From Deltaproteobacteria bacterium (lineage in GTDB: Bacteria; Desulfobacterota; Desulfomonilia; Desulfomonilales; Desulfomonilaceae): a stretch of DNA of 64,000 nucleotides. Every line of letters begins with the position of its first letter. The first letter of the stretch is position 1. The notes under the pieces were generated by a model. That model saw nothing but the letters and a program-made list of their open reading frames with translations, ran no database searches and was not told the origin of the DNA. Location of the stretch: the NCBI GenBank assembly GCA_021777225.1, contig JAJYDQ010000008.1, positions 1-64,000 of the forward strand, written 5' to 3'. Made by a program: the position numbers and the translations under genes. Below, piece after piece: positions 1 through 64,000 of this stretch.

Positions 1-888
1 AAAGGATGATAAAATATCTTCCACAGACTCTACGAGCCCGGCTCCCTGTTTTATAAGGAAATGAGGCCCTCTGGAACGTTCGTTTGTGATGTCTCCGGGA
101 ACAGCGAAGACATCTCTATTTTGATCTAGAGCGTGAAAAGCGGTGATCAACGAACCACTCTTCTTGGCCGCCTGGACAACGACAACAGCTTTGGAAAGCC
201 CGGATACTATCCTATTTCTTCGGAAAAAATTGGTTTTCAGAGGAGAGATTCCAGGCCTGAATTCACTGATTACCGCGCCCTGTTCGGCCAATTGCTCGAT
301 GAGATCCTCGTTTTCTTTTGGATAAACAACATCAAGACCGCACCCAATTACCGCTATGGATCTTCCACCTTCCCTCAGGGCTGTCTGGTGACACACTGTG
401 TCGATTCCCCGCGCAAGCCCACTCACAATCGTGAAAGAAGACCGCACTAAGTCCCTTGTTATCGATTTGGCAAACTCTACACCATACCTGGTAGGGTTTC
501 TGGTCCCCACCATCGCTATGGCTTTTGAGTCCTCTGGCAACAGCGAGCCTCTTACGAAAAGGATGGCTGGGGGATCATAAATGTCCTTTAGGTTTGAAGG
601 ATAATTGACGCCCCACCTTGTGATCAATTCAGCCCCAAGGTGTTTTAGAAGGTCCATGTCCTTTCGAATTTCTTCAGACTGTGGTTTGTAGAAAGCTATC
701 GAGTTGGAGAGACGTTCAGATAATCCGGCACGACGCCGAATGTCCACAGCCGAGGCCCGTAAAATCTGACTTGGTCTCCCGAAGGATTCAACAAGCTTTG
801 CCACCGTAAGGGGTCCGACTAGTGGAATCCTTTCAAGGGCTAACCAATCATAAACATCCTGCTCACACTCATGTTCGATTTGAACCAT
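1..888 (-). CDS. dprA: DNA-processing protein DprA/Smf, 3' end outside the window
   Basis: DprA binds incoming single-stranded DNA and loads RecA during natural transformation; it acts in the cytoplasm. Translating the minus strand from the ATG at 888 gives 296 codons open to the window edge. A helix-hairpin-helix-like N-terminus (LERIPLVGPLTVAKLVESFG) is followed by the Rossmann-like core: the VGTRNPTRYG segment, SGLARGIDTVCHQTAL, then FFRRNRIVSGLS and SGSLITAFHALDQNRDVFAVPG. These are the family's signature blocks in the usual order. The C-terminal winged-helix domain lies beyond position 1, so whether the gene is intact there is unknown. The divergent exported protein at 985 lies just upstream on the same strand. 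Confidence 0.93.
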   Translation of the reverse strand, partial: MVQIEHECEQDVYDWLALERIPLVGPLTVAKLVESFGRPSQILRASAVDIRRRAGLSERLSNSIAFYKPQSEEIRKDMDLLKHLGAELITRWGVNYPSNLKDIYDPPAILFVRGSLLPEDSKAIAMVGTRNPTRYGVEFAKSITRDLVRSSFTIVSGLARGIDTVCHQTALREGGRSIAVIGCGLDVVYPKENEDLIEQLAEQGAVISEFRPGISPLKTNFFRRNRIVSGLSKAVVVVQAAKKSGSLITAFHALDQNRDVFAVPGDITNERSRGPHFLIKQGAGLVESVEDILSSF

Positions 889-984
889 TTCTAAAGTTTC
901 CCCCCAGAATTAAATTGTTTGACAAATTTAAGAGTTAGGCTTCAAAAATTCGCTGGATGAAAAATCTGGCGACGCATAGGAATT

Positions 985-1704
985 TTAACTTTTGTGACCG
1001 TCCGAAGACAAAAGGACCTTGTTAATTGGGATGTTCCGTGATTCAGCAGTTGTCTCTGAAAGAGGCGATATCTGACTTCCATTACATATGAATGTCCGAC
1101 ATTCCAAAATTATTCCTGTTATCAAATCAGACCCTGCGCTGGTGATTTCTATTTGACCTAGAGCCGCATTTCCCGAATCTGAGGAATCGAGTGTCGGCGT
1201 AATGGCCGATAAGGAATCGGAGAAAATGGCGAAACGGTCACCCTCATGAACCAGGCTCCTTTTGGAGTCTACACAACTTATGTACACAAGGTCTTTCTCA
1301 CGGTAAAGCTCGCAAACGCCTGATGGTGAATCAACAATCTTTCCCCAGAATGCTTTTGTTTCAGGGTTTTTTTCATTTGACGCGCCACCGGCAGAACGTT
1401 GCTGGTCTGATCCATTTGCCGGGTCAACCGTAGCGTCAACAATTTCTTGAGTGTCTCTTTCATCACATTTAACGGATGTCGACGCCAAAGTTGTCACTAT
1501 GCGGAACTGAGAACCAATATGATTCGGAAGAATGTCTCCGGCAAAACATATCTGGGAGGACCAGATTATTGAAATACAGCATAATTGAAATATCGCACAG
1601 ATAAAGAATTTCCTAGCGACCATAAACGGTCGACTTTGTTTCAAAGGCTCTGAAGCGTGATTTCTATGAACAAAGCTACGAATTTTGGAGAACATTTGAT
1701 TCAC
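985..1704 (-). CDS. Exported protein of unknown function
   Basis: I do not recognise this 239-residue protein with certainty. A hydrophobic stretch at about residues 31-55 (FFICAIFQLCCISIIW then FAGD) looks like a signal peptide, and a start at Met28 (1623) would give a more normal signal length; neither start has a clear Shine-Dalgarno. The middle is polar and low in complexity. The C-terminal half contains EGDRFAIF followed by an LGQIEITSAGSDLITGI segment, a pattern resembling the beta-rich domain found at the C-terminus of FlgT-like and LysM-type envelope proteins. It lies directly upstream of dprA on the same strand. A strongly AT-rich spacer (about 1735-1850) precedes it and probably carries its promoter. 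Function is open. Confidence 0.6.
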   Translation of the reverse strand: MNQMFSKIRSFVHRNHASEPLKQSRPFMVARKFFICAIFQLCCISIIWSSQICFAGDILPNHIGSQFRIVTTLASTSVKCDERDTQEIVDATVDPANGSDQQRSAGGASNEKNPETKAFWGKIVDSPSGVCELYREKDLVYISCVDSKRSLVHEGDRFAIFSDSLSAITPTLDSSDSGNAALGQIEITSAGSDLITGIILECRTFICNGSQISPLSETTAESRNIPINKVLLSSDGHKS

Positions 1705-1893
1705 GGCGCCACTTCGTCCATGGCTTTACTATAGGATAATTAAATATATATTTAACCTGCTATATTAGGTAATTAGTTATATTAATTAAACAAAAATATT
1801 GTTAATATCGTATAACGACTGATACTTTATAATCATTATATGCTTATGTCAAGTCCAGATTTTTCCTCAATGGCCTGACGGAGACTTCACAAA

Positions 1894-4800
1894 TTAGCAG
1901 GATATTGAAAGCACCAGTGATTCTATTGGACTCAACACCAAATCTCTCGGTGTGACTCGCTGGACAAAGTCCTCAATAGAACAGGAACTAGCTTGTTCTT
2001 CAAGTTTTTCAACAACATCATGGAACCTGCCGCCTAGGGCTTTGAGCACATTCATCTTTTGGGAGACGGAAGCTTGGCCGACAAATTCGACATGTAGCAG
2101 CGCAAGGTTTTTGCAATCTCCGGAATCGTCGCTAAAAAGTGGCGCTACAAGAAGACTTTCCTGGCCTCCTTTGCCTGAACTCCAAACAGCTCGACGCAGT
2201 CTCAGGGCGGTCCTTTTGCTCCCGCCAGCAGGATTCGGAGTGTCATATCTGGATGCCTTGCCTTCGGAATATCCGAACCGAGCCGCAACCTGAATAGGGG
2301 CAAATTCTCTGGCCAGTTCATCAGGTTTCAAGGGGTCTCCAACTCTATAAAGCATGCCGCCTTTTACGTTTTCAATGACTTGAGACAGAGCTTTGAGGAC
2401 TCGCTTGTCTTGTTCCTTAACCCATGCGGCTTGGGCTCCCAGTCTTTCCAGCGCTTTTAGCAACAAAGAAGGCAAGGTGTCCTGAGGGCGGGAAATCCCG
2501 ACTGTTACGGTCTTGGCCTGATGCCGAATCGAATCGATAGGCCTTGTCATCTCTTCTATTGCTTTGCTGAGGGTGACTATGCCCTCGTTTATCAGGAGTT
2601 CAAGGTAATCCGGCGTCTCATCGAATGTGGCCAATTTGGCAGAGTACGCAGCCATGGACGCAGCCGTGGAAGCAGGCAAAGCGGCGTCCATTTTACCGTC
2701 GGAGATTAGTTTAATGGCGCTGCCAAACCTATTTTGCAGTTCAATCGGGTCCCACGTCTCAGGGTTCTCCAGAAACTGCGTTAGTAGAGACCTAATGTCT
2801 CTCAACCTGTTTGATTGCATGTCAATGGCTTTAGCTGTATGGAACCCCCATAGATGTCCAGCCACAGTTGCAAGCACAAACCCTAACCCTCCGCCAATTA
2901 CCGGCAATTCCACGACACCTTCCGCGTGATCAAGAAATCGCTTTTCTCCTTCTGCGCAAAACACTAGAGGTTTTCCAGAGTGGGCCTTGAATATCGCCAC
3001 TTCTTTGGCTGTATCTTGAACAATCTGGTCTGGGAGGTCATTTGCAATGACTAATGTTAGCGGTTCAGTAGAAAGGTCGATGTGTTTCTTGTCCTCTGTG
3101 AAATCGCAAGGTATGGATTTATAGCAGAGTTCGCTCAGTTTTATTCTGATTTCATCAGCCGCGATTTTGTTGGGACCATTTCCGACAAGCGCCCAGTTGC
3201 GGCTGCTGGGACCGTAAATCTCTGCTAGGTGTTTTATGATGTCTCCTCGTTTGAGCACTAATTCTACAGATCTCGGTAATTCTTCAAGAGATGAAATTTC
3301 CTGATATATCTGATCATCTGACAAGGTATTGAATTCCTTAGCTAACAGCGCTGCCGTTAGTTTTCCGGCGGTAACTTGGGAATAAAAAGCCTTGGTTGAC
3401 GCAACAGCCATCTCAACGTCGCGTCCATCACTAGTATAAAAATGGGAGTTAGATTTTGCGACCAGAGGCGAATTGCGTCTGTTCACTATAGCGTGTACCC
3501 AGGCCCCCTGGCCGCTCGCCACGTCAACAGTTCTGTTGGTGTCGGTAGTCGTTCCACTTTGCGATATTGCTATCAGCAAAGTATCGTTTAGGGAATTATC
3601 GGGCATGAACCCCGATAATTCGGAGGCTTTACATGATGTGACAGTAACACCAAGTCCGTCCAGTGCTTTGTCGATGAGATAGGCGATCCCCTTTGCGGCT
3701 ATCGAAGCTGTTCCCTGACCAATAACCACAATTTTTCGGATACGGGGCTGGCTTGTATCGCGAAGTCTACCCACTAGCGCTCCGAACGTTTCAGGCCCGA
3801 CATCCAGGAATTCGATGGTTCTACCCTTTTTGGTATATTTCCCTTTGATGGTTTTACGTATACTCGATGGAGCTTCATGGATCTCTTTCTCAAAATAGTA
3901 GGCGAAAGCGCCGCGAAAAATGTCTCGGGAATGAATATAAATCGGTTCCGTCCTTGTTCTAAATTCGGACAAATCTTCGAGGAAGTAAGCTTTGACATTA
4001 TGTCCTGAGCGGGTAGATATCACAACTTCGGTTCCACCCTTTTCAAGACCGGACAGTGGCATACAGTTCCTTGTCCATGCCGCCAGTCCATAAACTTCCG
4101 AGGCGAATATGAATCCATCACGCGGTTGGCCTATGAATAGGCTCTGACCGCTTCCTTTTTGGCCCATCACCAGCTCGTCCGGAAACATTGGATGTTGCAT
4201 CACTATGGCAAGGGACCCCTCGCAACTGTTCATCAGTTCCGAAAACCTTTTGAAACGAGGTTCAATGAGGCTGGTTCCCAGGCGGTAGAACACAGGGAGG
4301 ATCTTGGCGTCTGTCGTCACGGTTGGTTCGATTTGATAGCCACGAGAATGGACAACATCCTCAACAAGGGGGTGATAGTTGTCGACATCTCCGTTCAAGA
4401 CAAATAGAGCGTCCCTGTCATTTATGGATTCGTGACTTTCTTTTCCACATAGCTCGCCATCCACAGGATGGCAGTTTGAAAGGCTGATTATACCGTTGGA
4501 GGCCCATCTGGTATGGGCTACAATATTGATCTTCTCTATGAATTCGGCGATCCGCCATAGTTCTTCGTCATTCCGAACGGCCCTTCTGATGTGGCTGGTG
4601 TTATCCCCTAAACGTCCTACCAGGTTTGCGACCTTATAAACAAAGGAGCAGACAATTCCACTCGAATCAGGTTGATTCCCATTAAACCCAATTCTCACCC
4701 CATCTGTAATCCTGGAGCGTTTGCCGAGAAGCCTTTCCTTGTCCCGTTCGGGAACTTGCGGCAAATGTGTGTTTTGGTCAATTAGGCATTGAATCGCTAT

Positions 4801-5298
4801 CCCTGCTGAATCACGACCCCTTACCTCCAACCTGTCAATATTTTCCAGCACTTTTTCAATTGACCAAGCGACGAACCGTTGTGAGCGGTTTGGTTGTTTT
4901 GCGAGTAACGCAGGATTCATCAATTCATTTGTTTTGGAGACATTTTGTAGAACTTCGGCCCTAACCTGCCATATTGAGTCTTCGATGTCTTGTTGAAGCG
5001 CTTCAACTTCTTCCGTAGGCGACTCATTGGCCAGTTGAACGAGGATCTTTTCCAAAGAATTCGCCATACTCTCGACTTGTAAATAAAACTCGGATTTGCA
5101 AGCCAGTTCGAAATGAAAGGAAAACGTCATCAATTCATCGAATTTTTGGATGAGGCGATTCACAGAATTTCTAAGTTCTCCAATGTCAAATGAGACGCGG
5201 CAAATTCCATCAAGCGCAGCCGAAATTTGTTGGACCCAATTTAAATCCGAATCACTTTTCCACGCCTTATTGCTGAGAAATCCGGCTATTCCGCACAC
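1894..5298 (-). CDS. Giant GlmS-like glutamine amidotransferase with two SIS domains and a C-terminal extension
   Basis: The 1134-residue product is about twice the size of GlmS, which makes glucosamine-6-phosphate from fructose-6-phosphate and glutamine. It begins MCGIAGF, giving the N-terminal nucleophile Cys of class II amidotransferases. An insert of about 130 residues, rich in charged helices, separates this from the next conserved block RLEVRGRDSAGIAI (about 155-170). HTRWASNGIISLSNCHPVDG and LNGDVDNYH follow. The first SIS domain has VVIGQGTASIAAKGIAYL and AISQSGTTTDTNRTV (about 535-625); the second has ALVGNGPNKIAADEI (about 710). About 290 residues after the SIS domains match nothing I know. 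The GlmS C-terminal catalytic tail is not recognisable, so substrate is uncertain. A sugar-phosphate aminotransferase or isomerase role is likely. Confidence 0.8.
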   Translation of the reverse strand: MCGIAGFLSNKAWKSDSDLNWVQQISAALDGICRVSFDIGELRNSVNRLIQKFDELMTFSFHFELACKSEFYLQVESMANSLEKILVQLANESPTEEVEALQQDIEDSIWQVRAEVLQNVSKTNELMNPALLAKQPNRSQRFVAWSIEKVLENIDRLEVRGRDSAGIAIQCLIDQNTHLPQVPERDKERLLGKRSRITDGVRIGFNGNQPDSSGIVCSFVYKVANLVGRLGDNTSHIRRAVRNDEELWRIAEFIEKINIVAHTRWASNGIISLSNCHPVDGELCGKESHESINDRDALFVLNGDVDNYHPLVEDVVHSRGYQIEPTVTTDAKILPVFYRLGTSLIEPRFKRFSELMNSCEGSLAIVMQHPMFPDELVMGQKGSGQSLFIGQPRDGFIFASEVYGLAAWTRNCMPLSGLEKGGTEVVISTRSGHNVKAYFLEDLSEFRTRTEPIYIHSRDIFRGAFAYYFEKEIHEAPSSIRKTIKGKYTKKGRTIEFLDVGPETFGALVGRLRDTSQPRIRKIVVIGQGTASIAAKGIAYLIDKALDGLGVTVTSCKASELSGFMPDNSLNDTLLIAISQSGTTTDTNRTVDVASGQGAWVHAIVNRRNSPLVAKSNSHFYTSDGRDVEMAVASTKAFYSQVTAGKLTAALLAKEFNTLSDDQIYQEISSLEELPRSVELVLKRGDIIKHLAEIYGPSSRNWALVGNGPNKIAADEIRIKLSELCYKSIPCDFTEDKKHIDLSTEPLTLVIANDLPDQIVQDTAKEVAIFKAHSGKPLVFCAEGEKRFLDHAEGVVELPVIGGGLGFVLATVAGHLWGFHTAKAIDMQSNRLRDIRSLLTQFLENPETWDPIELQNRFGSAIKLISDGKMDAALPASTAASMAAYSAKLATFDETPDYLELLINEGIVTLSKAIEEMTRPIDSIRHQAKTVTVGISRPQDTLPSLLLKALERLGAQAAWVKEQDKRVLKALSQVIENVKGGMLYRVGDPLKPDELAREFAPIQVAARFGYSEGKASRYDTPNPAGGSKRTALRLRRAVWSSGKGGQESLLVAPLFSDDSGDCKNLALLHVEFVGQASVSQKMNVLKALGGRFHDVVEKLEEQASSCSIEDFVQRVTPRDLVLSPIESLVLSISC

Positions 5299-5555
5299 GT
5301 TGTTTACCTCACAATAAATATTAATTTAAGCACACAAGAGGAACTTCTTCGATTGCGTCAGGCGCCAATGTCAAGCTTGGGTAGTCATTCACAACATGAA
5401 AACAAAGTCCCTGACAAATTACCTTAAGCTAATAACTTCTATTCGACTGGTCAGGTTGAACAATGTATTTAACATTACTTGCGTTGTGTCTCTAGTATTT
5501 TGATTTAATATAATAGAAAAATGGGTCTGGCTAAACTCCAGGAAAGGAAATTAAA

Positions 5556-6218
5556 TTGATCGATTTTCATACACATACCATATTTAGTGACGGGGTTCTA
5601 ATCGCCAGCGAGTTGGTGCGGAGAGCTGAAGTTATTGGATATCGCGCCATAGGGTTGACCGACCATGTGGACGCATCCAATCTGGATTTTGTCGCCCCGC
5701 GAATTATCAAAGTTGCGCAGGAATTGAACCGGCTCCAGAAGGTCCTGGTAATCCCTGGGGTTGAGATCACACACGCGCCTCCCTCCGAAATAGGTGAATT
5801 GATATCAGAGGCTCGAAAGATTGGGGTAACGCTAATTATTACACACGGCGAATCACCTGTTGAGCCTGTGGCTCGAGGTACTAACCATGCGGCTATTCTT
5901 GCGGAAACCGACATTCTGGCCCATCCAGGTTTGATTTCAAACGAAGATGCCACTCTGGCCAAAGAGAAAAATGTTTTCCTTGAAATAACGTCCAGATCTG
6001 GTCACAGTTTAACCAACGGACACGTTTTCCGGATGGCCTCAAAGACCGGGGCTCAAATGGTCCTGAGTACGGATACTCATACACCTGACAATCTGATGAC
6101 GGATGAAAGGGCTCACGTGGTCCTGATAGGCGCAGGAATGTCACATAAAGAAGCCGATCGAGTTCTGGATTCGAATCATGCGCTCCTTGATGTCTTGAAA
6201 GCCAGAATGGACTGGTGA
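5556..6218 (+). CDS. PHP-domain phosphoesterase
   Basis: A 220-residue metal-dependent hydrolase of the PHP family (histidinol-phosphatase / 3',5'-nucleotide phosphatase type). The N-terminus DFHTHTIFSDG supplies the first metal ligands. GLTDHVDASN, PGVEITH, ITHGES, LAHPGL and STDTHTPDNL supply the other His and Asp ligands in family order. The start is TTG at 5556, preceded by AGGAAAGGA at the proper distance; no ATG fits the HTHT motif better. It is divergent from the GlmS-like gene across a 257-bp AT-rich spacer. The exact substrate cannot be read from the sequence, and the gene has no histidine-biosynthesis neighbours. Confidence 0.85.
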   Translation: MIDFHTHTIFSDGVLIASELVRRAEVIGYRAIGLTDHVDASNLDFVAPRIIKVAQELNRLQKVLVIPGVEITHAPPSEIGELISEARKIGVTLIITHGESPVEPVARGTNHAAILAETDILAHPGLISNEDATLAKEKNVFLEITSRSGHSLTNGHVFRMASKTGAQMVLSTDTHTPDNLMTDERAHVVLIGAGMSHKEADRVLDSNHALLDVLKARMDW

Positions 6219-6432
6219 CAATACAGTGGCTTTCCCCTCGCCCATGAAAGAATTCAGTCTGTAGGATGGATAATGGGGTCAGGAACAGAATCGGGAACAT
6301 AGTGATTCGATACAATGGGACGGGCCAGTAGCTTGCGAACACTTATATTTTCTGATAACTTTTCCAGATTGCAATGTTTGTATGTCTCTCTGAATGCGAG
6401 TAACTAACTCGAGTTGGGCGGGTATAACCAGA

Positions 6433-7344
6433 ATGAAAAAGTCCAGGCTTGCTGTTTCTTTAACTTTTGTAATTGTTCTAATGGTTGTTTTTGTTACTTT
6501 CGTGTTCACTTTATCACGGTTCTTTGAGGACGAGGAGCGGCCGTCCGGATTCTCGGGAATATTGGATTATGGAAACAAGATCGGAATAATTCCAGTTGAA
6601 GGGACAATTATGACGGCCGATGAAACTCTAAAGAACTTAAAAAAATTCGAAAAAAAATCGTCTATTCGTGCAATTGTTCTTAGGATTAATTCCCCAGGGG
6701 GTACGGTCGCTCCCGCTCAGGAAATCTACCGGGAGATTGAGAAAATCAGAAAGAAAAAGCCCGTAGTAGCCTCAATTGAAACCGTAGGCGCATCAGCCGC
6801 TTATTACATTGCTTCCAGCACCGACCGGATAGTTTGCTCGAAAGGTTCAATCACCGGCAGTATTGGAGTGATAATGATGCTACCGGACATCCACAAAGTA
6901 ATCGAAAAGATTGGTGTCAATGTTAATATTGTCAAAGCCGGGGCTTTCAAGGACATCGGTTCCGGAGTAAAACCGCTCGATGACAAAGAGCGAAACATAC
7001 TGCAGGGTTTCGCTACGGAGGTTCACGAACAGTTTATTTCAGATGTCATTCAAGGAAGAAAGGGAAAGATTGAAGAAGACAAGCTGCGCAGCATAGCTGA
7101 CGGGCGATTCTTCACTGGTCAGACGGCTAAAGATTTGGGTTTGGTTGATTCTATTGGTAATTTTTATGACGCGATTAAAGTCGCTGCGAATCTTGGCGGA
7201 ATAAAGGGTGAACCGGAAATTGAGTACCCGAAGAAAAAATGGAATAGTTACCTTGATCTACTGCTGGATTCAACTTCAAAAAGTGTGGTCAAAGGGTTGG
7301 AATACGCCGGGTCCGCGCGATCCAACGCTCCAATCCCCAGATAG
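6433..7344 (+). CDS. sppA: Signal peptide peptidase SppA, short type
   Basis: A membrane-anchored serine protease of the S49 family that degrades released signal peptides. Starting at the ATG at 6433 gives 303 residues; an in-frame ATG at 6394 would add 13, and neither has a strong ribosome site. An N-terminal membrane anchor (about residues 5-27) is followed by IGIIPVEGTI, LRINSPGGTVAPAQEIY, the nucleophile region ETVGASAAYYIAS, and the general-base Lys region VKAGAFKDIGSGVKPLDD. This is the single-domain form, not the 600-residue enterobacterial form. It is followed by guaB after about 140 bp. Confidence 0.9.
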   Translation: MKKSRLAVSLTFVIVLMVVFVTFVFTLSRFFEDEERPSGFSGILDYGNKIGIIPVEGTIMTADETLKNLKKFEKKSSIRAIVLRINSPGGTVAPAQEIYREIEKIRKKKPVVASIETVGASAAYYIASSTDRIVCSKGSITGSIGVIMMLPDIHKVIEKIGVNVNIVKAGAFKDIGSGVKPLDDKERNILQGFATEVHEQFISDVIQGRKGKIEEDKLRSIADGRFFTGQTAKDLGLVDSIGNFYDAIKVAANLGGIKGEPEIEYPKKKWNSYLDLLLDSTSKSVVKGLEYAGSARSNAPIPR

Positions 7345-7484
7345 GAATGACGTCTGGGCAAGTTTCGGACATCCAAGTGTGTTTTTTGCAAAATGGTGTA
7401 ACATTTTGGTGTCGGGGCTCTGTAATTAGGGTCCTGATCGTTGAAAAATGAAAACGATACAAGAAGAAAGACGGAGAGTTATTG

Positions 7485-8942
7485 ATGGTTGTGCAAGAAT
7501 CCTTGACCTTTGACGATGTTTTTCTAGTGCCTTGTTATTCAGAATTGCTGCCATCAGCAGTAGATGTTCAGACCAGGCTGACCGCAGCCATCACTTTGAA
7601 TATTCCTCTTGTTAGCGCTGCTATGGATACTGTCACGGAATCCGAAATGGCTATCAGTTTGGCGCGTCAGGGCGGGATAGGAATCATTCATCGTAATCTC
7701 GGCATACCGGAGCAGGTTCGGGAGGTTGATCGTGTCAAAAGGTCGGAGTCCGGAATGATAGTGGACCCAATAACGATACATCCTGAACAAAAAATCTCGG
7801 ATGCTCTTCAAATTATGAAGAAATATCATATTTCAGGTGTTCCGGTTACCGTCAACGGATACTTGAAGGGTATTCTCACGAACCGTGACCTTCGTTTTAT
7901 CGAAGACCTGGACCTCAAGGTTGAGGAAGTCATGACCAAAGAGAACCTGATTACGGTTGATGAGAAAATAGGCATAGAAGAATCCAAGGCTTTACTTCAC
8001 AAACACAGGATAGAAAAATTGGTCGTTGTTGACCGTGAAAACCGGGTCAAAGGGTTGATTACTATTAAGGACATTCAAAAGGCCATCATGTATCCTGATT
8101 CTGCAAAAGATGAGTTTGGTCGTTTGCGGGTTGGGGCCGCTGTTGGGGTTGGTCCCGACAGGGAGGAGAGAGTCGAAGCGCTTTTAAGACGCGGAGCCGA
8201 TGTAATTGTGGTTGACACTTCACATGGACATTCAAAAAACGTGATGGACGCCATTAGAGATATAAAAGCCAATTTCAGCAATTGCCAAGTGATTGGAGGC
8301 AATATAGCAACACCTGAAGCGGTCCGCGATCTTGTTAGCGCAGGTGCCGACGGAGTCAAGCTGGGGGTTGGCCCAGGATCAATTTGCACCACCAGGATTG
8401 TGGCCGGGGTTGGCGTGCCCCAAGTTTCCGCCATCCTGGAGTGCGCCAAGGTGGCCGCTGAGCTTAATGTGCCCATAATAGCCGACGGAGGGGTAAAATA
8501 CTCAGGTGATGTTACCAAAGCCCTCGCTGCAGGCGCCAACACTGTTATGATTGGCGGATTGCTTGCAGGCACGGACGAGAGTCCCGGAGAGATGGTGCTG
8601 TATCAAGGCAGATCTTACAAATCATACCGCGGGATGGGTTCAATTGAGGCAATGAAAGATGGTTCACGTGACCGTTATGGGCAACACGAGGGGGTTGCCG
8701 AACACAAGCTTGTTCCTGAGGGTATCGTAGGCATGGTGCCGGCAAAAGGCCCTGTTTCCGATTCAATTACACAACTTGTCGGTGGACTCAAGGCCGGCAT
8801 GGGTTATCTTGGAGCGAAAACTCTTGAAGACCTTCGGTCAAGGGCCAAATTTATAAAAGTTACGGCGGCAGGTTTGAAAGAATCTCATGTACACGATGTT
8901 GTAATTACCAAAGAAGCCCCAAATTATAGACGTGAATCCTAA
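7485..8942 (+). CDS. guaB: IMP dehydrogenase
   Basis: Catalyses the NAD-dependent oxidation of IMP to XMP, the committed step of GMP synthesis, in the cytoplasm. The product is full length at 485 residues. A TIM barrel starts with [10 protein letters not shown] and is interrupted by two CBS domains (about 95-205). DTSHGHS, the catalytic loop [13 protein letters not shown] with the active-site Cys, [11 protein letters not shown] and the flap region [11 protein letters not shown] are all present. ATG at 7485 is preferred over the adjacent TTG at 7482 because GGAGAG ends about seven bases upstream. The gene is followed within 21 bp by argC. Confidence 0.97.
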
Positions 8943-8962
8943 CAGAAGTTTAGAGTCTTAAC

Positions 8963-10000
8963 ATGTTGCAAACACTAATTTTTGGAACTACGGGATATAC
9001 TGGTATAGAACTAATCCGAATACTCAGCGCCCATCCTGAGGTCTCGGTTGTCGCAGGTAGTTCTCGAACGTGGGCCAACAAGAGAGCGAGCGAAGTATTC
9101 ACATACATTCCTGCTGAGAAAGACTTCCCACTGCTTGAACTTGAACGACTCCTAGTCAAACCAGAAGCGGACGTAGCGTTTCTTGCGCTTCCTCATGGAG
9201 ATTCCGCCATCGCTGCCCGCCGTCTTTTGGAATCCGGTGTCAAGGTTATTGATTTATCCGCTGATTTTCGTTTGAAAGATCTTGGGACCTATGAATCCTG
9301 GTATGGCTTGCACAAGGACCCTGATCTGCTTAATAGAGGTGTTTATGGGCTTGCGGAAATTCATAGGGACCAAATACGAACTGCTCAACTTGTTGCTAAT
9401 CCGGGTTGTTATCCCACAACGGTGATCCTCGGAATTGCTCCAGCGCTTAACATTGATGGTGTGGACACTTCGTTTCCGATTGTTGATTCCAAGTCGGGTA
9501 TATCCGGAGCCGGGCGAGGCGCCAAGCTGAACACCAGCTTCAGCGAGGCCGGGGAGGGATTCAAGCCATACGGAGTTACTGGCCACAGACACATTCCTGA
9601 GATGGAACAGGAACTGTCACAGTTGGCCGGACGTAAGATCACGGTCAGGTTCACCCCGCACCTCATCCCCGTGAGTCGGGGCATGGTCAGCACAATCTAT
9701 TTGCGGACAGTTCCCGATCTGGATGCAGAAACTCTTAGAGACGCTTTCAAAAAGTTTTACGAGAAAGAGCAATTTGTGCGAGTCCTTCCCAAGGGTATAT
9801 TTCCGGACACTGCCAGAGTTAGGGGTTCGAACCAGGTACATATATCCGTTGAGATTGATAAGCGGACCCACTACGCTGTCATAATGGCGGCAATTGACAA
9901 TCTTGTAAAAGGAGCTTCTGGCGCAGCGGTTCAGAATATGAACATAATGTTTGGCTTTGAAGAGAGCGCTGCGTTAAAGGGATTCCCTCTATTTCCTTGA
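8963..10000 (+). CDS. argC: N-acetyl-gamma-glutamyl-phosphate reductase
   Basis: Third step of arginine/ornithine synthesis: NADPH-dependent reduction of N-acetylglutamyl phosphate. At 345 residues it is the normal size. The nucleotide-binding loop FGTTGYTGIELIR is at the N-terminus, the active-site Cys is in VANPGCYPTT, and SGISGAGRGAK and GHRHIPEMEQEL follow as in the family. It lies 20 bp after guaB, so the two may be cotranscribed. Another arginine gene, argJ, is in the same window at 22.4-23.6 kb on the opposite strand, so the pathway is scattered. Confidence 0.96.
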   Translation: MLQTLIFGTTGYTGIELIRILSAHPEVSVVAGSSRTWANKRASEVFTYIPAEKDFPLLELERLLVKPEADVAFLALPHGDSAIAARRLLESGVKVIDLSADFRLKDLGTYESWYGLHKDPDLLNRGVYGLAEIHRDQIRTAQLVANPGCYPTTVILGIAPALNIDGVDTSFPIVDSKSGISGAGRGAKLNTSFSEAGEGFKPYGVTGHRHIPEMEQELSQLAGRKITVRFTPHLIPVSRGMVSTIYLRTVPDLDAETLRDAFKKFYEKEQFVRVLPKGIFPDTARVRGSNQVHISVEIDKRTHYAVIMAAIDNLVKGASGAAVQNMNIMFGFEESAALKGFPLFP

Positions 10001-10047
10001 TTCCTGAAGATCAATCAGTTGATTTCTAATAAGGTTAGGTGAGAGCC

Positions 10048-10617
10048 ATGAGTTCCCAAAAAAAAGAAGTCGGAGTTGACATGGGATTAACGGAGGAAGA
10101 CAAAACTCAGCTTCTCAAGCTGTGTGAGACGGCAGTGCGATGCAAGTGCAAGGGTCTCAAGCCGCCGGTCTTCAAACCTATGTCAGAGAAACTCAAAGAG
10201 AAATGTGGGGCTTTTGTCACAATTAACAAGAAGGGCATGCTCAGAGGTTGTATCGGATGGCTAAATGCGACCAAACCCCTCTTTGAGACTGTCATGGAAA
10301 TGGCTGAGTCCGCAGCTTTTAGCGATCCCCGATTCAGGCCCATATGTGAGGATGAACTGGAATTCCTGGATTATGAGATCTCAGTCCTAACCCCTTTTCA
10401 CCGAATTAAAGATATTACCGAAATTCAGGTAGGCATTCACGGTATTTTAATCCGAAATGGTTTAAGCTCTGGTTTACTCTTACCGCAAGTGGCTACCGAA
10501 CGTGATTGGGATCGACTCACTTTCCTCCGGGAGACCTGTCGAAAGGCAGGAGTGAATATGGACGCATGGAAGGACCCTAATACTGAGATCTACATATTCT
10601 CAGCAGACGTATTCTAA
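10048..10617 (+). CDS. AMMECR1-domain protein (AmmeMemoRadiSam component A)
   Basis: A 189-residue AMMECR1-family protein. GAFVTINKKGMLRGCIGW is the hallmark with the LRGCIG motif, followed by AAFSDPRFRP, EISVLTPF and GLLLPQVATERDWD. The family is often one of three parts of an AmmeMemoRadiSam module with a Memo protein and a radical SAM enzyme; neither partner is in this window. Biochemical function of the family is not firmly established. The start is taken at ATG 10048 because AGGTGAG lies just upstream; the GTG at 10039 is inside that element. Confidence 0.87.
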   Translation: MSSQKKEVGVDMGLTEEDKTQLLKLCETAVRCKCKGLKPPVFKPMSEKLKEKCGAFVTINKKGMLRGCIGWLNATKPLFETVMEMAESAAFSDPRFRPICEDELEFLDYEISVLTPFHRIKDITEIQVGIHGILIRNGLSSGLLLPQVATERDWDRLTFLRETCRKAGVNMDAWKDPNTEIYIFSADVF

Positions 10618-10682
10618 TAGTTTATGTGCAAAAGCTTTGAAAAGGTTTTATACTTCGAGACTGGTTTCTCAAGGAGAAGAAG

Positions 10683-11429
10683 GTGATCTGTCCCAAATGC
10701 GGCAAGGAGTTTTATCCATCGCCTAAGGCCACGGAATTGTGCCCCAATTGTGTCACGTCTTCCGAGAGGGCCGATCAAAGTGAAACCTTTAATGACGCTT
10801 CATCGGGTCATCCGGAATTCCATTTTGGCGGATCATTTGGATATTGTCCTTGGGAGGATGAAGCCGGAATCGGTTTCATTCAGGGGCTACTACAGACCCT
10901 CAGGCAATCGATATTTGAGCCCACCAGTTTCTTTAGACGCTTGCCGCTACAGGGAGGATACAAGTTCCCATTCCTTTATGCGCTGGTTGTTTCATCTATT
11001 TCTATTCTGGCTGCATATATGTCTTCCACAATCCTGGATTCCAGGGCCATGTCAATGGGGCATGGCATGATATTAATGGGCCCCCGTCTTGGAGCCCTGA
11101 TTTATGTTTTGTTAGTAGTGGTTCTGGAAATTTTCATCAAACCTGCTGTCCTACTTGTGTGCCTACTGACTCTAGGGGTTAGGAACGCCACGATGGAGAG
11201 TGTTTTCAGAATAAGTTGTTATTCGACGGGACCGGGTATTTTTAATGTTGTGCCATTGCTTGGTTCTCTTGTGGCAGGCGTCTGGGAGTTTGTAGTCCTT
11301 GTAATTGGTCTCAGGGAAGGATTCAGAATCGGAACAGGCCGCGCGATAACTGCTATTCTTTTGCCATTGATTATCACGGTGGTGTTTTTGATCGTGGCCC
11401 TTATGATGGTTATCGGGAGACTTTTCTAG
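10683..11429 (+). CDS. Zinc-ribbon plus Yip1-type membrane protein
   Basis: A 248-residue membrane protein. It opens with the treble-clef ribbon MICPKCGKEF ... LCPNC, then a linker. A Yip1-like domain with about five hydrophobic helices follows (about residues 95-245), preceded by FEPTSFFRRLPLQGG, typical of bacterial Yip1 proteins. The start is GTG at 10683, preceded by AAGGAGAAGAAG. Bacterial Yip1 proteins have no assigned activity. It stands between the AMMECR1 gene and the convergent heparinase-like gene. Confidence 0.75.
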   Translation: MICPKCGKEFYPSPKATELCPNCVTSSERADQSETFNDASSGHPEFHFGGSFGYCPWEDEAGIGFIQGLLQTLRQSIFEPTSFFRRLPLQGGYKFPFLYALVVSSISILAAYMSSTILDSRAMSMGHGMILMGPRLGALIYVLLVVVLEIFIKPAVLLVCLLTLGVRNATMESVFRISCYSTGPGIFNVVPLLGSLVAGVWEFVVLVIGLREGFRIGTGRAITAILLPLIITVVFLIVALMMVIGRLF

Positions 11430-11458
11430 GATGGCCGACTAACGAGAATAAATTGACA

Positions 11459-13870
11459 TCAAGCTATAGGGATATTCAATACTTCAGACATATCAGAAGC
11501 ATAGCGGATAATTATTGAAATTCGACCGTCAAAACATTTTGAGATTTCCATTCCGAGCGGCGTTTCACCACCTTTCTTCAGTCCATACATGAGCCAACAG
11601 AAGAGTGAAGGCAATGGGATTTTAGTTCGGACACGAACGCAATATGCCGGGTGATCGGTTCCTGCGGTTGACACCCATCCTCCTGGCGGGTTTGTAGCCC
11701 CAAATGCCTGATCAATCTTTGAATGGATAGTCGGCGACATCATCCTGATAACGAATTCACCGGATTTGCCGCATGCTATGATTTTATTCCGTCCCTCAAG
11801 TTTTATTGTCCGGACATAAGTCGAAAATTGCCAGTTGTGAATGATTTCGTGGAAACCTGATCCAAAAATATGTTCCAGGACAATCCAGGCTCCATTCTTT
11901 GAGAGGACCAGAGTTCTTTTCAAATTGCAGGCGTTTCCTGCATGATCATTCAATTCGTTGGATTCTCCTGAAGCAGCCACAAAACCGGGTCCTTCGTGAA
12001 ACCTGACCGATTCTTGAGATGGTTTGATCCGTTCAAGGATATGCAGGCCCATTCTCTGTGGCTCAATCCCATCGACAATAACAACATTGTGGGCTAAAGC
12101 GGATCGATAGTTTGATGTCAAAATGTCAGGAGCATACCTGGTTATACCAGGATCCACGAGCCACGAAGCTCCCTGTTCAAAGATTTCTAGTGATAATAGA
12201 TCATTATGAACATGAAACGCCCCGGCCGGGCCGGCCCTGAACAACGCCCATTTCGACTGGTTTTCTCCAAATCCGTTAATAACGGATATCCCAGAGTTCG
12301 GAAACACTCTCGTCTTTAGTGTTGGTGGCTTACCCGATTTCCCGCAAGATGCTACCCATTCAAAATCCGGTCGTCCAAAAACGTGGGCGGCATTTGCAAG
12401 AATCTGGCAATAATTTCTGTCAACACTGCCTGAATCGTTTATAGACGGCCATGAAAAATCGGGTCGGGCTATGGTCATCAAATATTCAAAGCTCTTTTCC
12501 AAAGGGTCATAGAAAATCGTCGGAAGGGAAGTTCCGGATACTTCAGCAACTTGCCTGACTTCCAGGAGAGCGTTGATACAAATCGAATGGTAAAGAGGGG
12601 AGAATTCAAAATGGACCCCATCAGGAAGAAACTGCCGGTCATGCTCGCTGACCAACCTGCCTAATCCTGTTTCAATCCATTTCGAGGCGTCAAGGAATAG
12701 AGGGAACAGCATTCCGGCTAAAGTCAACGCGGCAGACTCAACTATAATCCAATTGTTAGGATGTCCCTGATGGTCCATGAGACTTTGTGCGTGTTCCCAT
12801 ACTGATCTTAACATCAATTCCTTCACTTCCTCGGGAAATGTACGGGCAGGCCACATTGTCCCCATGATCCAAAACCATTCTCGCAGTCTCCAAGCGGCCG
12901 TCAGGGTCTCCCAAGTGGGTCCTGCTCCACCATTAGACCCTATGGGAACCGGACATTTGCGAATCCAATCCGCCACTACTTCGGCCGATCTCTCAAGCAC
13001 GTTTTTGTCTCCGGACTTTACGAATTCACGGACCAAAGAACGCAGGAAGTGGTGACGGTTAAGGAAATGTGTCCACTCGAGTTCCCCAAGAGGATTGGCG
13101 TCCCATGTGATTTCGTGTGGGAGCGCCTGCCCCATTATTCTACCATTCATGACATCGGAGCATGTCTCGTCGGGATAATAATGAGGCGGTGGAACAAATA
13201 GCCCTGGATCGTGGGCAGAGAAAGACGAAAAACCATTATTAGCTTTGGTCTCTTGACATGACGGTATCAGGTTTGAGTCATGTCGACGGTTCCTGAAGGT
13301 TTGATCCAAAGAGGTCTTGTTTGTCATCAATCTTTTTAAGCCACTAACAGTCAAGCGTGGCCCTTCAGGTTTAAGGCATTTCTCTCCTTCAATTCCATGT
13401 AACTCGATTCTGATGTTTTTAGGCCCAGTCTGGAATTTTTCGGCGGCAAAAGTAATTTCTATGCCTGTCACATCTGTCCATCCAAGGGGTGATCCATAAA
13501 CGCCGAAACCCTCTATGGGGAAACGCAATGTTTTTGTTACTCCAGGATTTAGTATCTCTCTGCCACCTGAGAATGAAATTGTCTTTTGATTTTGTTCATT
13601 TTTAGTATTTCCCTGTTTTAGAGTTATCCCAACCAAGACGGGAAAATCACAGAGACTTCGAAGAGTCAATGACAGAGAATTGAAGGCCGAAAGATCTGGG
13701 GATTCGAATTCAAACGAAAAAGAGACCTTACTTTTTCCATTAATTAGGATTTTGTTATCTCTAAGTTCGGCATCATTGGAATTGGTGATTAGCCTGGAAC
13801 TGACCAGGGTTGTGCGGGAGAGAATAATGTCCCTTTTAAATTCCGAATGAAGTAGAGTTGGATCTTTCAT
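11459..13870 (-). CDS. Heparinase II/III-family protein (polysaccharide lyase-like)
   Basis: An 803-residue protein. The first 170 residues look like a beta-sandwich carbohydrate-binding region. An alpha-helical toroid follows, with NRHHFLRSLVREFVKSGD, NWIIVESAALTLAGMLFP and HFEFSPLYHSICINALLEV. A C-terminal beta domain has HVHNDLLSLEIFEQGASWLVDPG and AHNVVIVDG, the conserved heparinase II/III core. Such proteins cleave uronic-acid-containing polysaccharides; in bacteria many act on their own exopolysaccharide. No signal peptide is visible, so export or substrate is unclear. Its start overlaps the end of the SLOG gene by 4 bp, so the two are translationally coupled. Confidence 0.82.
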   Translation of the reverse strand: MKDPTLLHSEFKRDIILSRTTLVSSRLITNSNDAELRDNKILINGKSKVSFSFEFESPDLSAFNSLSLTLRSLCDFPVLVGITLKQGNTKNEQNQKTISFSGGREILNPGVTKTLRFPIEGFGVYGSPLGWTDVTGIEITFAAEKFQTGPKNIRIELHGIEGEKCLKPEGPRLTVSGLKRLMTNKTSLDQTFRNRRHDSNLIPSCQETKANNGFSSFSAHDPGLFVPPPHYYPDETCSDVMNGRIMGQALPHEITWDANPLGELEWTHFLNRHHFLRSLVREFVKSGDKNVLERSAEVVADWIRKCPVPIGSNGGAGPTWETLTAAWRLREWFWIMGTMWPARTFPEEVKELMLRSVWEHAQSLMDHQGHPNNWIIVESAALTLAGMLFPLFLDASKWIETGLGRLVSEHDRQFLPDGVHFEFSPLYHSICINALLEVRQVAEVSGTSLPTIFYDPLEKSFEYLMTIARPDFSWPSINDSGSVDRNYCQILANAAHVFGRPDFEWVASCGKSGKPPTLKTRVFPNSGISVINGFGENQSKWALFRAGPAGAFHVHNDLLSLEIFEQGASWLVDPGITRYAPDILTSNYRSALAHNVVIVDGIEPQRMGLHILERIKPSQESVRFHEGPGFVAASGESNELNDHAGNACNLKRTLVLSKNGAWIVLEHIFGSGFHEIIHNWQFSTYVRTIKLEGRNKIIACGKSGEFVIRMMSPTIHSKIDQAFGATNPPGGWVSTAGTDHPAYCVRVRTKIPLPSLFCWLMYGLKKGGETPLGMEISKCFDGRISIIIRYASDMSEVLNIPIA

Positions 13871-14436
13871 TTCAGATTTCTGTTGATCTTTTGGCTAAAT
13901 CTCTCAAACGCTTTCTGAACGAGCAACACAGGATCATCTTCCTTAAAAAACGTCATCCCGGGAACCCGTCCTGATTTTGCGACAATTTGGTCAAAAAAGT
14001 CAGATAATCGACCACTTCCGGAAAGGATCGCTATTACATTTTCAGGTGTAAAATCATCAAAGGCTATGGTGAATTCATTCAAAGTCCCTATGCCGCCACC
14101 CAAAAATATCGCCACGTCGGCGCTACGGACAAGAATTACATTTCGTCCTTTATTGCCCATTCCTGTGAACATAATTATGTCACTATCAGCAGGATAACAG
14201 TAACGCTCGAGATGTTCCGTCCTGTTCAAAGCAGGTGAGACAGCCAAAGTTAATCCGCCGCTGACCCTTGCGCCAATAGCCGCCGAATGAGGCAGCCCGG
14301 GGCAGCCTCCGGTGAGGACAATTCCTCCCTGACGTGCTATCTCCTGCCCCAACTTAAAGGCCTTTTTCGAAATTTCCGAATTTTCAGGCTCGCGGGCTGA
14401 TCCCAGGACCGCAATTTTGAGTCGTTGAATAAACAA
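13867..14436 (-). CDS. SLOG/LOG-like nucleotide-binding protein (TIGR00725 type)
   Basis: About 190 residues with a Rossmann-like SLOG fold: IAVLGSAREPE, GGIVLTGGCPGLPHSAAIGA and VAIFLGGGIGTLNEFTIA, the glycine-rich loop. It lacks the PGGxGTxxE motif typical of cytokinin-activating LOG enzymes and belongs to the TIGR00725-like branch, whose role is unknown; ligand binding is inferred. I chose TTG at 14436 because GGAGG sits seven bases upstream; an in-frame GTG at 14451 overlaps that element. Coupled by a 4-bp overlap to the heparinase-like gene. Confidence 0.75.
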   Translation of the reverse strand: MFIQRLKIAVLGSAREPENSEISKKAFKLGQEIARQGGIVLTGGCPGLPHSAAIGARVSGGLTLAVSPALNRTEHLERYCYPADSDIIMFTGMGNKGRNVILVRSADVAIFLGGGIGTLNEFTIAFDDFTPENVIAILSGSGRLSDFFDQIVAKSGRVPGMTFFKEDDPVLLVQKAFERFSQKINRNLK

Positions 14437-14655
14437 GCGACTGACCTCCACGTCTTAACGGTCCGATCATGATAACTGGAAGCTATAGAAAATCCAGAAA
14501 TAATGATATGTAAAAAAATATTGAGAGACATTGATGCAAACGTTAGCGTCAAACCGACCGTACCATGGGCTCACCAGTCGAAATTCCGGGAGGACTCCGA
14601 AGACTGCAAGATATTCATTAAAAGGCCTCAACTCCAATGTTTTCCGTGATAAATC

Positions 14656-14684
14656 TTGACACTTCACGTCTGAAAATATAATTT
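14656..14684 (+). promoter_or_regulatory. Sigma70-type promoter candidate for glmU
   Basis: TTGACA at 14656-14661 is followed by TATAAT at 14677-14682 (15-bp spacing) or TAATTT at 14679-14684 (17-bp spacing), about 40 bp before the glmU start. The rest of the 270-bp spacer back to the divergent SLOG gene shows nothing else I can name. Confidence 0.55.
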
Positions 14685-14722
14685 TCTACTCTGATCGCTT
14701 TTTAGATTGGATATAATCAAAT

Positions 14723-16114
14723 ATGAAACGTTATGGCGCTGTGATTCTTGCCGCAGGCAAGGGAACGCGTATGAAGTCGAACTATTGTAAAGTGCTCCAT
14801 CCAGTAGCTGGTCGGCCAATGTTGGCTTATGTCCTGGACGCAGTGCGGACTTTGAGCCCGGACAGGCTGGGTGTAGTGATTGGCTACCAAGCTGAAAATG
14901 TCAGGAGATATTTCGACGATGCGGATTTGAATTTTGTGACGCAGGAGCCACAACTGGGAACCGGGCATGCCGTCAAGCAGTGTTACGAATTGTTTCAGGG
15001 ATTTGACGGGCACATCTTGATAATGTGCGGAGATACTCCCCTGGTTAAACCGGAAACACTTGACGGCTTTATCAGGTATCACGACGAAAATTCCAGTTTG
15101 CTTAGTGTACTGACCACTAATCTGGAGAATCCTTTTGGTTATGGTCGAATTTTGAGGGATTGTGCAGGCAATATGGTCAAGGTTGTAGAAGAAAAGGACG
15201 CATGCGATCAGGAAAAAGCTGTAAGTGAAATAAACACTGGGATATATATTGTTCAATCCAGCCTTCTTTTTCGATTACTTGACCGTCTTAGGGCTGAAAA
15301 TGCTCAGAAAGAATATTATCTGACTGATGTTGTTTCAGAGGCTGGTCGTGAAGGCGTAACAGTTTATGGTTGTAGAACAAAAGACTCTTGTGTGGTCATG
15401 GGCGTAAACAGCAGATCTGACCTTGCCGCTGCAAATAGTATCGTGTGGAACCGGATAAGATGTCAACTAATGTCGGAAGGGACGACTCTTCTTGACCCAT
15501 CTTCATTTTACGGGGATTTTGGAATTATCGTTGGGCGTGATACAGTAATCTATCCGAACGTTATGATTACCGGCAATTCATCTATTGGAAGGGAGTGTGT
15601 AATTGAACCCGGTTGCCTCATAAACAATTCCAGGATAGGCGACAGGGTGCGAATTCTTCTGGGATCAAAATTGGATGACGTTGAAATCTCTGAGGATGTT
15701 TCAATAGGCCCAATGGCCCATTTGAGGCCCAAAGCTAAGATTGGAAAGAACGCCCGAATCGGGAATTTCGTTGAGGTAAAGAACAGCGCTGTTGGAGATG
15801 GAACCAAGGCTGCGCACCTTACATATCTCGGCGACAGTCAGATTGGAAGCGACGTCAATATTGGATGTGGGACGATCACATGTAATTACGACGGGAAAAA
15901 GAAACATCGCACCATTATTGAGGATGGATGTTTCGTAGGATCCGATGTTCAATTTGTTGCGCCGGTCGCGATTGGGGCTGGGAGTGTGATTGGAGCGGGA
16001 AGCACAATTACGAGGGATGTGCCGCCGAACTCTCTTGCTGTTTCCAGGTCGAAACAGAAAACATACCCTCTTCGTCTAGGTCAAGGTCTGGCTCCAAAGA
16101 ATGAAGATCGGTAA
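14723..16114 (+). CDS. glmU: Bifunctional GlcNAc-1-P uridyltransferase / GlcN-1-P acetyltransferase
   Basis: Makes UDP-GlcNAc for peptidoglycan and lipopolysaccharide. The N-terminal nucleotidyltransferase has LAAGKGTRMKSNYCKVLHPV, LGTGHAVKQC and MCGDTPLVKP. The C-terminal left-handed beta-helix (about 250-450) shows hexapeptide repeats, including NYDGKKKHRTIIEDGCFVG and GAGSTITRDV. At 463 residues it is full length. It overlaps dusB by 14 bp, so glmU-dusB-fis-like is one transcription unit. Confidence 0.96.
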   Translation: MKRYGAVILAAGKGTRMKSNYCKVLHPVAGRPMLAYVLDAVRTLSPDRLGVVIGYQAENVRRYFDDADLNFVTQEPQLGTGHAVKQCYELFQGFDGHILIMCGDTPLVKPETLDGFIRYHDENSSLLSVLTTNLENPFGYGRILRDCAGNMVKVVEEKDACDQEKAVSEINTGIYIVQSSLLFRLLDRLRAENAQKEYYLTDVVSEAGREGVTVYGCRTKDSCVVMGVNSRSDLAAANSIVWNRIRCQLMSEGTTLLDPSSFYGDFGIIVGRDTVIYPNVMITGNSSIGRECVIEPGCLINNSRIGDRVRILLGSKLDDVEISEDVSIGPMAHLRPKAKIGKNARIGNFVEVKNSAVGDGTKAAHLTYLGDSQIGSDVNIGCGTITCNYDGKKKHRTIIEDGCFVGSDVQFVAPVAIGAGSVIGAGSTITRDVPPNSLAVSRSKQKTYPLRLGQGLAPKNEDR

Positions 16115-17069
16115 TATTGAGCTGGATGGCGCTGTGGCGCTAGCGCCTATGGCGGGCATAACGGATCCACCGTTTAGACGTACTGTGCTTGGCTTTGGAA
16201 TTTCGTGCTTGTGGACGGAAATGATAAGCTGTAACGCTGTTGTTCATGCACGAAAAGTCCTGGCTACTATGGACACCAGTGAGCATACTGTTCCGGTCGT
16301 TTTTCAGATAATTGGCAAAGATCCGGAAATCATGGCTGAGTGCGCAAGGATTGTCGAGGATTATGGCGCTGCGGCTGTAGACATTAACATGGGTTGCCCT
16401 GCGAGGCAGGTGATAGGTTCTGGTGGTGGTGTGGCTCTGATGCGTGACCTTAAAATGGCCAGCCGGATCATTGTATCGGTCCGGAAAGCCATCAAAATAC
16501 CTTTAACCGTTAAGATGAGAACCGGTTGGGATGAAAAAAGTGTCAATGCTCCTGAGTTGGCTTTGATAGCGGAGAGAGAGGGAGTCGACGCTATTGTATT
16601 GCACGCCCGGAACAGATGCGCAGGCCACTGTGGCCCAGTTTCACTGGATCATTTAAAACTGGTCAAGTCCACGGTGTCAATTCCTGTAATAGGCAACGGT
16701 GGAGTGATGGCGGTTGAAGACGCTCAGGACATGGTAATGAAGACCGGCTGTGATGGAATCATGATTGGCAAGGGAGCCTTGGGGCGTCCCTGGTTCCCAA
16801 GGAAGATACTTGAATCTCTGTTTGATTGGATGGTGATCTCATGCCAATCGAACAGATCTCTGGGCGCTGTTGTGAAGAGGCATTTCGAAGATGAACTGAG
16901 ATGGTGCGGGGTAGTGCGAGGCTTACACCGGATGCGAAAGCACCTCGGTTGGTACTCAAAAGGAATTGATGGCGCTGCGGAATTCCGCTCTCGCGTATTT
17001 ATGGAAGAAAACCCTGAGATGGCGCTGGCTTTGATAGACAATTTTTTCGGAAAGGTAATGATCCCATGA
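16101..17069 (+). CDS. dusB: tRNA-dihydrouridine synthase
   Basis: FMN-dependent reduction of uridine in tRNA. The 322-residue barrel starts LAPMAGITDPPFR. The catalytic Cys is in DINMGCPARQVIGSGGG, the uracil/FMN contacts are in TVKMRTGWDE and VLHARNRCAGHCGPV, and the phosphate-binding loop is VIGNGGV with DGIMIGKGALGRPW. Overlap with glmU upstream and a 4-bp ATGA overlap with the fis-like gene downstream indicate coupled translation. Confidence 0.93.
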   Translation: MKIGNIELDGAVALAPMAGITDPPFRRTVLGFGISCLWTEMISCNAVVHARKVLATMDTSEHTVPVVFQIIGKDPEIMAECARIVEDYGAAAVDINMGCPARQVIGSGGGVALMRDLKMASRIIVSVRKAIKIPLTVKMRTGWDEKSVNAPELALIAEREGVDAIVLHARNRCAGHCGPVSLDHLKLVKSTVSIPVIGNGGVMAVEDAQDMVMKTGCDGIMIGKGALGRPWFPRKILESLFDWMVISCQSNRSLGAVVKRHFEDELRWCGVVRGLHRMRKHLGWYSKGIDGAAEFRSRVFMEENPEMALALIDNFFGKVMIP

Positions 17070-17398
17070 AATCTGGCCAAGGGCATATGGATTCTATTCC
17101 TGCTGGATCGGAGATTTCCCGTGTGAACAAGGAGGCAGGGGAGATGCCTTGGGCATCGAACATCGGAGATTCGCTGGATTCTCTTGTTGAGTATCTTGTG
17201 GACAACAATGTAGAGGGCATTCATCCTCTAATCATGGGGGAAGTCGAAAAAAGGCTGATCATAAAAGTGCTGGAAAGGAATCGAGGTAATAAACTCCGTG
17301 CCGCGCGTAGTCTTGGACTGAGTAGAAACACTTTTCACAGAAAAATCCTTAAACTGAAAGAGTCTTGTACTTTGTTTGATTCTGAACCGGATTCTTAG
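17066..17398 (+). CDS. Fis-family DNA-binding protein
   Basis: A 110-residue protein whose last 60 residues are a Fis-type helix-turn-helix: EVEKRLIIKVLERNRGNKLR, then AARSLGLSRNTFHRKILKL. The N-terminal half does not align clearly with enterobacterial Fis. It follows dusB with a 4-bp overlap, the same order as the dusB-fis operon of gammaproteobacteria. It could be a nucleoid protein or the detached DNA-binding domain of an NtrC-type regulator. Confidence 0.85.
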   Translation: MKSGQGHMDSIPAGSEISRVNKEAGEMPWASNIGDSLDSLVEYLVDNNVEGIHPLIMGEVEKRLIIKVLERNRGNKLRAARSLGLSRNTFHRKILKLKESCTLFDSEPDS

Positions 17399-17592
17399 AT
17401 CCGTGGATCGAAGCGGGGCTGATCTGTTACATTTGTGTAAACAATCATATTTCATGAACCTGTCACGGGGTCTTTGGGGGAATGGCAAAAATATGTGGCA
17501 CGATGTCAAACAACCTGTTGTCGAGTGTTGACATAGCGGAATTATGACCAGTAAGGTTGTCATTACTTGAGTTCTGTTCCACTAGATATAGC

Positions 17593-17620
17593 TTGACACC
17601 AACGCCCAATAAAATATAAT
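17593..17620 (+). promoter_or_regulatory. Sigma70-type promoter in the 433-bp fis-zapA spacer
   Basis: TTGACA at 17593-17598 and a perfect TATAAT at 17615-17620, spaced 16 bp. It lies about 210 bp before zapA. A second TTGACA at 17527-17532 has no good -10. The remaining spacer (17399-17831) holds no supported gene; one 22-codon ORF beginning near 17711 has no features. The long untranslated leader before zapA is unexplained. Confidence 0.6.
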
Positions 17621-17831
17621 TGTTTTGGCTTCAGAACACCCTGAAAGGACCTAAAGGGTCCCGGCGCATTGGTCGTGCTCCAGAAGTAGGTCTTATAACT
17701 GATTCGGCAGATGGTATTTGAAGAAAATATTCCGGATAAAGGCGGAAACTGCGGTTCAGCCAGAGAAACAAGGAGATAGTCGAGTTAGATAGAGTTCCGG
17801 ATGAGGTTAAATGGGACAATGAGGCGACCAA

Positions 17832-18236
17832 TTGGAAATTGGACGGCATAATCCCAAATTTGGAGGCTTTAACCTGAAAGACGGTCAAGGTGTAGGTTCA
17901 AAAACCCTGAAGCCGGAAAGTGGCCAAGACTCCAGATCATTTAAGGTGAAGCTGTTTGGCAGGGAATATATTGTTCGTGGCCGTGGTTCCGGAGATTATA
18001 TTGAGAGGCTTGTGGAGTTCATCAATTCCCGATCCGAAGAGATCAAGGGGAAATCGGGAGTTGTGAATACACTTGATCTCGCGATTCTCACATTGCTCAA
18101 CATAACGGATGAGCTTTTTGAATGTAGGCAGTCGATTTCAGGACAAATCGAGAGAATGGAGGAAGAAGACTACGGTCTCTTAAAACCCGGTGATCTGGGA
18201 GAGACTGATTTAAAAATTCCTCTGCGCGACTCGTGA
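17832..18236 (+). CDS. zapA: Cell division protein ZapA
   Basis: A 134-residue ZapA-like protein that would bundle FtsZ at the division ring. After a basic, unstructured N-terminus of about 35 residues, FKVKLFGREYIVRGRGSGDY forms the ZapA beta-hairpin head. YIERLVEFINSRSEEIK, LAILTLLNITDELF and a C-terminal coiled coil follow. The start is TTG at 17832. Position directly before a 6S RNA-like gene and rny matches the zapA-6S RNA-rny order common in deltaproteobacteria. Confidence 0.85.
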   Translation: MEIGRHNPKFGGFNLKDGQGVGSKTLKPESGQDSRSFKVKLFGREYIVRGRGSGDYIERLVEFINSRSEEIKGKSGVVNTLDLAILTLLNITDELFECRQSISGQIERMEEEDYGLLKPGDLGETDLKIPLRDS

Positions 18237-18267
18237 GGGATAGAGAATTTTTGAGCCAACACTCGAA

Positions 18268-18412
18268 AATTGGGATCTGTACCCGGTTGTGGTGTGCAAG
18301 CCTACCGTTGAAGTAGGAAGCCTGAAACAACCGCTAGGATCCCACCTGGGAAACCAGGTTCAAAAGTTCTATTGCCACGGTCGACTGCGGGGGATAAAAA
18401 CAACCTAGATTG
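18268..18412 (+). ncRNA. ssrS: 6S RNA candidate (ssrS)
   Basis: 6S RNA binds sigma70-RNA polymerase by mimicking an open promoter. The spacer between zapA and rny is the usual site. Sequence features agree: CCACCTGG-GAAA-CCAGGTTCAAAAG around 18341-18366 is a near-copy of the conserved apical hairpin; CCACGG followed by TGCGGGGG (18375-18393) can pair back with ACCCGGTTGTGG (18280-18291); GCCTGAAACAACCGC lies in the 5' half. Ends are approximate. The part from 18413 to 18606 shows nothing further that I can identify. Confidence 0.72.
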
Positions 18413-18606
18413 CATTTCGCTTTACACCCTACAACCGGGATGTGCTACGAAGCCTCTGGATGGCAGTTCAGGGTTCCATATATAGATTCAGTTTTTATAA
18501 GCTTCTTGCAAACATAACCCTCTGGACACGTATGGTCATTGTCCCTCATCCGAAATGGTTTCCAAGCTTAAAACGTCCCGCTAAATAAAATGATACGGAG
18601 GGGGCT

Positions 18607-20169
18607 GTGGGATCGATTCCCTTTTTGATCTATGCCCTTGTCGCAATAGTTTTGGGACTCGGCGCCGGATACGCTGTCGCTAAATTTCTGGACAAGAGGC
18701 GTTTTGAATCAGCGAAATCCAGCGCTGACCAGATCGTCAAGAACGCCCAAAAAGAAGCGGAAACAATTAAAAAGGAAGCTCTGCTCCAGACCAAGGACCA
18801 GTTGTTCCAGGCTAGAGCGGAACTTGAGAATGAAATACGAGAAAGAAGATCCGAACTTTCTGCAAGAGAGGCTCGACTTCTCAAAAAGGATGAAAATCTT
18901 GAGAGAAAATCAAGCCAACTCGAACAGAAGGACGCCCAACTGGTGAAACACGAAAGAGAAATTGAAGCTGGGCAAAAAAGAACAAAAGATAAGGAACGCG
19001 AGGCTGATAATCTTTTAAAAAGACAGCAGGAAAAGTTGGAATCTCTGGCTGGTCTTTCTTCTGTGGAAGCCCGGGACATGCTGCTTAAAAAGGTTGAAGA
19101 CGAAACCCGTATTGAGAGCGCCAGAATAATTAGGCAAATCGAAGAAGAAACCCTTGCCCAATCTGACAAGAAGGCCAAGGAAATAGTGTCCACGGCCATT
19201 GGTAGGTACGCCGCTGACTTTATTGCGGAGAGGACCGTGTCGGTTGTGAGTTTGCCAAACGAAGAAATGAAGGGTCGAATCATAGGCCGGGAAGGCAGGA
19301 ATATCCGTGCTATAGAGGCCGCTACTGGGGTTGACCTCATCATAGACGATACACCTGAGGCTGTAATACTTTCAGGTTACAATTCCATCCGTCGGGAAAT
19401 CGCCCGAATCGCTCTTGAAAGACTCGTGAACGATGGTCGAATTCATCCTGCCAGAATTGAGGAAATTGTAAAAAAAGTTACCCAGGAAATGGAAGAGGCC
19501 ATCGTTGAAGCTGGAGAGCAGGCGAGTTTCGATGTTGGAGTCCACGGAATAAACCCTGAGTTGGTCAAATTGGTTGGAAAACTGAAATATCGGACATCTT
19601 TTGCGCAAAACGTGTACCAACATTCCATCGAGGTTGCTTTTCTTTGTGGTATTATGGCCGCTGAATTGGGGCTAAACCAGAAAAAAGCCAAAAGGGCGGG
19701 ATTGCTGCACGATATTGGTAAGGCGATAGATCATGAGGTGGAAGGGGCTCATGCCATCATCGGATCGGATATTGCCAGGAGATATGGAGAATCCCCCCTG
19801 ATTGTGAATGCGATTGCCTCCCATCACGGAGATGAAGATCCTACTAGCGCTATAGCTGTCCTTGTTCAGGCGGCTGACACCCTCTCGGCGGCCAGGCCGG
19901 GCGCACGACGTGAAATGCTCGAAAACTATGTTAAAAGACTCGAAGACCTCGAGAGGATAGCCGATTCTTTCAAGGGAGTGAGCAAGTCGTTTGCTATCCA
20001 GGCTGGTAGGGAAATCCGGATCATTGTTGAGAACTCAAACATACGCGATGAACACCTTACTTTACTTGCCAGAGATATTCGCAAGAAAATCGAAAAGGAC
20101 TTGTCCTATCCTGGTCAAATTAAGATTGTCGTTATTAGGGAAAGCCGTGCAGTAGAATACGCCAGATAG
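18607..20169 (+). CDS. rny: Ribonuclease Y
   Basis: Membrane-anchored endoribonuclease that starts mRNA decay. The 520-residue product has an N-terminal membrane helix (about 4-25) and a long charged coiled coil to about 190. A KH domain ([29 protein letters not shown]) follows, then an HD domain with [25 protein letters not shown] and ASHHGDEDP. Length and order are typical. The start is GTG at 18607, three bases after a strong GGAGGGGG; no ATG is near. A small kinase-like gene follows after 14 bp. Confidence 0.96.
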
Positions 20170-20183
20170 TCATCGGAAAGAAC

Positions 20184-20933
20184 TTGCGCAACAACGACAT
20201 AACTGAAGAACTTGAAGAAAAGGAATTACTGGCGCTTATGGTATTCCCAGAGCTTGTCGGCGGACTTTCCCATGAAGTAGCTCAACCGTTAAACGCCATA
20301 TCGTTGGCTTGTGAGGTCATTAGATTTAGGGTCGAACGACTTCCCGCCTTAAACGAAACCGATCTTAATTTTTTTCGAGACAAGTTGGCCGGCATAAAAA
20401 CCCAAGTGTTGATGGCGGCGGACAAAATTAGCGGGATTCGACGCTATGGGTCCAAGGCTGTGAATTCTTCGGCAGGTGATATTGAAGCCTCATTTCTACG
20501 AGTTTCTAATCTTCTTCGACAGCAATTTATTTCAAGGGGGATCGAATTCATTGTTCAAAATCATAATGAAGGTCCCGTTCCAACTCTAATTGACGATGTT
20601 GTGCTCGATCTCACTATCGCTGAGTGCATCGTATTTGCTAGAACTCGGGTTGAGTTCCTGGACTCCAGACACAAAGAGCACAACGTTCCGTATGAAAAAA
20701 GGATAGAGGCCCTACTGAATAGGTCTCCCGGTCCAAACTCAATGGTGATAAAGTGGAATTGCGGAACACTCCGAATGGAGGACCTAGTTGAATTTATTCC
20801 GCATCGCGTCAAGATCGGCTTGAGCGCTTCCAAAAAAATCATAGGTCGTTTCGGTGGGACGATACAAATAGATGAGGACGGGATCTCTCTGTTTTTTCAA
20901 CAAACAGACTCAAATCCTCAAAGTTTAGGCTGA
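20184..20933 (+). CDS. Histidine kinase-like protein with phosphoacceptor domain but degenerate ATPase
   Basis: A 249-residue soluble protein. LVGGLSHEVAQPLNAISLA around His30 is a good HisKA H-box, with the QPLNAI signature of histidine kinases. The region after about 110 has the length of a GHKL ATPase domain, but the N-box Asn and the DxGxG and GxGxG loops are not recognisable. The end, GLSASKKIIGRFGGTIQIDE, resembles the last strands of that domain (normally GLxxxkxiveahGG). It could be a phosphotransfer or adaptor protein and not an active kinase. It starts at TTG, 14 bp after rny, suggesting cotranscription. No receiver domain is nearby. Confidence 0.7.
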   Translation: MRNNDITEELEEKELLALMVFPELVGGLSHEVAQPLNAISLACEVIRFRVERLPALNETDLNFFRDKLAGIKTQVLMAADKISGIRRYGSKAVNSSAGDIEASFLRVSNLLRQQFISRGIEFIVQNHNEGPVPTLIDDVVLDLTIAECIVFARTRVEFLDSRHKEHNVPYEKRIEALLNRSPGPNSMVIKWNCGTLRMEDLVEFIPHRVKIGLSASKKIIGRFGGTIQIDEDGISLFFQQTDSNPQSLG

Positions 20934-21061
20934 CAATTCTTCTCCCGCTGCTCTAATTGTGATAAGATTCGGAAAGTTTTGGCATGTGGGAAATGGTGCT
21001 GTGTCCCAAACGCCGGAGCAATTCATTTAGAATCGACAGATGGACAAAGGTGGAGGCATAA

Positions 21062-22336
21062 TTGCGCTGCGGTAGGGTCCCTGACATTAACCCAAAGAAT
21101 CGAAGGCGATCCACTCTCTCAGACTTCCTCAGGTTTATTTCCTTGGGGGTTTTGCTAATCAATCTGGCTGGCTGTGGCGCTTCTTTGAATCTTGTAAAGA
21201 GGGATAATCTCAATCCATCTTCCCTATCCAGCGCCATTTCAAAAGCATTTACCTTTGGTTCGGGAAAATCTTCCCAAGTGTCAAACAGGCCCGGCGTTTA
21301 TCCTCCAATTCCTCTCGAAGCCAACGAACCGCGAGTAAGAAAATTTCTTAGGGAATATGGATACGACCACAGAAATACAACTCGAAACTACCTCGCTCAA
21401 GCCCAAAAATTTCTACCCATGGTTAAGGAACAAACACGAGAGCATCATTTGCCTCAGGAACTTGCCTATCTGTTTTTACTTGAATCAGGCGCTAACCCCG
21501 AAGCCAGGTCTCGTGCAAACGCTCTGGGCATGTGGCAATTTATGCCGGCCACAGCACGGACTTACGGTCTACGAGTGGATAGTTACGTGGATGAACGGCT
21601 TGATCCTGCAAAGTCCACAAACGCCGCTCTACTTTATTTGAAGGATCTGTATGGCATGTTTGGATGCTGGAGGCTTGCGCTAAGCGCCTATAACTCGGGG
21701 GAGAACAAGCTAAACAGGGTGCTGTGCAAGGAAGACGCAAATGAATATGAGGATATTTGTTCCAGCCGTATGCTTAAACGCGAAACCAAGGAATTTCTTC
21801 CTCGTTTCCAGGCTATAACAATAATTGCGAAGAACCCGGAAAAATATGGTTTTCAGCGAATAGATTCAAAGAGATTTGACGAAAAATTTGAACTTGCTCC
21901 GATACAAGGGAGCTATTCTCTTGACAAGCTGGCCCATATTTTGGGTATTTCGTACGCCGATTTGCTCGAACTTAATCCGGCCCTTGTGCGTGGGGTAACT
22001 CCGACTGATGGATCTCCTTACTCCATCAAGGTTCCTCCCGGGAAAAAGGACATCTTACTGGCCGGACTATTAAAAATTCCTGAAGATAAGCCTAAGAGCC
22101 AAATAATCCATGTTGTTAAAAAGGGGGACACGGTAAAGGGGATTATTGGAAAATACGGCGTGCCAAAGGAGATGTTGGTTCAGCTCAATCCAGATGTTAA
22201 TTTGTCCCGCAGACTTAAAAGAGGCGCAAAGATCACGGTTCCCAAAATTCCTGTTAAAAAGAAGGTTGTGTCGAAAACCAACGGGATTGCGCCAAAAAAC
22301 AGACCCAAGCCTGGGACATCAGCGAAGAAATCCTAA
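21062..22336 (+). CDS. Lytic transglycosylase lipoprotein with LysM (MltD-like)
   Basis: A 424-residue envelope enzyme that would cleave glycan strands of peptidoglycan. A signal sequence ends in the lipobox LAGC (about residue 38). The SLT domain has LPQELAYLFLLESGANPEAR, with the catalytic Glu in ES, and ALGMWQFMPATARTYGL, then LALSAYNSGENKLNR. Two LysM-like stretches follow: YSLDKLAHILGISYADLLEL and IHVVKKGDTVKGIIGKYGV. The C-terminus is basic. The TTG start at 21062 is supported by GGTGGAGG just upstream. It is convergent with argJ. Confidence 0.9.
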   Translation: MRCGRVPDINPKNRRRSTLSDFLRFISLGVLLINLAGCGASLNLVKRDNLNPSSLSSAISKAFTFGSGKSSQVSNRPGVYPPIPLEANEPRVRKFLREYGYDHRNTTRNYLAQAQKFLPMVKEQTREHHLPQELAYLFLLESGANPEARSRANALGMWQFMPATARTYGLRVDSYVDERLDPAKSTNAALLYLKDLYGMFGCWRLALSAYNSGENKLNRVLCKEDANEYEDICSSRMLKRETKEFLPRFQAITIIAKNPEKYGFQRIDSKRFDEKFELAPIQGSYSLDKLAHILGISYADLLELNPALVRGVTPTDGSPYSIKVPPGKKDILLAGLLKIPEDKPKSQIIHVVKKGDTVKGIIGKYGVPKEMLVQLNPDVNLSRRLKRGAKITVPKIPVKKKVVSKTNGIAPKNRPKPGTSAKKS

Positions 22337-22365
22337 CCCGGCGGCGGCTTTAACTAGTGACCGGT

Positions 22366-23562
22366 TCATGAACGATAATCAGCGTTTATTGCGACATACT
22401 CCTCTGAAAGATCGCATGTTAGGATAGTAGCGTGGGCCAAACCGGTTTTCAGGTCTATTGATATTGAGAATTCTGGCAAGCGCATTTCCTGCTTTGCCTG
22501 AGCTTCCCATTCTCCGGCTATCAAATTTCCAGATTTAACAATCTGGACTGAACCAATCCAAAGATCAATCTTTGACGGATCGAATTTCACCCCGGCCGAA
22601 CCTGCTGCGCAAATTATTCTACCCCAATTGGGGTCTTCTCCGTGGAAGGCGGTTTTTACCAAGGGTGACTCCGCTATCCGTCTGGAAACCCTCACTGCCG
22701 AGAATTCATCGGGAGCGCCGAATACTCGAACTTCGACAACTTTTGTGGCGCCTTCTCCATCCTTAACGATCTGTCTGGCCAAGTCAGCGCACACGCTTGT
22801 TAGTCCCTGTGAAAACAGATTTCGATCCATGTCATTGTCCAGGAGCGCTTTAGACTGATTTGATCCACCGGACATTATTATTGCGGTGTCGTTTGTGCTG
22901 GTATCTCCATCTACGGTAATTCTATTAAAAGTCAAATCGTTAGCTTGTGCGAAGACTTTCCTGAGGTATGACTCCTCAACACTCATATTCACCAGAACTA
23001 CCGCAAGCATCGTAGCCATGTTAGGAGCCATCATGCCTGCTCCTTTGGCCATTCCTGCAATCTTTAACGGACCGTTGCTGAGCGGCTTTTCGACCAATGC
23101 TGTTTTTGGGGTCGTGTCAGTAGTCAAAATTGCGGATGCCGCATCCATGAAGGACGATGGGTTCATCAATCTCGTCAGTTCTGAAATTTTTGCGTTCATT
23201 CGGTCTACCGGAAGCGGTTGACCAATAACTCCTGTAGACATTGGCACTACCAGTTCATGGGCAATCCCTAAGCTATCCGCTACGGATTTGGTCAGAAACA
23301 AAGCGTTAGCCAGGCCCGAGTCGCCTGTATACGCATTGGCGTTGCCTGAATTAATTAGTAGCGCTTGAGCGATTCCCCTTTGGAGACATCCTCTTGTTAT
23401 TGTAACCGGAGCAGCGCAAACGAGGTTGGTCGTCGTAACCCCAACAGTTGTTGCAGGGCGCTCCGAGGCTATCAAAGCTAGATCAAGCCGGTCGGAATCC
23501 GCGTGTTTTATGCCTGCGCCTACTGCTGAAAATCTAAACCCTTCAATCTCAAATTTATCCAT
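22366..23562 (-). CDS. argJ: Glutamate N-acetyltransferase / ornithine acetyltransferase
   Basis: Transfers the acetyl group from N-acetylornithine to glutamate, closing the cyclic arginine pathway. It is 398 residues, the usual size. The self-cleavage site is in KGAGMMAPNMATMLAVV, between Ala and the nucleophile Thr of the ATML motif. NSGNANAYTGDSGL, TVDGDTSTNDTAI and DPNWGRIICAAGSAGV are all present. Whether it can also use acetyl-CoA cannot be told from sequence. Confidence 0.96.
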   Translation of the reverse strand: MDKFEIEGFRFSAVGAGIKHADSDRLDLALIASERPATTVGVTTTNLVCAAPVTITRGCLQRGIAQALLINSGNANAYTGDSGLANALFLTKSVADSLGIAHELVVPMSTGVIGQPLPVDRMNAKISELTRLMNPSSFMDAASAILTTDTTPKTALVEKPLSNGPLKIAGMAKGAGMMAPNMATMLAVVLVNMSVEESYLRKVFAQANDLTFNRITVDGDTSTNDTAIIMSGGSNQSKALLDNDMDRNLFSQGLTSVCADLARQIVKDGEGATKVVEVRVFGAPDEFSAVRVSRRIAESPLVKTAFHGEDPNWGRIICAAGSAGVKFDPSKIDLWIGSVQIVKSGNLIAGEWEAQAKQEMRLPEFSISIDLKTGLAHATILTCDLSEEYVAINADYRS

Positions 23563-23591
23563 ACTTAATACCCTAACCCATTGGAAGTTTT

Positions 23592-24215
23592 TTAGGTTAC
23601 CACCCCATATTCTCTTAGTCGCTCGGAGAGGGACTCAAAAGTAGTGAACTGTATGCCTACCATCCCCAGTTTTCCGGCGGCCTGGACGTTTTTCATGATG
23701 TCGTCAATAAATATTGAGTTTTTTGCTTTGATCTGAAACATTTCTAATGCTTTTATGAAATATTGTCGCTGAGGCTTCTTAGTTCCCATTTTGTAGGACA
23801 ATGCCGCTTTTTTATAAAAGAGTAATTCGGGAAATTTTCCGATGATGTATTCATAATGGGCTTCATCGGTATTAGACGCCAGCCAAACGCCATATCGCCG
23901 CGCCAGTTCACGGCCGAGATTCACCATTTGATGATCAAGTCTAAATATGTCACACCAAATCCGTCTAAATTCTAACAGGTCAGCGCTGAGGTCGGTCCGT
24001 AACACGATTTCCCTGTGAAATCCCTCGAAACTTATGGACCCGATCTCTAATGCCTCAATGAGATCACTCACAACTAAGGCAAACAATTTGGGGTCACTTT
24101 CTGATTTTGCAGCGAGATCACCAGGAAGGTATTTTATTAACCCTGTTACGGCAATGCGCCAATCAAAAGGCACAAGAACATTACCGAGATCGAAAATAAT
24201 ATCTTTAACGACCAT
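23592..24215 (-). CDS. HAD-superfamily phosphatase
   Basis: A 207-residue HAD hydrolase of the epoxide hydrolase N-terminal-like/YihX kind. Motif I is FDLGNVLVPFDW; motif II is around LASNTDEAHY; motif III includes MGTKKPQRQYFIKALEM; motif IV is SIFIDDIMKNVQAAGKLGM. A four-helix cap is inserted after motif I. The substrate is unknown; sugar phosphates or FMN are usual for relatives. It lies about 30 bp upstream of argJ on the same strand and may be cotranscribed. Confidence 0.85.
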   Translation of the reverse strand: MVVKDIIFDLGNVLVPFDWRIAVTGLIKYLPGDLAAKSESDPKLFALVVSDLIEALEIGSISFEGFHREIVLRTDLSADLLEFRRIWCDIFRLDHQMVNLGRELARRYGVWLASNTDEAHYEYIIGKFPELLFYKKAALSYKMGTKKPQRQYFIKALEMFQIKAKNSIFIDDIMKNVQAAGKLGMVGIQFTTFESLSERLREYGVVT

Positions 24216-24265
24216 AAGATAACCTATACAATAGCTCTGAAGCCTTCAAAACTTTTATTTTCGCT

Positions 24266-24703
24266 CTAAAATCGCTTGCGTCCCTGGACGCAATTGAAGT
24301 GATTCCGTATTTGACGCTCCCATTCGTTGACAAAGGACGTCACAATATCCTTGACCGGATCATTGGATTTGTCGGCCAAGCGCCGCACAGCCTTCCAAAA
24401 GTCCTTGATTGATGGAAGGATTTCATCCGTGACGCTAACCACCAGGGTGTTTCCGCACGAGCAATTCCTGTAGATCATTGTAAATGATTTTCCAATTATT
24501 TCTCCAGCGTCTTCCATAGACTGTGCTTTGGCTTCTGTGTCGTAAATGTAATGATACAGACTCTCATATCTTTTGCCGCAAGTTCGGCATTTCTTCGGGA
24601 AAAGGTTCTTGTCGTTGTTTATCAACGAAAACTGTTGAATGAAGTCCGTGAAAGCCATTTCACGCGTTTTTTCTAAGACCCGTGATTCGGTTTCTTCTTC
24701 CAT
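24266..24703 (-). CDS. Small zinc-binding protein of unknown function
   Basis: About 145 residues with CRTCGKRY near residue 48 and CSCGN near 92, a likely four-cysteine metal site (CxxC plus CxC). The rest is charged and helical. I do not recognise the family. The start is placed at ATG 24703, since GGAGGG is five bases upstream; the longer reading from 24727 lacks a ribosome site. It lies between the HAD and VTT membrane-protein genes on the same strand. Confidence 0.65.
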   Translation of the reverse strand: MEEETESRVLEKTREMAFTDFIQQFSLINNDKNLFPKKCRTCGKRYESLYHYIYDTEAKAQSMEDAGEIIGKSFTMIYRNCSCGNTLVVSVTDEILPSIKDFWKAVRRLADKSNDPVKDIVTSFVNEWERQIRNHFNCVQGRKRF

Positions 24704-24776
24704 AAACCCTCCGAGAAAATGGAACAACGCCTGACAAATATATCACTACAAAAGGATAAGGATTAAGTCTTTACTA

Positions 24777-25490
24777 TTAAACGTTCTGCCCACGGAGCCA
24801 CCTTTCGATTCTGTCGCGTTGCAAGAAAACCAGGACGAACGTCAATGCGCAAACTACTAAAAGTGTCATAAGCGAGGTCCAATCTTCCTCGAACACTGCG
24901 GAACCGCTTAAGCTTAGCATAATAGTTCCAGGAATTCGGCCAATGGCGCTTACCCAGAAAAATGTGAAAACTCCCATGGGGCTTAACCCCAATATATAGG
25001 AGAGGATGTCCTTAGGAAAACCCGGGATGGCAAACAAGATCAGAGATATGGCTGCTCCACGCCTCTCAGTAAGAAAATGGAACCGTTCAAGAGATTTCTC
25101 GCTCACAAAATATTTTACCAATGGCATCCCTATAACTTTTGCAGCAAGAAAGGCCGCCATTGATCCGATAGATAGTCCAATGGTCGAGTATATTGTGTTG
25201 GGCAGCGCGCCGAATATGAATCCTCCAACTGCGCCGGTGAATTCGCCAGGGATTGGTGCGATAACAACCTGTAACGCTTGTATAAATATGAAAACCATGG
25301 GCGCTGCTTTGCCCCAATTTTCTACATAATTCCGAAGTGTCTCCCTGTTTTCAAAAATGCTGAACAACTCGGTCAGCATAGGACTCAAGCGGCCTGATAG
25401 CCAGAAATAAAGACATGCCCCTACCAAAAGAACCAAACATGCGATAGCCAACCTCAACCTCATGGGGTCATCAATAATAATTTTTTTCAT
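24777..25490 (-). CDS. TVP38/TMEM64 (VTT-domain) membrane protein
   Basis: A 237-residue inner-membrane protein with about five to six hydrophobic segments. FIQALQVVIAPIPGEFTGAV with GGFIFG is the VTT signature, followed by ERRGAAISLILFAIPGFPKD and LSPMGVFTFFWVSAIGRIPG. Family members related to DedA are thought to be lipid scramblases or flippases. Its first codons overlap the end of hflX by 20 bp. Confidence 0.88.
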   Translation of the reverse strand: MKKIIIDDPMRLRLAIACLVLLVGACLYFWLSGRLSPMLTELFSIFENRETLRNYVENWGKAAPMVFIFIQALQVVIAPIPGEFTGAVGGFIFGALPNTIYSTIGLSIGSMAAFLAAKVIGMPLVKYFVSEKSLERFHFLTERRGAAISLILFAIPGFPKDILSYILGLSPMGVFTFFWVSAIGRIPGTIMLSLSGSAVFEEDWTSLMTLLVVCALTFVLVFLQRDRIERWLRGQNV

Positions 25491-27171
25491 GGGTCAAGCT
25501 TGCTCCGCTGGTTCTGTTCCCGTGGTATTCGATTTGCTTAAGCTTTAAGTCTTGAAGAATTTGGTTTTCAACTTGTTCAATCAGTCCGTTGAAAGTCTCT
25601 GGTTTCAAGGCTGAGACAGCCACCCCATTGTATCGGGCGCACAAATTGTTCACAGTTTCAGAATCCGTCAAGTCTATTTTATTGAACACGCGTATGATCA
25701 GTTTTTCTGAGAGTTCAAGTTTGTCGAGCAAATCCTCTACAGCCTCAAGTTGTTTCTCAACTTGAGGATTTGACGAGTCTATTACGTGAAGAAGAAGATC
25801 TGCGTCGGTCAATTCATCCAGTGTGGCGGCAAATGCTTTTAGCAGTGTTTCGGGGAGGTCCTTAATGAACCCGACAGTGTCAGTTATGATGACTTCAGTT
25901 TCGCGCGGAAACCTCAATCTTCTACTTGTAGGATCCAACGTTGCAAAAAGTTTGTTTTCTACAAGGACCGAGGATTTAGTAAGATTGTTCAACAGGGTAG
26001 ACTTTCCGGCGTTGGTGTAACCGACAATCGAGATGATTGGGATGCTTCTCCTGGAGCGTAGCCTGCGTCTCAGTGACCTGGCTTTGGCAACCTGCTTGAT
26101 CCTTTGCTCGAGAAATCCAATTCTATTATGAATTCTTCGACGGTCGATTTCTAGTCGGGTTTCACCAGGACCACGACCACCTATTCCGCCGGTAAGTCTT
26201 GATAATGCGTCGTCTTTTTCACTGAGCTTGGGAAGAGCGTATTTGAGTTGAGCAAGCTCAACTTGAAGTTTTCCTTCACTGGATTTGGCTCTCTGGGCAA
26301 ATATATCGAGAATTAGTTGTGATCTATCCAGAACTTTGATCTCTGTAAACTCGGAAATCGCTTTAACCTGAGGAGCTGTTAGTTCGGTGTCAAAGACCAG
26401 AACATTAGCCCCTTTTTGTAGAGCCTGAATAACAATTTCTTTGAGTTTCCCTTTGCCGACAACATAGTGAGGATCAACCGAATCCCTGCGTTGTATCAAA
26501 AAGCCAACTACGTCCAAACCGCTAGAACTCGAGAGTTCTTTCAGTTCCCGTATAGATTCTTCGATTTCCCATGGTCTCCCATCAGTTTTGCCTACCAGAA
26601 AAGCTGTCTCGTTTTGGGAACCGATGAAACTGGATTTCATCACCCTGTAGATTTCGCCCTCAAGGGATTTTATAAAGGCAAGGAAGTCGAGATCAAGTTG
26701 AGAAGGAAAAGTTGGTTCCATGAGGCGCCATGCTTCCTCTTTGGGGTTTGGCGGTAGAAGATGAGCAATCTCTATTACGGTAGGTAGTCCTACACTATCA
26801 ACACCGACAGACGCAATGAGGTCAAGCCTCAGTAGAGCTAGGTCTGTGAGGTCCTCGTGCGACAAACGCTCGTTCTTCAAGTGCGTGTGCACCAGTCTTA
26901 GCCCTCTCAGGCGGCCTACCCCGACACGCCAACCCGTCAACCGGGGAATAATAATAGACCGCGCCTCTCCAACAATGATCCGCTGGAGCCTGCCTTTACG
27001 ATCTATTAGCAGACCGAGTTGCCGGTTAATTTCGAAAGCCAGTTGAGTCAGACTCCGAGCTAGTTCATGGGTTATTACGACATTTGCCGGAACGCGCCTA
27101 GTGGCAAATTTCTCCAGTCGCTCAATTTGTGAGTGTTTTAGGCCCGAAGTTGAGCCGGAAACAAAACTCAA
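25471..27171 (-). CDS. hflX: GTPase HflX
   Basis: A ribosome-associated GTPase that splits stalled ribosomes. At 566 residues it is longer than E. coli HflX because of about 170 N-terminal residues, an extension seen in deltaproteobacterial and clostridial forms. The HflX N-domain has DVVGFLIQRRDSVDPHYVVG and GKGKLKEI. The GGRGPGETRLEIDRRRI hinge is followed by the G domain: G1 GYTNAGKSTLLN, G3 DTVGFIKDLP and G4 NKIDL. The short C-terminal domain is present. Confidence 0.95.
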   Translation of the reverse strand: MSFVSGSTSGLKHSQIERLEKFATRRVPANVVITHELARSLTQLAFEINRQLGLLIDRKGRLQRIIVGEARSIIIPRLTGWRVGVGRLRGLRLVHTHLKNERLSHEDLTDLALLRLDLIASVGVDSVGLPTVIEIAHLLPPNPKEEAWRLMEPTFPSQLDLDFLAFIKSLEGEIYRVMKSSFIGSQNETAFLVGKTDGRPWEIEESIRELKELSSSSGLDVVGFLIQRRDSVDPHYVVGKGKLKEIVIQALQKGANVLVFDTELTAPQVKAISEFTEIKVLDRSQLILDIFAQRAKSSEGKLQVELAQLKYALPKLSEKDDALSRLTGGIGGRGPGETRLEIDRRRIHNRIGFLEQRIKQVAKARSLRRRLRSRRSIPIISIVGYTNAGKSTLLNNLTKSSVLVENKLFATLDPTSRRLRFPRETEVIITDTVGFIKDLPETLLKAFAATLDELTDADLLLHVIDSSNPQVEKQLEAVEDLLDKLELSEKLIIRVFNKIDLTDSETVNNLCARYNGVAVSALKPETFNGLIEQVENQILQDLKLKQIEYHGNRTSGASLTHEKNYY

Positions 27172-27324
27172 TAAAATCCTCCTGACTTGATGAACTTATG
27201 AAAACAGGTTGATGCTTTTGCAAGAGGAAAACTGAGCTTACTTGACAAGCCCAACTTCCGATGCGGTTTTTCGCCTTTCGCAGCACCGTCCGGAGACCGG
27301 CAGAGACGTCTCAAATTCCCTTTT

Positions 27325-29889
27325 CTATTCTGCCGAGGAGTCCGGAACAATTTTGACGATCACGAATTTTTCTGGATCAAGATATTGTTTGGCCACTCTG
27401 AGAAGATCTTCCGGTTTGACTTCCAAGATTCTTTTAACGTACTCAGTTTTATAATTCCAGCCGAGACCATAGAGTTGGTTGAGCGCCATGTTCTCGGCGC
27501 GAGTCCATGTGCTCTGCAGCCTGATTTCATAGTTGCCGATCAGGTTGCTAATCGCATTCCTGATCTCTTTATCGGAGGAAGAACTTGATCTAACTTTCTC
27601 AATTTCACCTAACAGACCGGAAATCGCTCTGTTAACTTTCGACTCCTCGCAAGCCAGATAAAAGCCGAATTCCCCTTTGTCCAGGCTGGGTTTCATGAAA
27701 GATGTGACCGAATAGGCTAAAGACTGTTTGTCCCTAAGTTCGGAAAAAAGACTTCCGCCTTGGCCGGAAAGTAGATTATTCAATACCTCGAGAGGATATC
27801 TGTCTTGTTCCGACATGCTAACTGCTTGAAAACCCATCGCAATGTGAGCCTTAGCCCTGGGGATACGGACTATATGTTCCCTGGGGTGATCAATGGGGGG
27901 CTCAACTGGAACTTTTGGAGGTTCAAACGATGAAGCAGGAGCATTTCCAAAGAGATCCTCAAGAACCCCGAGCGCTTTCTCCTGGTCAAACTCCCCTACT
28001 ATTGAGATTATCGAGTTTGCAGGAACTGAATACCGTTGATAACAGTCCATCAGGTCCCTGCGGGTGAATTTTGCCAAGGTAGCAATGGTCCCCTCTGTGC
28101 AGAAACCATATGGGTGGGTTTTGTAGAGGGTTTGATTGAGACAGTCTAAAGCGAATTGAACTGGTCTATCAGGTTTTGTCTTGATCCTGTTAATTATAAG
28201 CTGGCGTTCCCTTTCCATTTCCTTTTCGGGAAATGTGGGATTGTTGTAAATCGTGGACATCAAGGTGAGACCTTTTTCCATATGGCGGCTGAAAATGGTT
28301 AGTGACAGGCCAAACGAATCGTAACCGGAAAAGCCGTTCAATCGACCACCCATTTCTTCAACTATCCTGGAAATCTCGACTTCCGAGATGCCTTCGACTC
28401 CTCTGGTTGACATGTTAGCCACAAAGTTCATTATCCCTTGGTTTTCTCTAGTTTCAAATCTTTTACCGCCCAAGTGTACAATTTTGACGGAAACCGCCGG
28501 ATTTGAATTGTCAGGAGTTAATAGGACCCGTATTCCGTTCGAGAGTTGCGTGAGAGTAGTTTGTGGTTCTCTTGAAGGGGTTTCTGTAGCGACTTTCAAA
28601 ACCGGTGCAAAAGACCTGATGATTTGTGCGAGACTTCCGATCTTGCAATCCTTGGAGTCATCTTCTGGAGCCAAAACAGTAATAGTGCTGCTGAGCGCTC
28701 CCATATAAATTCTTACGACTTCGGATACTTCGTCGGGAGTAACGGACCTGTTCAGAACTAAATACTTATCTTCGTAATTCGGGTCATCAGCATCGGCTTT
28801 TGATGTGCCTATGCCTCTGGCCATACCCTGAACGGTCTCGTAGGAATACACATGCTGAGACTCAATATGTACTTTGGCGCGTTCGAGTTCTCCAAATGAT
28901 GGGGGTTCATTTGCCAGTAGGGAAATTTCTTCCATTATCCCACGAGTTGCGGCTTCAAGATTTGATGAATCCAATGTCGCTGAGATTAGCATCAGGCCGG
29001 GTTCCCTTGGTGTGATGCAAGAGACGGATATTGTATGAACCAGCCTTTTATCCATTTTGAGGGACTTGACAAGGCGAGAGCTATCTCGGCCTCCTAGAAT
29101 GTCTGCCGCAATGTCTAACGGGTTGGTGTCGATTGAACTAGCTTGGGGGACATGGAATGCGATATTTAATCTGGTTTCCCGGGAATTCTTATCTGTGACA
29201 AAAGATGACCTGATATCCTTTTGAGCAGATTCCACCGCTCTCGGTGGTCTAAAAAATCCTACTGGTTTAAGGTCTGACGTCAATTTCTCGATTTCCTTGA
29301 GTACTTCCGAGGTATTTACATCTCCAGAAACAACAAGAAATATATTGGAAGGCACATACCATTTTTCCCGGAATCCAATTACGTCCTCCCGCGTGAATTT
29401 TTCCACCATCTCCTTGGAGCCAATCACTGAATATTTGTAAGGGCTGGCAACAAACGCTGTTGAGAAAACAAGTTCTGCAGACTTTCTCTCAGGTCTTTCT
29501 TGAGTCTCAAGGATTTCTTCCAGGATAACCTGTTTTTCTCTTTCCAGCTCTTCTGGATCAATCGTGGGGTGAAATACAGCATCAACAAGTATATCGAGGA
29601 TATGAGCAATTTCCGTGGAAGGAGCGGCGATGTGAAACACTGTCTCATCCCAACTGGTATATGCATTAATTTCTCCTCCTAATGCCTCTATTTCTCTAGC
29701 TATTTGGCCTACTCCCCGTCTGGGTGTTCCTTTAAAGGCCATGTGTTCAATGAGGTGGCCAATTCCTCGCTCAAAACATTCTTCATCGGCGCTGCCGACT
29801 CTAACCCAAAACTCAGCGGCCGCAATTTTTCGGGCATGGTCTTCCTCAATCAGGACCTCCAGACCATTCTTTAACGTATGACGTGTCAA
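27325..29889 (-). CDS. M16 family zinc peptidase, two fused halves
   Basis: An 854-residue pitrilysin-type protease with two homologous halves. The N-terminal half carries the inverted zinc motif HLIEH at residues 45-49, followed by MAFKGTPRRGVGQIAREIEA, and the distal Glu in EREKQVILEEI. The C-terminal half (from about 430) lacks HxxEH, as expected for the inactive lobe. No signal peptide is visible. Relatives process small peptides. The TTG start at 29889 has GGAGGG just upstream. A spacer of 150 bp separates it from hflX. Confidence 0.9.
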   Translation of the reverse strand: MTRHTLKNGLEVLIEEDHARKIAAAEFWVRVGSADEECFERGIGHLIEHMAFKGTPRRGVGQIAREIEALGGEINAYTSWDETVFHIAAPSTEIAHILDILVDAVFHPTIDPEELEREKQVILEEILETQERPERKSAELVFSTAFVASPYKYSVIGSKEMVEKFTREDVIGFREKWYVPSNIFLVVSGDVNTSEVLKEIEKLTSDLKPVGFFRPPRAVESAQKDIRSSFVTDKNSRETRLNIAFHVPQASSIDTNPLDIAADILGGRDSSRLVKSLKMDKRLVHTISVSCITPREPGLMLISATLDSSNLEAATRGIMEEISLLANEPPSFGELERAKVHIESQHVYSYETVQGMARGIGTSKADADDPNYEDKYLVLNRSVTPDEVSEVVRIYMGALSSTITVLAPEDDSKDCKIGSLAQIIRSFAPVLKVATETPSREPQTTLTQLSNGIRVLLTPDNSNPAVSVKIVHLGGKRFETRENQGIMNFVANMSTRGVEGISEVEISRIVEEMGGRLNGFSGYDSFGLSLTIFSRHMEKGLTLMSTIYNNPTFPEKEMERERQLIINRIKTKPDRPVQFALDCLNQTLYKTHPYGFCTEGTIATLAKFTRRDLMDCYQRYSVPANSIISIVGEFDQEKALGVLEDLFGNAPASSFEPPKVPVEPPIDHPREHIVRIPRAKAHIAMGFQAVSMSEQDRYPLEVLNNLLSGQGGSLFSELRDKQSLAYSVTSFMKPSLDKGEFGFYLACEESKVNRAISGLLGEIEKVRSSSSSDKEIRNAISNLIGNYEIRLQSTWTRAENMALNQLYGLGWNYKTEYVKRILEVKPEDLLRVAKQYLDPEKFVIVKIVPDSSAE

Positions 29890-29981
29890 CTTTCCCTCCT
29901 TGGAGCAAAAATTAGAATATTAAATGTTGTTGAAAAAACATCTGAAACAATTCTATTGAAAATGATAATAACCTTAAGAGG

Positions 29982-31658
29982 CTATACCGTATTTTTTAAA
30001 CTGTCTCTCAGGTTGAATAAAGTTTTGACCAAAGCTTCATTGGGCCCCAGGTTCAAGAATACATCCGTATAGACCTTCGCCTGATTTTGTAGAATTTCCC
30101 TGAACGCTTCGCGGCGACAACTGTCGACTCTGGTCGCAATATCCCTCAGTATGTCTACGATCTTGAGTCTTAGCAACCACTTTGGAATAAAAGGAGCAAT
30201 GGCTGTATTCAAAACCATGTCCAGAAGAGTCATTCCTCCACCAATAGCCACCTCCGCTGTAACAAGGAATACCGCCCAGAGAGTGTATGAGCCGTATAGC
30301 TTGAGTTCATCGACGGTGGACAAACCTTCTCTGAATTTTTCAAATTCTCCTTCCAATAAGCTTTCTATGTTCGGGAAAACCCTTTCATAAAAAGCGCGAA
30401 TTTGTTCGGATGTAAGTCTCGGGCATGATTCAAGGGCAATCGATCGGAAATCAGAAAGATCCTCTTCGCATGACAGTAATTCAGCGACGCGGAGGTTTAA
30501 TCTCGCAATTGAAGCTTCAATCATAGCAAGAGAATAACCGTAATCATTTTTCAGGAACGTTTCTACAGAAACCTTTTCGTCAATGCCTACATTTTCCGAA
30601 ACGACCAGATTTGTAGTAACGGCGCTGCGTAATGTTGTAAATGCCTTCCTGAATGCCATCCGTACCGCTGATCTAGGCGCATAAAGAATGTCATATTTGC
30701 GCAGCAAATTTTCGAGGCGGACCTGGATTCGTTCTTCCACTTCCTTAGATCCGGATACGTCAAATTGGTTCTCAACGTCTTCCATGATCCTCTGGGCATC
30801 CGTCTCGATGCTTTCGACAATTTTTTGGACTCTAAGCTGAAAGTCATTGATTGAGTGAAGTGTCGTCTCAATGCTATCTAAAGTTATCGCTCGCAATCGG
30901 TCATATTCGGCAGTTTTGAGCCGAGAGACTTCATCGATTGACTCGAATCTTTTAAACAAATTCAGAAAATGTGATATCGGCCCACCGATAGGCAATATCT
31001 CGGGAGTTCCCTCGATCCGATCTATCCGGCTAAGTTCCATTTCCGGGAATTCGCTGCAGAGGCTTTGGTGGAAATCGGAAAACGCGTCGTCAGATACCGC
31101 TTTGTTAAGAACTACTCTAATTTCTTTGCCCCATTTGAAAGCGCTTCGTATGACATTTCGTCCTGCCATGTCACCGTATTTTTCTTGGGAAGCGACGAAA
31201 ATAATCAGATCGGACAATAAAAAAAAATGGTCCGCAATAATCTGGTTCGACTTTTCTATACTGTCAAAGTCCGGCGTATCCACAAGGATTACGTTTTCAA
31301 AAGTTCTTGCCTGATAGGGAAAAATTCGCGATTCGCTCCCGAGGCCGCATTCATTCAAGAAGGCTTCCAAGATTTTTTCCAGGGGCAGAGGGCAAGATAT
31401 CACAGCCTCTCTAGTACAGGGTCGCATGATCCCAACCTTGCTCACTTTTGCGGCGACAAGCGAATTGAACAGGACGCTTTTCCCGGAGCCGGTTCCCCCC
31501 AAAATACTAGTCAATATTGGAAAGTCGGAACCTAGGCGGTTTCTCCACTCAATGGCATGCAATAACTTGACGTTATCAACTATCTGTTTTTTGAGCGCAA
31601 GGTAATTTTTTACCCTAGGATCTAATCCAAGATCCAACTGTCTTAGAAGATCGGCCAA
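29982..31658 (-). CDS. Dynamin-like GTPase with C-terminal membrane segment
   Basis: A 558-residue protein. The G domain has ILGGTGSGKSVLFNSLV (G1) and LVDTPDFDSIEKSN (G3). The expected NKxD (G4) reads LNKAVSDD and lacks the Asp at its usual place. Long helical segments follow. A hydrophobic pair at about 455-495 (WAVFLVTAEVAIGGGMTLL) could insert in the membrane. The architecture resembles bacterial dynamin/YfjP-type GTPases acting on membranes. The start appears to be TTG at 31658. Confidence 0.75.
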   Translation of the reverse strand: MADLLRQLDLGLDPRVKNYLALKKQIVDNVKLLHAIEWRNRLGSDFPILTSILGGTGSGKSVLFNSLVAAKVSKVGIMRPCTREAVISCPLPLEKILEAFLNECGLGSESRIFPYQARTFENVILVDTPDFDSIEKSNQIIADHFFLLSDLIIFVASQEKYGDMAGRNVIRSAFKWGKEIRVVLNKAVSDDAFSDFHQSLCSEFPEMELSRIDRIEGTPEILPIGGPISHFLNLFKRFESIDEVSRLKTAEYDRLRAITLDSIETTLHSINDFQLRVQKIVESIETDAQRIMEDVENQFDVSGSKEVEERIQVRLENLLRKYDILYAPRSAVRMAFRKAFTTLRSAVTTNLVVSENVGIDEKVSVETFLKNDYGYSLAMIEASIARLNLRVAELLSCEEDLSDFRSIALESCPRLTSEQIRAFYERVFPNIESLLEGEFEKFREGLSTVDELKLYGSYTLWAVFLVTAEVAIGGGMTLLDMVLNTAIAPFIPKWLLRLKIVDILRDIATRVDSCRREAFREILQNQAKVYTDVFLNLGPNEALVKTLFNLRDSLKNTV

Positions 31659-31770
31659 ATCAGAAGACCTGCTTACACAATCACTCTTTTCTTTACTATA
31701 TAAGTTTACGCGCCGAATCCCCTATTTAGAAATCCACTTGATCCTGGATCAATGTTTGCTCACCTACATC

Positions 31771-32037
31771 TCATTTGTCAGATGAACATATTATACGTCG
31801 TAATGCTGGAGAAACAAATACTGTTTCAAGATTAAACCTGCTTAATGAACGAGCGAGTAATTTTATTTTTCTCTTTTTCGAATCATTTTTGTCTATGAGT
31901 ATCAGATGATCATTCTGTAGCCTGCAGTAGCCCCCGTTAGCGCGAATCGGCCCCTTAGCCAGGTTCTCATATCTAAGCTTGACTCCCAGACGGTTAGCAA
32001 GATCTTCAAGTTTTGATAACACATCAAAATCGTTCAT
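31771..32037 (-). CDS. Small conserved protein of unknown function
   Basis: An 88-residue soluble protein: LEDLANRLGVKLRYENL, GGYCRLQNDHLILIDKN, KIKLLARSLSRFNLETVFVS and PALRRII. This pattern occurs in short uncharacterised proteins of many anaerobes and Bacteroidetes. The start at ATG 32037 fits the conserved region; an in-frame TTG at 32100 would add 21 unlikely residues. No catalytic motif is evident. Confidence 0.6.
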   Translation of the reverse strand: MNDFDVLSKLEDLANRLGVKLRYENLAKGPIRANGGYCRLQNDHLILIDKNDSKKRKIKLLARSLSRFNLETVFVSPALRRIICSSDK

Positions 32038-32184
32038 ACAAACAATCCTGAAATTCTTGTGATGTTCTGTTCGATTAGGTTTTATAGGAGGAGTTGTCAA
32101 GAAAAATACTATGTAACATTATACAAAGATGAAGTTCCAAGTGGCTTGAATTGGCGAAATATTCGAAAAAAGCTACAGCGCATC

Positions 32185-32213
32185 TTGACAATCAGAATGT
32201 TTGTCTATAACAT
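32185..32213 (+). promoter_or_regulatory. Promoter candidate for the HU gene
   Basis: TTGACA at 32185-32190 is followed by TATAAC at 32206-32211 (15-bp spacing) or TAACAT at 32208-32213 (17-bp spacing), about 60 bp before the HU start. Confidence 0.5.
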
Positions 32214-32273
32214 GCGAAAATTCATGTGTTCATAAGATGTTGAATAAATTAAGTTTTAATTGGAGGTGTTTTG

Positions 32274-32558
32274 GTGAGGACATCTGACGTAGTAGATTTG
32301 GTAGCTCAGGAAGCCGGAATAACAAAAAAGGCAGCTTCAATCGCCTTGAAGACCGTAGTCAAGGCCATTCAGGATTCATTAAATACTAAAGATGGCATGA
32401 TTCGTATTCCTGATCTCGGGACGTTCAAAGTCATAGAGAAGAAGGAAAGAATGGGTACCAACCCGAAGACCGGCGAGAAAATCAAGATCCTGGGCGGCAC
32501 GGCTCCAAAGTTCTCTGCATCAGCTACTTTGAAGAAACTCGTGGCACAGGGAGGATGA
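32274..32558 (+). CDS. HU/IHF-family DNA-binding protein
   Basis: A 94-residue nucleoid protein. RTSDVVDLVAQEAGITKKAA forms the helical dimer core, and IPDLGTFKVIEKKERMGTNP with KTGEKIKI forms the DNA-binding arm. Residue pattern is closer to HU than IHF. GTG at 32274 is preferred over TTG 32271 because TGGAGGTG ends six bases upstream. Its TGA stop at 32556-32558 overlaps the upstream open frame of the site-2 protease, suggesting coupled translation. Confidence 0.92.
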   Translation: MRTSDVVDLVAQEAGITKKAASIALKTVVKAIQDSLNTKDGMIRIPDLGTFKVIEKKERMGTNPKTGEKIKILGGTAPKFSASATLKKLVAQGG

Positions 32559-32703
32559 CTCCATCCGTCGCTCGTGGTTTATAAACATAGCGTTATTTGC
32601 GGCTACTATCGTTACAACGACAGTAGCCGGCGCACTTTATGCCAATAAAGAGTTCGTTTCATGGTTTTCTTTTTTCGTTAATGGACTATTTTTTTCAATT
32701 CCG

Positions 32704-33402
32704 TTGATGTCCATTCTTTTGGTCCATGAGATGGGACATTTCCTTGCGGGCAGACGTCGCCATTTAGATGTGACGCCTCCCTATTTCATACCAGCGATTC
32801 CACCGGTAGGCACATTTGGAGCGTTTATCAAAATTCGTTCCTTTATTCCCAACCGTCAGGCGCTAATAGAGGTTGGGGCCGCAGGGCCGGTCTGTGGGGC
32901 TATTATCGCCATTCCTTTACTCTTTGTTGGAATTAGCCTTTCCACCATTCACCAGGGGGCTCAGGTCGGGACCTCCGGCATGTCGTTCGGAACGTCAATC
33001 ATACTGGAACTCGCCTGTCTGGCATGGTTTGGGCATTTTTCCAGTCAAGCGGTTATTTTGCTCCACCCTATAGCAATCGCAGCCTGGTTCGGATTATTTG
33101 TTACCGCCATGAACCTGTTGCCGATGGGGCAGTTGGACGGTGGGCACGTAGTATACGCGATGTTCGGACCAAAAATTGCCCGTTACGTGAGTTATGGGGT
33201 GTTTGGGTCTCTGGCGCCTCTAGGATATTTCGCGTGGCCCGGCTGGATAATGTTCGCTGCTCTTGCTCTCTTAATCGGTTTGAAACACCCACCACCCATC
33301 GACACATATACTCCCCCGTCTCCTGCAGGAAAGGCATTGGCCTGGACAGCGATAGCGCTGTTTGTTCTAACTTTTGTCCCTGCGCCGATCAGTGTGTTCT
33401 GA
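32704..33402 (+). CDS. Site-2 protease-type membrane metallopeptidase, start uncertain
   Basis: A membrane zinc protease. HEMGHFLAGRR supplies HExxH, and MNLLPMGQLDGGHVVYA supplies the third ligand in the LDG motif. About five to six further hydrophobic segments are visible. Canonical starts begin only at TTG 32704, immediately before the HEMGH helix. The same frame is open back to 32533 and encodes a hydrophobic helix typical of family members (WFINIALFAATIVTTTVAG), so the true protein probably starts upstream. No ATG, GTG or TTG exists there; ATC at 32563, eight bases after AGGGAGG, is the best-placed codon. Confidence 0.8.
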   Translation: MMSILLVHEMGHFLAGRRRHLDVTPPYFIPAIPPVGTFGAFIKIRSFIPNRQALIEVGAAGPVCGAIIAIPLLFVGISLSTIHQGAQVGTSGMSFGTSIILELACLAWFGHFSSQAVILLHPIAIAAWFGLFVTAMNLLPMGQLDGGHVVYAMFGPKIARYVSYGVFGSLAPLGYFAWPGWIMFAALALLIGLKHPPPIDTYTPPSPAGKALAWTAIALFVLTFVPAPISVF

Positions 33403-33511
33403 TAGACATTGTTGCCCGACGTCTCGTGTTTGCGGGATAGTGATCTGAACACTACGAAAGGCGTCTGTAGATCCACAGATTTCTGCGTCAAGGAGTTCGT
33501 TGGTTGAGATT

Positions 33512-34912
33512 TTAAATCGTCTTCACAACGTCACCTGATTGTTTGCTCCTGACAAAAGATGTTATCGCCGTAAGCGCCGCTATGAAGGCGCCGGCTATGT
33601 ACGCGTAACGCAATCCAGAGAGAAACAGGAGCGCCTCCTGGTAATTAAGAGAATGCTTTTCAAGAATGCAGTTAGACACGAATATATGAAGAACCGCGCC
33701 CGCCAATGCTATCCCTGCCATCATCCCTACATTGCGTACAGTTGCGACTATCGATGACGCAACCCCGGCGTTTGCCCGGGGAACAACACTCATCGCTGCG
33801 CTGGTGTTTGGAGATTGAAAAATACCAGTGCCTAATCCAAATAGGGCCAACCTTAAAGCCACATCAAGAGGCGTAGCGGAAGATGGCAGCAAACCCATTA
33901 AAATAAGGGCTATACAGCTAATAGAACCCCCAATGCATGAAAGCAATCGCGTCCCCGGTCTATCCGAGAGCGCGCCACTTACGGGGGCAATTACTATTAT
34001 CGCCAGGGGGAAGGCTGTCATAACCTTTCCTACGGCCCCAGGGTTGCAATGCAGGACGCGTTGCAAAAAGAATGGAGTCAGAAAAACCATCACGTATTGG
34101 GAGACGAAGTTGAAAAAGGAACTCAGACAAGCAAAAGAGAAAGTAGCTGATTGAAATAGGCCCAAATTTAGCATCGGTTCAGATGTCCTGGATTCTATGA
34201 CGAAAAACATAGATCCGCTGATCACAGCGCCTACGAGAGCCAGGACAGTAACTTTGTTGATTCCGGCGCTCTGAAGCCGGTTGATGATCATTATAATCGA
34301 AAACATAAAAATAAAAGCCGCGATAGCGCCCCAAAAATCTAACTTGCCCGGTTTTAGCCTGAAGATAGGGATAACTTTAAATCCTATGATCAAGGCGATG
34401 ACTCCAATGGGTATGTTGATCAGAAACGTAAAACGCCAACCAAACAGACTTGTCAGGAAACCGCCCAATGACGGTCCAATGGCTAAACCCGCTGAAATAC
34501 TTATAGCAAATATACCTAAGGCCCTACCCAACTCGTTGGTGGGAAAACTTGAGGTAATAATGGCGAAAGGAACAGCCATCATCATCCCTGCCGTAAACCC
34601 CTGCACAGCGCGAAAAATGATTAGCCAATACATGCTGGGCGCGAGTCCACACAAGCCCGAAGAGATTACAAATCCACCAAGCCCGTAAAGAAAGACTTTT
34701 TTGTATCCGATGACGTCGCCAAGTCGTCCATAAAAAAGTAATAGACTGCTCACAGTTAAAAGGTATATCACTGGGACCCATTGCGCCGTGGACATGTCAG
34801 TTTGAAATACCTCAGTCAACGTTGGAAGAATTACGCTAACCATGCTGGCGTCAATTGGGACCATTATCATTCCTGTCATTACAGACGCCAGAATGGCGTA
34901 TCTTTTTTCCAA
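33512..34912 (-). CDS. MFS transporter, EmrB/QacA (DHA2) type
   Basis: A 466-residue inner-membrane protein with about 14 hydrophobic segments. LDASMVSV-like IDASMVSVILPTLTEVFQTD opens helix 1, and FYGRLGDVIGYKKVFLYG is motif A. GPSLGGFL with FTFLINIPIG is the DHA2 antiporter motif C region. It would export drugs or metabolites using the proton gradient. No regulator or membrane-fusion partner is adjacent, so the substrate cannot be inferred. Confidence 0.88.
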   Translation of the reverse strand: MEKRYAILASVMTGMIMVPIDASMVSVILPTLTEVFQTDMSTAQWVPVIYLLTVSSLLLFYGRLGDVIGYKKVFLYGLGGFVISSGLCGLAPSMYWLIIFRAVQGFTAGMMMAVPFAIITSSFPTNELGRALGIFAISISAGLAIGPSLGGFLTSLFGWRFTFLINIPIGVIALIIGFKVIPIFRLKPGKLDFWGAIAAFIFMFSIIMIINRLQSAGINKVTVLALVGAVISGSMFFVIESRTSEPMLNLGLFQSATFSFACLSSFFNFVSQYVMVFLTPFFLQRVLHCNPGAVGKVMTAFPLAIIVIAPVSGALSDRPGTRLLSCIGGSISCIALILMGLLPSSATPLDVALRLALFGLGTGIFQSPNTSAAMSVVPRANAGVASSIVATVRNVGMMAGIALAGAVLHIFVSNCILEKHSLNYQEALLFLSGLRYAYIAGAFIAALTAITSFVRSKQSGDVVKTI

Positions 34913-34988
34913 ACCGCCTCCTATTGGGATTAAGCCGCTATGCTAAATATCTAAAATAATGAACTCGCAACAAAGTTTAATAAACAGT

Positions 34989-35699
34989 CTAGTTCACTCC
35001 ATCCTGAGACTTGCCACTTATTCTCGAGTATATTCTCGCCACGGTTATCACGCCTATTGCAAAAAGAACTTCAAGAGCGTAGAGACCAAACGTCGGTATT
35101 CGAATGAGTTCTCTGACCGCTGGGTCTGTGAAGATCATCTCCGCCGCTACCTTACCCAAGATGGCAGCTCCAAAATAAATAATAAACGGAAACCTAGCCA
35201 TGAGTCGTGATAACAGGTCGCTGGTAAAAACGACAAGGGGTATACTAAGCGCAAGACCAAATACCAGAAGAGGCAGGTTGCCTCTGGACGCGGCCGCTAG
35301 AGCGAGGATATTGTCTGTAGACATAGTGACGTCGGCCACTGTTATTATCCAGATCGCATTCCATACGCTGGTTGCCTGACGCCCCGCTTCCTGCGCCGCT
35401 GCGTCTTGAAGCAGCAGCTTGAATCCGATCCAAAATATTAGCAAACCGCCAACAAGCTTTACAAAGTTGATTTGAAGCAACTGGGAAGCGAAAAAGGTGA
35501 GAGCTACACGAAGGATTACGGCAAGTCCCGCGCCGAAAATGATCCCGAACCGACGTTTTTTCCTGGGCAGTGATCTTACCGCCATGGCGATTACCACCGC
35601 GTTGTCACCAGCCAGGACAAGATCAATTAAAACGATCTGAAATACCCCAAAAACGAGGTCCTCCAGTGAGCCTGAAAATGCTCTGGAATCAATAACCAT
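34989..35699 (-). CDS. TerC-family membrane protein (YjbE type)
   Basis: A 236-residue protein with about seven hydrophobic segments. QIVLIDLVLAGDNAVVIAMA and ADVTMSTDNILALAA contain the paired acidic AGDNA and STDN motifs of TerC proteins. Relatives are linked to tellurite resistance, Mn2+ export and metalation of secreted proteins. ATG at 35699 is preferred over TTG 35711. It sits just downstream of the universal stress protein gene on the same strand. Confidence 0.9.
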   Translation of the reverse strand: MVIDSRAFSGSLEDLVFGVFQIVLIDLVLAGDNAVVIAMAVRSLPRKKRRFGIIFGAGLAVILRVALTFFASQLLQINFVKLVGGLLIFWIGFKLLLQDAAAQEAGRQATSVWNAIWIITVADVTMSTDNILALAAASRGNLPLLVFGLALSIPLVVFTSDLLSRLMARFPFIIYFGAAILGKVAAEMIFTDPAVRELIRIPTFGLYALEVLFAIGVITVARIYSRISGKSQDGVN

Positions 35700-35736
35700 A
35701 ATTTGCCCCAATCCGATTCAAAACAATTTGTTTTGG

Positions 35737-36195
35737 CTAATCGTCCTCGTCATGACTTGGCATCCTGACCACCAGCACAGAACACTTGGCTCGGCGTAAA
35801 ACCGCTTCCGCAACGCTGCCAAGAATCTGATACCTAAACCCGGTCCAGCCATGTGTCCCCATAATGATTAGATCTACGCATTCCTTTTTCGCAAAACTTA
35901 ATATTTCGTCAGAAGGAGAGCCGACCCCAGTATGATAAGACGTCTGTATTCCGTGTTTTCTAAATTCTTGCGAAATTTCTTCTAGGTCCGCGTTAACCGG
36001 TTCTTTGACTTTTTCAATGATCTGTTGTTCATGAAATTTCATTTTGGGACGATAAGCCTGAACAGGCCATGCGCCTATAACATGAATGATCCTGATAGAC
36101 GCGCCCAAGGCTTTAGCGTAATCCAGCGCCCAAGATCTGGCAGCCTCGGCGTTCTTAGAAAAATCTTCACAGAAGAGTATCTTTTTAGGTTCCAT
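35737..36195 (-). CDS. Universal stress protein (UspA family)
   Basis: A 152-residue Usp domain: KKILFCEDFSKNAEAARSWA at the N-terminus, then IRIIHVIGAWPV, CVDLIIMGTHGWTGFRYQIL and GSVAEAVLRRAKCSVLVVR. The GxxG(9x)G(S/T) ATP-binding pattern is represented by GTHGWTG and GSVAE. ATG at 36195 has GGAGGG upstream; an in-frame start at 36279 would add a non-homologous 28 residues. It is divergent from the trp leader. Confidence 0.92.
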   Translation of the reverse strand: MEPKKILFCEDFSKNAEAARSWALDYAKALGASIRIIHVIGAWPVQAYRPKMKFHEQQIIEKVKEPVNADLEEISQEFRKHGIQTSYHTGVGSPSDEILSFAKKECVDLIIMGTHGWTGFRYQILGSVAEAVLRRAKCSVLVVRMPSHDEDD

Positions 36196-36298
36196 TGTTG
36201 CGCCCTCCGTATGGGTTTGCGAAACGAAGCCCGAAATTCGGATAGCAACTAAATTAATAGCGCTCTCGAATTGTTGCAAACACTCGGGCTGTTGGATC

Positions 36299-36327
36299 TT
36301 GACACCTCATTAGTTCTAGGGTATTTA
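36299..36327 (+). promoter_or_regulatory. Promoter of the aromatic supraoperon
   Basis: TTGACA (36299-36304), 17-bp spacer, TATTTA (36322-36327). Transcription would begin near 36334, shortly before the leader peptide and attenuator. No operator-like palindrome was evident over the promoter. Confidence 0.75.
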
Positions 36328-36351
36328 ACATAAAGGAGTCAACGAGTTACC

Positions 36352-36489
36352 GTGGAACAAACCCTTACAAAATTTGTTAGTAAGCTTGAGCGATCTTCAT
36401 TAACTAGTGTTCGTGAAACCGGTTTCCTGTTTTATTGGTGGCGCCGTTCAACTGTGACGGTGTGGTCCGCCCTGGATTGCTCAGTTTAA
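36352..36489 (+). CDS. Aromatic/tryptophan leader peptide
   Basis: A 45-codon ORF from GTG 36352 to TAA 36487-36489. Codons 25-30 read Phe-Leu-Phe-Tyr-Trp-Trp, with another Trp at codon 38. The tandem TGG codons (36436-36441) lie just before the first pairing arm of the attenuator, as in the classic trpL design. AAGGAG lies upstream but at a long spacing (about 13 bases), so initiation is the weakest part of the call. Phe and Tyr codons beside Trp suggest general aromatic sensing. Confidence 0.8.
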   Translation: MEQTLTKFVSKLERSSLTSVRETGFLFYWWRRSTVTVWSALDCSV

Positions 36490-36543
36490 CTACTCATTGT
36501 AGATAGACAACAAGGCCCACCGTCAAATGACGGTGGGTTTTTT
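36443..36543 (+). terminator. Trp-type transcription attenuator before trpE
   Basis: Four arms are visible. Arm 1 (36444-36450, CCGTTCA) pairs with arm 2 (36455-36460, TGACGG) around a 4-base loop with one bulge. Arm 2 extended (36455-36462, TGACGGTG) pairs perfectly with part of arm 3 (36518-36525, CACCGTCA) to make the antiterminator. Arm 3 (36516-36525, CCCACCGTCA) pairs perfectly with arm 4 (36528-36537, TGACGGTGGG), followed by TTTTTT, an intrinsic terminator. Arms 2 and 4 are near copies. A ribosome stalled on the Trp codons would mask arm 1 and favour readthrough into trpE. Confidence 0.9.
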
Positions 36544-36567
36544 GTTTCTGAAGAAAGGAACCAAATT

Positions 36568-37956
36568 GTGGCCTTGCTCAAAACCCTGTCGAAGGAATTA
36601 CTGGCGGACATGGAGACGCCTGTTTCGTGTTATTTGAAACTGTGTACAGGCGAACATGTTTCATTTCTCTTAGAAAGTAGCGAAGACGTTGAGAGCATAG
36701 GTCGTTATTCGATTATAGCTTGGGACCCCCTGGTGTCCATCATACTTTCGGATGAAGGGACCAAACTTGAATCGCACGGAGAGATTTCATTAAGCTCTAA
36801 AGATGATTTCTTCACATCTGTGCGCAACCTGATGGCTAGTATGGAGTGTGTCGATCTTCCCAAACTCCCACTAGTCGGATCGCTAGCCGGTTATGTTGGT
36901 TATGACGCCATAAGACTGATCGAAAAACTTCCCAAGCCACTTCCAGGCAATCTGCCAACTGCTTACCTCTGCTATCCCTCTCAATTTGTGGTTTTCGATC
37001 ACTTGTACAGGACAATGACGATTTGCGCCATTGGAGGAAATGATAAAGATTGCAGTGACAAACTACGCGGAATAGAGTCAAAACTTGCCCGGAACTTAAC
37101 CACTAGCGCTGGTAATGAAAAATTGTCCATTGTGCGGCCTCCCCAGGAACGATTTGTCAATTCGGTTCTGAAGGCAAAGGAACACATACTTGATGGAGAC
37201 ATATTTCAGGTTGTTCTTTCCGATCAAATCATGGGGGAAATCAACGTCGATCCATTTGAAGTCTATCGATGGATGAGGGTGAACAGCCCATCCCCTTACA
37301 TGTTCTTTTTGAAGCTTGGAGACCTGAAACTTGCGGGGGCTTCTCCCGAAACGCTAGTTAAACTTATAAACGGAAAGGTATTGATAAGACCAATAGCGGG
37401 TACAAGGGGCCGTTCAGCGGACCCAATAAAAGATAAAGCGCTTGAAAAGGAACTCATGGAATCGGAAAAGGAACGCGCCGAGCATGTCATGTTGGTTGAC
37501 TTGGCAAGGAATGACGCCGGCCGTGTTTGTCGATATGGTTCTGTAACCGTTGACCCTTACATGATTGTTGAGCGCTATAGTCACGTAATGCACATTGTTT
37601 CCCAAGTTACAGGGGATTTACGCAAGGGCCTGGACGCATGGGACGCGTTTATAGCCGGTTTCCCCGCTGGCACGGTTTCCGGAGCGCCCAAAATTCGCGC
37701 GATGGAAATTATTGATAACCTTGAAACCGAGCCCCGGGGGCCCTATGGAGGGGCCGTAGGCTACTGGGGACCGGGGCTAACAATGGACACCTGTATTGCA
37801 ATACGGATGATCCAGTTTTATCAAAACAAATTTGTTTTGCAGGCCGGCGCTGGGATTGTCGCGGATTCGTCCCCTGTTTTCGAATACGAGGAGATAATGA
37901 GAAAAGCGGCGCATGGAATAGCTTCTCTTCGAGCGGCCATGGGAGACATGTCATGA
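36568..37956 (+). CDS. trpE: Anthranilate synthase component I
   Basis: Converts chorismate to anthranilate with ammonia supplied by TrpG. The 462-residue product has the feedback-site motif LLESSEDVESIGRYS near the N-terminus. Conserved chorismate-binding blocks follow: DIFQVVLSDQI, ASPETLVKL, RPIAGTRGR, MLVDLARNDAGRV and FPAGTVSGAPKIRAMEII, with YGGAVGYWG. Start GTG at 36568 follows AAAGGA. It is the first structural gene after the attenuator and overlaps trpG by 4 bp. Confidence 0.97.
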   Translation: MALLKTLSKELLADMETPVSCYLKLCTGEHVSFLLESSEDVESIGRYSIIAWDPLVSIILSDEGTKLESHGEISLSSKDDFFTSVRNLMASMECVDLPKLPLVGSLAGYVGYDAIRLIEKLPKPLPGNLPTAYLCYPSQFVVFDHLYRTMTICAIGGNDKDCSDKLRGIESKLARNLTTSAGNEKLSIVRPPQERFVNSVLKAKEHILDGDIFQVVLSDQIMGEINVDPFEVYRWMRVNSPSPYMFFLKLGDLKLAGASPETLVKLINGKVLIRPIAGTRGRSADPIKDKALEKELMESEKERAEHVMLVDLARNDAGRVCRYGSVTVDPYMIVERYSHVMHIVSQVTGDLRKGLDAWDAFIAGFPAGTVSGAPKIRAMEIIDNLETEPRGPYGGAVGYWGPGLTMDTCIAIRMIQFYQNKFVLQAGAGIVADSSPVFEYEEIMRKAAHGIASLRAAMGDMS

Positions 37957-38540
37957 TACTTGTAATCGACAATTATGATTCTTTCACGTTTAACGTTGTC
38001 CATGCGCTGGGAAAATTGGGAAAGCAAATTGAAGTTGTTCGTAATGATGAGATTACCGTCGATCAAATTGCCGATATAAGTCCCGAAGCGATCATAATAT
38101 CCCCAGGTCCCGGTCGGCCTGAAGACTCTGGGATAACATGCCCAACTATTACGAAGTACGCCGGTAAAATTCCAATACTGGGCGTCTGTCTTGGTCACCA
38201 GGCGATAGGTCAGGTCTTCGGAGCGACGATTACGAGGGCTTTGCGCCCCGTTCATGGCAAAGTTACAGATATATTTCATGATTCTAAGGGGCTGTTCAGA
38301 GGCATACCGAATCCATTTCCTGCCGCCCGATATCACTCATTGATTGTGCGTAAGGAAACTGTGGCGCCACCTCTTACAGTTACAGCCCAAACCTCCGAAG
38401 GAGAAGTAATGGGTCTGCGAAGTTCGGAACTCAAACTCGAAGGGGTCCAATTTCACCCTGAATCAATAGCTACGGCCCAGGGAATGGACCTCTTCAGAAA
38501 CTTTCTCGACATTTATGTGGTTAAGGAAAACCAGCGATGA
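37953..38540 (+). CDS. trpG: Anthranilate synthase glutamine amidotransferase component
   Basis: A 195-residue class I amidotransferase supplying ammonia to TrpE; it may also serve aminodeoxychorismate synthase. It has IDNYDSFTFNVVHALGKLG, SPGPGRPEDSGI, the nucleophile Cys in GVCLGHQAIGQVFG, and the His-Glu pair in GVQFHPESIAT. Overlaps of 4 bp on both sides couple it to trpE and aroA. Confidence 0.96.
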   Translation: MILVIDNYDSFTFNVVHALGKLGKQIEVVRNDEITVDQIADISPEAIIISPGPGRPEDSGITCPTITKYAGKIPILGVCLGHQAIGQVFGATITRALRPVHGKVTDIFHDSKGLFRGIPNPFPAARYHSLIVRKETVAPPLTVTAQTSEGEVMGLRSSELKLEGVQFHPESIATAQGMDLFRNFLDIYVVKENQR

Positions 38541-39790
38541 GGCTTTCAGGGACGTTCAAGCCACCAGGTGACAAATCCATATCGCATCGCGTTGCCCTAT
38601 TGTCGCTGTTGGCTAAGGGGGAATGTGTTGTTTCCAATTATTCCACAGCTCAAGACTGTATGACGTCTGTACATGCCGTGAATGCGCTTGGAGGAGGAGC
38701 TGTTTTCTCAGGTGAGGACCTGAATCTGTCAAATAATGGTCGCATCTTGAAAGACTCAGTGCATGTTGATTGCGGCAATTCCGGCACAACCATGAGATTA
38801 CTGATGGGGATCCTCGCCGGAGTTTCGGGCCGATTCATTCTTTGGGGAGATGATTCTCTGATGAAACGACCCATGGAGCGCGTAGCGAAACCTCTGCGCG
38901 CCATGGGAGCCAAAATTTCTTGCGATCCAAGAGGAACACCACCTGTTACCATAGAGGGTTCGGAACTGCGTGGGATTGATTACAGATTGCCGGTCGCGAG
39001 CGCCCAGTTAAAAAGCGCTCTTTTGATCGCCGGTGTCGAGGCTGAAGGCTTGACAAGGATTACCGAGCCTGTAAAAAGTCGAGACCACACTGAATACATG
39101 CTGGGAATGTTCGGGGCTAACATCTGTTTTGAATCTGGGGTATGGAGCGTTCGGAAATCGGCAATGGAACTCCCCTCAGTTTTCAGCGTCCCAGGAGACC
39201 CTTCGTCTGCTGCGTTTTTTCTATGCGGAGCAGCGATGCTTGAAGGAAGTGAAGTTACAGCAGAAGAGATCCTGCTGAATCCGACCAGAGTAAGATTTCT
39301 CGACAAACTCAAAGAGATGGGGGCGCAAATAGAGGTCCAGATAGCAGGGGATTCTCCCGAACCATGGGGAAGCGTCAGGTCTGTTTATGCTGGAAAACTT
39401 TCCCCCTGTAAAGTAGCCTCAGAAGAATTGCCACTGCTTGTTGATGAAGTTCCGATATTGGCGCTCTTGGCTACTCAAGCGAATGGTGTTTCCGTTTTTG
39501 AGGAAATTGGGGAACTGAGAATCAAGGAATCCGACCGTGTCGCCGCTCTGGTTTCAGAATTGGGTAAATTGGGCGCCAGACTTGAGATTGATGGTCCAAA
39601 TCTCCTAATTTATGGCCCAACCAAATTAAGGGCGACTGATGAATTGGAAAGCTTTGGCGACCACCGAATAGCAATGACGTTGGCCATAGCGTGCGGGCTC
39701 ATTGGCGAGGATGTTCCAATCCGTGACATGTCCTGTGTTTCAATTTCATATCCGGATTTTTTCGAAACTTTGAAGGAATTGACTCTATGA
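38537..39790 (+). CDS. aroA: 3-phosphoshikimate 1-carboxyvinyltransferase (EPSP synthase)
   Basis: Adds enolpyruvate to shikimate-3-phosphate. The 417-residue product has PPGDKSISHRVALLSLLA, the PEP-loop CGNSGTTMRLLMGILAG, VASAQLKSALLIAG, KSRDHTEYML, VDEVPILALLATQ, RIKESDRVAAL and GDHRIAMTLAIA. The PEP-loop has Gly at the usual NxG site, with Thr-Met-Arg after it. It overlaps trpG and aroE by 4 bp each. Confidence 0.97.
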   Translation: MRLSGTFKPPGDKSISHRVALLSLLAKGECVVSNYSTAQDCMTSVHAVNALGGGAVFSGEDLNLSNNGRILKDSVHVDCGNSGTTMRLLMGILAGVSGRFILWGDDSLMKRPMERVAKPLRAMGAKISCDPRGTPPVTIEGSELRGIDYRLPVASAQLKSALLIAGVEAEGLTRITEPVKSRDHTEYMLGMFGANICFESGVWSVRKSAMELPSVFSVPGDPSSAAFFLCGAAMLEGSEVTAEEILLNPTRVRFLDKLKEMGAQIEVQIAGDSPEPWGSVRSVYAGKLSPCKVASEELPLLVDEVPILALLATQANGVSVFEEIGELRIKESDRVAALVSELGKLGARLEIDGPNLLIYGPTKLRATDELESFGDHRIAMTLAIACGLIGEDVPIRDMSCVSISYPDFFETLKELTL

Positions 39791-40608
39791 AAGTTTACTG
39801 CGTGATTGGAGACCAGCGAGTTGAAAGGTCTCTTTCACCAATTATGCATAATTCAGTTTTTTTATCGCGTGGCATGGACTGTCATTACGTCGCGTTCAAA
39901 ATAGGACCTGCCGATCTGGAAGACGCTGTTTTGGGAATAAGAGCTTTGAACATTTCAGGAGTTAACGTTACTGTTCCTCATAAAGAAACCATAATCCCGT
40001 TTCTTGATGGGCTTTCGGATTGCGCCAGAGGCATAGGAGCGGTCAATACAATAGTTCGTGATGGGTCAACCTTGATAGGCCACAATACCGACGTCGGAGG
40101 TTTCGGGGACTTACTCGACAAATACAGGGTTTCTCCACATAATTCGGATGTGGTGATAATGGGGGCGGGTGGCGCCACGAGAGCAGTGCTTGGTTCTTTC
40201 ATCGAGCGTGGCTATGAAAAGGTTAGTGTCATCAACAGAACGTACAAGAAGGGCTTGGAACTAACGGCTAAACTGGGCGGACTGGCAATCCCTCCGGAAA
40301 ATGCTGCGGAAGCTCTTCGAAAAGCCACTCTGCTGATAAACACAACAAGCGTGTCAGAGGTGGCCGAAGGCCCATCTTTCATGGAAATCTTCTCCAATGA
40401 GGCTCGGCTCGATAAACTTAGGTTGGTCATAGATATAAACTACGGGCGTAAAACCAACTTTTGGGCCTCTTTTGCGGACAATAACAGTGCGATTTTTACT
40501 GATGGATTGTTCATGCTGGCCGCTCAGGCTAGACGGAGTTTCCGTTTGTGGACAGGAGAAGAGCCGGCAATCGAAAATTTTCTTGATCCTATAGGTTTGG
40601 TTGAATGA
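39787..40608 (+). CDS. aroE: Shikimate dehydrogenase
   Basis: NADPH-dependent reduction of 3-dehydroshikimate to shikimate. The 273-residue product has SLSPIMHNSVF for substrate binding, the catalytic Lys in NVTVPHKETI, GAVNTIV and NTDVGGF with the catalytic Asp, the Rossmann loop MGAGGATRAVLG, and VINRTYKKG for the cofactor ribose phosphate. It overlaps both neighbours by 4 bp. Confidence 0.95.
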   Translation: MKVYCVIGDQRVERSLSPIMHNSVFLSRGMDCHYVAFKIGPADLEDAVLGIRALNISGVNVTVPHKETIIPFLDGLSDCARGIGAVNTIVRDGSTLIGHNTDVGGFGDLLDKYRVSPHNSDVVIMGAGGATRAVLGSFIERGYEKVSVINRTYKKGLELTAKLGGLAIPPENAAEALRKATLLINTTSVSEVAEGPSFMEIFSNEARLDKLRLVIDINYGRKTNFWASFADNNSAIFTDGLFMLAAQARRSFRLWTGEEPAIENFLDPIGLVE

Positions 40609-42176
40609 TGGACAATGTATACATTACCGGTTTCATGGGGGCGGGTAAATCTACCATAGGCCGGTCCCTGTCTCGAATCCTGAAACGACGCTTTGTAGAT
40701 ATGGACGACGAGATCTCACGAAACAGCGGAATGTCCGTCCGGGCCTATTTCGAAGAATTGGGAGAGAATAATTTCCGTGAAGCTGAAACAAAATTGCTCC
40801 AAAAGATTTCGTCAGGGAAATCTTTGGTGGTGTCCACTGGAGGTGGTGTCCCAACTAGCCTCATTAATCGAAAGATTATGCGTGATTCCGGTAAGATCGT
40901 TCACCTTAACGCAACACTGGATGAATGTTTGAGCCGCCTGGGGGGCGTTAAAACAGATTCGGTTAGGCCATTATGGAGTGACCTGACCTCTGTCTCAGCT
41001 CTATACAATAGCCGCCTCGAAGCATATGCTGATTGTGACCTTCAAGTTGAAGCTTCCAAAAAGTCGGCTGATAAATTGGTGTGGGAAATTTGCGAAAAAC
41101 TTCAACCGCAACGATCAATTGATGTTCAATTAGGTGGTGTCCGTCATCCTTTAGTTTTTACATGGAGGGCTCATGAAGAAGTCTCCATTCTTGCAAAGCC
41201 TTCCAAAACATTCGTAATAACCGATAAACATGTGTCCCGATTGCATATGGAGCGCTACTCGAATGCGCTGGGTGACGCTACTGTAGTGGCCCTTAAAGCG
41301 GGAGAACGCAGCAAGACACTTGGTAGCGCCAGGCGTCTGTATGAAGCAATGTTAAAGGATCGACTTGGTAGGGACGGCCTTGTAGTAGCAATTGGTGGTG
41401 GCGTTATAACAGATCTGGGGGCATTTGTGGCTTCAACTTACAAACGAGGCGTCCCGTTCATTCTCGTTTCAACCTCACTTGTGGGTTGTGTTGACGCTGC
41501 AATCGGTGGCAAAGCGGCTGTTGATCTGAATGAGGTCAAAAACCCGGTAGGTTGTTTTGCAACTCCTTCTGCAGTATTCCTGGACCTTAGGGCCCTGAGC
41601 ACTTTGACTGGAAAATGTATTGAAGAAGGCCTGGTAGAGGCTTACAAAACCGGACTTGTAGCTGATCCGTCACTTGCAGGGTTGATAGAACGCAATATTG
41701 ATTCGCTTCTACAAGGAGACCTGCTCACTTTGGCCGAAGTCGTCCGTTTATCCGCTTCGGCGAAATCCGATGTTGTAGGAAAGGATTTCAAGGAGAGCGG
41801 TCTTAGGCGTATTCTGAACTTTGGCCACACATACGGCCATGCTGTCGAGAGCTTCAACAACTATCGATTGAGCCACGGGATGTCTGTCGCTGTAGGAATG
41901 ATGGTGGCGGTGGCTATTTCTGAGAACCGGGGCTTGTTGAGAAACAAACTGTCAGTCGGGATTCAGAGGACATTGAGAAATTTCGTTCAAAGCCGTACCG
42001 TTATACCGCCCGCCACTGAAGCCTGGCAAATCATGATGAATGATAAAAAGAACCATAACGGGCGAATCACCTTTGTATTGCTCACGGGGCTCGGTTTACC
42101 CATTTGCGTGGATGATCTGAGGCCGGAAGAACTAGATGCCGCCATTAGAAATGTGGAAGGTTTGAAAAATGGGTAG
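40605..42176 (+). CDS. aroKB: Fused shikimate kinase - 3-dehydroquinate synthase
   Basis: A single 523-residue ORF holding two enzymes. Residues 1-165 are shikimate kinase: P-loop GFMGAGKSTIGRSL, MDDEISRNSGM, FREAETKLL and STGGGVPTS. Residues from about 175 on are 3-dehydroquinate synthase: KAGERSKTLGSARRLYEAM, VVAIGGGVITDLGAFVASTY, VSTSLVGCVDAAIGGKAAVD, EGLVEAYKTG, and LNFGHTYGHAVES with zinc ligands. These are steps 5 and 2 of the pathway, so the fusion is not of consecutive steps. Nearby ends overlap aroE by 4 bp and aroC by 8 bp. Confidence 0.95.
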   Translation: MMDNVYITGFMGAGKSTIGRSLSRILKRRFVDMDDEISRNSGMSVRAYFEELGENNFREAETKLLQKISSGKSLVVSTGGGVPTSLINRKIMRDSGKIVHLNATLDECLSRLGGVKTDSVRPLWSDLTSVSALYNSRLEAYADCDLQVEASKKSADKLVWEICEKLQPQRSIDVQLGGVRHPLVFTWRAHEEVSILAKPSKTFVITDKHVSRLHMERYSNALGDATVVALKAGERSKTLGSARRLYEAMLKDRLGRDGLVVAIGGGVITDLGAFVASTYKRGVPFILVSTSLVGCVDAAIGGKAAVDLNEVKNPVGCFATPSAVFLDLRALSTLTGKCIEEGLVEAYKTGLVADPSLAGLIERNIDSLLQGDLLTLAEVVRLSASAKSDVVGKDFKESGLRRILNFGHTYGHAVESFNNYRLSHGMSVAVGMMVAVAISENRGLLRNKLSVGIQRTLRNFVQSRTVIPPATEAWQIMMNDKKNHNGRITFVLLTGLGLPICVDDLRPEELDAAIRNVEGLKNG

Positions 42177-43230
42177 TATTTATGGCCGATTCTTTCGCTT
42201 GTCAACATTTGGCGAATCTCATGGCCCTGCTGTAGGTGTCATCGTAGAAGGGGTCCCCGTCGGTCTTCCGGTAACCCGTTCGATCGTTCAGTCAGAGTTG
42301 GATAAACGCAAACCTGGTTCCAGCGAGTATGTCTCACAGCGTTTAGAATCGGATACGGTCGAATTGCTTTCCGGTGTGGCAAATGGGAAGACGCTAGGAT
42401 CTCCGATCGCAATGCTGGTAAGGAACACGAACCAGCGATCGAACGATTATTCAGCGATCGCTGATCTTTTCCGCCCCGGACACGCGGATTACACGTATTT
42501 CAGGAAATACCTAACGGCCCCACAACCGGGAGGCGGTCGATCATCAGGGAGGGAAACAGTAGGTCGGGTGGCCGCCGGGGCTATAGCTAAAGTTATGCTG
42601 AGGCAGATCGGTTTGGATGTAAACGCTTACACAGTAAAGATTGGAGAGATCGAAGCTCAAAATGTGGATCTGGGTTTTGCTCTTACTAATCCGTTGAGAT
42701 GCGCGGACCCGGGTGTTGCTGAAGCAATGGCCAACGAGGTTAAATTGGCTGTTTCCGAGGGCGATTCGATAGGTGGGATAATTGAGGTTGCCGCCGAAGG
42801 AGCCCCGCCAGGGCTTGGAGACCCCGTTTTCGACAAACTTGACGCCTCCCTGGCAGCAGCGCTGCTTTCAATAGGTGGAGTAAAAGGAATAGAATTTGGA
42901 GATGGGTTCAATTCTTCAAAATTGAGAGGGTCCCAACACAACGACGAAATGCGTTCTGATGGTTTTTTGTCAAATCACGCCGGAGGAATCCTGGGTGGGA
43001 TCTCCACCGGACAGACTATAATTATGAGGTTAGCGATAAAACCCACGGCCTCTATTTCAATTGAGCAAAAAACAATAGATTTGAAAGGCCGGAATAGACT
43101 GATCTCCGTCAAAGGAAGACACGACCCCTGCCTCTGTCCTCGGATTGCGCCGGTCGCAGAGGCAATGACGGCGATAACTCTTGCGGACGCGTGGCTTGCG
43201 GACAGGGCTATCAAAGGAATAAGCGAATGA
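42169..43230 (+). CDS. aroC: Chorismate synthase
   Basis: Last step of the common aromatic pathway: EPSP to chorismate, using reduced FMN. The 353-residue product has LSTFGESHGPAVGVIVEGVP, VRNTNQRSNDY, RPGHADYTYFRKY and GGGRSSGRETVGRVAAGAI, with GRHDPCLCPRIAPVAEAM near the end. Full length. It overlaps aroKB upstream and the aroQ start by an ATGA. Confidence 0.97.
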   Translation: MGSIYGRFFRLSTFGESHGPAVGVIVEGVPVGLPVTRSIVQSELDKRKPGSSEYVSQRLESDTVELLSGVANGKTLGSPIAMLVRNTNQRSNDYSAIADLFRPGHADYTYFRKYLTAPQPGGGRSSGRETVGRVAAGAIAKVMLRQIGLDVNAYTVKIGEIEAQNVDLGFALTNPLRCADPGVAEAMANEVKLAVSEGDSIGGIIEVAAEGAPPGLGDPVFDKLDASLAAALLSIGGVKGIEFGDGFNSSKLRGSQHNDEMRSDGFLSNHAGGILGGISTGQTIIMRLAIKPTASISIEQKTIDLKGRNRLISVKGRHDPCLCPRIAPVAEAMTAITLADAWLADRAIKGISE

Positions 43231-43673
43231 AATTGTTTATCGTAAATGGGCCGAACCTGAATATGCTCGGCAAGCGGGAACCTCAATTATATGGGTCCAA
43301 AACCCTACCGGAAATAGAAAATAGCCTTGTCGAACTTGGTTCTGAGCTGGGTTTCAAAGTTGAATGTTTTCAGTCAAACTTTGAAGGTGAACTGGTTTCG
43401 ATTATTCAGTCTGCGGGGACTGATGTTTGTGGGGTTATACTCAACGCTGGCGCGTATACTCATACCAGCATAGCAATTCGGGACGCAGTATTGTGCTGTT
43501 CGGCGCCGGTCGTGGAGGTCCACCTCACTAACCCTCAAGGTAGAGAGTTATTTCGCAGGAGATCGTTACTATCGGACGTTTGCAGGGGAGTAATAGCAGG
43601 TTTCGGGTGGCGCTCATATTGCTTGGCTCTAATGTGGTTTGCGAACTATCGCAGTGAAACCGGGCCGTTATAG
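43227..43673 (+). CDS. aroQ: Type II 3-dehydroquinate dehydratase
   Basis: Dehydrates 3-dehydroquinate to 3-dehydroshikimate. The 148-residue product starts at ATG 43227, overlapping the aroC stop as ATGA; an upstream in-frame start at 43191 would lie inside aroC. It has VNGPNLNMLGKREPQLYG with the catalytic Tyr, QSNFEGELV, LNAGAYTHTSIAIRDA, and VHLTNPQGRELFRRRS with the His and Arg ligands. The usual HLSN is HLTN here. It is the last gene of block 1 and is followed by the block 2 promoter and attenuator. Confidence 0.95.
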   Translation: MKLFIVNGPNLNMLGKREPQLYGSKTLPEIENSLVELGSELGFKVECFQSNFEGELVSIIQSAGTDVCGVILNAGAYTHTSIAIRDAVLCCSAPVVEVHLTNPQGRELFRRRSLLSDVCRGVIAGFGWRSYCLALMWFANYRSETGPL

Positions 43674-43701
43674 AATCATGTTCAGTGAAATGAATAAAAT
43701 G

Positions 43702-43730
43702 TTGACAATATTTTCAGGCTGCTGTAGAAA
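43702..43730 (+). promoter_or_regulatory. Promoter candidate for aroF-pheA-tyrA
   Basis: TTGACA (43702-43707), 17-bp spacer, TAGAAA (43725-43730), about 30 bp before the second leader peptide. The -10 is weak, but a perfect -35 in a spacer placed before a leader and attenuator makes an internal promoter likely. Confidence 0.55.
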
Positions 43731-43761
43731 TAGATTATAGTAAAAAGCAAGGAAACGGTTC

Positions 43762-43878
43762 ATGGGTTCACAATTTAATAATCTCGCAAAAATTGATGGC
43801 CAGTTTGAAAACGGGGCATACTTTTATTTTTGGCGATTTTATTATTTCGTCTGTCTACCCGTGTCCGGAGGGCTATAA
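43762..43878 (+). CDS. Phe/Tyr-rich leader peptide before aroF
   Basis: A 38-codon ORF (ATG 43762, TAA 43876-43878) with AAGGA eight bases upstream. Codons 20-29 read Tyr-Phe-Tyr-Phe-Trp-Arg-Phe-Tyr-Tyr-Phe, nine aromatic residues of ten. This is well beyond chance and marks an attenuation leader. It precedes DAHP synthase, chorismate mutase/prephenate dehydratase and prephenate dehydrogenase, so sensing charged tRNA-Phe, tRNA-Tyr and tRNA-Trp would match the products of the block. Confidence 0.88.
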   Translation: MGSQFNNLAKIDGQFENGAYFYFWRFYYFVCLPVSGGL

Positions 43879-43990
43879 AGAGTAACAGAATTTAGACGGA
43901 AAGCAACAAGGCCATGGGTAGACAGCGAAAGCGCCCATGGCCTTGTCTATTTTTGGGCCTTGGGCGTAACAAAACCCCCAAGGCCCTTTT
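43851..43990 (+). terminator. Aromatic attenuator with two terminator hairpins before aroF
   Basis: Arm A (43906-43918, ACAAGGCCATGGG) pairs perfectly with arm B (43934-43946), the loop closing with GC-GAAA-GC; TCTATTTTTG follows. Arm C (43955-43964, GGGCCTTGGG) pairs with CCCAAGGCCC (43977-43986), followed by TTTTCGTTT. A 13-base segment in the leader ORF (43851-43863, CTGTCTACCCGTG) can pair with 43913-43925, overlapping arm A, with one G-U pair. This excludes hairpin A:B. GGCCTTG recurs in B and C, so A could also pair C, and D could pair B. Exact switching needs folding. Confidence 0.8.
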
Positions 43991-44013
43991 CGTTTCCGAA
44001 AGGAGCGTTTCAG

Positions 44014-44907
44014 ATGATTAAACCTAGCGCCAGCGTGTCCAGAGTAGAAGATCCAGTGTCGCCGTCTACCATGGAGCCTAAAAGACCTCCTACCAGGAAA
44101 GGGTTCATAAGCCGGGACTATCAAAGCGAAGACACGGTAGTTAGGATTGGTGAGGCCATTATAGGTGGAGGTTCATTTGGGGTAATTGCCGGGCCATGCT
44201 CTGTAGAATCCCTGCAGCAACTTGTGGATACCGCATTCGCCGTTAAAGAAGCCGGCGCTGTCGTGTTGCGGGGTGGGGCTTTCAAACCCAGAACCAGCCC
44301 ATACAGTTTTCAGGGACTGGGCGAGGAAGGGCTGAAACTCCTGTCACTAGCCAGAGAAGTGACTGGAATGCCGGTAGTTACGGAGGTTATGGACACGGCG
44401 GATGTGGCGCTTGTTGAAGATTATGCCGACATGCTGCAGATTGGCGCTCGCAATATTCAGAATTTTTCGCTCCTCAAAAAAGTTGGAAAATGTCGCAAGC
44501 CGATCATTCTCAAAAGGGGCTTGATGTCAACAATGGATGAGTTGCTATCATCAGCGGAGTATATTCTTGCAGCGGGAAATTCGCAGGTAATTCTATGCGA
44601 AAGAGGGATAAGGACTTTCGAAACCGCGACCAGGAACACTCTCGACCTTAGCGCTGTTTGTGTCCTCAAAGAAAGGACCCATTTGCCCGTGATTGTAGAT
44701 CCAAGCCATGCTGTAGGTATCAGACGCTTTGTTCAACCTTTGTCTCTTGCAGCGATGGCTGTAGGCGCTGATGGAATAATGGTCGAAGTTCATTGTTCTC
44801 CTGAAACCGCTCTATGTGATGGTGAGCAATCACTACGACCTGAGGATTTCTGTAATCTCATGAAAAACCTGACGATTGTTGGCGAGGCCATGAACCTTTT
44901 GGTTTGA
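44014..44907 (+). CDS. aroF: 3-deoxy-7-phosphoheptulonate (DAHP) synthase, type I beta
   Basis: First step of the aromatic pathway: PEP plus erythrose-4-phosphate to DAHP. The 297-residue protein has [72 protein letters not shown] and VDPSHAVG. This is the short KDO8P-synthase-like subfamily, with about 45 extra N-terminal residues of no clear regulatory domain. ATG 44014 has AAAGGAG at the right distance; the frame is open back to 43960, inside the attenuator. Feedback control may thus rest mainly on transcription. Confidence 0.95.
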
Positions 44908-44908
44908 A

Positions 44909-46087
44909 ATGTTTGACAAGCAAAATCAGAAAGAGGCCCTGATGCGTTTATCTGAAACACTTAGAATTGACGAGGCCCAAGGCGATGCCAACCTCACTGG
45001 AATAGCCTCGATTAAAGACATAAGAGAACAAATTGATAATATTGACATGGAATTGTTGCGATTGGTTAACCAGAGAGCTTTTCACGCGTTGACCATCGCG
45101 GAATTGAGAAATTCGGCCAACGTAACTAATTTTTCCCCTGAGCGTGAACTCACAATAATTAAGTCTCTTTGTGATGCGAACTCCGGTCCGTTGTCAAAAT
45201 CTTCCGTAGCTAATGTGTTTTCCGAAATAATTTCAGCCTGTCGTAGCGCCAAACGTCCATTGAGGGTAGCCTTTCTGGGGCCTGAGGGAACGTTCAGTCA
45301 CCTGGCTGCGTTACGACGATTTGGCAATTCTGCGCTTTATCTCCCCCAAATTTCGATTGATGAGGTGTTTGACGCAGTTGAAAAAGGAGCGTCGGATGTT
45401 GGGATCACCCCGGTGGAAAATTCTTCAGAAGGCGCTGTTAGCGCAACCATGGATCAGTTTATAGATTCGAATCTGCTGATCTGTGGAGAAATTTTTTCAA
45501 GAATTCGACATGTGCTCATGTCGACGGAATCCTCGTTGGACGATATTTCTGTGGTTTATTCTCACCCACAGGCCCTCAATCAATGTCGCAACTGGCTCCG
45601 AGTGAATTTACCTTCAGCTTCTCTGATGCCGGAATCAAGTACGGCAGAGTCTGCACGTATTGCGCTTGCCAGGCCCGGAGCTGCGGCAATAGGCAACGAG
45701 GTCACAGCCACTCAACACAATCTGAAAATCCTTGCCTCGGACATACAGGACAGCCTTAGTAACACTACACGATTCCTGCTGTTGGGGAAAAATAAAAGTG
45801 CTCCAACTGGCGCGGACAGAACATCTTTAGTTTTCGCCGCCACTCATATCCCTGGTTCACTTTATAAGGCCCTTGAGCATTTTGCGAAGAGATCCGTAAA
45901 CCTCACTCGAATTGAATCTCGTCCCATGAAAAACAAGAACTGGGAGTATTTCTTCTTCGTGGATATCGAAGGACATCAGGAGTCGTCTATGGTTCAAGAA
46001 GCGATTGAAAGTCTGCGCTCGGACGTTGAATTCCTGAAAATTCTTGGTTCCTATCCAATAGGTGACATCGATTCATCAAATTTGTAG
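44909..46087 (+). CDS. pheA: Chorismate mutase / prephenate dehydratase (P-protein)
   Basis: Carries out chorismate to prephenate to phenylpyruvate. The 392-residue product has an AroQ-type mutase (about 35-110; IREQIDNIDMELLRLVNQRA). Prephenate dehydratase follows from about 118 (FLGPEGTFSHLAALRRFG, TPVENSSEGAV). A C-terminal ACT domain from about 305 has GSLYKALEHFAKRSVNLTRI followed by ESRP, the Phe-binding motif. It begins one base after aroF. An internal ATG at 44942 is an alternative start. Confidence 0.95.
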   Translation: MFDKQNQKEALMRLSETLRIDEAQGDANLTGIASIKDIREQIDNIDMELLRLVNQRAFHALTIAELRNSANVTNFSPERELTIIKSLCDANSGPLSKSSVANVFSEIISACRSAKRPLRVAFLGPEGTFSHLAALRRFGNSALYLPQISIDEVFDAVEKGASDVGITPVENSSEGAVSATMDQFIDSNLLICGEIFSRIRHVLMSTESSLDDISVVYSHPQALNQCRNWLRVNLPSASLMPESSTAESARIALARPGAAAIGNEVTATQHNLKILASDIQDSLSNTTRFLLLGKNKSAPTGADRTSLVFAATHIPGSLYKALEHFAKRSVNLTRIESRPMKNKNWEYFFFVDIEGHQESSMVQEAIESLRSDVEFLKILGSYPIGDIDSSNL

Positions 46088-46116
46088 AGAGCAAGTGAAG
46101 GTACAGGGTAAGGACA

Positions 46117-46980
46117 GTGAGCGACACAGACTTTAGGAAAGCCAATGTTTGCATAGTAGGTGGAAAGGGTCGTATGGGACGCTGGTTTGGATCGCTATTT
46201 CAAAAAGCGGGTATGGACACGATCACCTCGGACCTGGACGATAGTCCACTTCCAGAAACGTCTGTAGCCTCTTTCGATGTTGTCATTTTGGCGGTCCCGG
46301 TGACGGCGATCGAAGGTGTGATGAGATCAATAGGACGGTTTATAAGACCCGACGCTCTGTTAATGGACATATCCTCTATCAAGAGAGACCCTATAAATTT
46401 TATGCTCAAATATTCACAGAGCGAAGTAATAGGAACACATCCTTTTTTCGGCCCATCTACTGCTTCTCTTTTAGATCAGGTTGTCTTTATCTGCCCGTCA
46501 CGAACCGAAAAATGGATCAAACCCTTAAGAAATTTCTTGGAAGAGCAGGGCGCAAAGATTACCGAAATCGCCCCTGATGGTCATGACAAACTTATGGCGT
46601 GTTTCCAAACCTTGAGACATCTAATGCTTACTTCTCTTGGGCAAACATTGATAAGGTTAGGTTTTGACTCACATCTTCAGCTTCAGGCAACAGGAGCGTG
46701 GTTTGATCAACTGCTGGCAATGATGCGGCGCCAGTTCGAACAGCCTTCGGAACTTTATGCTGACCTTGCTATTGAAAATCCCTATTCGTCCGAGACACTT
46801 AAACTGTTCAGCGATAGTTTAAACGAAATAGCTAATCTTGTTTCTACCGGAAACAGAGATGGACTTGTTAGCGCCATGGATGAAGTGGCTCATTTTTGTG
46901 CGACAGAAGCAACGTCAAATGTTTCCCAATGGGGTTGGTGGCGCGACATAGGAGGAGATTCCCGGCATATCGAGGTCTGA
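46117..46980 (+). CDS. tyrA: Prephenate dehydrogenase; 3' end doubles as probable trp leader
   Basis: Oxidative decarboxylation of prephenate to 4-hydroxyphenylpyruvate. The 287-residue product has VCIVGGKGRMGRWFGSLFQK as NAD(P) site, MDISSIKRDP, GTHPFFGPS with the catalytic His, and DGHDKLMACFQTLRHLM. It starts at GTG 46117 and resembles the dehydrogenase half of the E. coli T-protein, without a mutase domain. The end is unusual: three of its six Trp codons fall in QWGWWRD, 11 residues before the stop, right before a terminator (see the attenuator at 46930-47052). The terminal aminotransferase is not in the window. Confidence 0.92.
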   Translation: MSDTDFRKANVCIVGGKGRMGRWFGSLFQKAGMDTITSDLDDSPLPETSVASFDVVILAVPVTAIEGVMRSIGRFIRPDALLMDISSIKRDPINFMLKYSQSEVIGTHPFFGPSTASLLDQVVFICPSRTEKWIKPLRNFLEEQGAKITEIAPDGHDKLMACFQTLRHLMLTSLGQTLIRLGFDSHLQLQATGAWFDQLLAMMRRQFEQPSELYADLAIENPYSSETLKLFSDSLNEIANLVSTGNRDGLVSAMDEVAHFCATEATSNVSQWGWWRDIGGDSRHIEV

Positions 46981-47052
46981 TTAAGCCCTTACAACAGACA
47001 ACATAAGGCCGTGAATCTCAAAGCCAACAGGATTCACGGCCTTTTCTTTTTT
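46930..47052 (+). terminator. Attenuator before trpD, with tyrA 3' end as apparent leader
   Basis: A 13-bp perfect terminator: AAGGCCGTGAATC (47005-47017) with GATTCACGGCCTT (47031-47043), then TTTTCTTTTTT (47042-47052). Inside tyrA, GATTCCCGGC (46957-46966) is a near-copy of the terminator's 3' arm and can pair with the 5' arm GCCGTGAATC (47008-47017) at nine of ten positions. It starts 16 bases after the tandem Trp codons (46936-46941), against 14 bases in the trpE leader. The tyrA stop is at 46978-46980, so a terminating ribosome would cover it. This predicts control by charged tRNA-Trp. Confidence 0.75.
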
Positions 47053-47076
47053 AACGAATAGGATTTGGAGGATACC

Positions 47077-48114
47077 ATGATTAAGGATTCAATAGAAAAA
47101 GCGGTTTCAGGAAATGACATCTCTGAGGCCCAGATGATGGAGACTATGGCAGAGATAATGGAAGGCCGCGCAACTCAAGCTCAGATCGGCGCCCTCCTGG
47201 TAGCTTTGAGGATGAAAGGCGAGACAGTTGAAGAAATTACGGCCGCTGCAAAAGTGATGCGATCCAAGAGTTCTCACATACCTTACAAATGCGAGGAAGG
47301 AGAAATTCTCATCGACACATGCGGTACTGGAGGCGATTGCTCCAATACCTTTAATGTTTCAACTACCGCGGCGTTTGTTGTTGCAGGCGCTGGAGTAAAG
47401 GTAGCTAAACACGGAAATCGGTCCGTCTCAAGCAAATGCGGCAGCGCGGACTTGATGGAAGCCCTGGGATTGCCGTTGGACCTTTCCCCAGAGCAGGTCG
47501 CCTTGTGCATACGGCAAGTAGGTATCGGCTTCCTGTTTGCTCCTGTTTTACACTCCGCCATGAAATACGCTATCGGTCCCAGACGTGAGTTGGGGCTTCG
47601 GACGATTTTCAACCTCTTGGGACCGTTAACTAATCCTGCCGGAGCGCAGGTTCAGTTGATGGGGGTATACGACAATCAGATGGTCAAACCATTAACTCAT
47701 GTGATAGCAAGACTTGGGGCCAAAAAGGCCTTTGTCGTTCATGGTCACGGTGGACTGGATGAAATCAGCCTTAGTGGACCAACACTAGTTGGATTAGCCG
47801 AGAATGGCGAAGTTTCATTCAGATATATGGAACCATCAGATTTTGGCTTGAAAGGTAATACTTCGATAACAATCGGTGGTGGAAATGCTCAGGAGAACGC
47901 GGTTCTCACCAAATCTGTGCTAAACGGAAAATCTGGATCGTATAGAGATGTGGTTCTTTTAAATGCAGCCGCTGCTTTGGTGGCGGCTGATCGAGCCAAG
48001 ACCCTCATGGAGGGGATGGCTTTGTCAACGTTTTCAATTGATTCAGGGGCCGCGTTGAACAAACTCGATGCACTGATCAAATGCGCTAGGTCTCTGAAGG
48101 ATGGAGGACACTAA
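47077..48114 (+). CDS. trpD: Anthranilate phosphoribosyltransferase
   Basis: Joins anthranilate to PRPP. The 345-residue product has DTCGTGGDCSNTFNVSTTAA for PRPP, KHGNRSVSSKCGSADLMEAL for anthranilate, and FLFAPVLHSAMKYAIGPRRE with RTIFNLLGPLTNPA. ATG 47077 has GGAGG upstream; the frame also opens at TTG 47065. It is the first gene of block 3, after the terminator described above. Here TrpD is not fused to TrpG. Confidence 0.97.
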   Translation: MIKDSIEKAVSGNDISEAQMMETMAEIMEGRATQAQIGALLVALRMKGETVEEITAAAKVMRSKSSHIPYKCEEGEILIDTCGTGGDCSNTFNVSTTAAFVVAGAGVKVAKHGNRSVSSKCGSADLMEALGLPLDLSPEQVALCIRQVGIGFLFAPVLHSAMKYAIGPRRELGLRTIFNLLGPLTNPAGAQVQLMGVYDNQMVKPLTHVIARLGAKKAFVVHGHGGLDEISLSGPTLVGLAENGEVSFRYMEPSDFGLKGNTSITIGGGNAQENAVLTKSVLNGKSGSYRDVVLLNAAAALVAADRAKTLMEGMALSTFSIDSGAALNKLDALIKCARSLKDGGH

Positions 48115-48916
48115 CTTGCTAGCCCCAACACACGATTTTTTCCACACGGTAATTGAGAACAAAAAACGGGAAGTTGAAAAGCTCAAAGCGATTGGAATGA
48201 CAATGCTGGGAATGCTTGCCGACGCGGCGCCTAAACCTCTTAATTTCCTTGAAAAATTTCAGGGCGATAGATCGGTCCCAATTATCGCGGAAATAAAGAA
48301 ATCTGCGCCATCCTGGAATGGTCTGAAAAAAAATGTTGATATTGTAAATGTCGCCAAAGCGTACCAGTATAACGGCGCCGCAGCCATATCCGTTCTTACC
48401 GATTCTCAATTCTTTGGCGGCTCCATTGACGATTTGACCACAGTCCGTTATCAAGTCAGCCTTCCGCTACTGAGAAAGGACTTCATTATAGGAGTTGAGC
48501 AGTTATACGAATCAAGGGCGGCGCAGGCTGACGCTGTGTTGCTCATAGTGGCGATCCTGGATGACTATGAACTCTCAAGACTATATAATAGCGCCTTGTC
48601 CTTCGGCATGACCCCACTTCTCGAAGTACACGACGAGCATGAAGCGCAAAGGGCGCTTAAGCTTGATCCGCGTTTAATCGGTATCAACAACCGCAATCTG
48701 AAAACACTTGGGGTAGACCTTGGCGTCTCAGAGCGACTCAGAAAGAAGATTCCTGAGGATGTTATCGTAATAGCGGAGAGCGGCGTAGCGACTGTGGCTG
48801 ATGTCCAAAGACTCCTGGCCGCTGGGGTCAATGGGTTCCTTATCGGGACGGCTTTAATGAAATCCGCTGACCCAGGAAAGACGCTGAATTCATTTGTCAG
48901 CGTTAGGAGGGCATGA
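48101..48916 (+). CDS. trpC: Indole-3-glycerol phosphate synthase
   Basis: Ring closure of CdRP to indole-3-glycerol phosphate. The 271-residue barrel has PIIAEIKKSAPSWN with the catalytic Lys, LTDSQFFGGSIDDLTTVR, LLRKDFIIGVEQLYE, LLEVHDEHEAQRAL, GINNRNLKTLGVDL and IAESGV. The common EIKxxSPS reads EIKKSAPS. ATG 48101 overlaps trpD by 14 bp; a TTG at 48116, with GGAGG eight bases upstream, is an equally good start. Confidence 0.95.
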   Translation: MEDTNLLAPTHDFFHTVIENKKREVEKLKAIGMTMLGMLADAAPKPLNFLEKFQGDRSVPIIAEIKKSAPSWNGLKKNVDIVNVAKAYQYNGAAAISVLTDSQFFGGSIDDLTTVRYQVSLPLLRKDFIIGVEQLYESRAAQADAVLLIVAILDDYELSRLYNSALSFGMTPLLEVHDEHEAQRALKLDPRLIGINNRNLKTLGVDLGVSERLRKKIPEDVIVIAESGVATVADVQRLLAAGVNGFLIGTALMKSADPGKTLNSFVSVRRA

Positions 48917-49533
48917 TGGTTCGTGTCAAAATTTGTGGAATTACCAGTTCTGAAGACGCTTTTTCCGCCGCCGCAATGGGGGCCGACGCCATAGGTTTTG
49001 TATTCGCTCCAAGCCCCAGGCAGGTTTCATTGGACAAGGCATTTGAAATATCACGGTCCTTACCGCCTTTTGTTCAGACAGTTGGGGTCTTTGCTGACGC
49101 TGACATTGAAGAAGTAATTTTCTTCAGAAATCATTTACGATTGGATCTTGTTCAGTTAAGTGGATCAGAGACCGACGCCTACATTCACGCGTTGGGATCA
49201 AGGGTAATTAAGGCGGTCCACATAAAAAATGGATTCAAACCAGAGCCCAATATCCACGCTGCAGCTACCATCCTTCTGGATACCGCCGCAGACGGATTGA
49301 AGGGCGGAACGGGGAGGGCTTTTGATTGGGACCTAGCAGCGGACGTGGCGGTTAAGCGACCTATAATTCTAGCGGGCGGGTTAACACCGGAAAATGTGGA
49401 GACGGCCGTTAGAAAAGTTCACCCTTATGCGGTAGACGTTTCCGGTGGAGTAGAAATAGAACCAGGTAGGAAGGACCATGACAAAATTAGGAATTTTATA
49501 CAAAGAGCAAAAACAGCGGGCTTCAACGCCTGA
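48913..49533 (+). CDS. trpF: Phosphoribosylanthranilate isomerase
   Basis: Isomerises PRA to CdRP. The 206-residue barrel has [12 protein letters not shown] with the catalytic Cys, [24 protein letters not shown], the catalytic Asp in [29 protein letters not shown] and VDVSGGVE. It overlaps trpC by 4 bp and trpB by 56 bp, which is long but leaves both domains intact. Confidence 0.95.
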
Positions 49534-50770
49534 TCAAAACGGTTACTTCGGCAGATTCGGGGGCCGTTTTGTTCCGGAAACACTTATGCCTGCGTTAGAA
49601 GAGCTGTCAGAAACGTACGACGGAGTGAAAAATGATCCATCATTTGGGGCTGAGCTAACGGGCCTTCTCAAAAATTTCGCCGGCCGCGAGACCCCTTTGT
49701 ATTATGCAAGGCGATTTTCTGAAAAACTTGGAGGCGCCAGGATTTTTCTGAAGCGTGAGGACTTGACACACACCGGCGCGCATAAAATCAATAACGCTCT
49801 TGGACAAGTGTTGCTGGCTGTGAGGATGGGCAAGACAAGGATAATCGCGGAAACTGGGGCGGGGCAGCATGGGGTCGCCACAGCAACCGCCGCAGCGCTC
49901 ATGGGACTGGAATGTGTTGTCTACATGGGGAGTCTGGATATTGAACGGCAGGCCCTAAATGTAACACGTATGAAAATGTTGGGGGCGCAGGTTGTCCCGG
50001 TCAATGATGGTAGTTGTTCTCTCAAAGATGCTGTAAACGCAGCGATTCGCGATTGGGTAACAAATGTCGCCAGCACTCACTACATAATAGGATCAGTAAT
50101 CGGACCTCATCCATATCCCATGATTGTTCGGGATTTTCAGTCAGTTATTGGAAAAGAGGCCAGGAAACAGATGCTCGAACAGGCCGGAAAACTGCCCGAT
50201 GTCGCAGTCGCGTGTGTAGGGGCGGGCAGTAACGCCATCGGGCTTTTTCACGCGTTTCTGGCTGATCCCGTTCGTTTAATTGGAGTTGAAGCCGGGGGAT
50301 ACGGCCTGGATACCGGACGTCATGCTGCCAGCCTGTGCGCCGGTAGCCCCGGGGTTCTACATGGTGCGCTCCTTTACCTGTTGCAGGACGAAAACGGTCA
50401 AATCACTGAGGCCCATTCTATTGCCGCGGGATTAGACTACCCTGGAGTAGGGCCTGAACATGGGATGCTCAAGGATATCGAACGAGTCACATATGTTTCA
50501 GTTACTGATCAGGAAGCTGTTCAGGGTTTCATGGAGCTTGCGCGCATTGAGGGTATAATACCGGCCCTCGAAAGCGCTCACGCAATCGCATACCTCATGA
50601 AATTCGCGGGGAGCATGTCCAAAGATGAAACAATCCTGGTATGTCTTTCCGGCCGCGGTGACAAGGATGTGTCCCAAGTGGCGGAATATCTTGATTCAAA
50701 AAGAATTGCGGGTTTGGATGAAAATGTTTCGAACACCGCCAATCACGCTTCGACTTCCGCGGAGAATTAA
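49478..50770 (+). CDS. trpB: Tryptophan synthase beta chain
   Basis: PLP enzyme joining indole and serine. The 430-residue product has [38 protein letters not shown] with the PLP Lys, [34 protein letters not shown] for the phosphate, [10 protein letters not shown] and CLSGRGDKD. It is a TrpB1-type chain that pairs with TrpA. The N-terminal 15 residues are encoded within the trpF 3' end, with AGGAAGG before the ATG. A C-terminal tail of about 25 residues is extra. Confidence 0.97.
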
Positions 50771-50772
50771 AA

Positions 50773-51576
50773 ATGATTTCTAAAATAACCTCACAATTTG
50801 AAAAGGCGGCCAGGCAAAATCGTGCGGCCTACGTTCCGTTTATAATGGGAGGTTTTCCCGATGATCACGCATTTGTTCTATTATTAAAGGCCCTGGATAA
50901 TTGCTCCGCAGATGTCATTGAGGTCGGGATCCCGTTTTCTGATCCGCTAGCCGATGGACCTACTATACAAAAAGCCGGCAAAATTGCTCTGGATAATGGG
51001 GCCAGCCTTGGCAAGATACTGGGAACACTTAATGATGTAAGCGTCGATATCCACGCGCCAATTGTTCTGATGACATATTGGAACCCCGTTCTAAGGATGG
51101 GAGTAGACGAGTTTGGTGATAAGGCCAAAGCAGCAAACATTTCCGGTGTTATCATCCCCGATTTGCCGCCGGATGAAGCCGGATATTGGATTAAGGTTGC
51201 ACGCTCCCACGAAATCGACACAATTTTCATGGTTGCCCCTACCACGACTCCAAAAAGACTTGAAACAATCGTGAATTTGTCAAAAGGATTTGTTTATTTG
51301 GTGTCCATGACAGGGGTCACTGGGAGTGCTTTAGTTGTTGACGATGAATTGCTAAAAACAGTGGCCAACGTGAAAAGGTTGACGTCCGTTCCTGTAGCGG
51401 TCGGTTTTGGGGTGTCAAATTCAGAGCAGGCGGCGGCGCTGTCAAATGTAGCCGACGGGGTGATAGTGGGCAGCGCCCTGATTAAAAAGTGTCTCGAAGC
51501 TGGTGATGACGTAAGCGCAATTGATGGTGTTTCGAGTTTGTCCCGCGGCATAATCGGCGCATTAGGCAGGAATTAA
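50773..51576 (+). CDS. trpA: Tryptophan synthase alpha chain
   Basis: Splits indole-3-glycerol phosphate to indole, channelled to TrpB. The 267-residue barrel has YVPFIMGGFPD, VIEVGIPFSDPLADGPTIQ with the catalytic Glu, IVLMTYWNPVLRMGVDEF, GVIIPDLPPDEA with the catalytic Asp, VYLVSMTGVTGS and GFGVSNSEQ. It starts 3 bp after trpB and closes the supraoperon. No strong terminator was seen in the 140-bp spacer that follows. Confidence 0.96.
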   Translation: MISKITSQFEKAARQNRAAYVPFIMGGFPDDHAFVLLLKALDNCSADVIEVGIPFSDPLADGPTIQKAGKIALDNGASLGKILGTLNDVSVDIHAPIVLMTYWNPVLRMGVDEFGDKAKAANISGVIIPDLPPDEAGYWIKVARSHEIDTIFMVAPTTTPKRLETIVNLSKGFVYLVSMTGVTGSALVVDDELLKTVANVKRLTSVPVAVGFGVSNSEQAAALSNVADGVIVGSALIKKCLEAGDDVSAIDGVSSLSRGIIGALGRN

Positions 51577-51716
51577 TTCCCCCATTGTTTGAAACAATTT
51601 CACAACGGGCTGTCTATAACAAATAGTGTCGGTTTCTGGATTTTGCATTTGCATAATTATCAGAAACTGTAGTAATTGATGCATCTTATAGCATATTTAT
51701 CAGAAAGGACTAAAAC

Positions 51717-52256
51717 ATGAGAAAAATCTTGATTATTATGTGCATGCTTGCGCTCTGCGCTGTCTCTCCTCTAGTTTACGCTGCAGGACATGAACACGGT
51801 CAGCCCAAGAAGGCGGATGAAACCCAGAAGGAGGTGACTCAATCGGCCCCTCACACCCAGAAAGACATGATGTCCAGTATGATGGAGATGATGCAAAAGT
51901 GTAAGGCCATGATGTCCAGCGAAAAATTTTCGCCCATGTCGATAATTTCAAGGACGAAGGACTTGGGGTTGACTGACGAGCAGGCTAAAAAGCTCAAGGA
52001 AATCGACAAGGAAAGCGCTGCTAAGGCCAAAGCAGTTTTGAAACCTGATCAGGTAACCAAGATGGAAACATTGGCCGGTCAACAGAAAATGATGTGTCCC
52101 ATGATGAACATGATGAATCAGAATGGAGAATCCCAAGCCCCCGGCATGCCGATGAAGGAGATGAAAGGCGACAAAAAGGAACACGGCATGAAAATGAAAG
52201 ATACCAACAGTGACGACAAGCCATCCAGCCAAGAGGGAATGAAGATGGGTAAATAG
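51717..52256 (+). CDS. Exported Met/His-rich protein, possible metal binder
   Basis: A 179-residue secreted protein with a signal peptide (MRKILIIMCMLALCAVSPLV, cleavage near YAAG). The mature part is very rich in Met (MMSSMMEMMQKCKAMM; MMCPMMNMMNQ) plus His at both ends. A central LGLTDEQAKKLKEIDKESAA resembles the LTxxQ-type helix of Spy/CpxP periplasmic chaperones. Such methionine clusters bind Cu(I)/Ag(I), so periplasmic metal handling is a reasonable guess, unproven. AGAAAGGAC precedes the ATG. No copper transporter is nearby. Confidence 0.7.
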   Translation: MRKILIIMCMLALCAVSPLVYAAGHEHGQPKKADETQKEVTQSAPHTQKDMMSSMMEMMQKCKAMMSSEKFSPMSIISRTKDLGLTDEQAKKLKEIDKESAAKAKAVLKPDQVTKMETLAGQQKMMCPMMNMMNQNGESQAPGMPMKEMKGDKKEHGMKMKDTNSDDKPSSQEGMKMGK

Positions 52257-52409
52257 GTCTTTCCATTGGAGCCGGCGCAATAACCTGACTCATCAGTATT
52301 TGCAAGCAGGCCTTATTCCCTAAAAACCCTAGCGAAGGTTGACAGAATACAATACTTTGTTTTATTTTTGCTGACGCCGCGGAGAGTGATGTCCTCACGC
52401 TCCAGCGGG

Positions 52410-52484
52410 GCCGAGGTAGCTCAGTGGTAGAGCAGATGATTCGTAATCATCAGGCCGTGGGTTCAACTCCCATCCTCGGCTCCA
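52410..52484 (+). tRNA. tRNA-Thr(CGU)
   Basis: Complete cloverleaf. Acceptor GCCGAGG (52410-52416) pairs with CCTCGGC (52474-52480). The anticodon loop is TTCGTAA with CGT at 52442-52444, between GATGA and TCATC. The T-arm is GTGGG-TTCAACT-CCCAT, and CCA is encoded at the 3' end. It marks the left edge of the accessory region. The 200 bp after it hold an eight-T run near 52536 but no gene. Confidence 0.97.
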
Positions 52485-52685
52485 AAACTTCACTAAAACT
52501 TCCCAATAGCTATCCAACTATCTTTTGGCGGATTTTTTTTCAAGATTACGTGTGTGGGGCTTTCGCGTGACTGTTCTTCGCAAACTGCGTTTGAAGCGTC
52601 CTTGGAGATTGCTATTTCTGGCATGGAGAAGTGGGTTGTAATCCAACCAGATTTATGGGCCAACGCCTGTTTATTTCTTTGTAGA

Positions 52686-53978
52686 TCATGAAATGGTGTC
52701 GAGCGACCGTGCCTTTTCAGCGAGACGCCAGGACAAAAAAGCCGCGATCAAGCTGATAGCCGCCCCAGAGGAAAGCCATAGCGCTGGGGAGGCTCGGTTG
52801 CCGGAAACCTCAATGAGCCAAACACACACTGCAGGCGTGAAACCGCCGAAGATTGCAGTTGCCAGGCTGTAAGCGAGCGAGAATCCTGCGGTGCGCACTT
52901 CCGGGGGCATAATTTCCGTCAGGAAGGGAATCATTGCTCCATTGTATGCGCCGTAGAAAAATGAGAACCACAGCAGAACGAGGAGCAACTTACCAAAAGA
53001 GGGCGCGGCAACCAGCCAAAGCATGGCTGGATAAGCAGTCAGAATTGCAAGCAAGGGCATTAGTATCAATAGTGGACGGCGACCGATGCGGTCTGAAATG
53101 GCCCCGCCTATCGGAAGCCATATAAAATTCGACAGCCCCACACAGAGCGTTACGATCAGGTTGTCACGCACCGCCAGATTGAGGGCTTCGTGTCCATATG
53201 TCGGGGTATAGGCTGTAATGGTATAAAAGGCAGTAGTCGTCATGGTGGATAGCATCATGCCGATAAACGCCAGGCGCCAGTTGGATGCAAGGATTCTGAG
53301 GATCTCACGTCCTTTCGGGTGGTGTTTCCGACTACTGAAAACCTTCGTTTCCTTGAGGGACCGGCGCAACCAAAAGATCAGAGGCACTATCGCGCAACCG
53401 ATGATCATTGGAATACGCCACCCCCATTCGGCCAATTGCTGCGCAGTCAGCGCAAAAGTTAGACTGACTCCTATTATTGCCGTAAACATAACGGCTACCT
53501 GCTGGCTTCCGGATTGCCACGAGCAATAGAATCCGCGGTTTCCAGGCGTAGCTATTTCGGCCAGATAAACAGATACGCCGCCCAGTTCGACGCCGGCCGA
53601 CAATCCCTGCAGCAAGCGACCGCAGACGACTATTATAGGCGCTAGGACTCCGATCTGGTTATATCCGGGGGTGACGGCTATGGCGCATATGCCAACAGCC
53701 ATAAGCCCCAGGGTAAGAATCAGCCCCTTGCTCCTTCCGTGCCGATCTATGTATGCCCCCAGTACGAGCGCCCCTACCGGGCGCATTAAAAAACCCACAC
53801 CGAACGTTAAGAACGAGGCCATTAGCGATGCAAACTCGCTGACTGAGGGGAAAAAGACCTGGCCGATATATTTTGCATAATAGCTATAGACTATGAAATC
53901 GTACATTTCTAGAAAGTTGCCGGTCGTCACCCGCATTACCGTCTTGATACGCTCTATTCTCTGGCCATTATCCGCCAT
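52686..53978 (-). CDS. MFS transporter, metabolite:H+ symporter (MHS) type
   Basis: A 430-residue, 12-helix transporter of the ProP/KgtP/CitA/ShiA family. The N-terminus [20 protein letters not shown], then [20 protein letters not shown] (motif A), [20 protein letters not shown] and [17 protein letters not shown] are typical of MHS importers of organic acids or betaines. The substrate is not readable. No catabolic partner is adjacent apart from the ThDP-enzyme cluster 2 kb away on the same strand. Confidence 0.88.
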
Positions 53979-54150
53979 CGGCCCCTCTAGTGGTTGAACG
54001 TTGATGCCCCAACTGAAATTTTAAAGTTTCTTTTCAATTGGCCTGCGTTAATCAAAGTGAGCAACGGTCTAACCAATTAGGACAGTTGAACAGGACTTTT
54101 AAGTGCAGGCTGCTTGTTCATAAGGGCTAATTCGTAAAACATAAAGCTAT

Positions 54151-54498
54151 TCAATTCGTAACTTTGTCGCAACTGTTACAAATTTCGTGACATCCTATCC
54201 CAACTCCCTTCACACCCCTCATGAGTTCCGATTCTAGCGTATAACCTGAACCCAAAGTCGAGTGAGTGTAGCCGATCCGTATGGGTTCTAGTCTTTCAAA
54301 AAGCGATTTTTCGATAACGAATGTCACGCCTCTCTCAGTGAAAACTTCGTCATCTTCTTTCTGCGCATCCAGAGCCATGATGAGATGAGGACCTCTCCAT
54401 CCGTTTTCGTTCATCAAGACTCTGATCGCCTGAGGCGCTTGCTGTTCTGCCAAAAATTGTTTGATCTTTTCCATTGCTTCTTCACTTACTTCAAACAT
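54151..54498 (-). CDS. IscA/HesB-like protein
   Basis: A 115-residue member of the HesB/IscA fold: FEVSEEAMEKIKQFLAEQQA and IRVLMNENGWRGPHLIMALD at the N-terminus. The C-terminus GIGCHEICNSC has three Cys but not the standard A-type pattern (C...CGCG). It lacks the mid-protein Cys of classical scaffolds. This is the divergent type common in deltaproteobacteria, of unclear role in iron-sulphur chemistry. The ATG follows AAAGGAG. Confidence 0.82.
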   Translation of the reverse strand: MFEVSEEAMEKIKQFLAEQQAPQAIRVLMNENGWRGPHLIMALDAQKEDDEVFTERGVTFVIEKSLFERLEPIRIGYTHSTLGSGYTLESELMRGVKGVGIGCHEICNSCDKVTN

Positions 54499-54892
54499 AT
54501 GGAACTCCTTTCAGTAGATTTACCATTCCGTTTCCGCCAATCGATCATCGAGATCCGTTACTGCTAAGCAAGTATGAAATGGGGCAGAATTGCGGATCAA
54601 AAAAACAACACCTTTTATGTCTCGGTTTGTCTGATACAGCATTCATAGTAACCAAAAGCCGTACGACATGAGACAGCTTCTGACTACGGTTCGTGAGGTC
54701 CTCGACAAAGATCTTCCCGAATCTGTTGATACCCAGAAGGGGCGGCAGTAGGTCCCATGGAGAATTATTGAATATGGACCCAAAAATTAGAGTCCATGAC
54801 CTATTTTTTTAGATACCAAGAAAAACGAATTCCTGTGACCCGTTTTTGAAATGCGATTCGACGGTTATGAGGCGCTCCTGTTGCGAGTAATC
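54499..54892 (+). other. Spacer of about 400 bp with no supported gene
   Basis: Nothing in this stretch has good coding evidence. A 27-codon ORF (54669-54752) reads RQLLTTVREVLDKDLPESVD, loosely like a piece of a restriction or helicase subunit, too short to assign. A seven-T run sits near 54805. Confidence 0.4.
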
Positions 54893-55207
54893 CTATCGCT
54901 TTTCGTAGATTTGATCATGAGGGCCAAGCTCTACGAATTTGACCGTTGGGTCATCGCAATTTCAACAATCATGACAGAGGACAATCCTGTCATCCCCTTT
55001 TCGCCTGCAAATCAGACAGTAGAGGTAAATGATGAGAAAGTTTTTCTTCACCAGGGCGCTGTAATACCCACGGAAATTTGCCTTCAGCGGTTCGCCGATT
55101 GCAATCGGATTAGCAAGAATCATGTCCACTTTCTTCCGAACTGAGTTCTTCAACGCCGCATGTTTTTTTAGCGATTTAACAAAGTCGTCACTGAACAAGG
55201 CGATCAT
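54893..55207 (-). pseudogene. RelE/ParE-family toxin with in-frame TGA
   Basis: The open part (54962-55207, 81 codons) has DDFVKSLKKHAALKNSVRKK, NPIAIGEPLKANFRGYYSA, VKKNFLIIYLYCLICRRKGD and DRIVLCHDC, a complete RelE-like core up to TGA at 54962-54964. Beyond it the same frame continues with NCDDPTVKFVELGPHDQIY and ends at TAG 54893-54895. That tail is what I expect at the C-terminus of this family (CxDCxxxTIKFVxLGPHDxAY). The TGA thus truncates by about 24 residues, or is read through. Coupled to the antitoxin gene by overlap. Confidence 0.72.
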
Positions 55208-55458
55208 CAGAAAACCTCATCGTAAGTGGACCATTTCGTTTCTCCGGATTGAATCCTGTTCATGGTCTCCATAAGGCTATCTCTAAATCCTGGATCGTCG
55301 AGGAAAATTTTCATAGGATCGTCTTCATTGACTCGCTTTAGATTCAAAATGAACTGTGTAAAGATTTCCGAGACTGTAGTTCTTTGTCTTGTAGCGTAAA
55401 TCTTCGCATATTCGATAAGGTCTTGATCCATAGTAATATTGATCTTTTTTTTGGGCAT
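55207..55458 (-). CDS. Antitoxin of the RelE-type toxin
   Basis: An 83-residue protein: MPKKKINITMDQDLIEYAKI and RQRTTVSEIFTQFILNLK form a ribbon-helix-helix-like N-terminus that would bind DNA. The acidic C-terminus (DDPMKIFLDDPGFRD, ETKWSTYDEVF) would wrap the toxin. ATG 55458 has AGGAGG upstream; the longer frame to 55575 has no support. It precedes and overlaps the toxin gene. It probably represses its own promoter, as is usual in the family. Confidence 0.75.
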   Translation of the reverse strand: MPKKKINITMDQDLIEYAKIYATRQRTTVSEIFTQFILNLKRVNEDDPMKIFLDDPGFRDSLMETMNRIQSGETKWSTYDEVF

Positions 55459-55898
55459 CTCGATTTGCGCCTCCTGGGAATATACATCTAATATACGCCT
55501 GATGTGTGTCCTGATCAAGGGTGCAAGCATGTAGAGACAAAATAACTTGAAAACTTGTTTGACCATATGGCTCAACTTTGAACAATTCGTCCTGCAATCC
55601 TCATGCTATGAGATCAGCGAGAAAGTAGTTCAGGGGGTCGAAAGACTTCACATTCCCGAATTCAATGATTGAAGCGGCTCATTCCTAATTTTCTTAAATG
55701 CAGCCAAGCCTTTGATGGTTTCTCCAGATTTGCTCTTGGCCAATCGCAAATCATAGAGCTTTTGCAAATTCTGACTAAGGGGCTACGAATTTTGGAGCTA
55801 AACAAGTCACGGTCATTGACAGCTCCAACTTTCTGGTCAGACATTACAATATAGGTAATCGATGTGGTTTGGTTTCACTCGGCACAGCCGACACAGAT
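55459..55898 (-). other. Decayed coding fragments between antitoxin and the CMD gene
   Basis: On the minus strand two stop-bounded reading frames look protein-like without starts. One (about 55665-55795) reads QNLQKLYDLRLAKSKSGETI and GLAAFKKIRNEPLQSL. Another (about 55605-55675) reads EFGNVKSFDPLNYFLADLIA to a TGA. They are adjacent and in different frames, so they may be parts of one or two disrupted small genes. I cannot name a family. Confidence 0.4.
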
Positions 55899-56459
55899 TC
55901 AAAACGGCGCCTTCGGTAACCCTTCCTCGATCTGGATGTCAAAAGCGGTAGTCATGTATCCCATGATAGTGTACAGACCACAGATGGCGACGATCTCTAC
56001 TAGGCCAGACACGCCATAAGCGAGCACGAATCTCTGCTGCACATCTGCCGGGATTGATTTCTTAGAGATAATTGCATCGACGGCCTCAATTGCTGCCTGG
56101 GAGGCGTCAGGCAACATTTTAGGCGCCTCACCCGCGGTCAGGGCGTCCATCACCTCTGGGCTGATTCCGGCCAGTTTGGCCGGGTGCTGATGATGGGACC
56201 ATTCGTATTGAAACCTCTGCTTGGACGCAAAGCGCAGGATCACAAGTTCTCGTAAATCGTCGGGGAGCGACCCATGGAACCTCAGATGTTCGCCTAGGGC
56301 GCCTACTTTCTCAGCCACACCTGGATTGTTGAACATGCGCGCATAGACATCGCCGAGATGAGAGCGGCCCTCGGCATGAGCGCGCACGGACGCCATATGA
56401 TCGAACAATTCACGGTCCTTGCCAGTTAACATATTGGTAGGGTCAGGGATCTCGGCCAT
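55899..56459 (-). CDS. Carboxymuconolactone decarboxylase-like protein
   Basis: A 186-residue all-helical protein of the CMD/AhpD-like superfamily: VGALGEHLRFHGSLPDDLRE, LVILRFASKQRFQYEWSHHQ and HPAKLAGISPEVMDALTAG. It has no CxxC motif of AhpD, but has ExxxH (EWSHH) in its place, as in the CMD branch. TGATG overlap with the upstream ThDP-enzyme gene means coupled translation, suggesting its substrate is related to that enzyme's product. ATG 56459 is chosen over GTG 56462. Confidence 0.85.
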   Translation of the reverse strand: MAEIPDPTNMLTGKDRELFDHMASVRAHAEGRSHLGDVYARMFNNPGVAEKVGALGEHLRFHGSLPDDLRELVILRFASKQRFQYEWSHHQHPAKLAGISPEVMDALTAGEAPKMLPDASQAAIEAVDAIISKKSIPADVQQRFVLAYGVSGLVEIVAICGLYTIMGYMTTAFDIQIEEGLPKAPF

Positions 56460-58168
56460 CACTCGTTATCCTCCCATTCTTTCTGGCGTTCTCGCCAGGC
56501 GCTTACCGGAGTTGGATAAGTCTTGTCAATACGAAGATCCAAGAGGTAGGGACCCGGAGCGCTGAGTCCCCGTTTTACCGCCTCTGCAATGCCTTCGGGA
56601 CGTTCGACCCTCTCTCCGTCACCCCCCATCGATTTGGCGAAAGAGACCCAGTCAATGTCGGGAATATCGGTGAGACGCTCTGGGCCTGGACCCATCTTTG
56701 AAGCGCGAAAATAAATATTGCCGTATGCCTGGTTGTTCATGAGAGCGATGATGAGAGGAATCTTTTCGCGCGCTGCAGTGTGCAGCTCCATGCCATGCAT
56801 CAGCATACATCCGTCCCCCGTGGCGACCATGAGCGGGCGCTCGGGCTGAGCCATTTTCGCACCGATGCCGAGTGGAATTGCGCCGCCCATTGGTCCAAGG
56901 TTGGTCAGTGAGAAGTGGGTTCCAGGATGGCATGCCTCCCAATACTCGGCGAACCAGGCTCGGTGGGCGCCAGAATCGACACAGAGCACGCCATTGTCGG
57001 GGAATGCAGATCTAAGTTCTCCCACCACTCGAGCGGGATGCATAGGCATTGCGTCGCTCTCCCTGTCTTGGCTATTGTAGTAGCGAGGACCTAATGCGCG
57101 AATCTTGCGAATAAACTCTAACCTGCTCTCACATCCGGCCTCCAGTTCCGATACATCCTGGAGTTCTGCCAGTGCTTTGAGCATCGAAGCTGGATCAGCA
57201 ACAATCGGAACATCAGCGCTCCAAGTCCTACCGATGAGCAGCGGGTCGGCGTCGACCTGAATCAGCGCCTTGGATGGCAGCATTTTCGGATCCCATTGCA
57301 TCGTGTCGCGCTGAGACAAGTCGGAACCGATAACGAGCAAGACCTCCACATCATTCGAGCAGATTGCATCGATCGCCCAACGCGATCCGCCATATCCGAA
57401 CACGCCTAGTGCCAGCGGATGACTTTCCGGCATCACACCCTTGCCCGAAAGGGTAGTGGCCACAGGGACATCAAATCGCTCAGCAAACTGGAGAAGCATC
57501 TGCGCTCCGTTTCCCTTTATGCCGGGGCCGGCGAGTACAACAATGTTTCTAGTCTTCGAGTTATTAAGTAGACCGACCGCCATCGCAAACGCTTGTTCGT
57601 CGATGAATTGCGCTGACAACAGCGATGCTGGAATCGGCTGCCATTCGTCACCGATTTCCGTTTTCTGCACATCGACGGGTACCGATAGATGAACGGGCGC
57701 CCGCCTTGTAAAGGCGTATGTTATGGCATGCCTGAGATGACGCGGCACAACCGCTGATGATGACATTGACAAAGACAATCCTGTCACGCGCCGAAGAATA
57801 TCAATATCATCGATCCCAGCTTGGGATGCGTCCTGAAAGCCACCCATTCCTTCCCAACTGCGCGCGACTTCGCCACTGACAGCGAGGACAGAACTGCGGT
57901 CTGTGCTGGCAGCGGCTAGCGCTGTAGTCATATTGAGAATACCTGGGCCACCAATTCCGAAACACACCCCGAGACGGCCTGAAGCTCGAGAGTAACCGTC
58001 AGCCATATAAGCCGCTCCTCCCTCGAAGGCTGCGACGACCGCTTTTAGCCCCCTGGTTTCGGACAAAGCCGGCATGAAATTGTCATTCAGGCCGCCTAGC
58101 CCAATAAATACGTGGCTGACTCCCTGCTCCAAAAGAGCGTTGATTATGTAATCAGTTGTCTTTGCCAT
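56459..58168 (-). CDS. Thiamine diphosphate-dependent enzyme, acetolactate synthase-like
   Basis: A 569-residue three-domain ThDP enzyme. The N-domain carries the activating Glu in VVAAFEGGAAYMADGYSRAS and GGPGILNMTTALAAA. The middle domain binds nucleotide (VVLAGPGIKGNGAQMLLQF). The C-domain has the ThDP motif GDGCMLMHGMELHTAAREK to MNNQAYGNI. It could be an acetolactate synthase, a 2-oxoacid decarboxylase or an oxalyl-CoA-type lyase. No ilvN or ilvC is nearby and the partner is a CMD-like gene, so a catabolic role is more likely than valine synthesis. AGGAGG precedes the ATG. Confidence 0.87.
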   Translation of the reverse strand: MAKTTDYIINALLEQGVSHVFIGLGGLNDNFMPALSETRGLKAVVAAFEGGAAYMADGYSRASGRLGVCFGIGGPGILNMTTALAAASTDRSSVLAVSGEVARSWEGMGGFQDASQAGIDDIDILRRVTGLSLSMSSSAVVPRHLRHAITYAFTRRAPVHLSVPVDVQKTEIGDEWQPIPASLLSAQFIDEQAFAMAVGLLNNSKTRNIVVLAGPGIKGNGAQMLLQFAERFDVPVATTLSGKGVMPESHPLALGVFGYGGSRWAIDAICSNDVEVLLVIGSDLSQRDTMQWDPKMLPSKALIQVDADPLLIGRTWSADVPIVADPASMLKALAELQDVSELEAGCESRLEFIRKIRALGPRYYNSQDRESDAMPMHPARVVGELRSAFPDNGVLCVDSGAHRAWFAEYWEACHPGTHFSLTNLGPMGGAIPLGIGAKMAQPERPLMVATGDGCMLMHGMELHTAAREKIPLIIALMNNQAYGNIYFRASKMGPGPERLTDIPDIDWVSFAKSMGGDGERVERPEGIAEAVKRGLSAPGPYLLDLRIDKTYPTPVSAWRERQKEWEDNE

Positions 58169-59068
58169 GCTGCCTCCTCGGACAATGTCCAGCTCATCGT
58201 GCCTTGTACCAGAACACTAGCGCCATATGGGATCGCTCGATCGAAATGACCGATAAAAGGCGATTTGCAAACCAGGCGATATTCATAGCGAATGCTTTTA
58301 AGGAATGTTTCCCGCATACTGAGGCTATCGCTGACACAGACAACACCGAACCTCTTTAGCATTGTCATGCGGAAAGCGAAGCTGCGACAAAATCTGTTAG
58401 CATAATTTTTTCAAATTAACATTACTATAGAACCTCCATCTGGAATCAAACTATACCTTCCCGCCATATCGTGAAGCCACTTGGATCCAATATGATAGTG
58501 AAAGTTCTCAATGTAAAATTTGGGCTTAGATTTTAACCCCGATAATTTAATGAACGGTGTTGAGTGACCATTTTCGCGACTTTTTTGACACTCTAAGTGG
58601 ACGCAAACAGAGACTGTTTAAAAGATTCAACCGATTTCAGGGAAATCCTGGGTCTTTGAGAAGCGTCCTGGAATCTTTCGCTTAGGACCCATTTCCATCG
58701 CGCAGCACTATAGTAATATTGGTAGCCCAGGTAGGTGTACGCAAAAACGTGAATCATACGAGACTGAATAGTCTCGAAATCCAGCCAACCTGCCGCCATC
58801 TATTATGTGAACCAATCACGTCGCTTGCATTTTCTCTGTCATGCCACATGCAATACAACTCGATTAAACGCTCTGAGGATTGGCATGTGTCACGCCAACG
58901 GCGTTTTGGTTTCTTCCTCGCCCAGCTCTGGGCGTAGAGCCCTTGTTTGAAATCGCTGCGGACTTAAGACTTCTTTTGAAAGCCTGTTTTCCTGATGGCC
59001 AATTCTCTTTTTGCTATGCCCCTACCGCGCCGGTATGGTCGAGACACAATTGAAAACGCCTCTGCGGG

Positions 59069-59150
59069 CACGCCTATTGCCCGGCACGGAACATGCCATA
59101 CGATTTATCATAATTGCATGGAACGTGACGGAGCGTTTGCAATAGGCGTG
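59069..59150. repeat. 12-bp inverted repeat
   Basis: CACGCCTATTGC (59069-59080) and its exact reverse complement GCAATAGGCGTG (59139-59150), 58 bp apart. No U-tract follows, so it is not a terminator. It may be a remnant of a mobile element or protein-binding site. Confidence 0.45.
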
Positions 59151-59534
59151 ATAAGGCTCTTAACCCAAGGGACTACGCCGAGAGTTGACGGGGAGTAAGT
59201 AGAAGCTGCTGGCGGCACGGTATTTGATTGACAGCATGACACATGTGAACCCTAATTCTGTATTATCTCAACGGCACGTCAGGTTTCATGGTGGAAAATT
59301 CAAATACCGTGATTGGCAAAATGTTTTGTTGGATGGGGCCACATCGCAGATAGATTAGAGAAATTTGAGATTCGCCCATGGGAGTCAGATAACCGGGCTC
59401 GTCCAGGAAAGACATCTTTACGTCTTCGGCTGCATTAGCCAGTTTTTGTGCTGCAAACTTTTTCGCACTGCAGCAAGGGTGCAGCAAAAGATATTTTTGG
59501 AAAGCTTGGTGGGTAGATAACCTGTTGATGTTAT

Positions 59535-59580
59535 TGGCACGCCCGGCAGGATTCGAACCTGTTACCTACGGATTAGAAGT
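59535..59580 (-). other. 3' half of tRNA-Arg(UCU): probable attachment-site scar
   Basis: The minus strand reads from the anticodon loop (ACTTCTAATCC) through the T-arm (CAGGTTCGAATCCTG) to CCGGGCGTG and CCA, matching the 3' half of bacterial tRNA-Arg(TCT). No 5' half is present: upstream sequence does not form acceptor, D-arm or the 5' anticodon stem. Half-tRNAs broken at the anticodon loop are typical duplicates left by tyrosine-recombinase integration. Orientation implies that the inserted DNA lies at higher coordinates, with the intact tRNA beyond 64 kb. Confidence 0.75.
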
Positions 59581-60236
59581 TATGGGAACATCTTGAAATA
59601 ATAAATGAAATAGGGAAGGGAGGGCATTTAGAGGGCGAATTAAATTGTCAATCATTCCAACATATTACAGGGCTAGTCAGTCTTCTTTGCTATCTCTTTA
59701 AAGTGATATATAACCACATGCATGTATCAAGTTGAGTTCTTAAAACTTCTATGGTCCAATATTTCTAGAACAGCGCTAATGTCGCCTGCGACTTGATATA
59801 TATTGGCGGCAGATGTGTCTGATACTGTGAAGACTAATTTCTTTCTCACTGCTCCGAAATCATACAATTTGAGAGAAATTAATATTTTTTATGGTTCTGA
59901 TTTTTATTCGTATTCCTACAACAAAATATCTTGTTGGAAGGATAGTCAGCTAAATCAAAGCTGATGGTCTTTACGTTAGGACGAACTTTCCGAGACGGAG
60001 GCATGACAAGCTTTTGAGGCGGGAGCAACTAACTGAATCCACATTAGAATACTATCCGAGCTATTTTTGACAAATGTTTCTTCCAATAAGGAGGTTTGTT
60101 CATTAGAAGCCCACATGCCTCTTGTCGTGTTATAATCATAATCCCCAAAAATGAAATTATTATGCCTCTTGGACCTGGATGTCTGGTCTCTCAGCTTACA
60201 CTTATTGGGCATCTCAGCAATGAAAGAGAATCAAGC

Positions 60237-62051
60237 TTAGAAGTTTACATCAACAGATACCCGGGCACCAAAAATCGGGTCAATTTCTCGATTAGGATTT
60301 ATTCCCCAGAGGTTGTTAGCATCCGGATAATCCCAATGAAATTGTCTCCTATCCACACATGCGTATTTAAACCAGCCGCCGGGCTTCCAATAAGCCACCC
60401 TGGCTGTTAACTTGTATCCTTCGATGAGCTTCCAATCGACGCCACCACCGATTTCGTAGCCAAGGTCTCGCTCCAGAATGTTTGGAGCCCCAATAGCGAA
60501 CGAAATGTCCACCATATTGCCAATTGAGGGGCCGTTAGTAGGGAGGTTAGGGTCACTTCCACCGTATCTAGCGGCTCCACTGTTACCATATTGCAGAGCA
60601 GGATCGGTAATTGGGGAACCACTGAAATTTGTCGCTGGATCGGGTCGTATCCATCCCCATCCATACCCCTGAGAAACCCTGTTTGCGTACAAGAACGTGC
60701 CATATACATTTAGATTAGCCGCCACAGCGTAATCCAATCTTAGGCCATACGTGCTAGCGTCTGCTATGTAACCATGATTGGAAGAGCGAGTTATTGAATC
60801 GTTTCCCGATCCGTAGTTATAACCCAGCAACAAACTATACGGCAAATAAAGGTTTACACCGCCATTTGCGTTAAATCCGCTAGCAACGGTAGGCTGTCTG
60901 TCTATGAGTTTCCCACCGCGTCTGTCTGTACCTGGGTAATAGACCCAGAGCAAGCTTATCTTTGCAGGGCCAACCACGGCACCGCACTCGACCATACCCG
61001 CCCACAATTCCCAGTAACGCGTTTGAGGCAGTGGTGAACCCTGAGTTATTATAGCCGAATTCGGAGCAAGACCATTTTGTCGAAAGAATTCCTGATAAAA
61101 ACCGACTTCCGTATTGAAGAAGAATCTGCCGTCAAAATATTTCAAATTGGTAAATCCGAAAACCAGCGAGTCGTCTGTCGCGAACACAGGAGTTGTAGGG
61201 AAATGATTCAATGCAGGATCAGAGTTAGGTTCGTAAAGAAACGATTCCTGGCCCTTATGACCGTTGGAGTATTCAACATAGATTTCAGAACTAATTTTTC
61301 CGGCGTTATAAAATAGCCCAGCGGCGAGGTGAGGTTGCGCTGCCTCGCTCCTGTCTGTTGGCAGCGGATAATTTGAGGCAGCATCCGCAACGGGCCTACC
61401 CGGTCCCCATGGATAGTATTGCGCGACAAAAGAAAAAGGACCAAAGGGAACAGCCAGCACCACCGCCTCAGTTGTGTTTTCCAGAGAGTCGATAATCACG
61501 CCAAGACCGATAGTATTTGGCTGTTTCCCTATTTGTATACTGCCCCAGGGCAAGTTAACCTGGGCGTACCAGGTTTCCCAATAACCGGGAGAAAATGACG
61601 TACCAAGACCTGTAGACTGGCTATTCAAGTACCTGGAGGTGTTGATCTGGCCAAGCGCGGCATCAGATTGAAAAAGGGGATTCCATGACCCAATTCTGTA
61701 AGCTCCCTGGATTGAAAGGGCGTTATTCACCATCACCTTGGGATAAAAAAGCGTGTACATGTAGTTCGCCGCCACATCCGAACCTGTAGCCAGTCTATCA
61801 AAGTTAATTGCGTAGGTGGGGCTGGTAATTTCGTGACCAAGCCAACCGTTGCGAGCTGCCAGCCTCACGATGTCTTTCACTGAACTGTTGTCCTGATTGA
61901 ATGGACCGAGGAACCCTTGATCTCCCAATTGAGAGAATAGATAATACTCCCAGGCGTAAATCCCGGACAAAGAAAATTCCCATGCGTCGGCCTGAGAAAT
62001 TGACAGAAAGAACAACATCAAAATTAAACCGAAGCGCCGCATTTGACACAT
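60237..62051 (-). CDS. Outer-membrane beta-barrel porin-like protein
   Basis: A 604-residue protein with a signal peptide (MRRFGLILMLFFLSISQADA). The mature chain is rich in Tyr, Trp, Gly and alternating hydrophobic strands (SIQGAYRIGSWNPLFQS, LPWGSIQIGKQPNTIGLGV, AVAANLNVYGTFLYANR). It ends VSVDVNF; a final Phe is the usual outer-membrane insertion signal. No known porin family name fits securely; similar large barrels are frequent in sulfate reducers and syntrophs. Substrate unknown. It is isolated by about 200 bp from the next gene. Confidence 0.72.
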   Translation of the reverse strand: MCQMRRFGLILMLFFLSISQADAWEFSLSGIYAWEYYLFSQLGDQGFLGPFNQDNSSVKDIVRLAARNGWLGHEITSPTYAINFDRLATGSDVAANYMYTLFYPKVMVNNALSIQGAYRIGSWNPLFQSDAALGQINTSRYLNSQSTGLGTSFSPGYWETWYAQVNLPWGSIQIGKQPNTIGLGVIIDSLENTTEAVVLAVPFGPFSFVAQYYPWGPGRPVADAASNYPLPTDRSEAAQPHLAAGLFYNAGKISSEIYVEYSNGHKGQESFLYEPNSDPALNHFPTTPVFATDDSLVFGFTNLKYFDGRFFFNTEVGFYQEFFRQNGLAPNSAIITQGSPLPQTRYWELWAGMVECGAVVGPAKISLLWVYYPGTDRRGGKLIDRQPTVASGFNANGGVNLYLPYSLLLGYNYGSGNDSITRSSNHGYIADASTYGLRLDYAVAANLNVYGTFLYANRVSQGYGWGWIRPDPATNFSGSPITDPALQYGNSGAARYGGSDPNLPTNGPSIGNMVDISFAIGAPNILERDLGYEIGGGVDWKLIEGYKLTARVAYWKPGGWFKYACVDRRQFHWDYPDANNLWGINPNREIDPIFGARVSVDVNF

Positions 62052-62251
62052 ATTTTCACTCCCAACGCGTCATGTGAAATATTTCCGCTATCGGTAGATG
62101 AAATTCAAATTGAACTGTCTTTTTTGCGTCTCCGCCACGCCCTACCATTTGCTCAATTTCCATGACGGCCATTTTTCATAAAATTTTGCGATCGGCCGGA
62201 AGAACTCAAATTTCCTGCCTTCCGGCCTGGCCTCCAAATGATCAAGTCTTA

Positions 62252-63166
62252 TTACCCGGGGTCGCCGCCGAGGAACTCTGGACGCTCGAATAATGGGTCA
62301 GGGTACGTGTAAAAGCCCCGCCCCGACTTTCTTCCCAGCCAGCCCTTATCGATATAATCCCGTTTGAACATATCGGCGACTTGCTGGGCGACCGGGTCGC
62401 CTGATTCGTTGGCGGCGGCCTGGTTGACGTGCCAGACGGTGTCCAGCCCCACGAAGTCCATCAATCCGAAAGGTCCGAAGGTCATGCCGAGGTGAATCAT
62501 GACAGCCCGGTCTACGTCCTCCACGGACGCGACTTTGTCCACTAGGGCGATTTTTATCGCAGCATCGTTCATTCTCCCGACAATGGCGTTCGACACATAA
62601 CCTGGAAACTCTTTCTTCAAGACCAGCGGGACCTGCTTGATGGTTTTGGCGAAGGCCACCAGCAGTTCCACAGTTTCCGGCGAGGTCCCCGGGTGTGGCA
62701 TAATGTCGACCAGTGGGGCTCGAAAAGGGTCGAGGAAGTGCAGCGCCGCAAACTGGGCGGGTCGGCCCGTGGCCTTAGCATACATGGATGGAACCAACGT
62801 GGACGTATTGGTAGTGAAGATAGTTTTCGGCCCGCAGATCTGGTTGAACTGGCCAAAGATTTTCGCCTTAAGATCCACGGCTTCAGGTGCCGATTCGCTC
62901 AGCAGATCCGCGTCGGCCCCGTCTTCCGGCTGGCAAGTATAGTGTATCCGTGATAGGGCGGCCTCCGAGTCCCGGGGCGTCATTTTTTGTTGCGCTACCA
63001 GTTCCTCTGCTAAAGCCGGTATTTTTACCCGCGCGTTCTCCAGGGACTTGGCCAACGGATCATAAGCCACCACCTCGTAGCCATATCTGGCGCACTGAAG
63101 GGCAATTTTCTGTCCCATTGTGCCGGTGCCTACCACGAGGATCTTACGGATATCATCGACTTTCAT
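62252..63166 (-). CDS. 3-hydroxyacyl-CoA dehydrogenase
   Basis: Oxidises 3-hydroxyacyl-CoA to 3-oxoacyl-CoA with NAD. The 304-residue product has the Rossmann loop VVGTGTMGQKIALQCARYGY, ESAPEAVDLKAKIFGQF, TNTSTLVPSMYA, and the catalytic His in ALHFLDPFRAPLVDI. A C-terminal helical domain has FPGYVSNAIVGRMNDAAIKI and SGRGFYTYPDP. It has an AAGGAGG ribosome site. GC content is visibly higher than in most of the window. The gene follows the acetoacetate decarboxylase-like gene by 18 bp. Confidence 0.92.
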   Translation of the reverse strand: MKVDDIRKILVVGTGTMGQKIALQCARYGYEVVAYDPLAKSLENARVKIPALAEELVAQQKMTPRDSEAALSRIHYTCQPEDGADADLLSESAPEAVDLKAKIFGQFNQICGPKTIFTTNTSTLVPSMYAKATGRPAQFAALHFLDPFRAPLVDIMPHPGTSPETVELLVAFAKTIKQVPLVLKKEFPGYVSNAIVGRMNDAAIKIALVDKVASVEDVDRAVMIHLGMTFGPFGLMDFVGLDTVWHVNQAAANESGDPVAQQVADMFKRDYIDKGWLGRKSGRGFYTYPDPLFERPEFLGGDPG

Positions 63167-63184
63167 AATCAGCCTCCTTAAGGG

Positions 63185-64000
63185 CTAAAATTGTCCGTAT
63201 CGCTGGTAACGACACGTAACAAGGGTGGAGCGGTCCCAACGGCCAGAGAACAGGTACTGAAAAAGGCTGGCCGCCTCTCCGCCCTCGAACTGCGCTAGAG
63301 GCGAGACGCCTGCCACCCAGTTCGAATTGACGCTGTACCCTGCACCGAGCAGCTTCACCACAGCGAGTTCCGCCCACGGGTCGTCCAGTGATGGCTCCAT
63401 GTCGAGCGATGTAACGAAGGCCGGTTCCCAGGTCAGGAAATCGGTGACGCTGTCGTAGTTGACCAGAGTCATATTCGGAAACGTCACGTGGCCGTCCGGC
63501 GCCTTCCCGTAATTGAATTGAAACAGCAGACAAGCCCCCCTTTCCCGATAGCCCGGTCCGTAATCCTTGCGCTGGGCTTCCATTAGGGGATCGTTATACC
63601 CTCCCATCTCGACTTCGACCGAGAAAATGCGCCGGCCCTTTCTCTCAATGAAAGCGCTTGCCCAGTCGCCGTTGCGTTCGACGACAATGCGTTCGCACAT
63701 CTTCTTGGGCAGGCCGGCCGCTTCACGCCCGCTGCAAAGGCCCATGTGCGCTCCGGGACCGCTGAGTTGGAGGTTCAGAAAATAGACGCCCACAGTTTCG
63801 CCGTAGCGACATAAGAGACTGAGGCCGCCCTCCATGTACCACGGCGCAAACGTGGGCTCGCGGATGTTGACGACGTAGACCATGGCAATAGGATGAGCGG
63901 GGTCAAGTAGATCGAGTGTTGGTGGCAGCACACGCCGCGCCGCTGCGGGGTCCGTTTCCCAGAGAATGTAGAGGCCCTCCTCGTTGTTCATCGCTCCGGG
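63185..64000 (-). CDS. Acetoacetate decarboxylase-family protein, 5' end probably outside window
   Basis: At least 268 residues (first visible ATG at 63991; the frame is open to the window edge). EGLYILWETDPAAARRVLPP, MVYVVNIREPTFAPWYMEGG, GREAAGLPKKMCERIVVERN and LLFQFNYGKAPDGHVTFPN are typical of the family. The Lys pair in GLPKKM sits where the Schiff-base Lys is in acetoacetate decarboxylase, so decarboxylase or a related activity is plausible. The homologous N-terminal stretch before EGLYI seems missing, so the start is probably beyond 64000. It shares the GC-rich character of the downstream dehydrogenase gene. Confidence 0.82.
   Translation of the reverse strand, partial: PGAMNNEEGLYILWETDPAAARRVLPPTLDLLDPAHPIAMVYVVNIREPTFAPWYMEGGLSLLCRYGETVGVYFLNLQLSGPGAHMGLCSGREAAGLPKKMCERIVVERNGDWASAFIERKGRRIFSVEVEMGGYNDPLMEAQRKDYGPGYRERGACLLFQFNYGKAPDGHVTFPNMTLVNYDSVTDFLTWEPAFVTSLDMEPSLDDPWAELAVVKLLGAGYSVNSNWVAGVSPLAQFEGGEAASLFQYLFSGRWDRSTLVTCRYQRYGQF

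Follow-up and report, generated by a model that had tools for sequence, protein, structure and literature searches.

Leader peptides are regarded as short ORFs that are dedicated to this role and disposable. The classical representative is the E. coli trpL type (Rfam RF00513, Trp_leader), with tandem Trp codons, competition between arms 2, 3 and 4 and a U tract, located ahead of the trp genes. E. coli rph-pyrE represents another arrangement, in which the response to uracil/UTP relies on coupling and amino-acid regulatory codons are absent. In this system, the 3' end of the upstream enzyme gene runs to the attenuator and translation decides readthrough (PMC2784333). For tyrA-containing supraoperons, including that of Desulfovibrio vulgaris, a review of TyrA describes attenuators that are located ahead of the supraoperon and are not built into tyrA (PMC1173090). 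Attenuator surveys search intergenic regions and short ORFs (e.g., PMC2965389), and thus overlook devices located within the ends of enzyme genes.

The tyrA-trpD junction analysed here is, in all likelihood, a ribosome-mediated trp attenuator whose leader peptide is the C-terminus of TyrA (prephenate dehydrogenase), derived from a fused separate leader ORF. It resembles the trpL type in all the features listed above, and the stretch GGUUGGUGGCGC matches the consensus region of RF00513; the differences are that the leader is the C-terminus of a 287-aa enzyme rather than a dedicated ORF, that the device is located mid-operon, and that arm 1 is weak. The Rfam matches at this site are all below threshold, with RF00513 scoring 14.3 bits against a gathering threshold of 41. 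With rph-pyrE the junction shares the upstream enzyme gene whose 3' end reaches the attenuator, and unlike rph-pyrE, the tyrA tail contains regulatory Trp codons and a 2:3 antiterminator. The proposal of the initial annotation that the 3' end of tyrA serves as the trp leader for trpDCFBA is supported, at the level of sequence, by the conserved junction, the arms and the separate leaders of relatives. The same annotation considered this design unknown for trp operons, which has to be qualified because rph-pyrE is a precedent in principle, although not one that works by stalling at amino-acid codons; the open-access literature searched yielded no amino-acid attenuator whose leader forms the terminal part of a preceding enzyme gene. 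Thus, trp attenuation and the gating of an attenuator by the end of an enzyme gene are known, and the comparative evidence supports as new a codon-stalling leader fused to an enzyme C-terminus; a response to Trp has not been shown.

The window (the whole stretch of DNA analysed, 64,000 nt) belongs to a 76 kb contig of a 4.0 Mb genome that is 97.6% complete, and the named entries that match it best are MAGs with the labels uncultured Desulfomonile sp., Desulfomonile tiedjei and Syntrophaceae bacterium. A 6S RNA is encoded at 18216-18397 (Rfam RF00013, 111.8 bits). The supraoperon of interest has the gene order trpE-trpG-aroA-aroE-aroKB-aroC-aroQ-DAHP synthase-pheA-tyrA-trpD-C-F-B-A, with gene names assigned by homology and confirmed with Pfam for tyrA, trpD and pheA. 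All features described below are on the forward strand. The tyrA ORF (46117..46980) encodes a protein with the PDH_N (residues 48-149) and PDH_C (153-255) domains. It is followed by the first putatively controlled gene, trpD (47077..48114, ATG at 47077, Glycos_transf_3), and by the ORFs of trpC, trpF, trpB and trpA (48101..51576), for which synteny in relatives was detected by tblastn. The longest ORF for trpB shares 56 nt with the 3' end of trpF (49478-49533), and the real trpB start is probably located more 3'.

At the junction, all coordinates of the initial annotation are exact on re-reading of the sequence. The 3' end of tyrA reads TGG GGT TGG TGG CGC GAC ATA GGA GGA GAT TCC CGG CAT ATC GAG GTC TGA, with the putative regulatory Trp codons (TGG-GGT-TGG-TGG, 46930..46941) at 46930-46932, 46936-46938 and 46939-46941 and the stop codon at 46978-46980. 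These last 17 codons of tyrA encode the fused leader-peptide segment WGWWRDIGGDSRHIEV (46930..46980). Arm 2 (GAGATTCCCGGC, 46955..46966), the 5' strand of the antiterminator, lies within tyrA. Its core, GATTCCCGGC (46957-46966), pairs at nine of ten positions with GCCGTGAATC (47008-47017) as had been claimed, and lengthening of the duplex gives 11 of 12, with GAGATTC:GAATCTC; the corresponding segment of arm 4 is GATTCACGGC (47031-47040). The claimed U-tailed terminator consists of arm 3 (AAGGCCGTGAATC, 47005..47017) and arm 4 (GATTCACGGCCTT, 47031..47043), which form 13 perfect base pairs, followed by the U tract TTTTCTTTTTT (47042..47052), and is borne out by folding (z = -6.8, none of 200 shuffles as good). 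A strong terminator could merely end the tyrA transcription unit, with trpDCFBA transcribed from its own nearby promoter. The ATG of trpD, however, is only 24 nt 3' of the U tract, which forces such a promoter to lie within or 5' of the terminator, so that its transcripts would still meet the terminator; moreover, the conserved arm 2 is left unexplained, which makes this possibility scarcely credible. An in-frame start that is conserved and has a ribosome-binding site was not found near the 5' side of the Trp codons in the genomes of the genus (there is no ATG in this region in L006 and L007), and the tail is therefore most likely translated only within TyrA.

In the proposed mechanism, the ribosome that finishes TyrA would trail RNA polymerase through tyrA. 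When Trp-tRNA is scarce, it would wait on the TGG codons at 46930-46941 and leave arm 2 free to pair with the emerging arm 3, so that the terminator would be blocked and trpDCFBA transcribed. When Trp is plentiful, the ribosome would reach the tyrA stop codon and cover arm 2, in which case arms 3 and 4 would pair and transcription would end before trpD. The ribosome positions and the dependence of readthrough on Trp are inferences, and there are no expression data. The junction meets the criteria of a trp attenuator in having clustered Trp codons in a translated frame just 5' of the attenuator (the tyrA frame, in 7/7 genomes of the genus), an intrinsic terminator ahead of the trp structural genes, and a 2:3 antiterminator that depends on the ribosome position and excludes the terminator (in computed folds, 7/7), and fails that of a dedicated short leader ORF with its own start. 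One criterion of the rph-pyrE type also applies, as the tyrA frame runs without interruption up to 46980, immediately before the terminator, in all 7 genomes; translation itself is inferred. The other, control without amino-acid regulatory codons, is not fulfilled.

Folding is compatible with this mechanism. The isolated antiterminator (46953-47029 folded alone) has z = -4.2, with none of 200 shuffles as good, and arm 2 pairs with the 5' arm of the terminator in all 7 genomes of the genus. Mononucleotide-shuffled tails match the observed 2:3 energy in only 3-9 of 2000 cases in six genomes and in 68 of 2000 in L005, and synonymous recodings match the observed 2:3 pairing in 2-10% of cases; within a single genome the recoding control is thus weak, and the argument relies on conservation and on changes across clades. 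The prediction that a ribosome stalled on the Trp codons frees arm 2 and one at the stop codon blocks the pairing agrees with the modelled folds: a ribosome placed over ~20-26 nt counted from the first Trp codon, in the absence of arm 4, yields the antiterminator in 7/7 genomes, and with a ribosome on the tyrA stop arms 2 and 3 pair in 0/7. In the former state, the antiterminator encloses a small conserved hairpin, GUCUG (46975-46979) with CAGAC (46995-46999), which is part of the 7-genome consensus fold (46975..46999) and overlaps the tyrA stop codon. Without a ribosome, the antiterminator forms in the model before arm 4 is made, which predicts readthrough when tyrA is not translated, unlike in E. 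coli. With arm 4 present, the terminator is always the more stable structure, and the switch must accordingly be kinetic. A decision based on timing is usual for such attenuators. Kinetic timing has been modelled for E. coli trp (PMC1183508). The plain fold of 46900-47080, which had been suggested as a check, is uninformative (z = -0.6), and the expected structures are visible only when folding follows the order of transcription.

The reported inability to identify an arm 1 largely stands. There is a candidate (UUGGUGGC-CG, 46935..46945) that, in the consensus fold, pairs weakly with arm 2 and the sequence just 3' of it (to 46973), forming a 1:2 hairpin over the Trp codons, but this hairpin is not more stable than those of shuffled sequences in the window (z = +1.5) and L005 (+0.7) and only slightly more stable in L006 (-0.8). 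In E. coli, the 1:2 pause hairpin synchronises the polymerase and the ribosome. An additional point against the model is that the other Trp codons of tyrA (23, 133 and 195) are possible earlier waiting sites for starved ribosomes. Coupling of the rph-pyrE kind, in which any slowing or uncoupling near the end of tyrA alters termination without specificity for Trp codons, would look the same in topology, with a preceding enzyme gene whose 3' end reaches the attenuator, and the stop-codon position is known to matter in rph-pyrE (PMC2784333). Such coupling, however, does not account for three TGG in four codons, to which Trp clusters correspond in relatives with separate leaders, for a dedicated arm 2 that forms an antiterminator, or for the fact that the downstream genes are trp genes, and appears very unlikely.

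The same tyrA-terminator-trpD junction is present in all 7 genomes of the genus, which consists of uncultured sulfate-reducer-like bacteria: tyrA ends with (W/C)GWWRDxxGDSRHxxV before the stop codon and is followed by the 13-bp U-tailed terminator and trpD. The Trp codons are found in all 7, except that the first of the three is lost in L005, where it is TGC (a point against the model), and the C:U mismatch of the 2:3 pairing is a G:U pair in L006 and L007. Among the 395 genomes of the phylum that were scanned, 393 lack the tail pattern, and the 2 positives are members of the genus. Outside the tail, TyrA identity across the genus drops to 52%, whereas the tail is nearly frozen at the nucleotide level, with 91% identical synonymous codons in the 17-codon tail vs 54% in the remaining tyrA, and 78% vs 39% invariant nucleotides; between the window and L006, synonymous codons are identical at 9 of 10 positions in the tail and at 46 of 128 in the rest. 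No segment of equal length elsewhere in tyrA comes near these values (the best are 0.70 and 0.61). The tail is beyond PDH_C, which ends at residue 255, and an AlphaFold model assigns pLDDT < 50 to residues 267-287, the remaining TyrA being well folded; thus, the tail is predicted to be disordered, and a role in the enzyme fold fails to explain its conservation. Together with the conservation of silent sites, this points to RNA rather than protein constraint, as far as can be judged from alignments and predicted structure. The tail is also conserved at the amino-acid level, and intrinsic partial terminators are common inside operons, so that the tail might be a functional protein motif of TyrA, with the hairpin being a partial terminator that fixes a lower level of trpDCFBA without sensing Trp. 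This explanation is unlikely given that the silent positions of a tail predicted to be disordered and beyond the domain are almost as frozen as the protein, that in relatives with a shorter tyrA the Trp codons and the arms are retained within a separate ORF, and that the antiterminator pairing departs from shuffled sequences to the extent given above.

Genomes of the Desulfarculaceae type have the identical gene order pheA-tyrA-trpD-C-F-B-A; in these, tyrA ends earlier and the gap of 183-418 nt before trpD contains one or two separate leader ORFs rich in Trp, with a terminator after each. Separate leaders before trpD were identified in L012 and L044-L054 (tyrA-trpD gap) and in L135 from the sister genus (aroF-trpD); examples are MFATCWRYWWWYEDRSGPPASVR and MFNTAWRYWWRNWNRSGPPAPGR. 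These leaders are similar to the fused tail in their position before trpD, with tyrA directly 5' in Desulfarculaceae, in their Trp codons and in the order and spacing of the arms, and differ in being free-standing ORFs with their own starts, preceded by a shorter tyrA, and, in several cases, in having tandem attenuators. The leaders of L012 and L048 have their last Trp 12 codons ahead of the stop, the same as in the fused tail. Across the separate leaders, arm 2 is located inside the leader, close after the Trp codons, and in most of them the distance from its end to arm 3 is 29-41 nt, which agrees with the genus. The arms differ by clade and the pairing is kept, with GATTC/GAATC in the genus vs GGTCC/GGACC in Desulfarculaceae, i.e., two double-sided changes. 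The covariation of arms 2 and 3 called for by the initial annotation is therefore found as compensatory changes within a conserved anatomy, and related junctions retain both the Trp codons and the arm complementarity, the joint absence of which had been named as grounds for refutation. The simple duplex scan recovers only a long bulged duplex in L012 and L048, yet the match GGTCCAC:GTGGACC is visible, and it detects no convincing arm 2 in L135. The relatives also speak against arrest of the TnaC type, in which the TyrA tail in the exit tunnel would sense free tryptophan and stall the ribosome, as a conserved Trp-rich C-terminal peptide might suggest: their leaders share the Trp codons and the arms, not the peptide (WGWWRDIGGDSRHIEV vs WRYWWWYEDRSGPPASVR or WRYWRWQTAWGRPLPLEV), and arrest at plentiful Trp is the wrong direction for biosynthetic genes, making this reading extremely improbable.

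Two tandem trp attenuators before trpD, each with its own leader ORF and terminator, are present in L044, L045, L049, L050, L052, L142 and L144; the arms of the second ones are unrelated to those of the first (e.g., GGGAGTCCG with CGGACTCCC). A motif containing TGTATACA (e.g., TTTTTGTATACA, GGTATACTGTATACAAAA), possibly a promoter or operator, is located between tyrA and the separate leader in L045, L046, L048-L050, L052 and L012.

The simplest reading of these comparisons is that a separate trp leader ORF formerly present at the junction was fused in frame to tyrA once, at the root of the genus. The TrpD tree places the genomes with the fused leader in one clade (100/98), which is sister to G012, a member of the same family (100/99), and next to Desulfarculaceae (82/84). 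In G012, the nearest relative by TrpD, the separate leader follows the DAHP synthase gene (L135), tyrA is encoded elsewhere and lacks the tail, and the two contigs with trpD share an identical overlap of 141 nt. The leader frame of L145 and L147 extends without a stop back through the tyrA 3' end (203 and 202 codons, respectively), so that a single indel could have joined the leader and tyrA; both the direction of the fusion and this route are inferred. Other Desulfomonilaceae (g4, g5, g6, g8, g9 and g11) have no such device, and their trpD follows trpE or trpG, except for the second trpD copy of G013, which follows neither and also lacks the device; these genomes neither support nor contradict an attenuator in the tyrA tail. 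The TrpD proteins of the genus and G012 group with Desulfarculaceae rather than with the other members of their own family, which suggests either acquisition of the trp block by transfer or its replacement in the other family members.

The supraoperon contains a further attenuator before trpE (36351..36542), in an ordinary separate leader ORF that starts with GTG at 36351 and ends with FYWWRRSTVTVWSALDCSV and a stop codon. The leader reported there, with its own arms, is real and is conserved in the six genomes in which trpE was found (homologous loci L168-L173), with the peptide FYWWR(R/H)... and its own terminator. It shares with the tyrA tail the Trp codons, the arm duplication and the terminator, and differs in its separate ORF and its location at the 5' end of the operon. 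Its Trp_leader score is 21.4 bits, below the threshold, and the trp leaders of the studied group are missed by Rfam because they score under the Trp_leader threshold. Trp thus seems to be checked at two points of the supraoperon, on either side of the aro-pheA-tyrA block, and we infer that the inner check could permit expression of this block without trpDCFBA.

The separate-leader state in relatives and the fused state throughout the genus make the evolutionary step visible and open to testing, and the strong conservation of a disordered C-terminal protein tail can have its cause in the RNA rather than in the protein. Judging from comparative sequence evidence only, completion of one enzyme, TyrA, appears to decide the transcription of the next five tryptophan genes. 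More tentatively, and less probably than not, the TyrA tail may be viewed as a domesticated codon-stalling leader on the enzyme of a competing branch, such that Trp shortage would both delay the completion of TyrA and open trpDCFBA, adjusting the two branches reciprocally. If this is the case, delayed TyrA would divert prephenate and chorismate from tyrosine, and a single stalled ribosome would tune two branches of the pathway.
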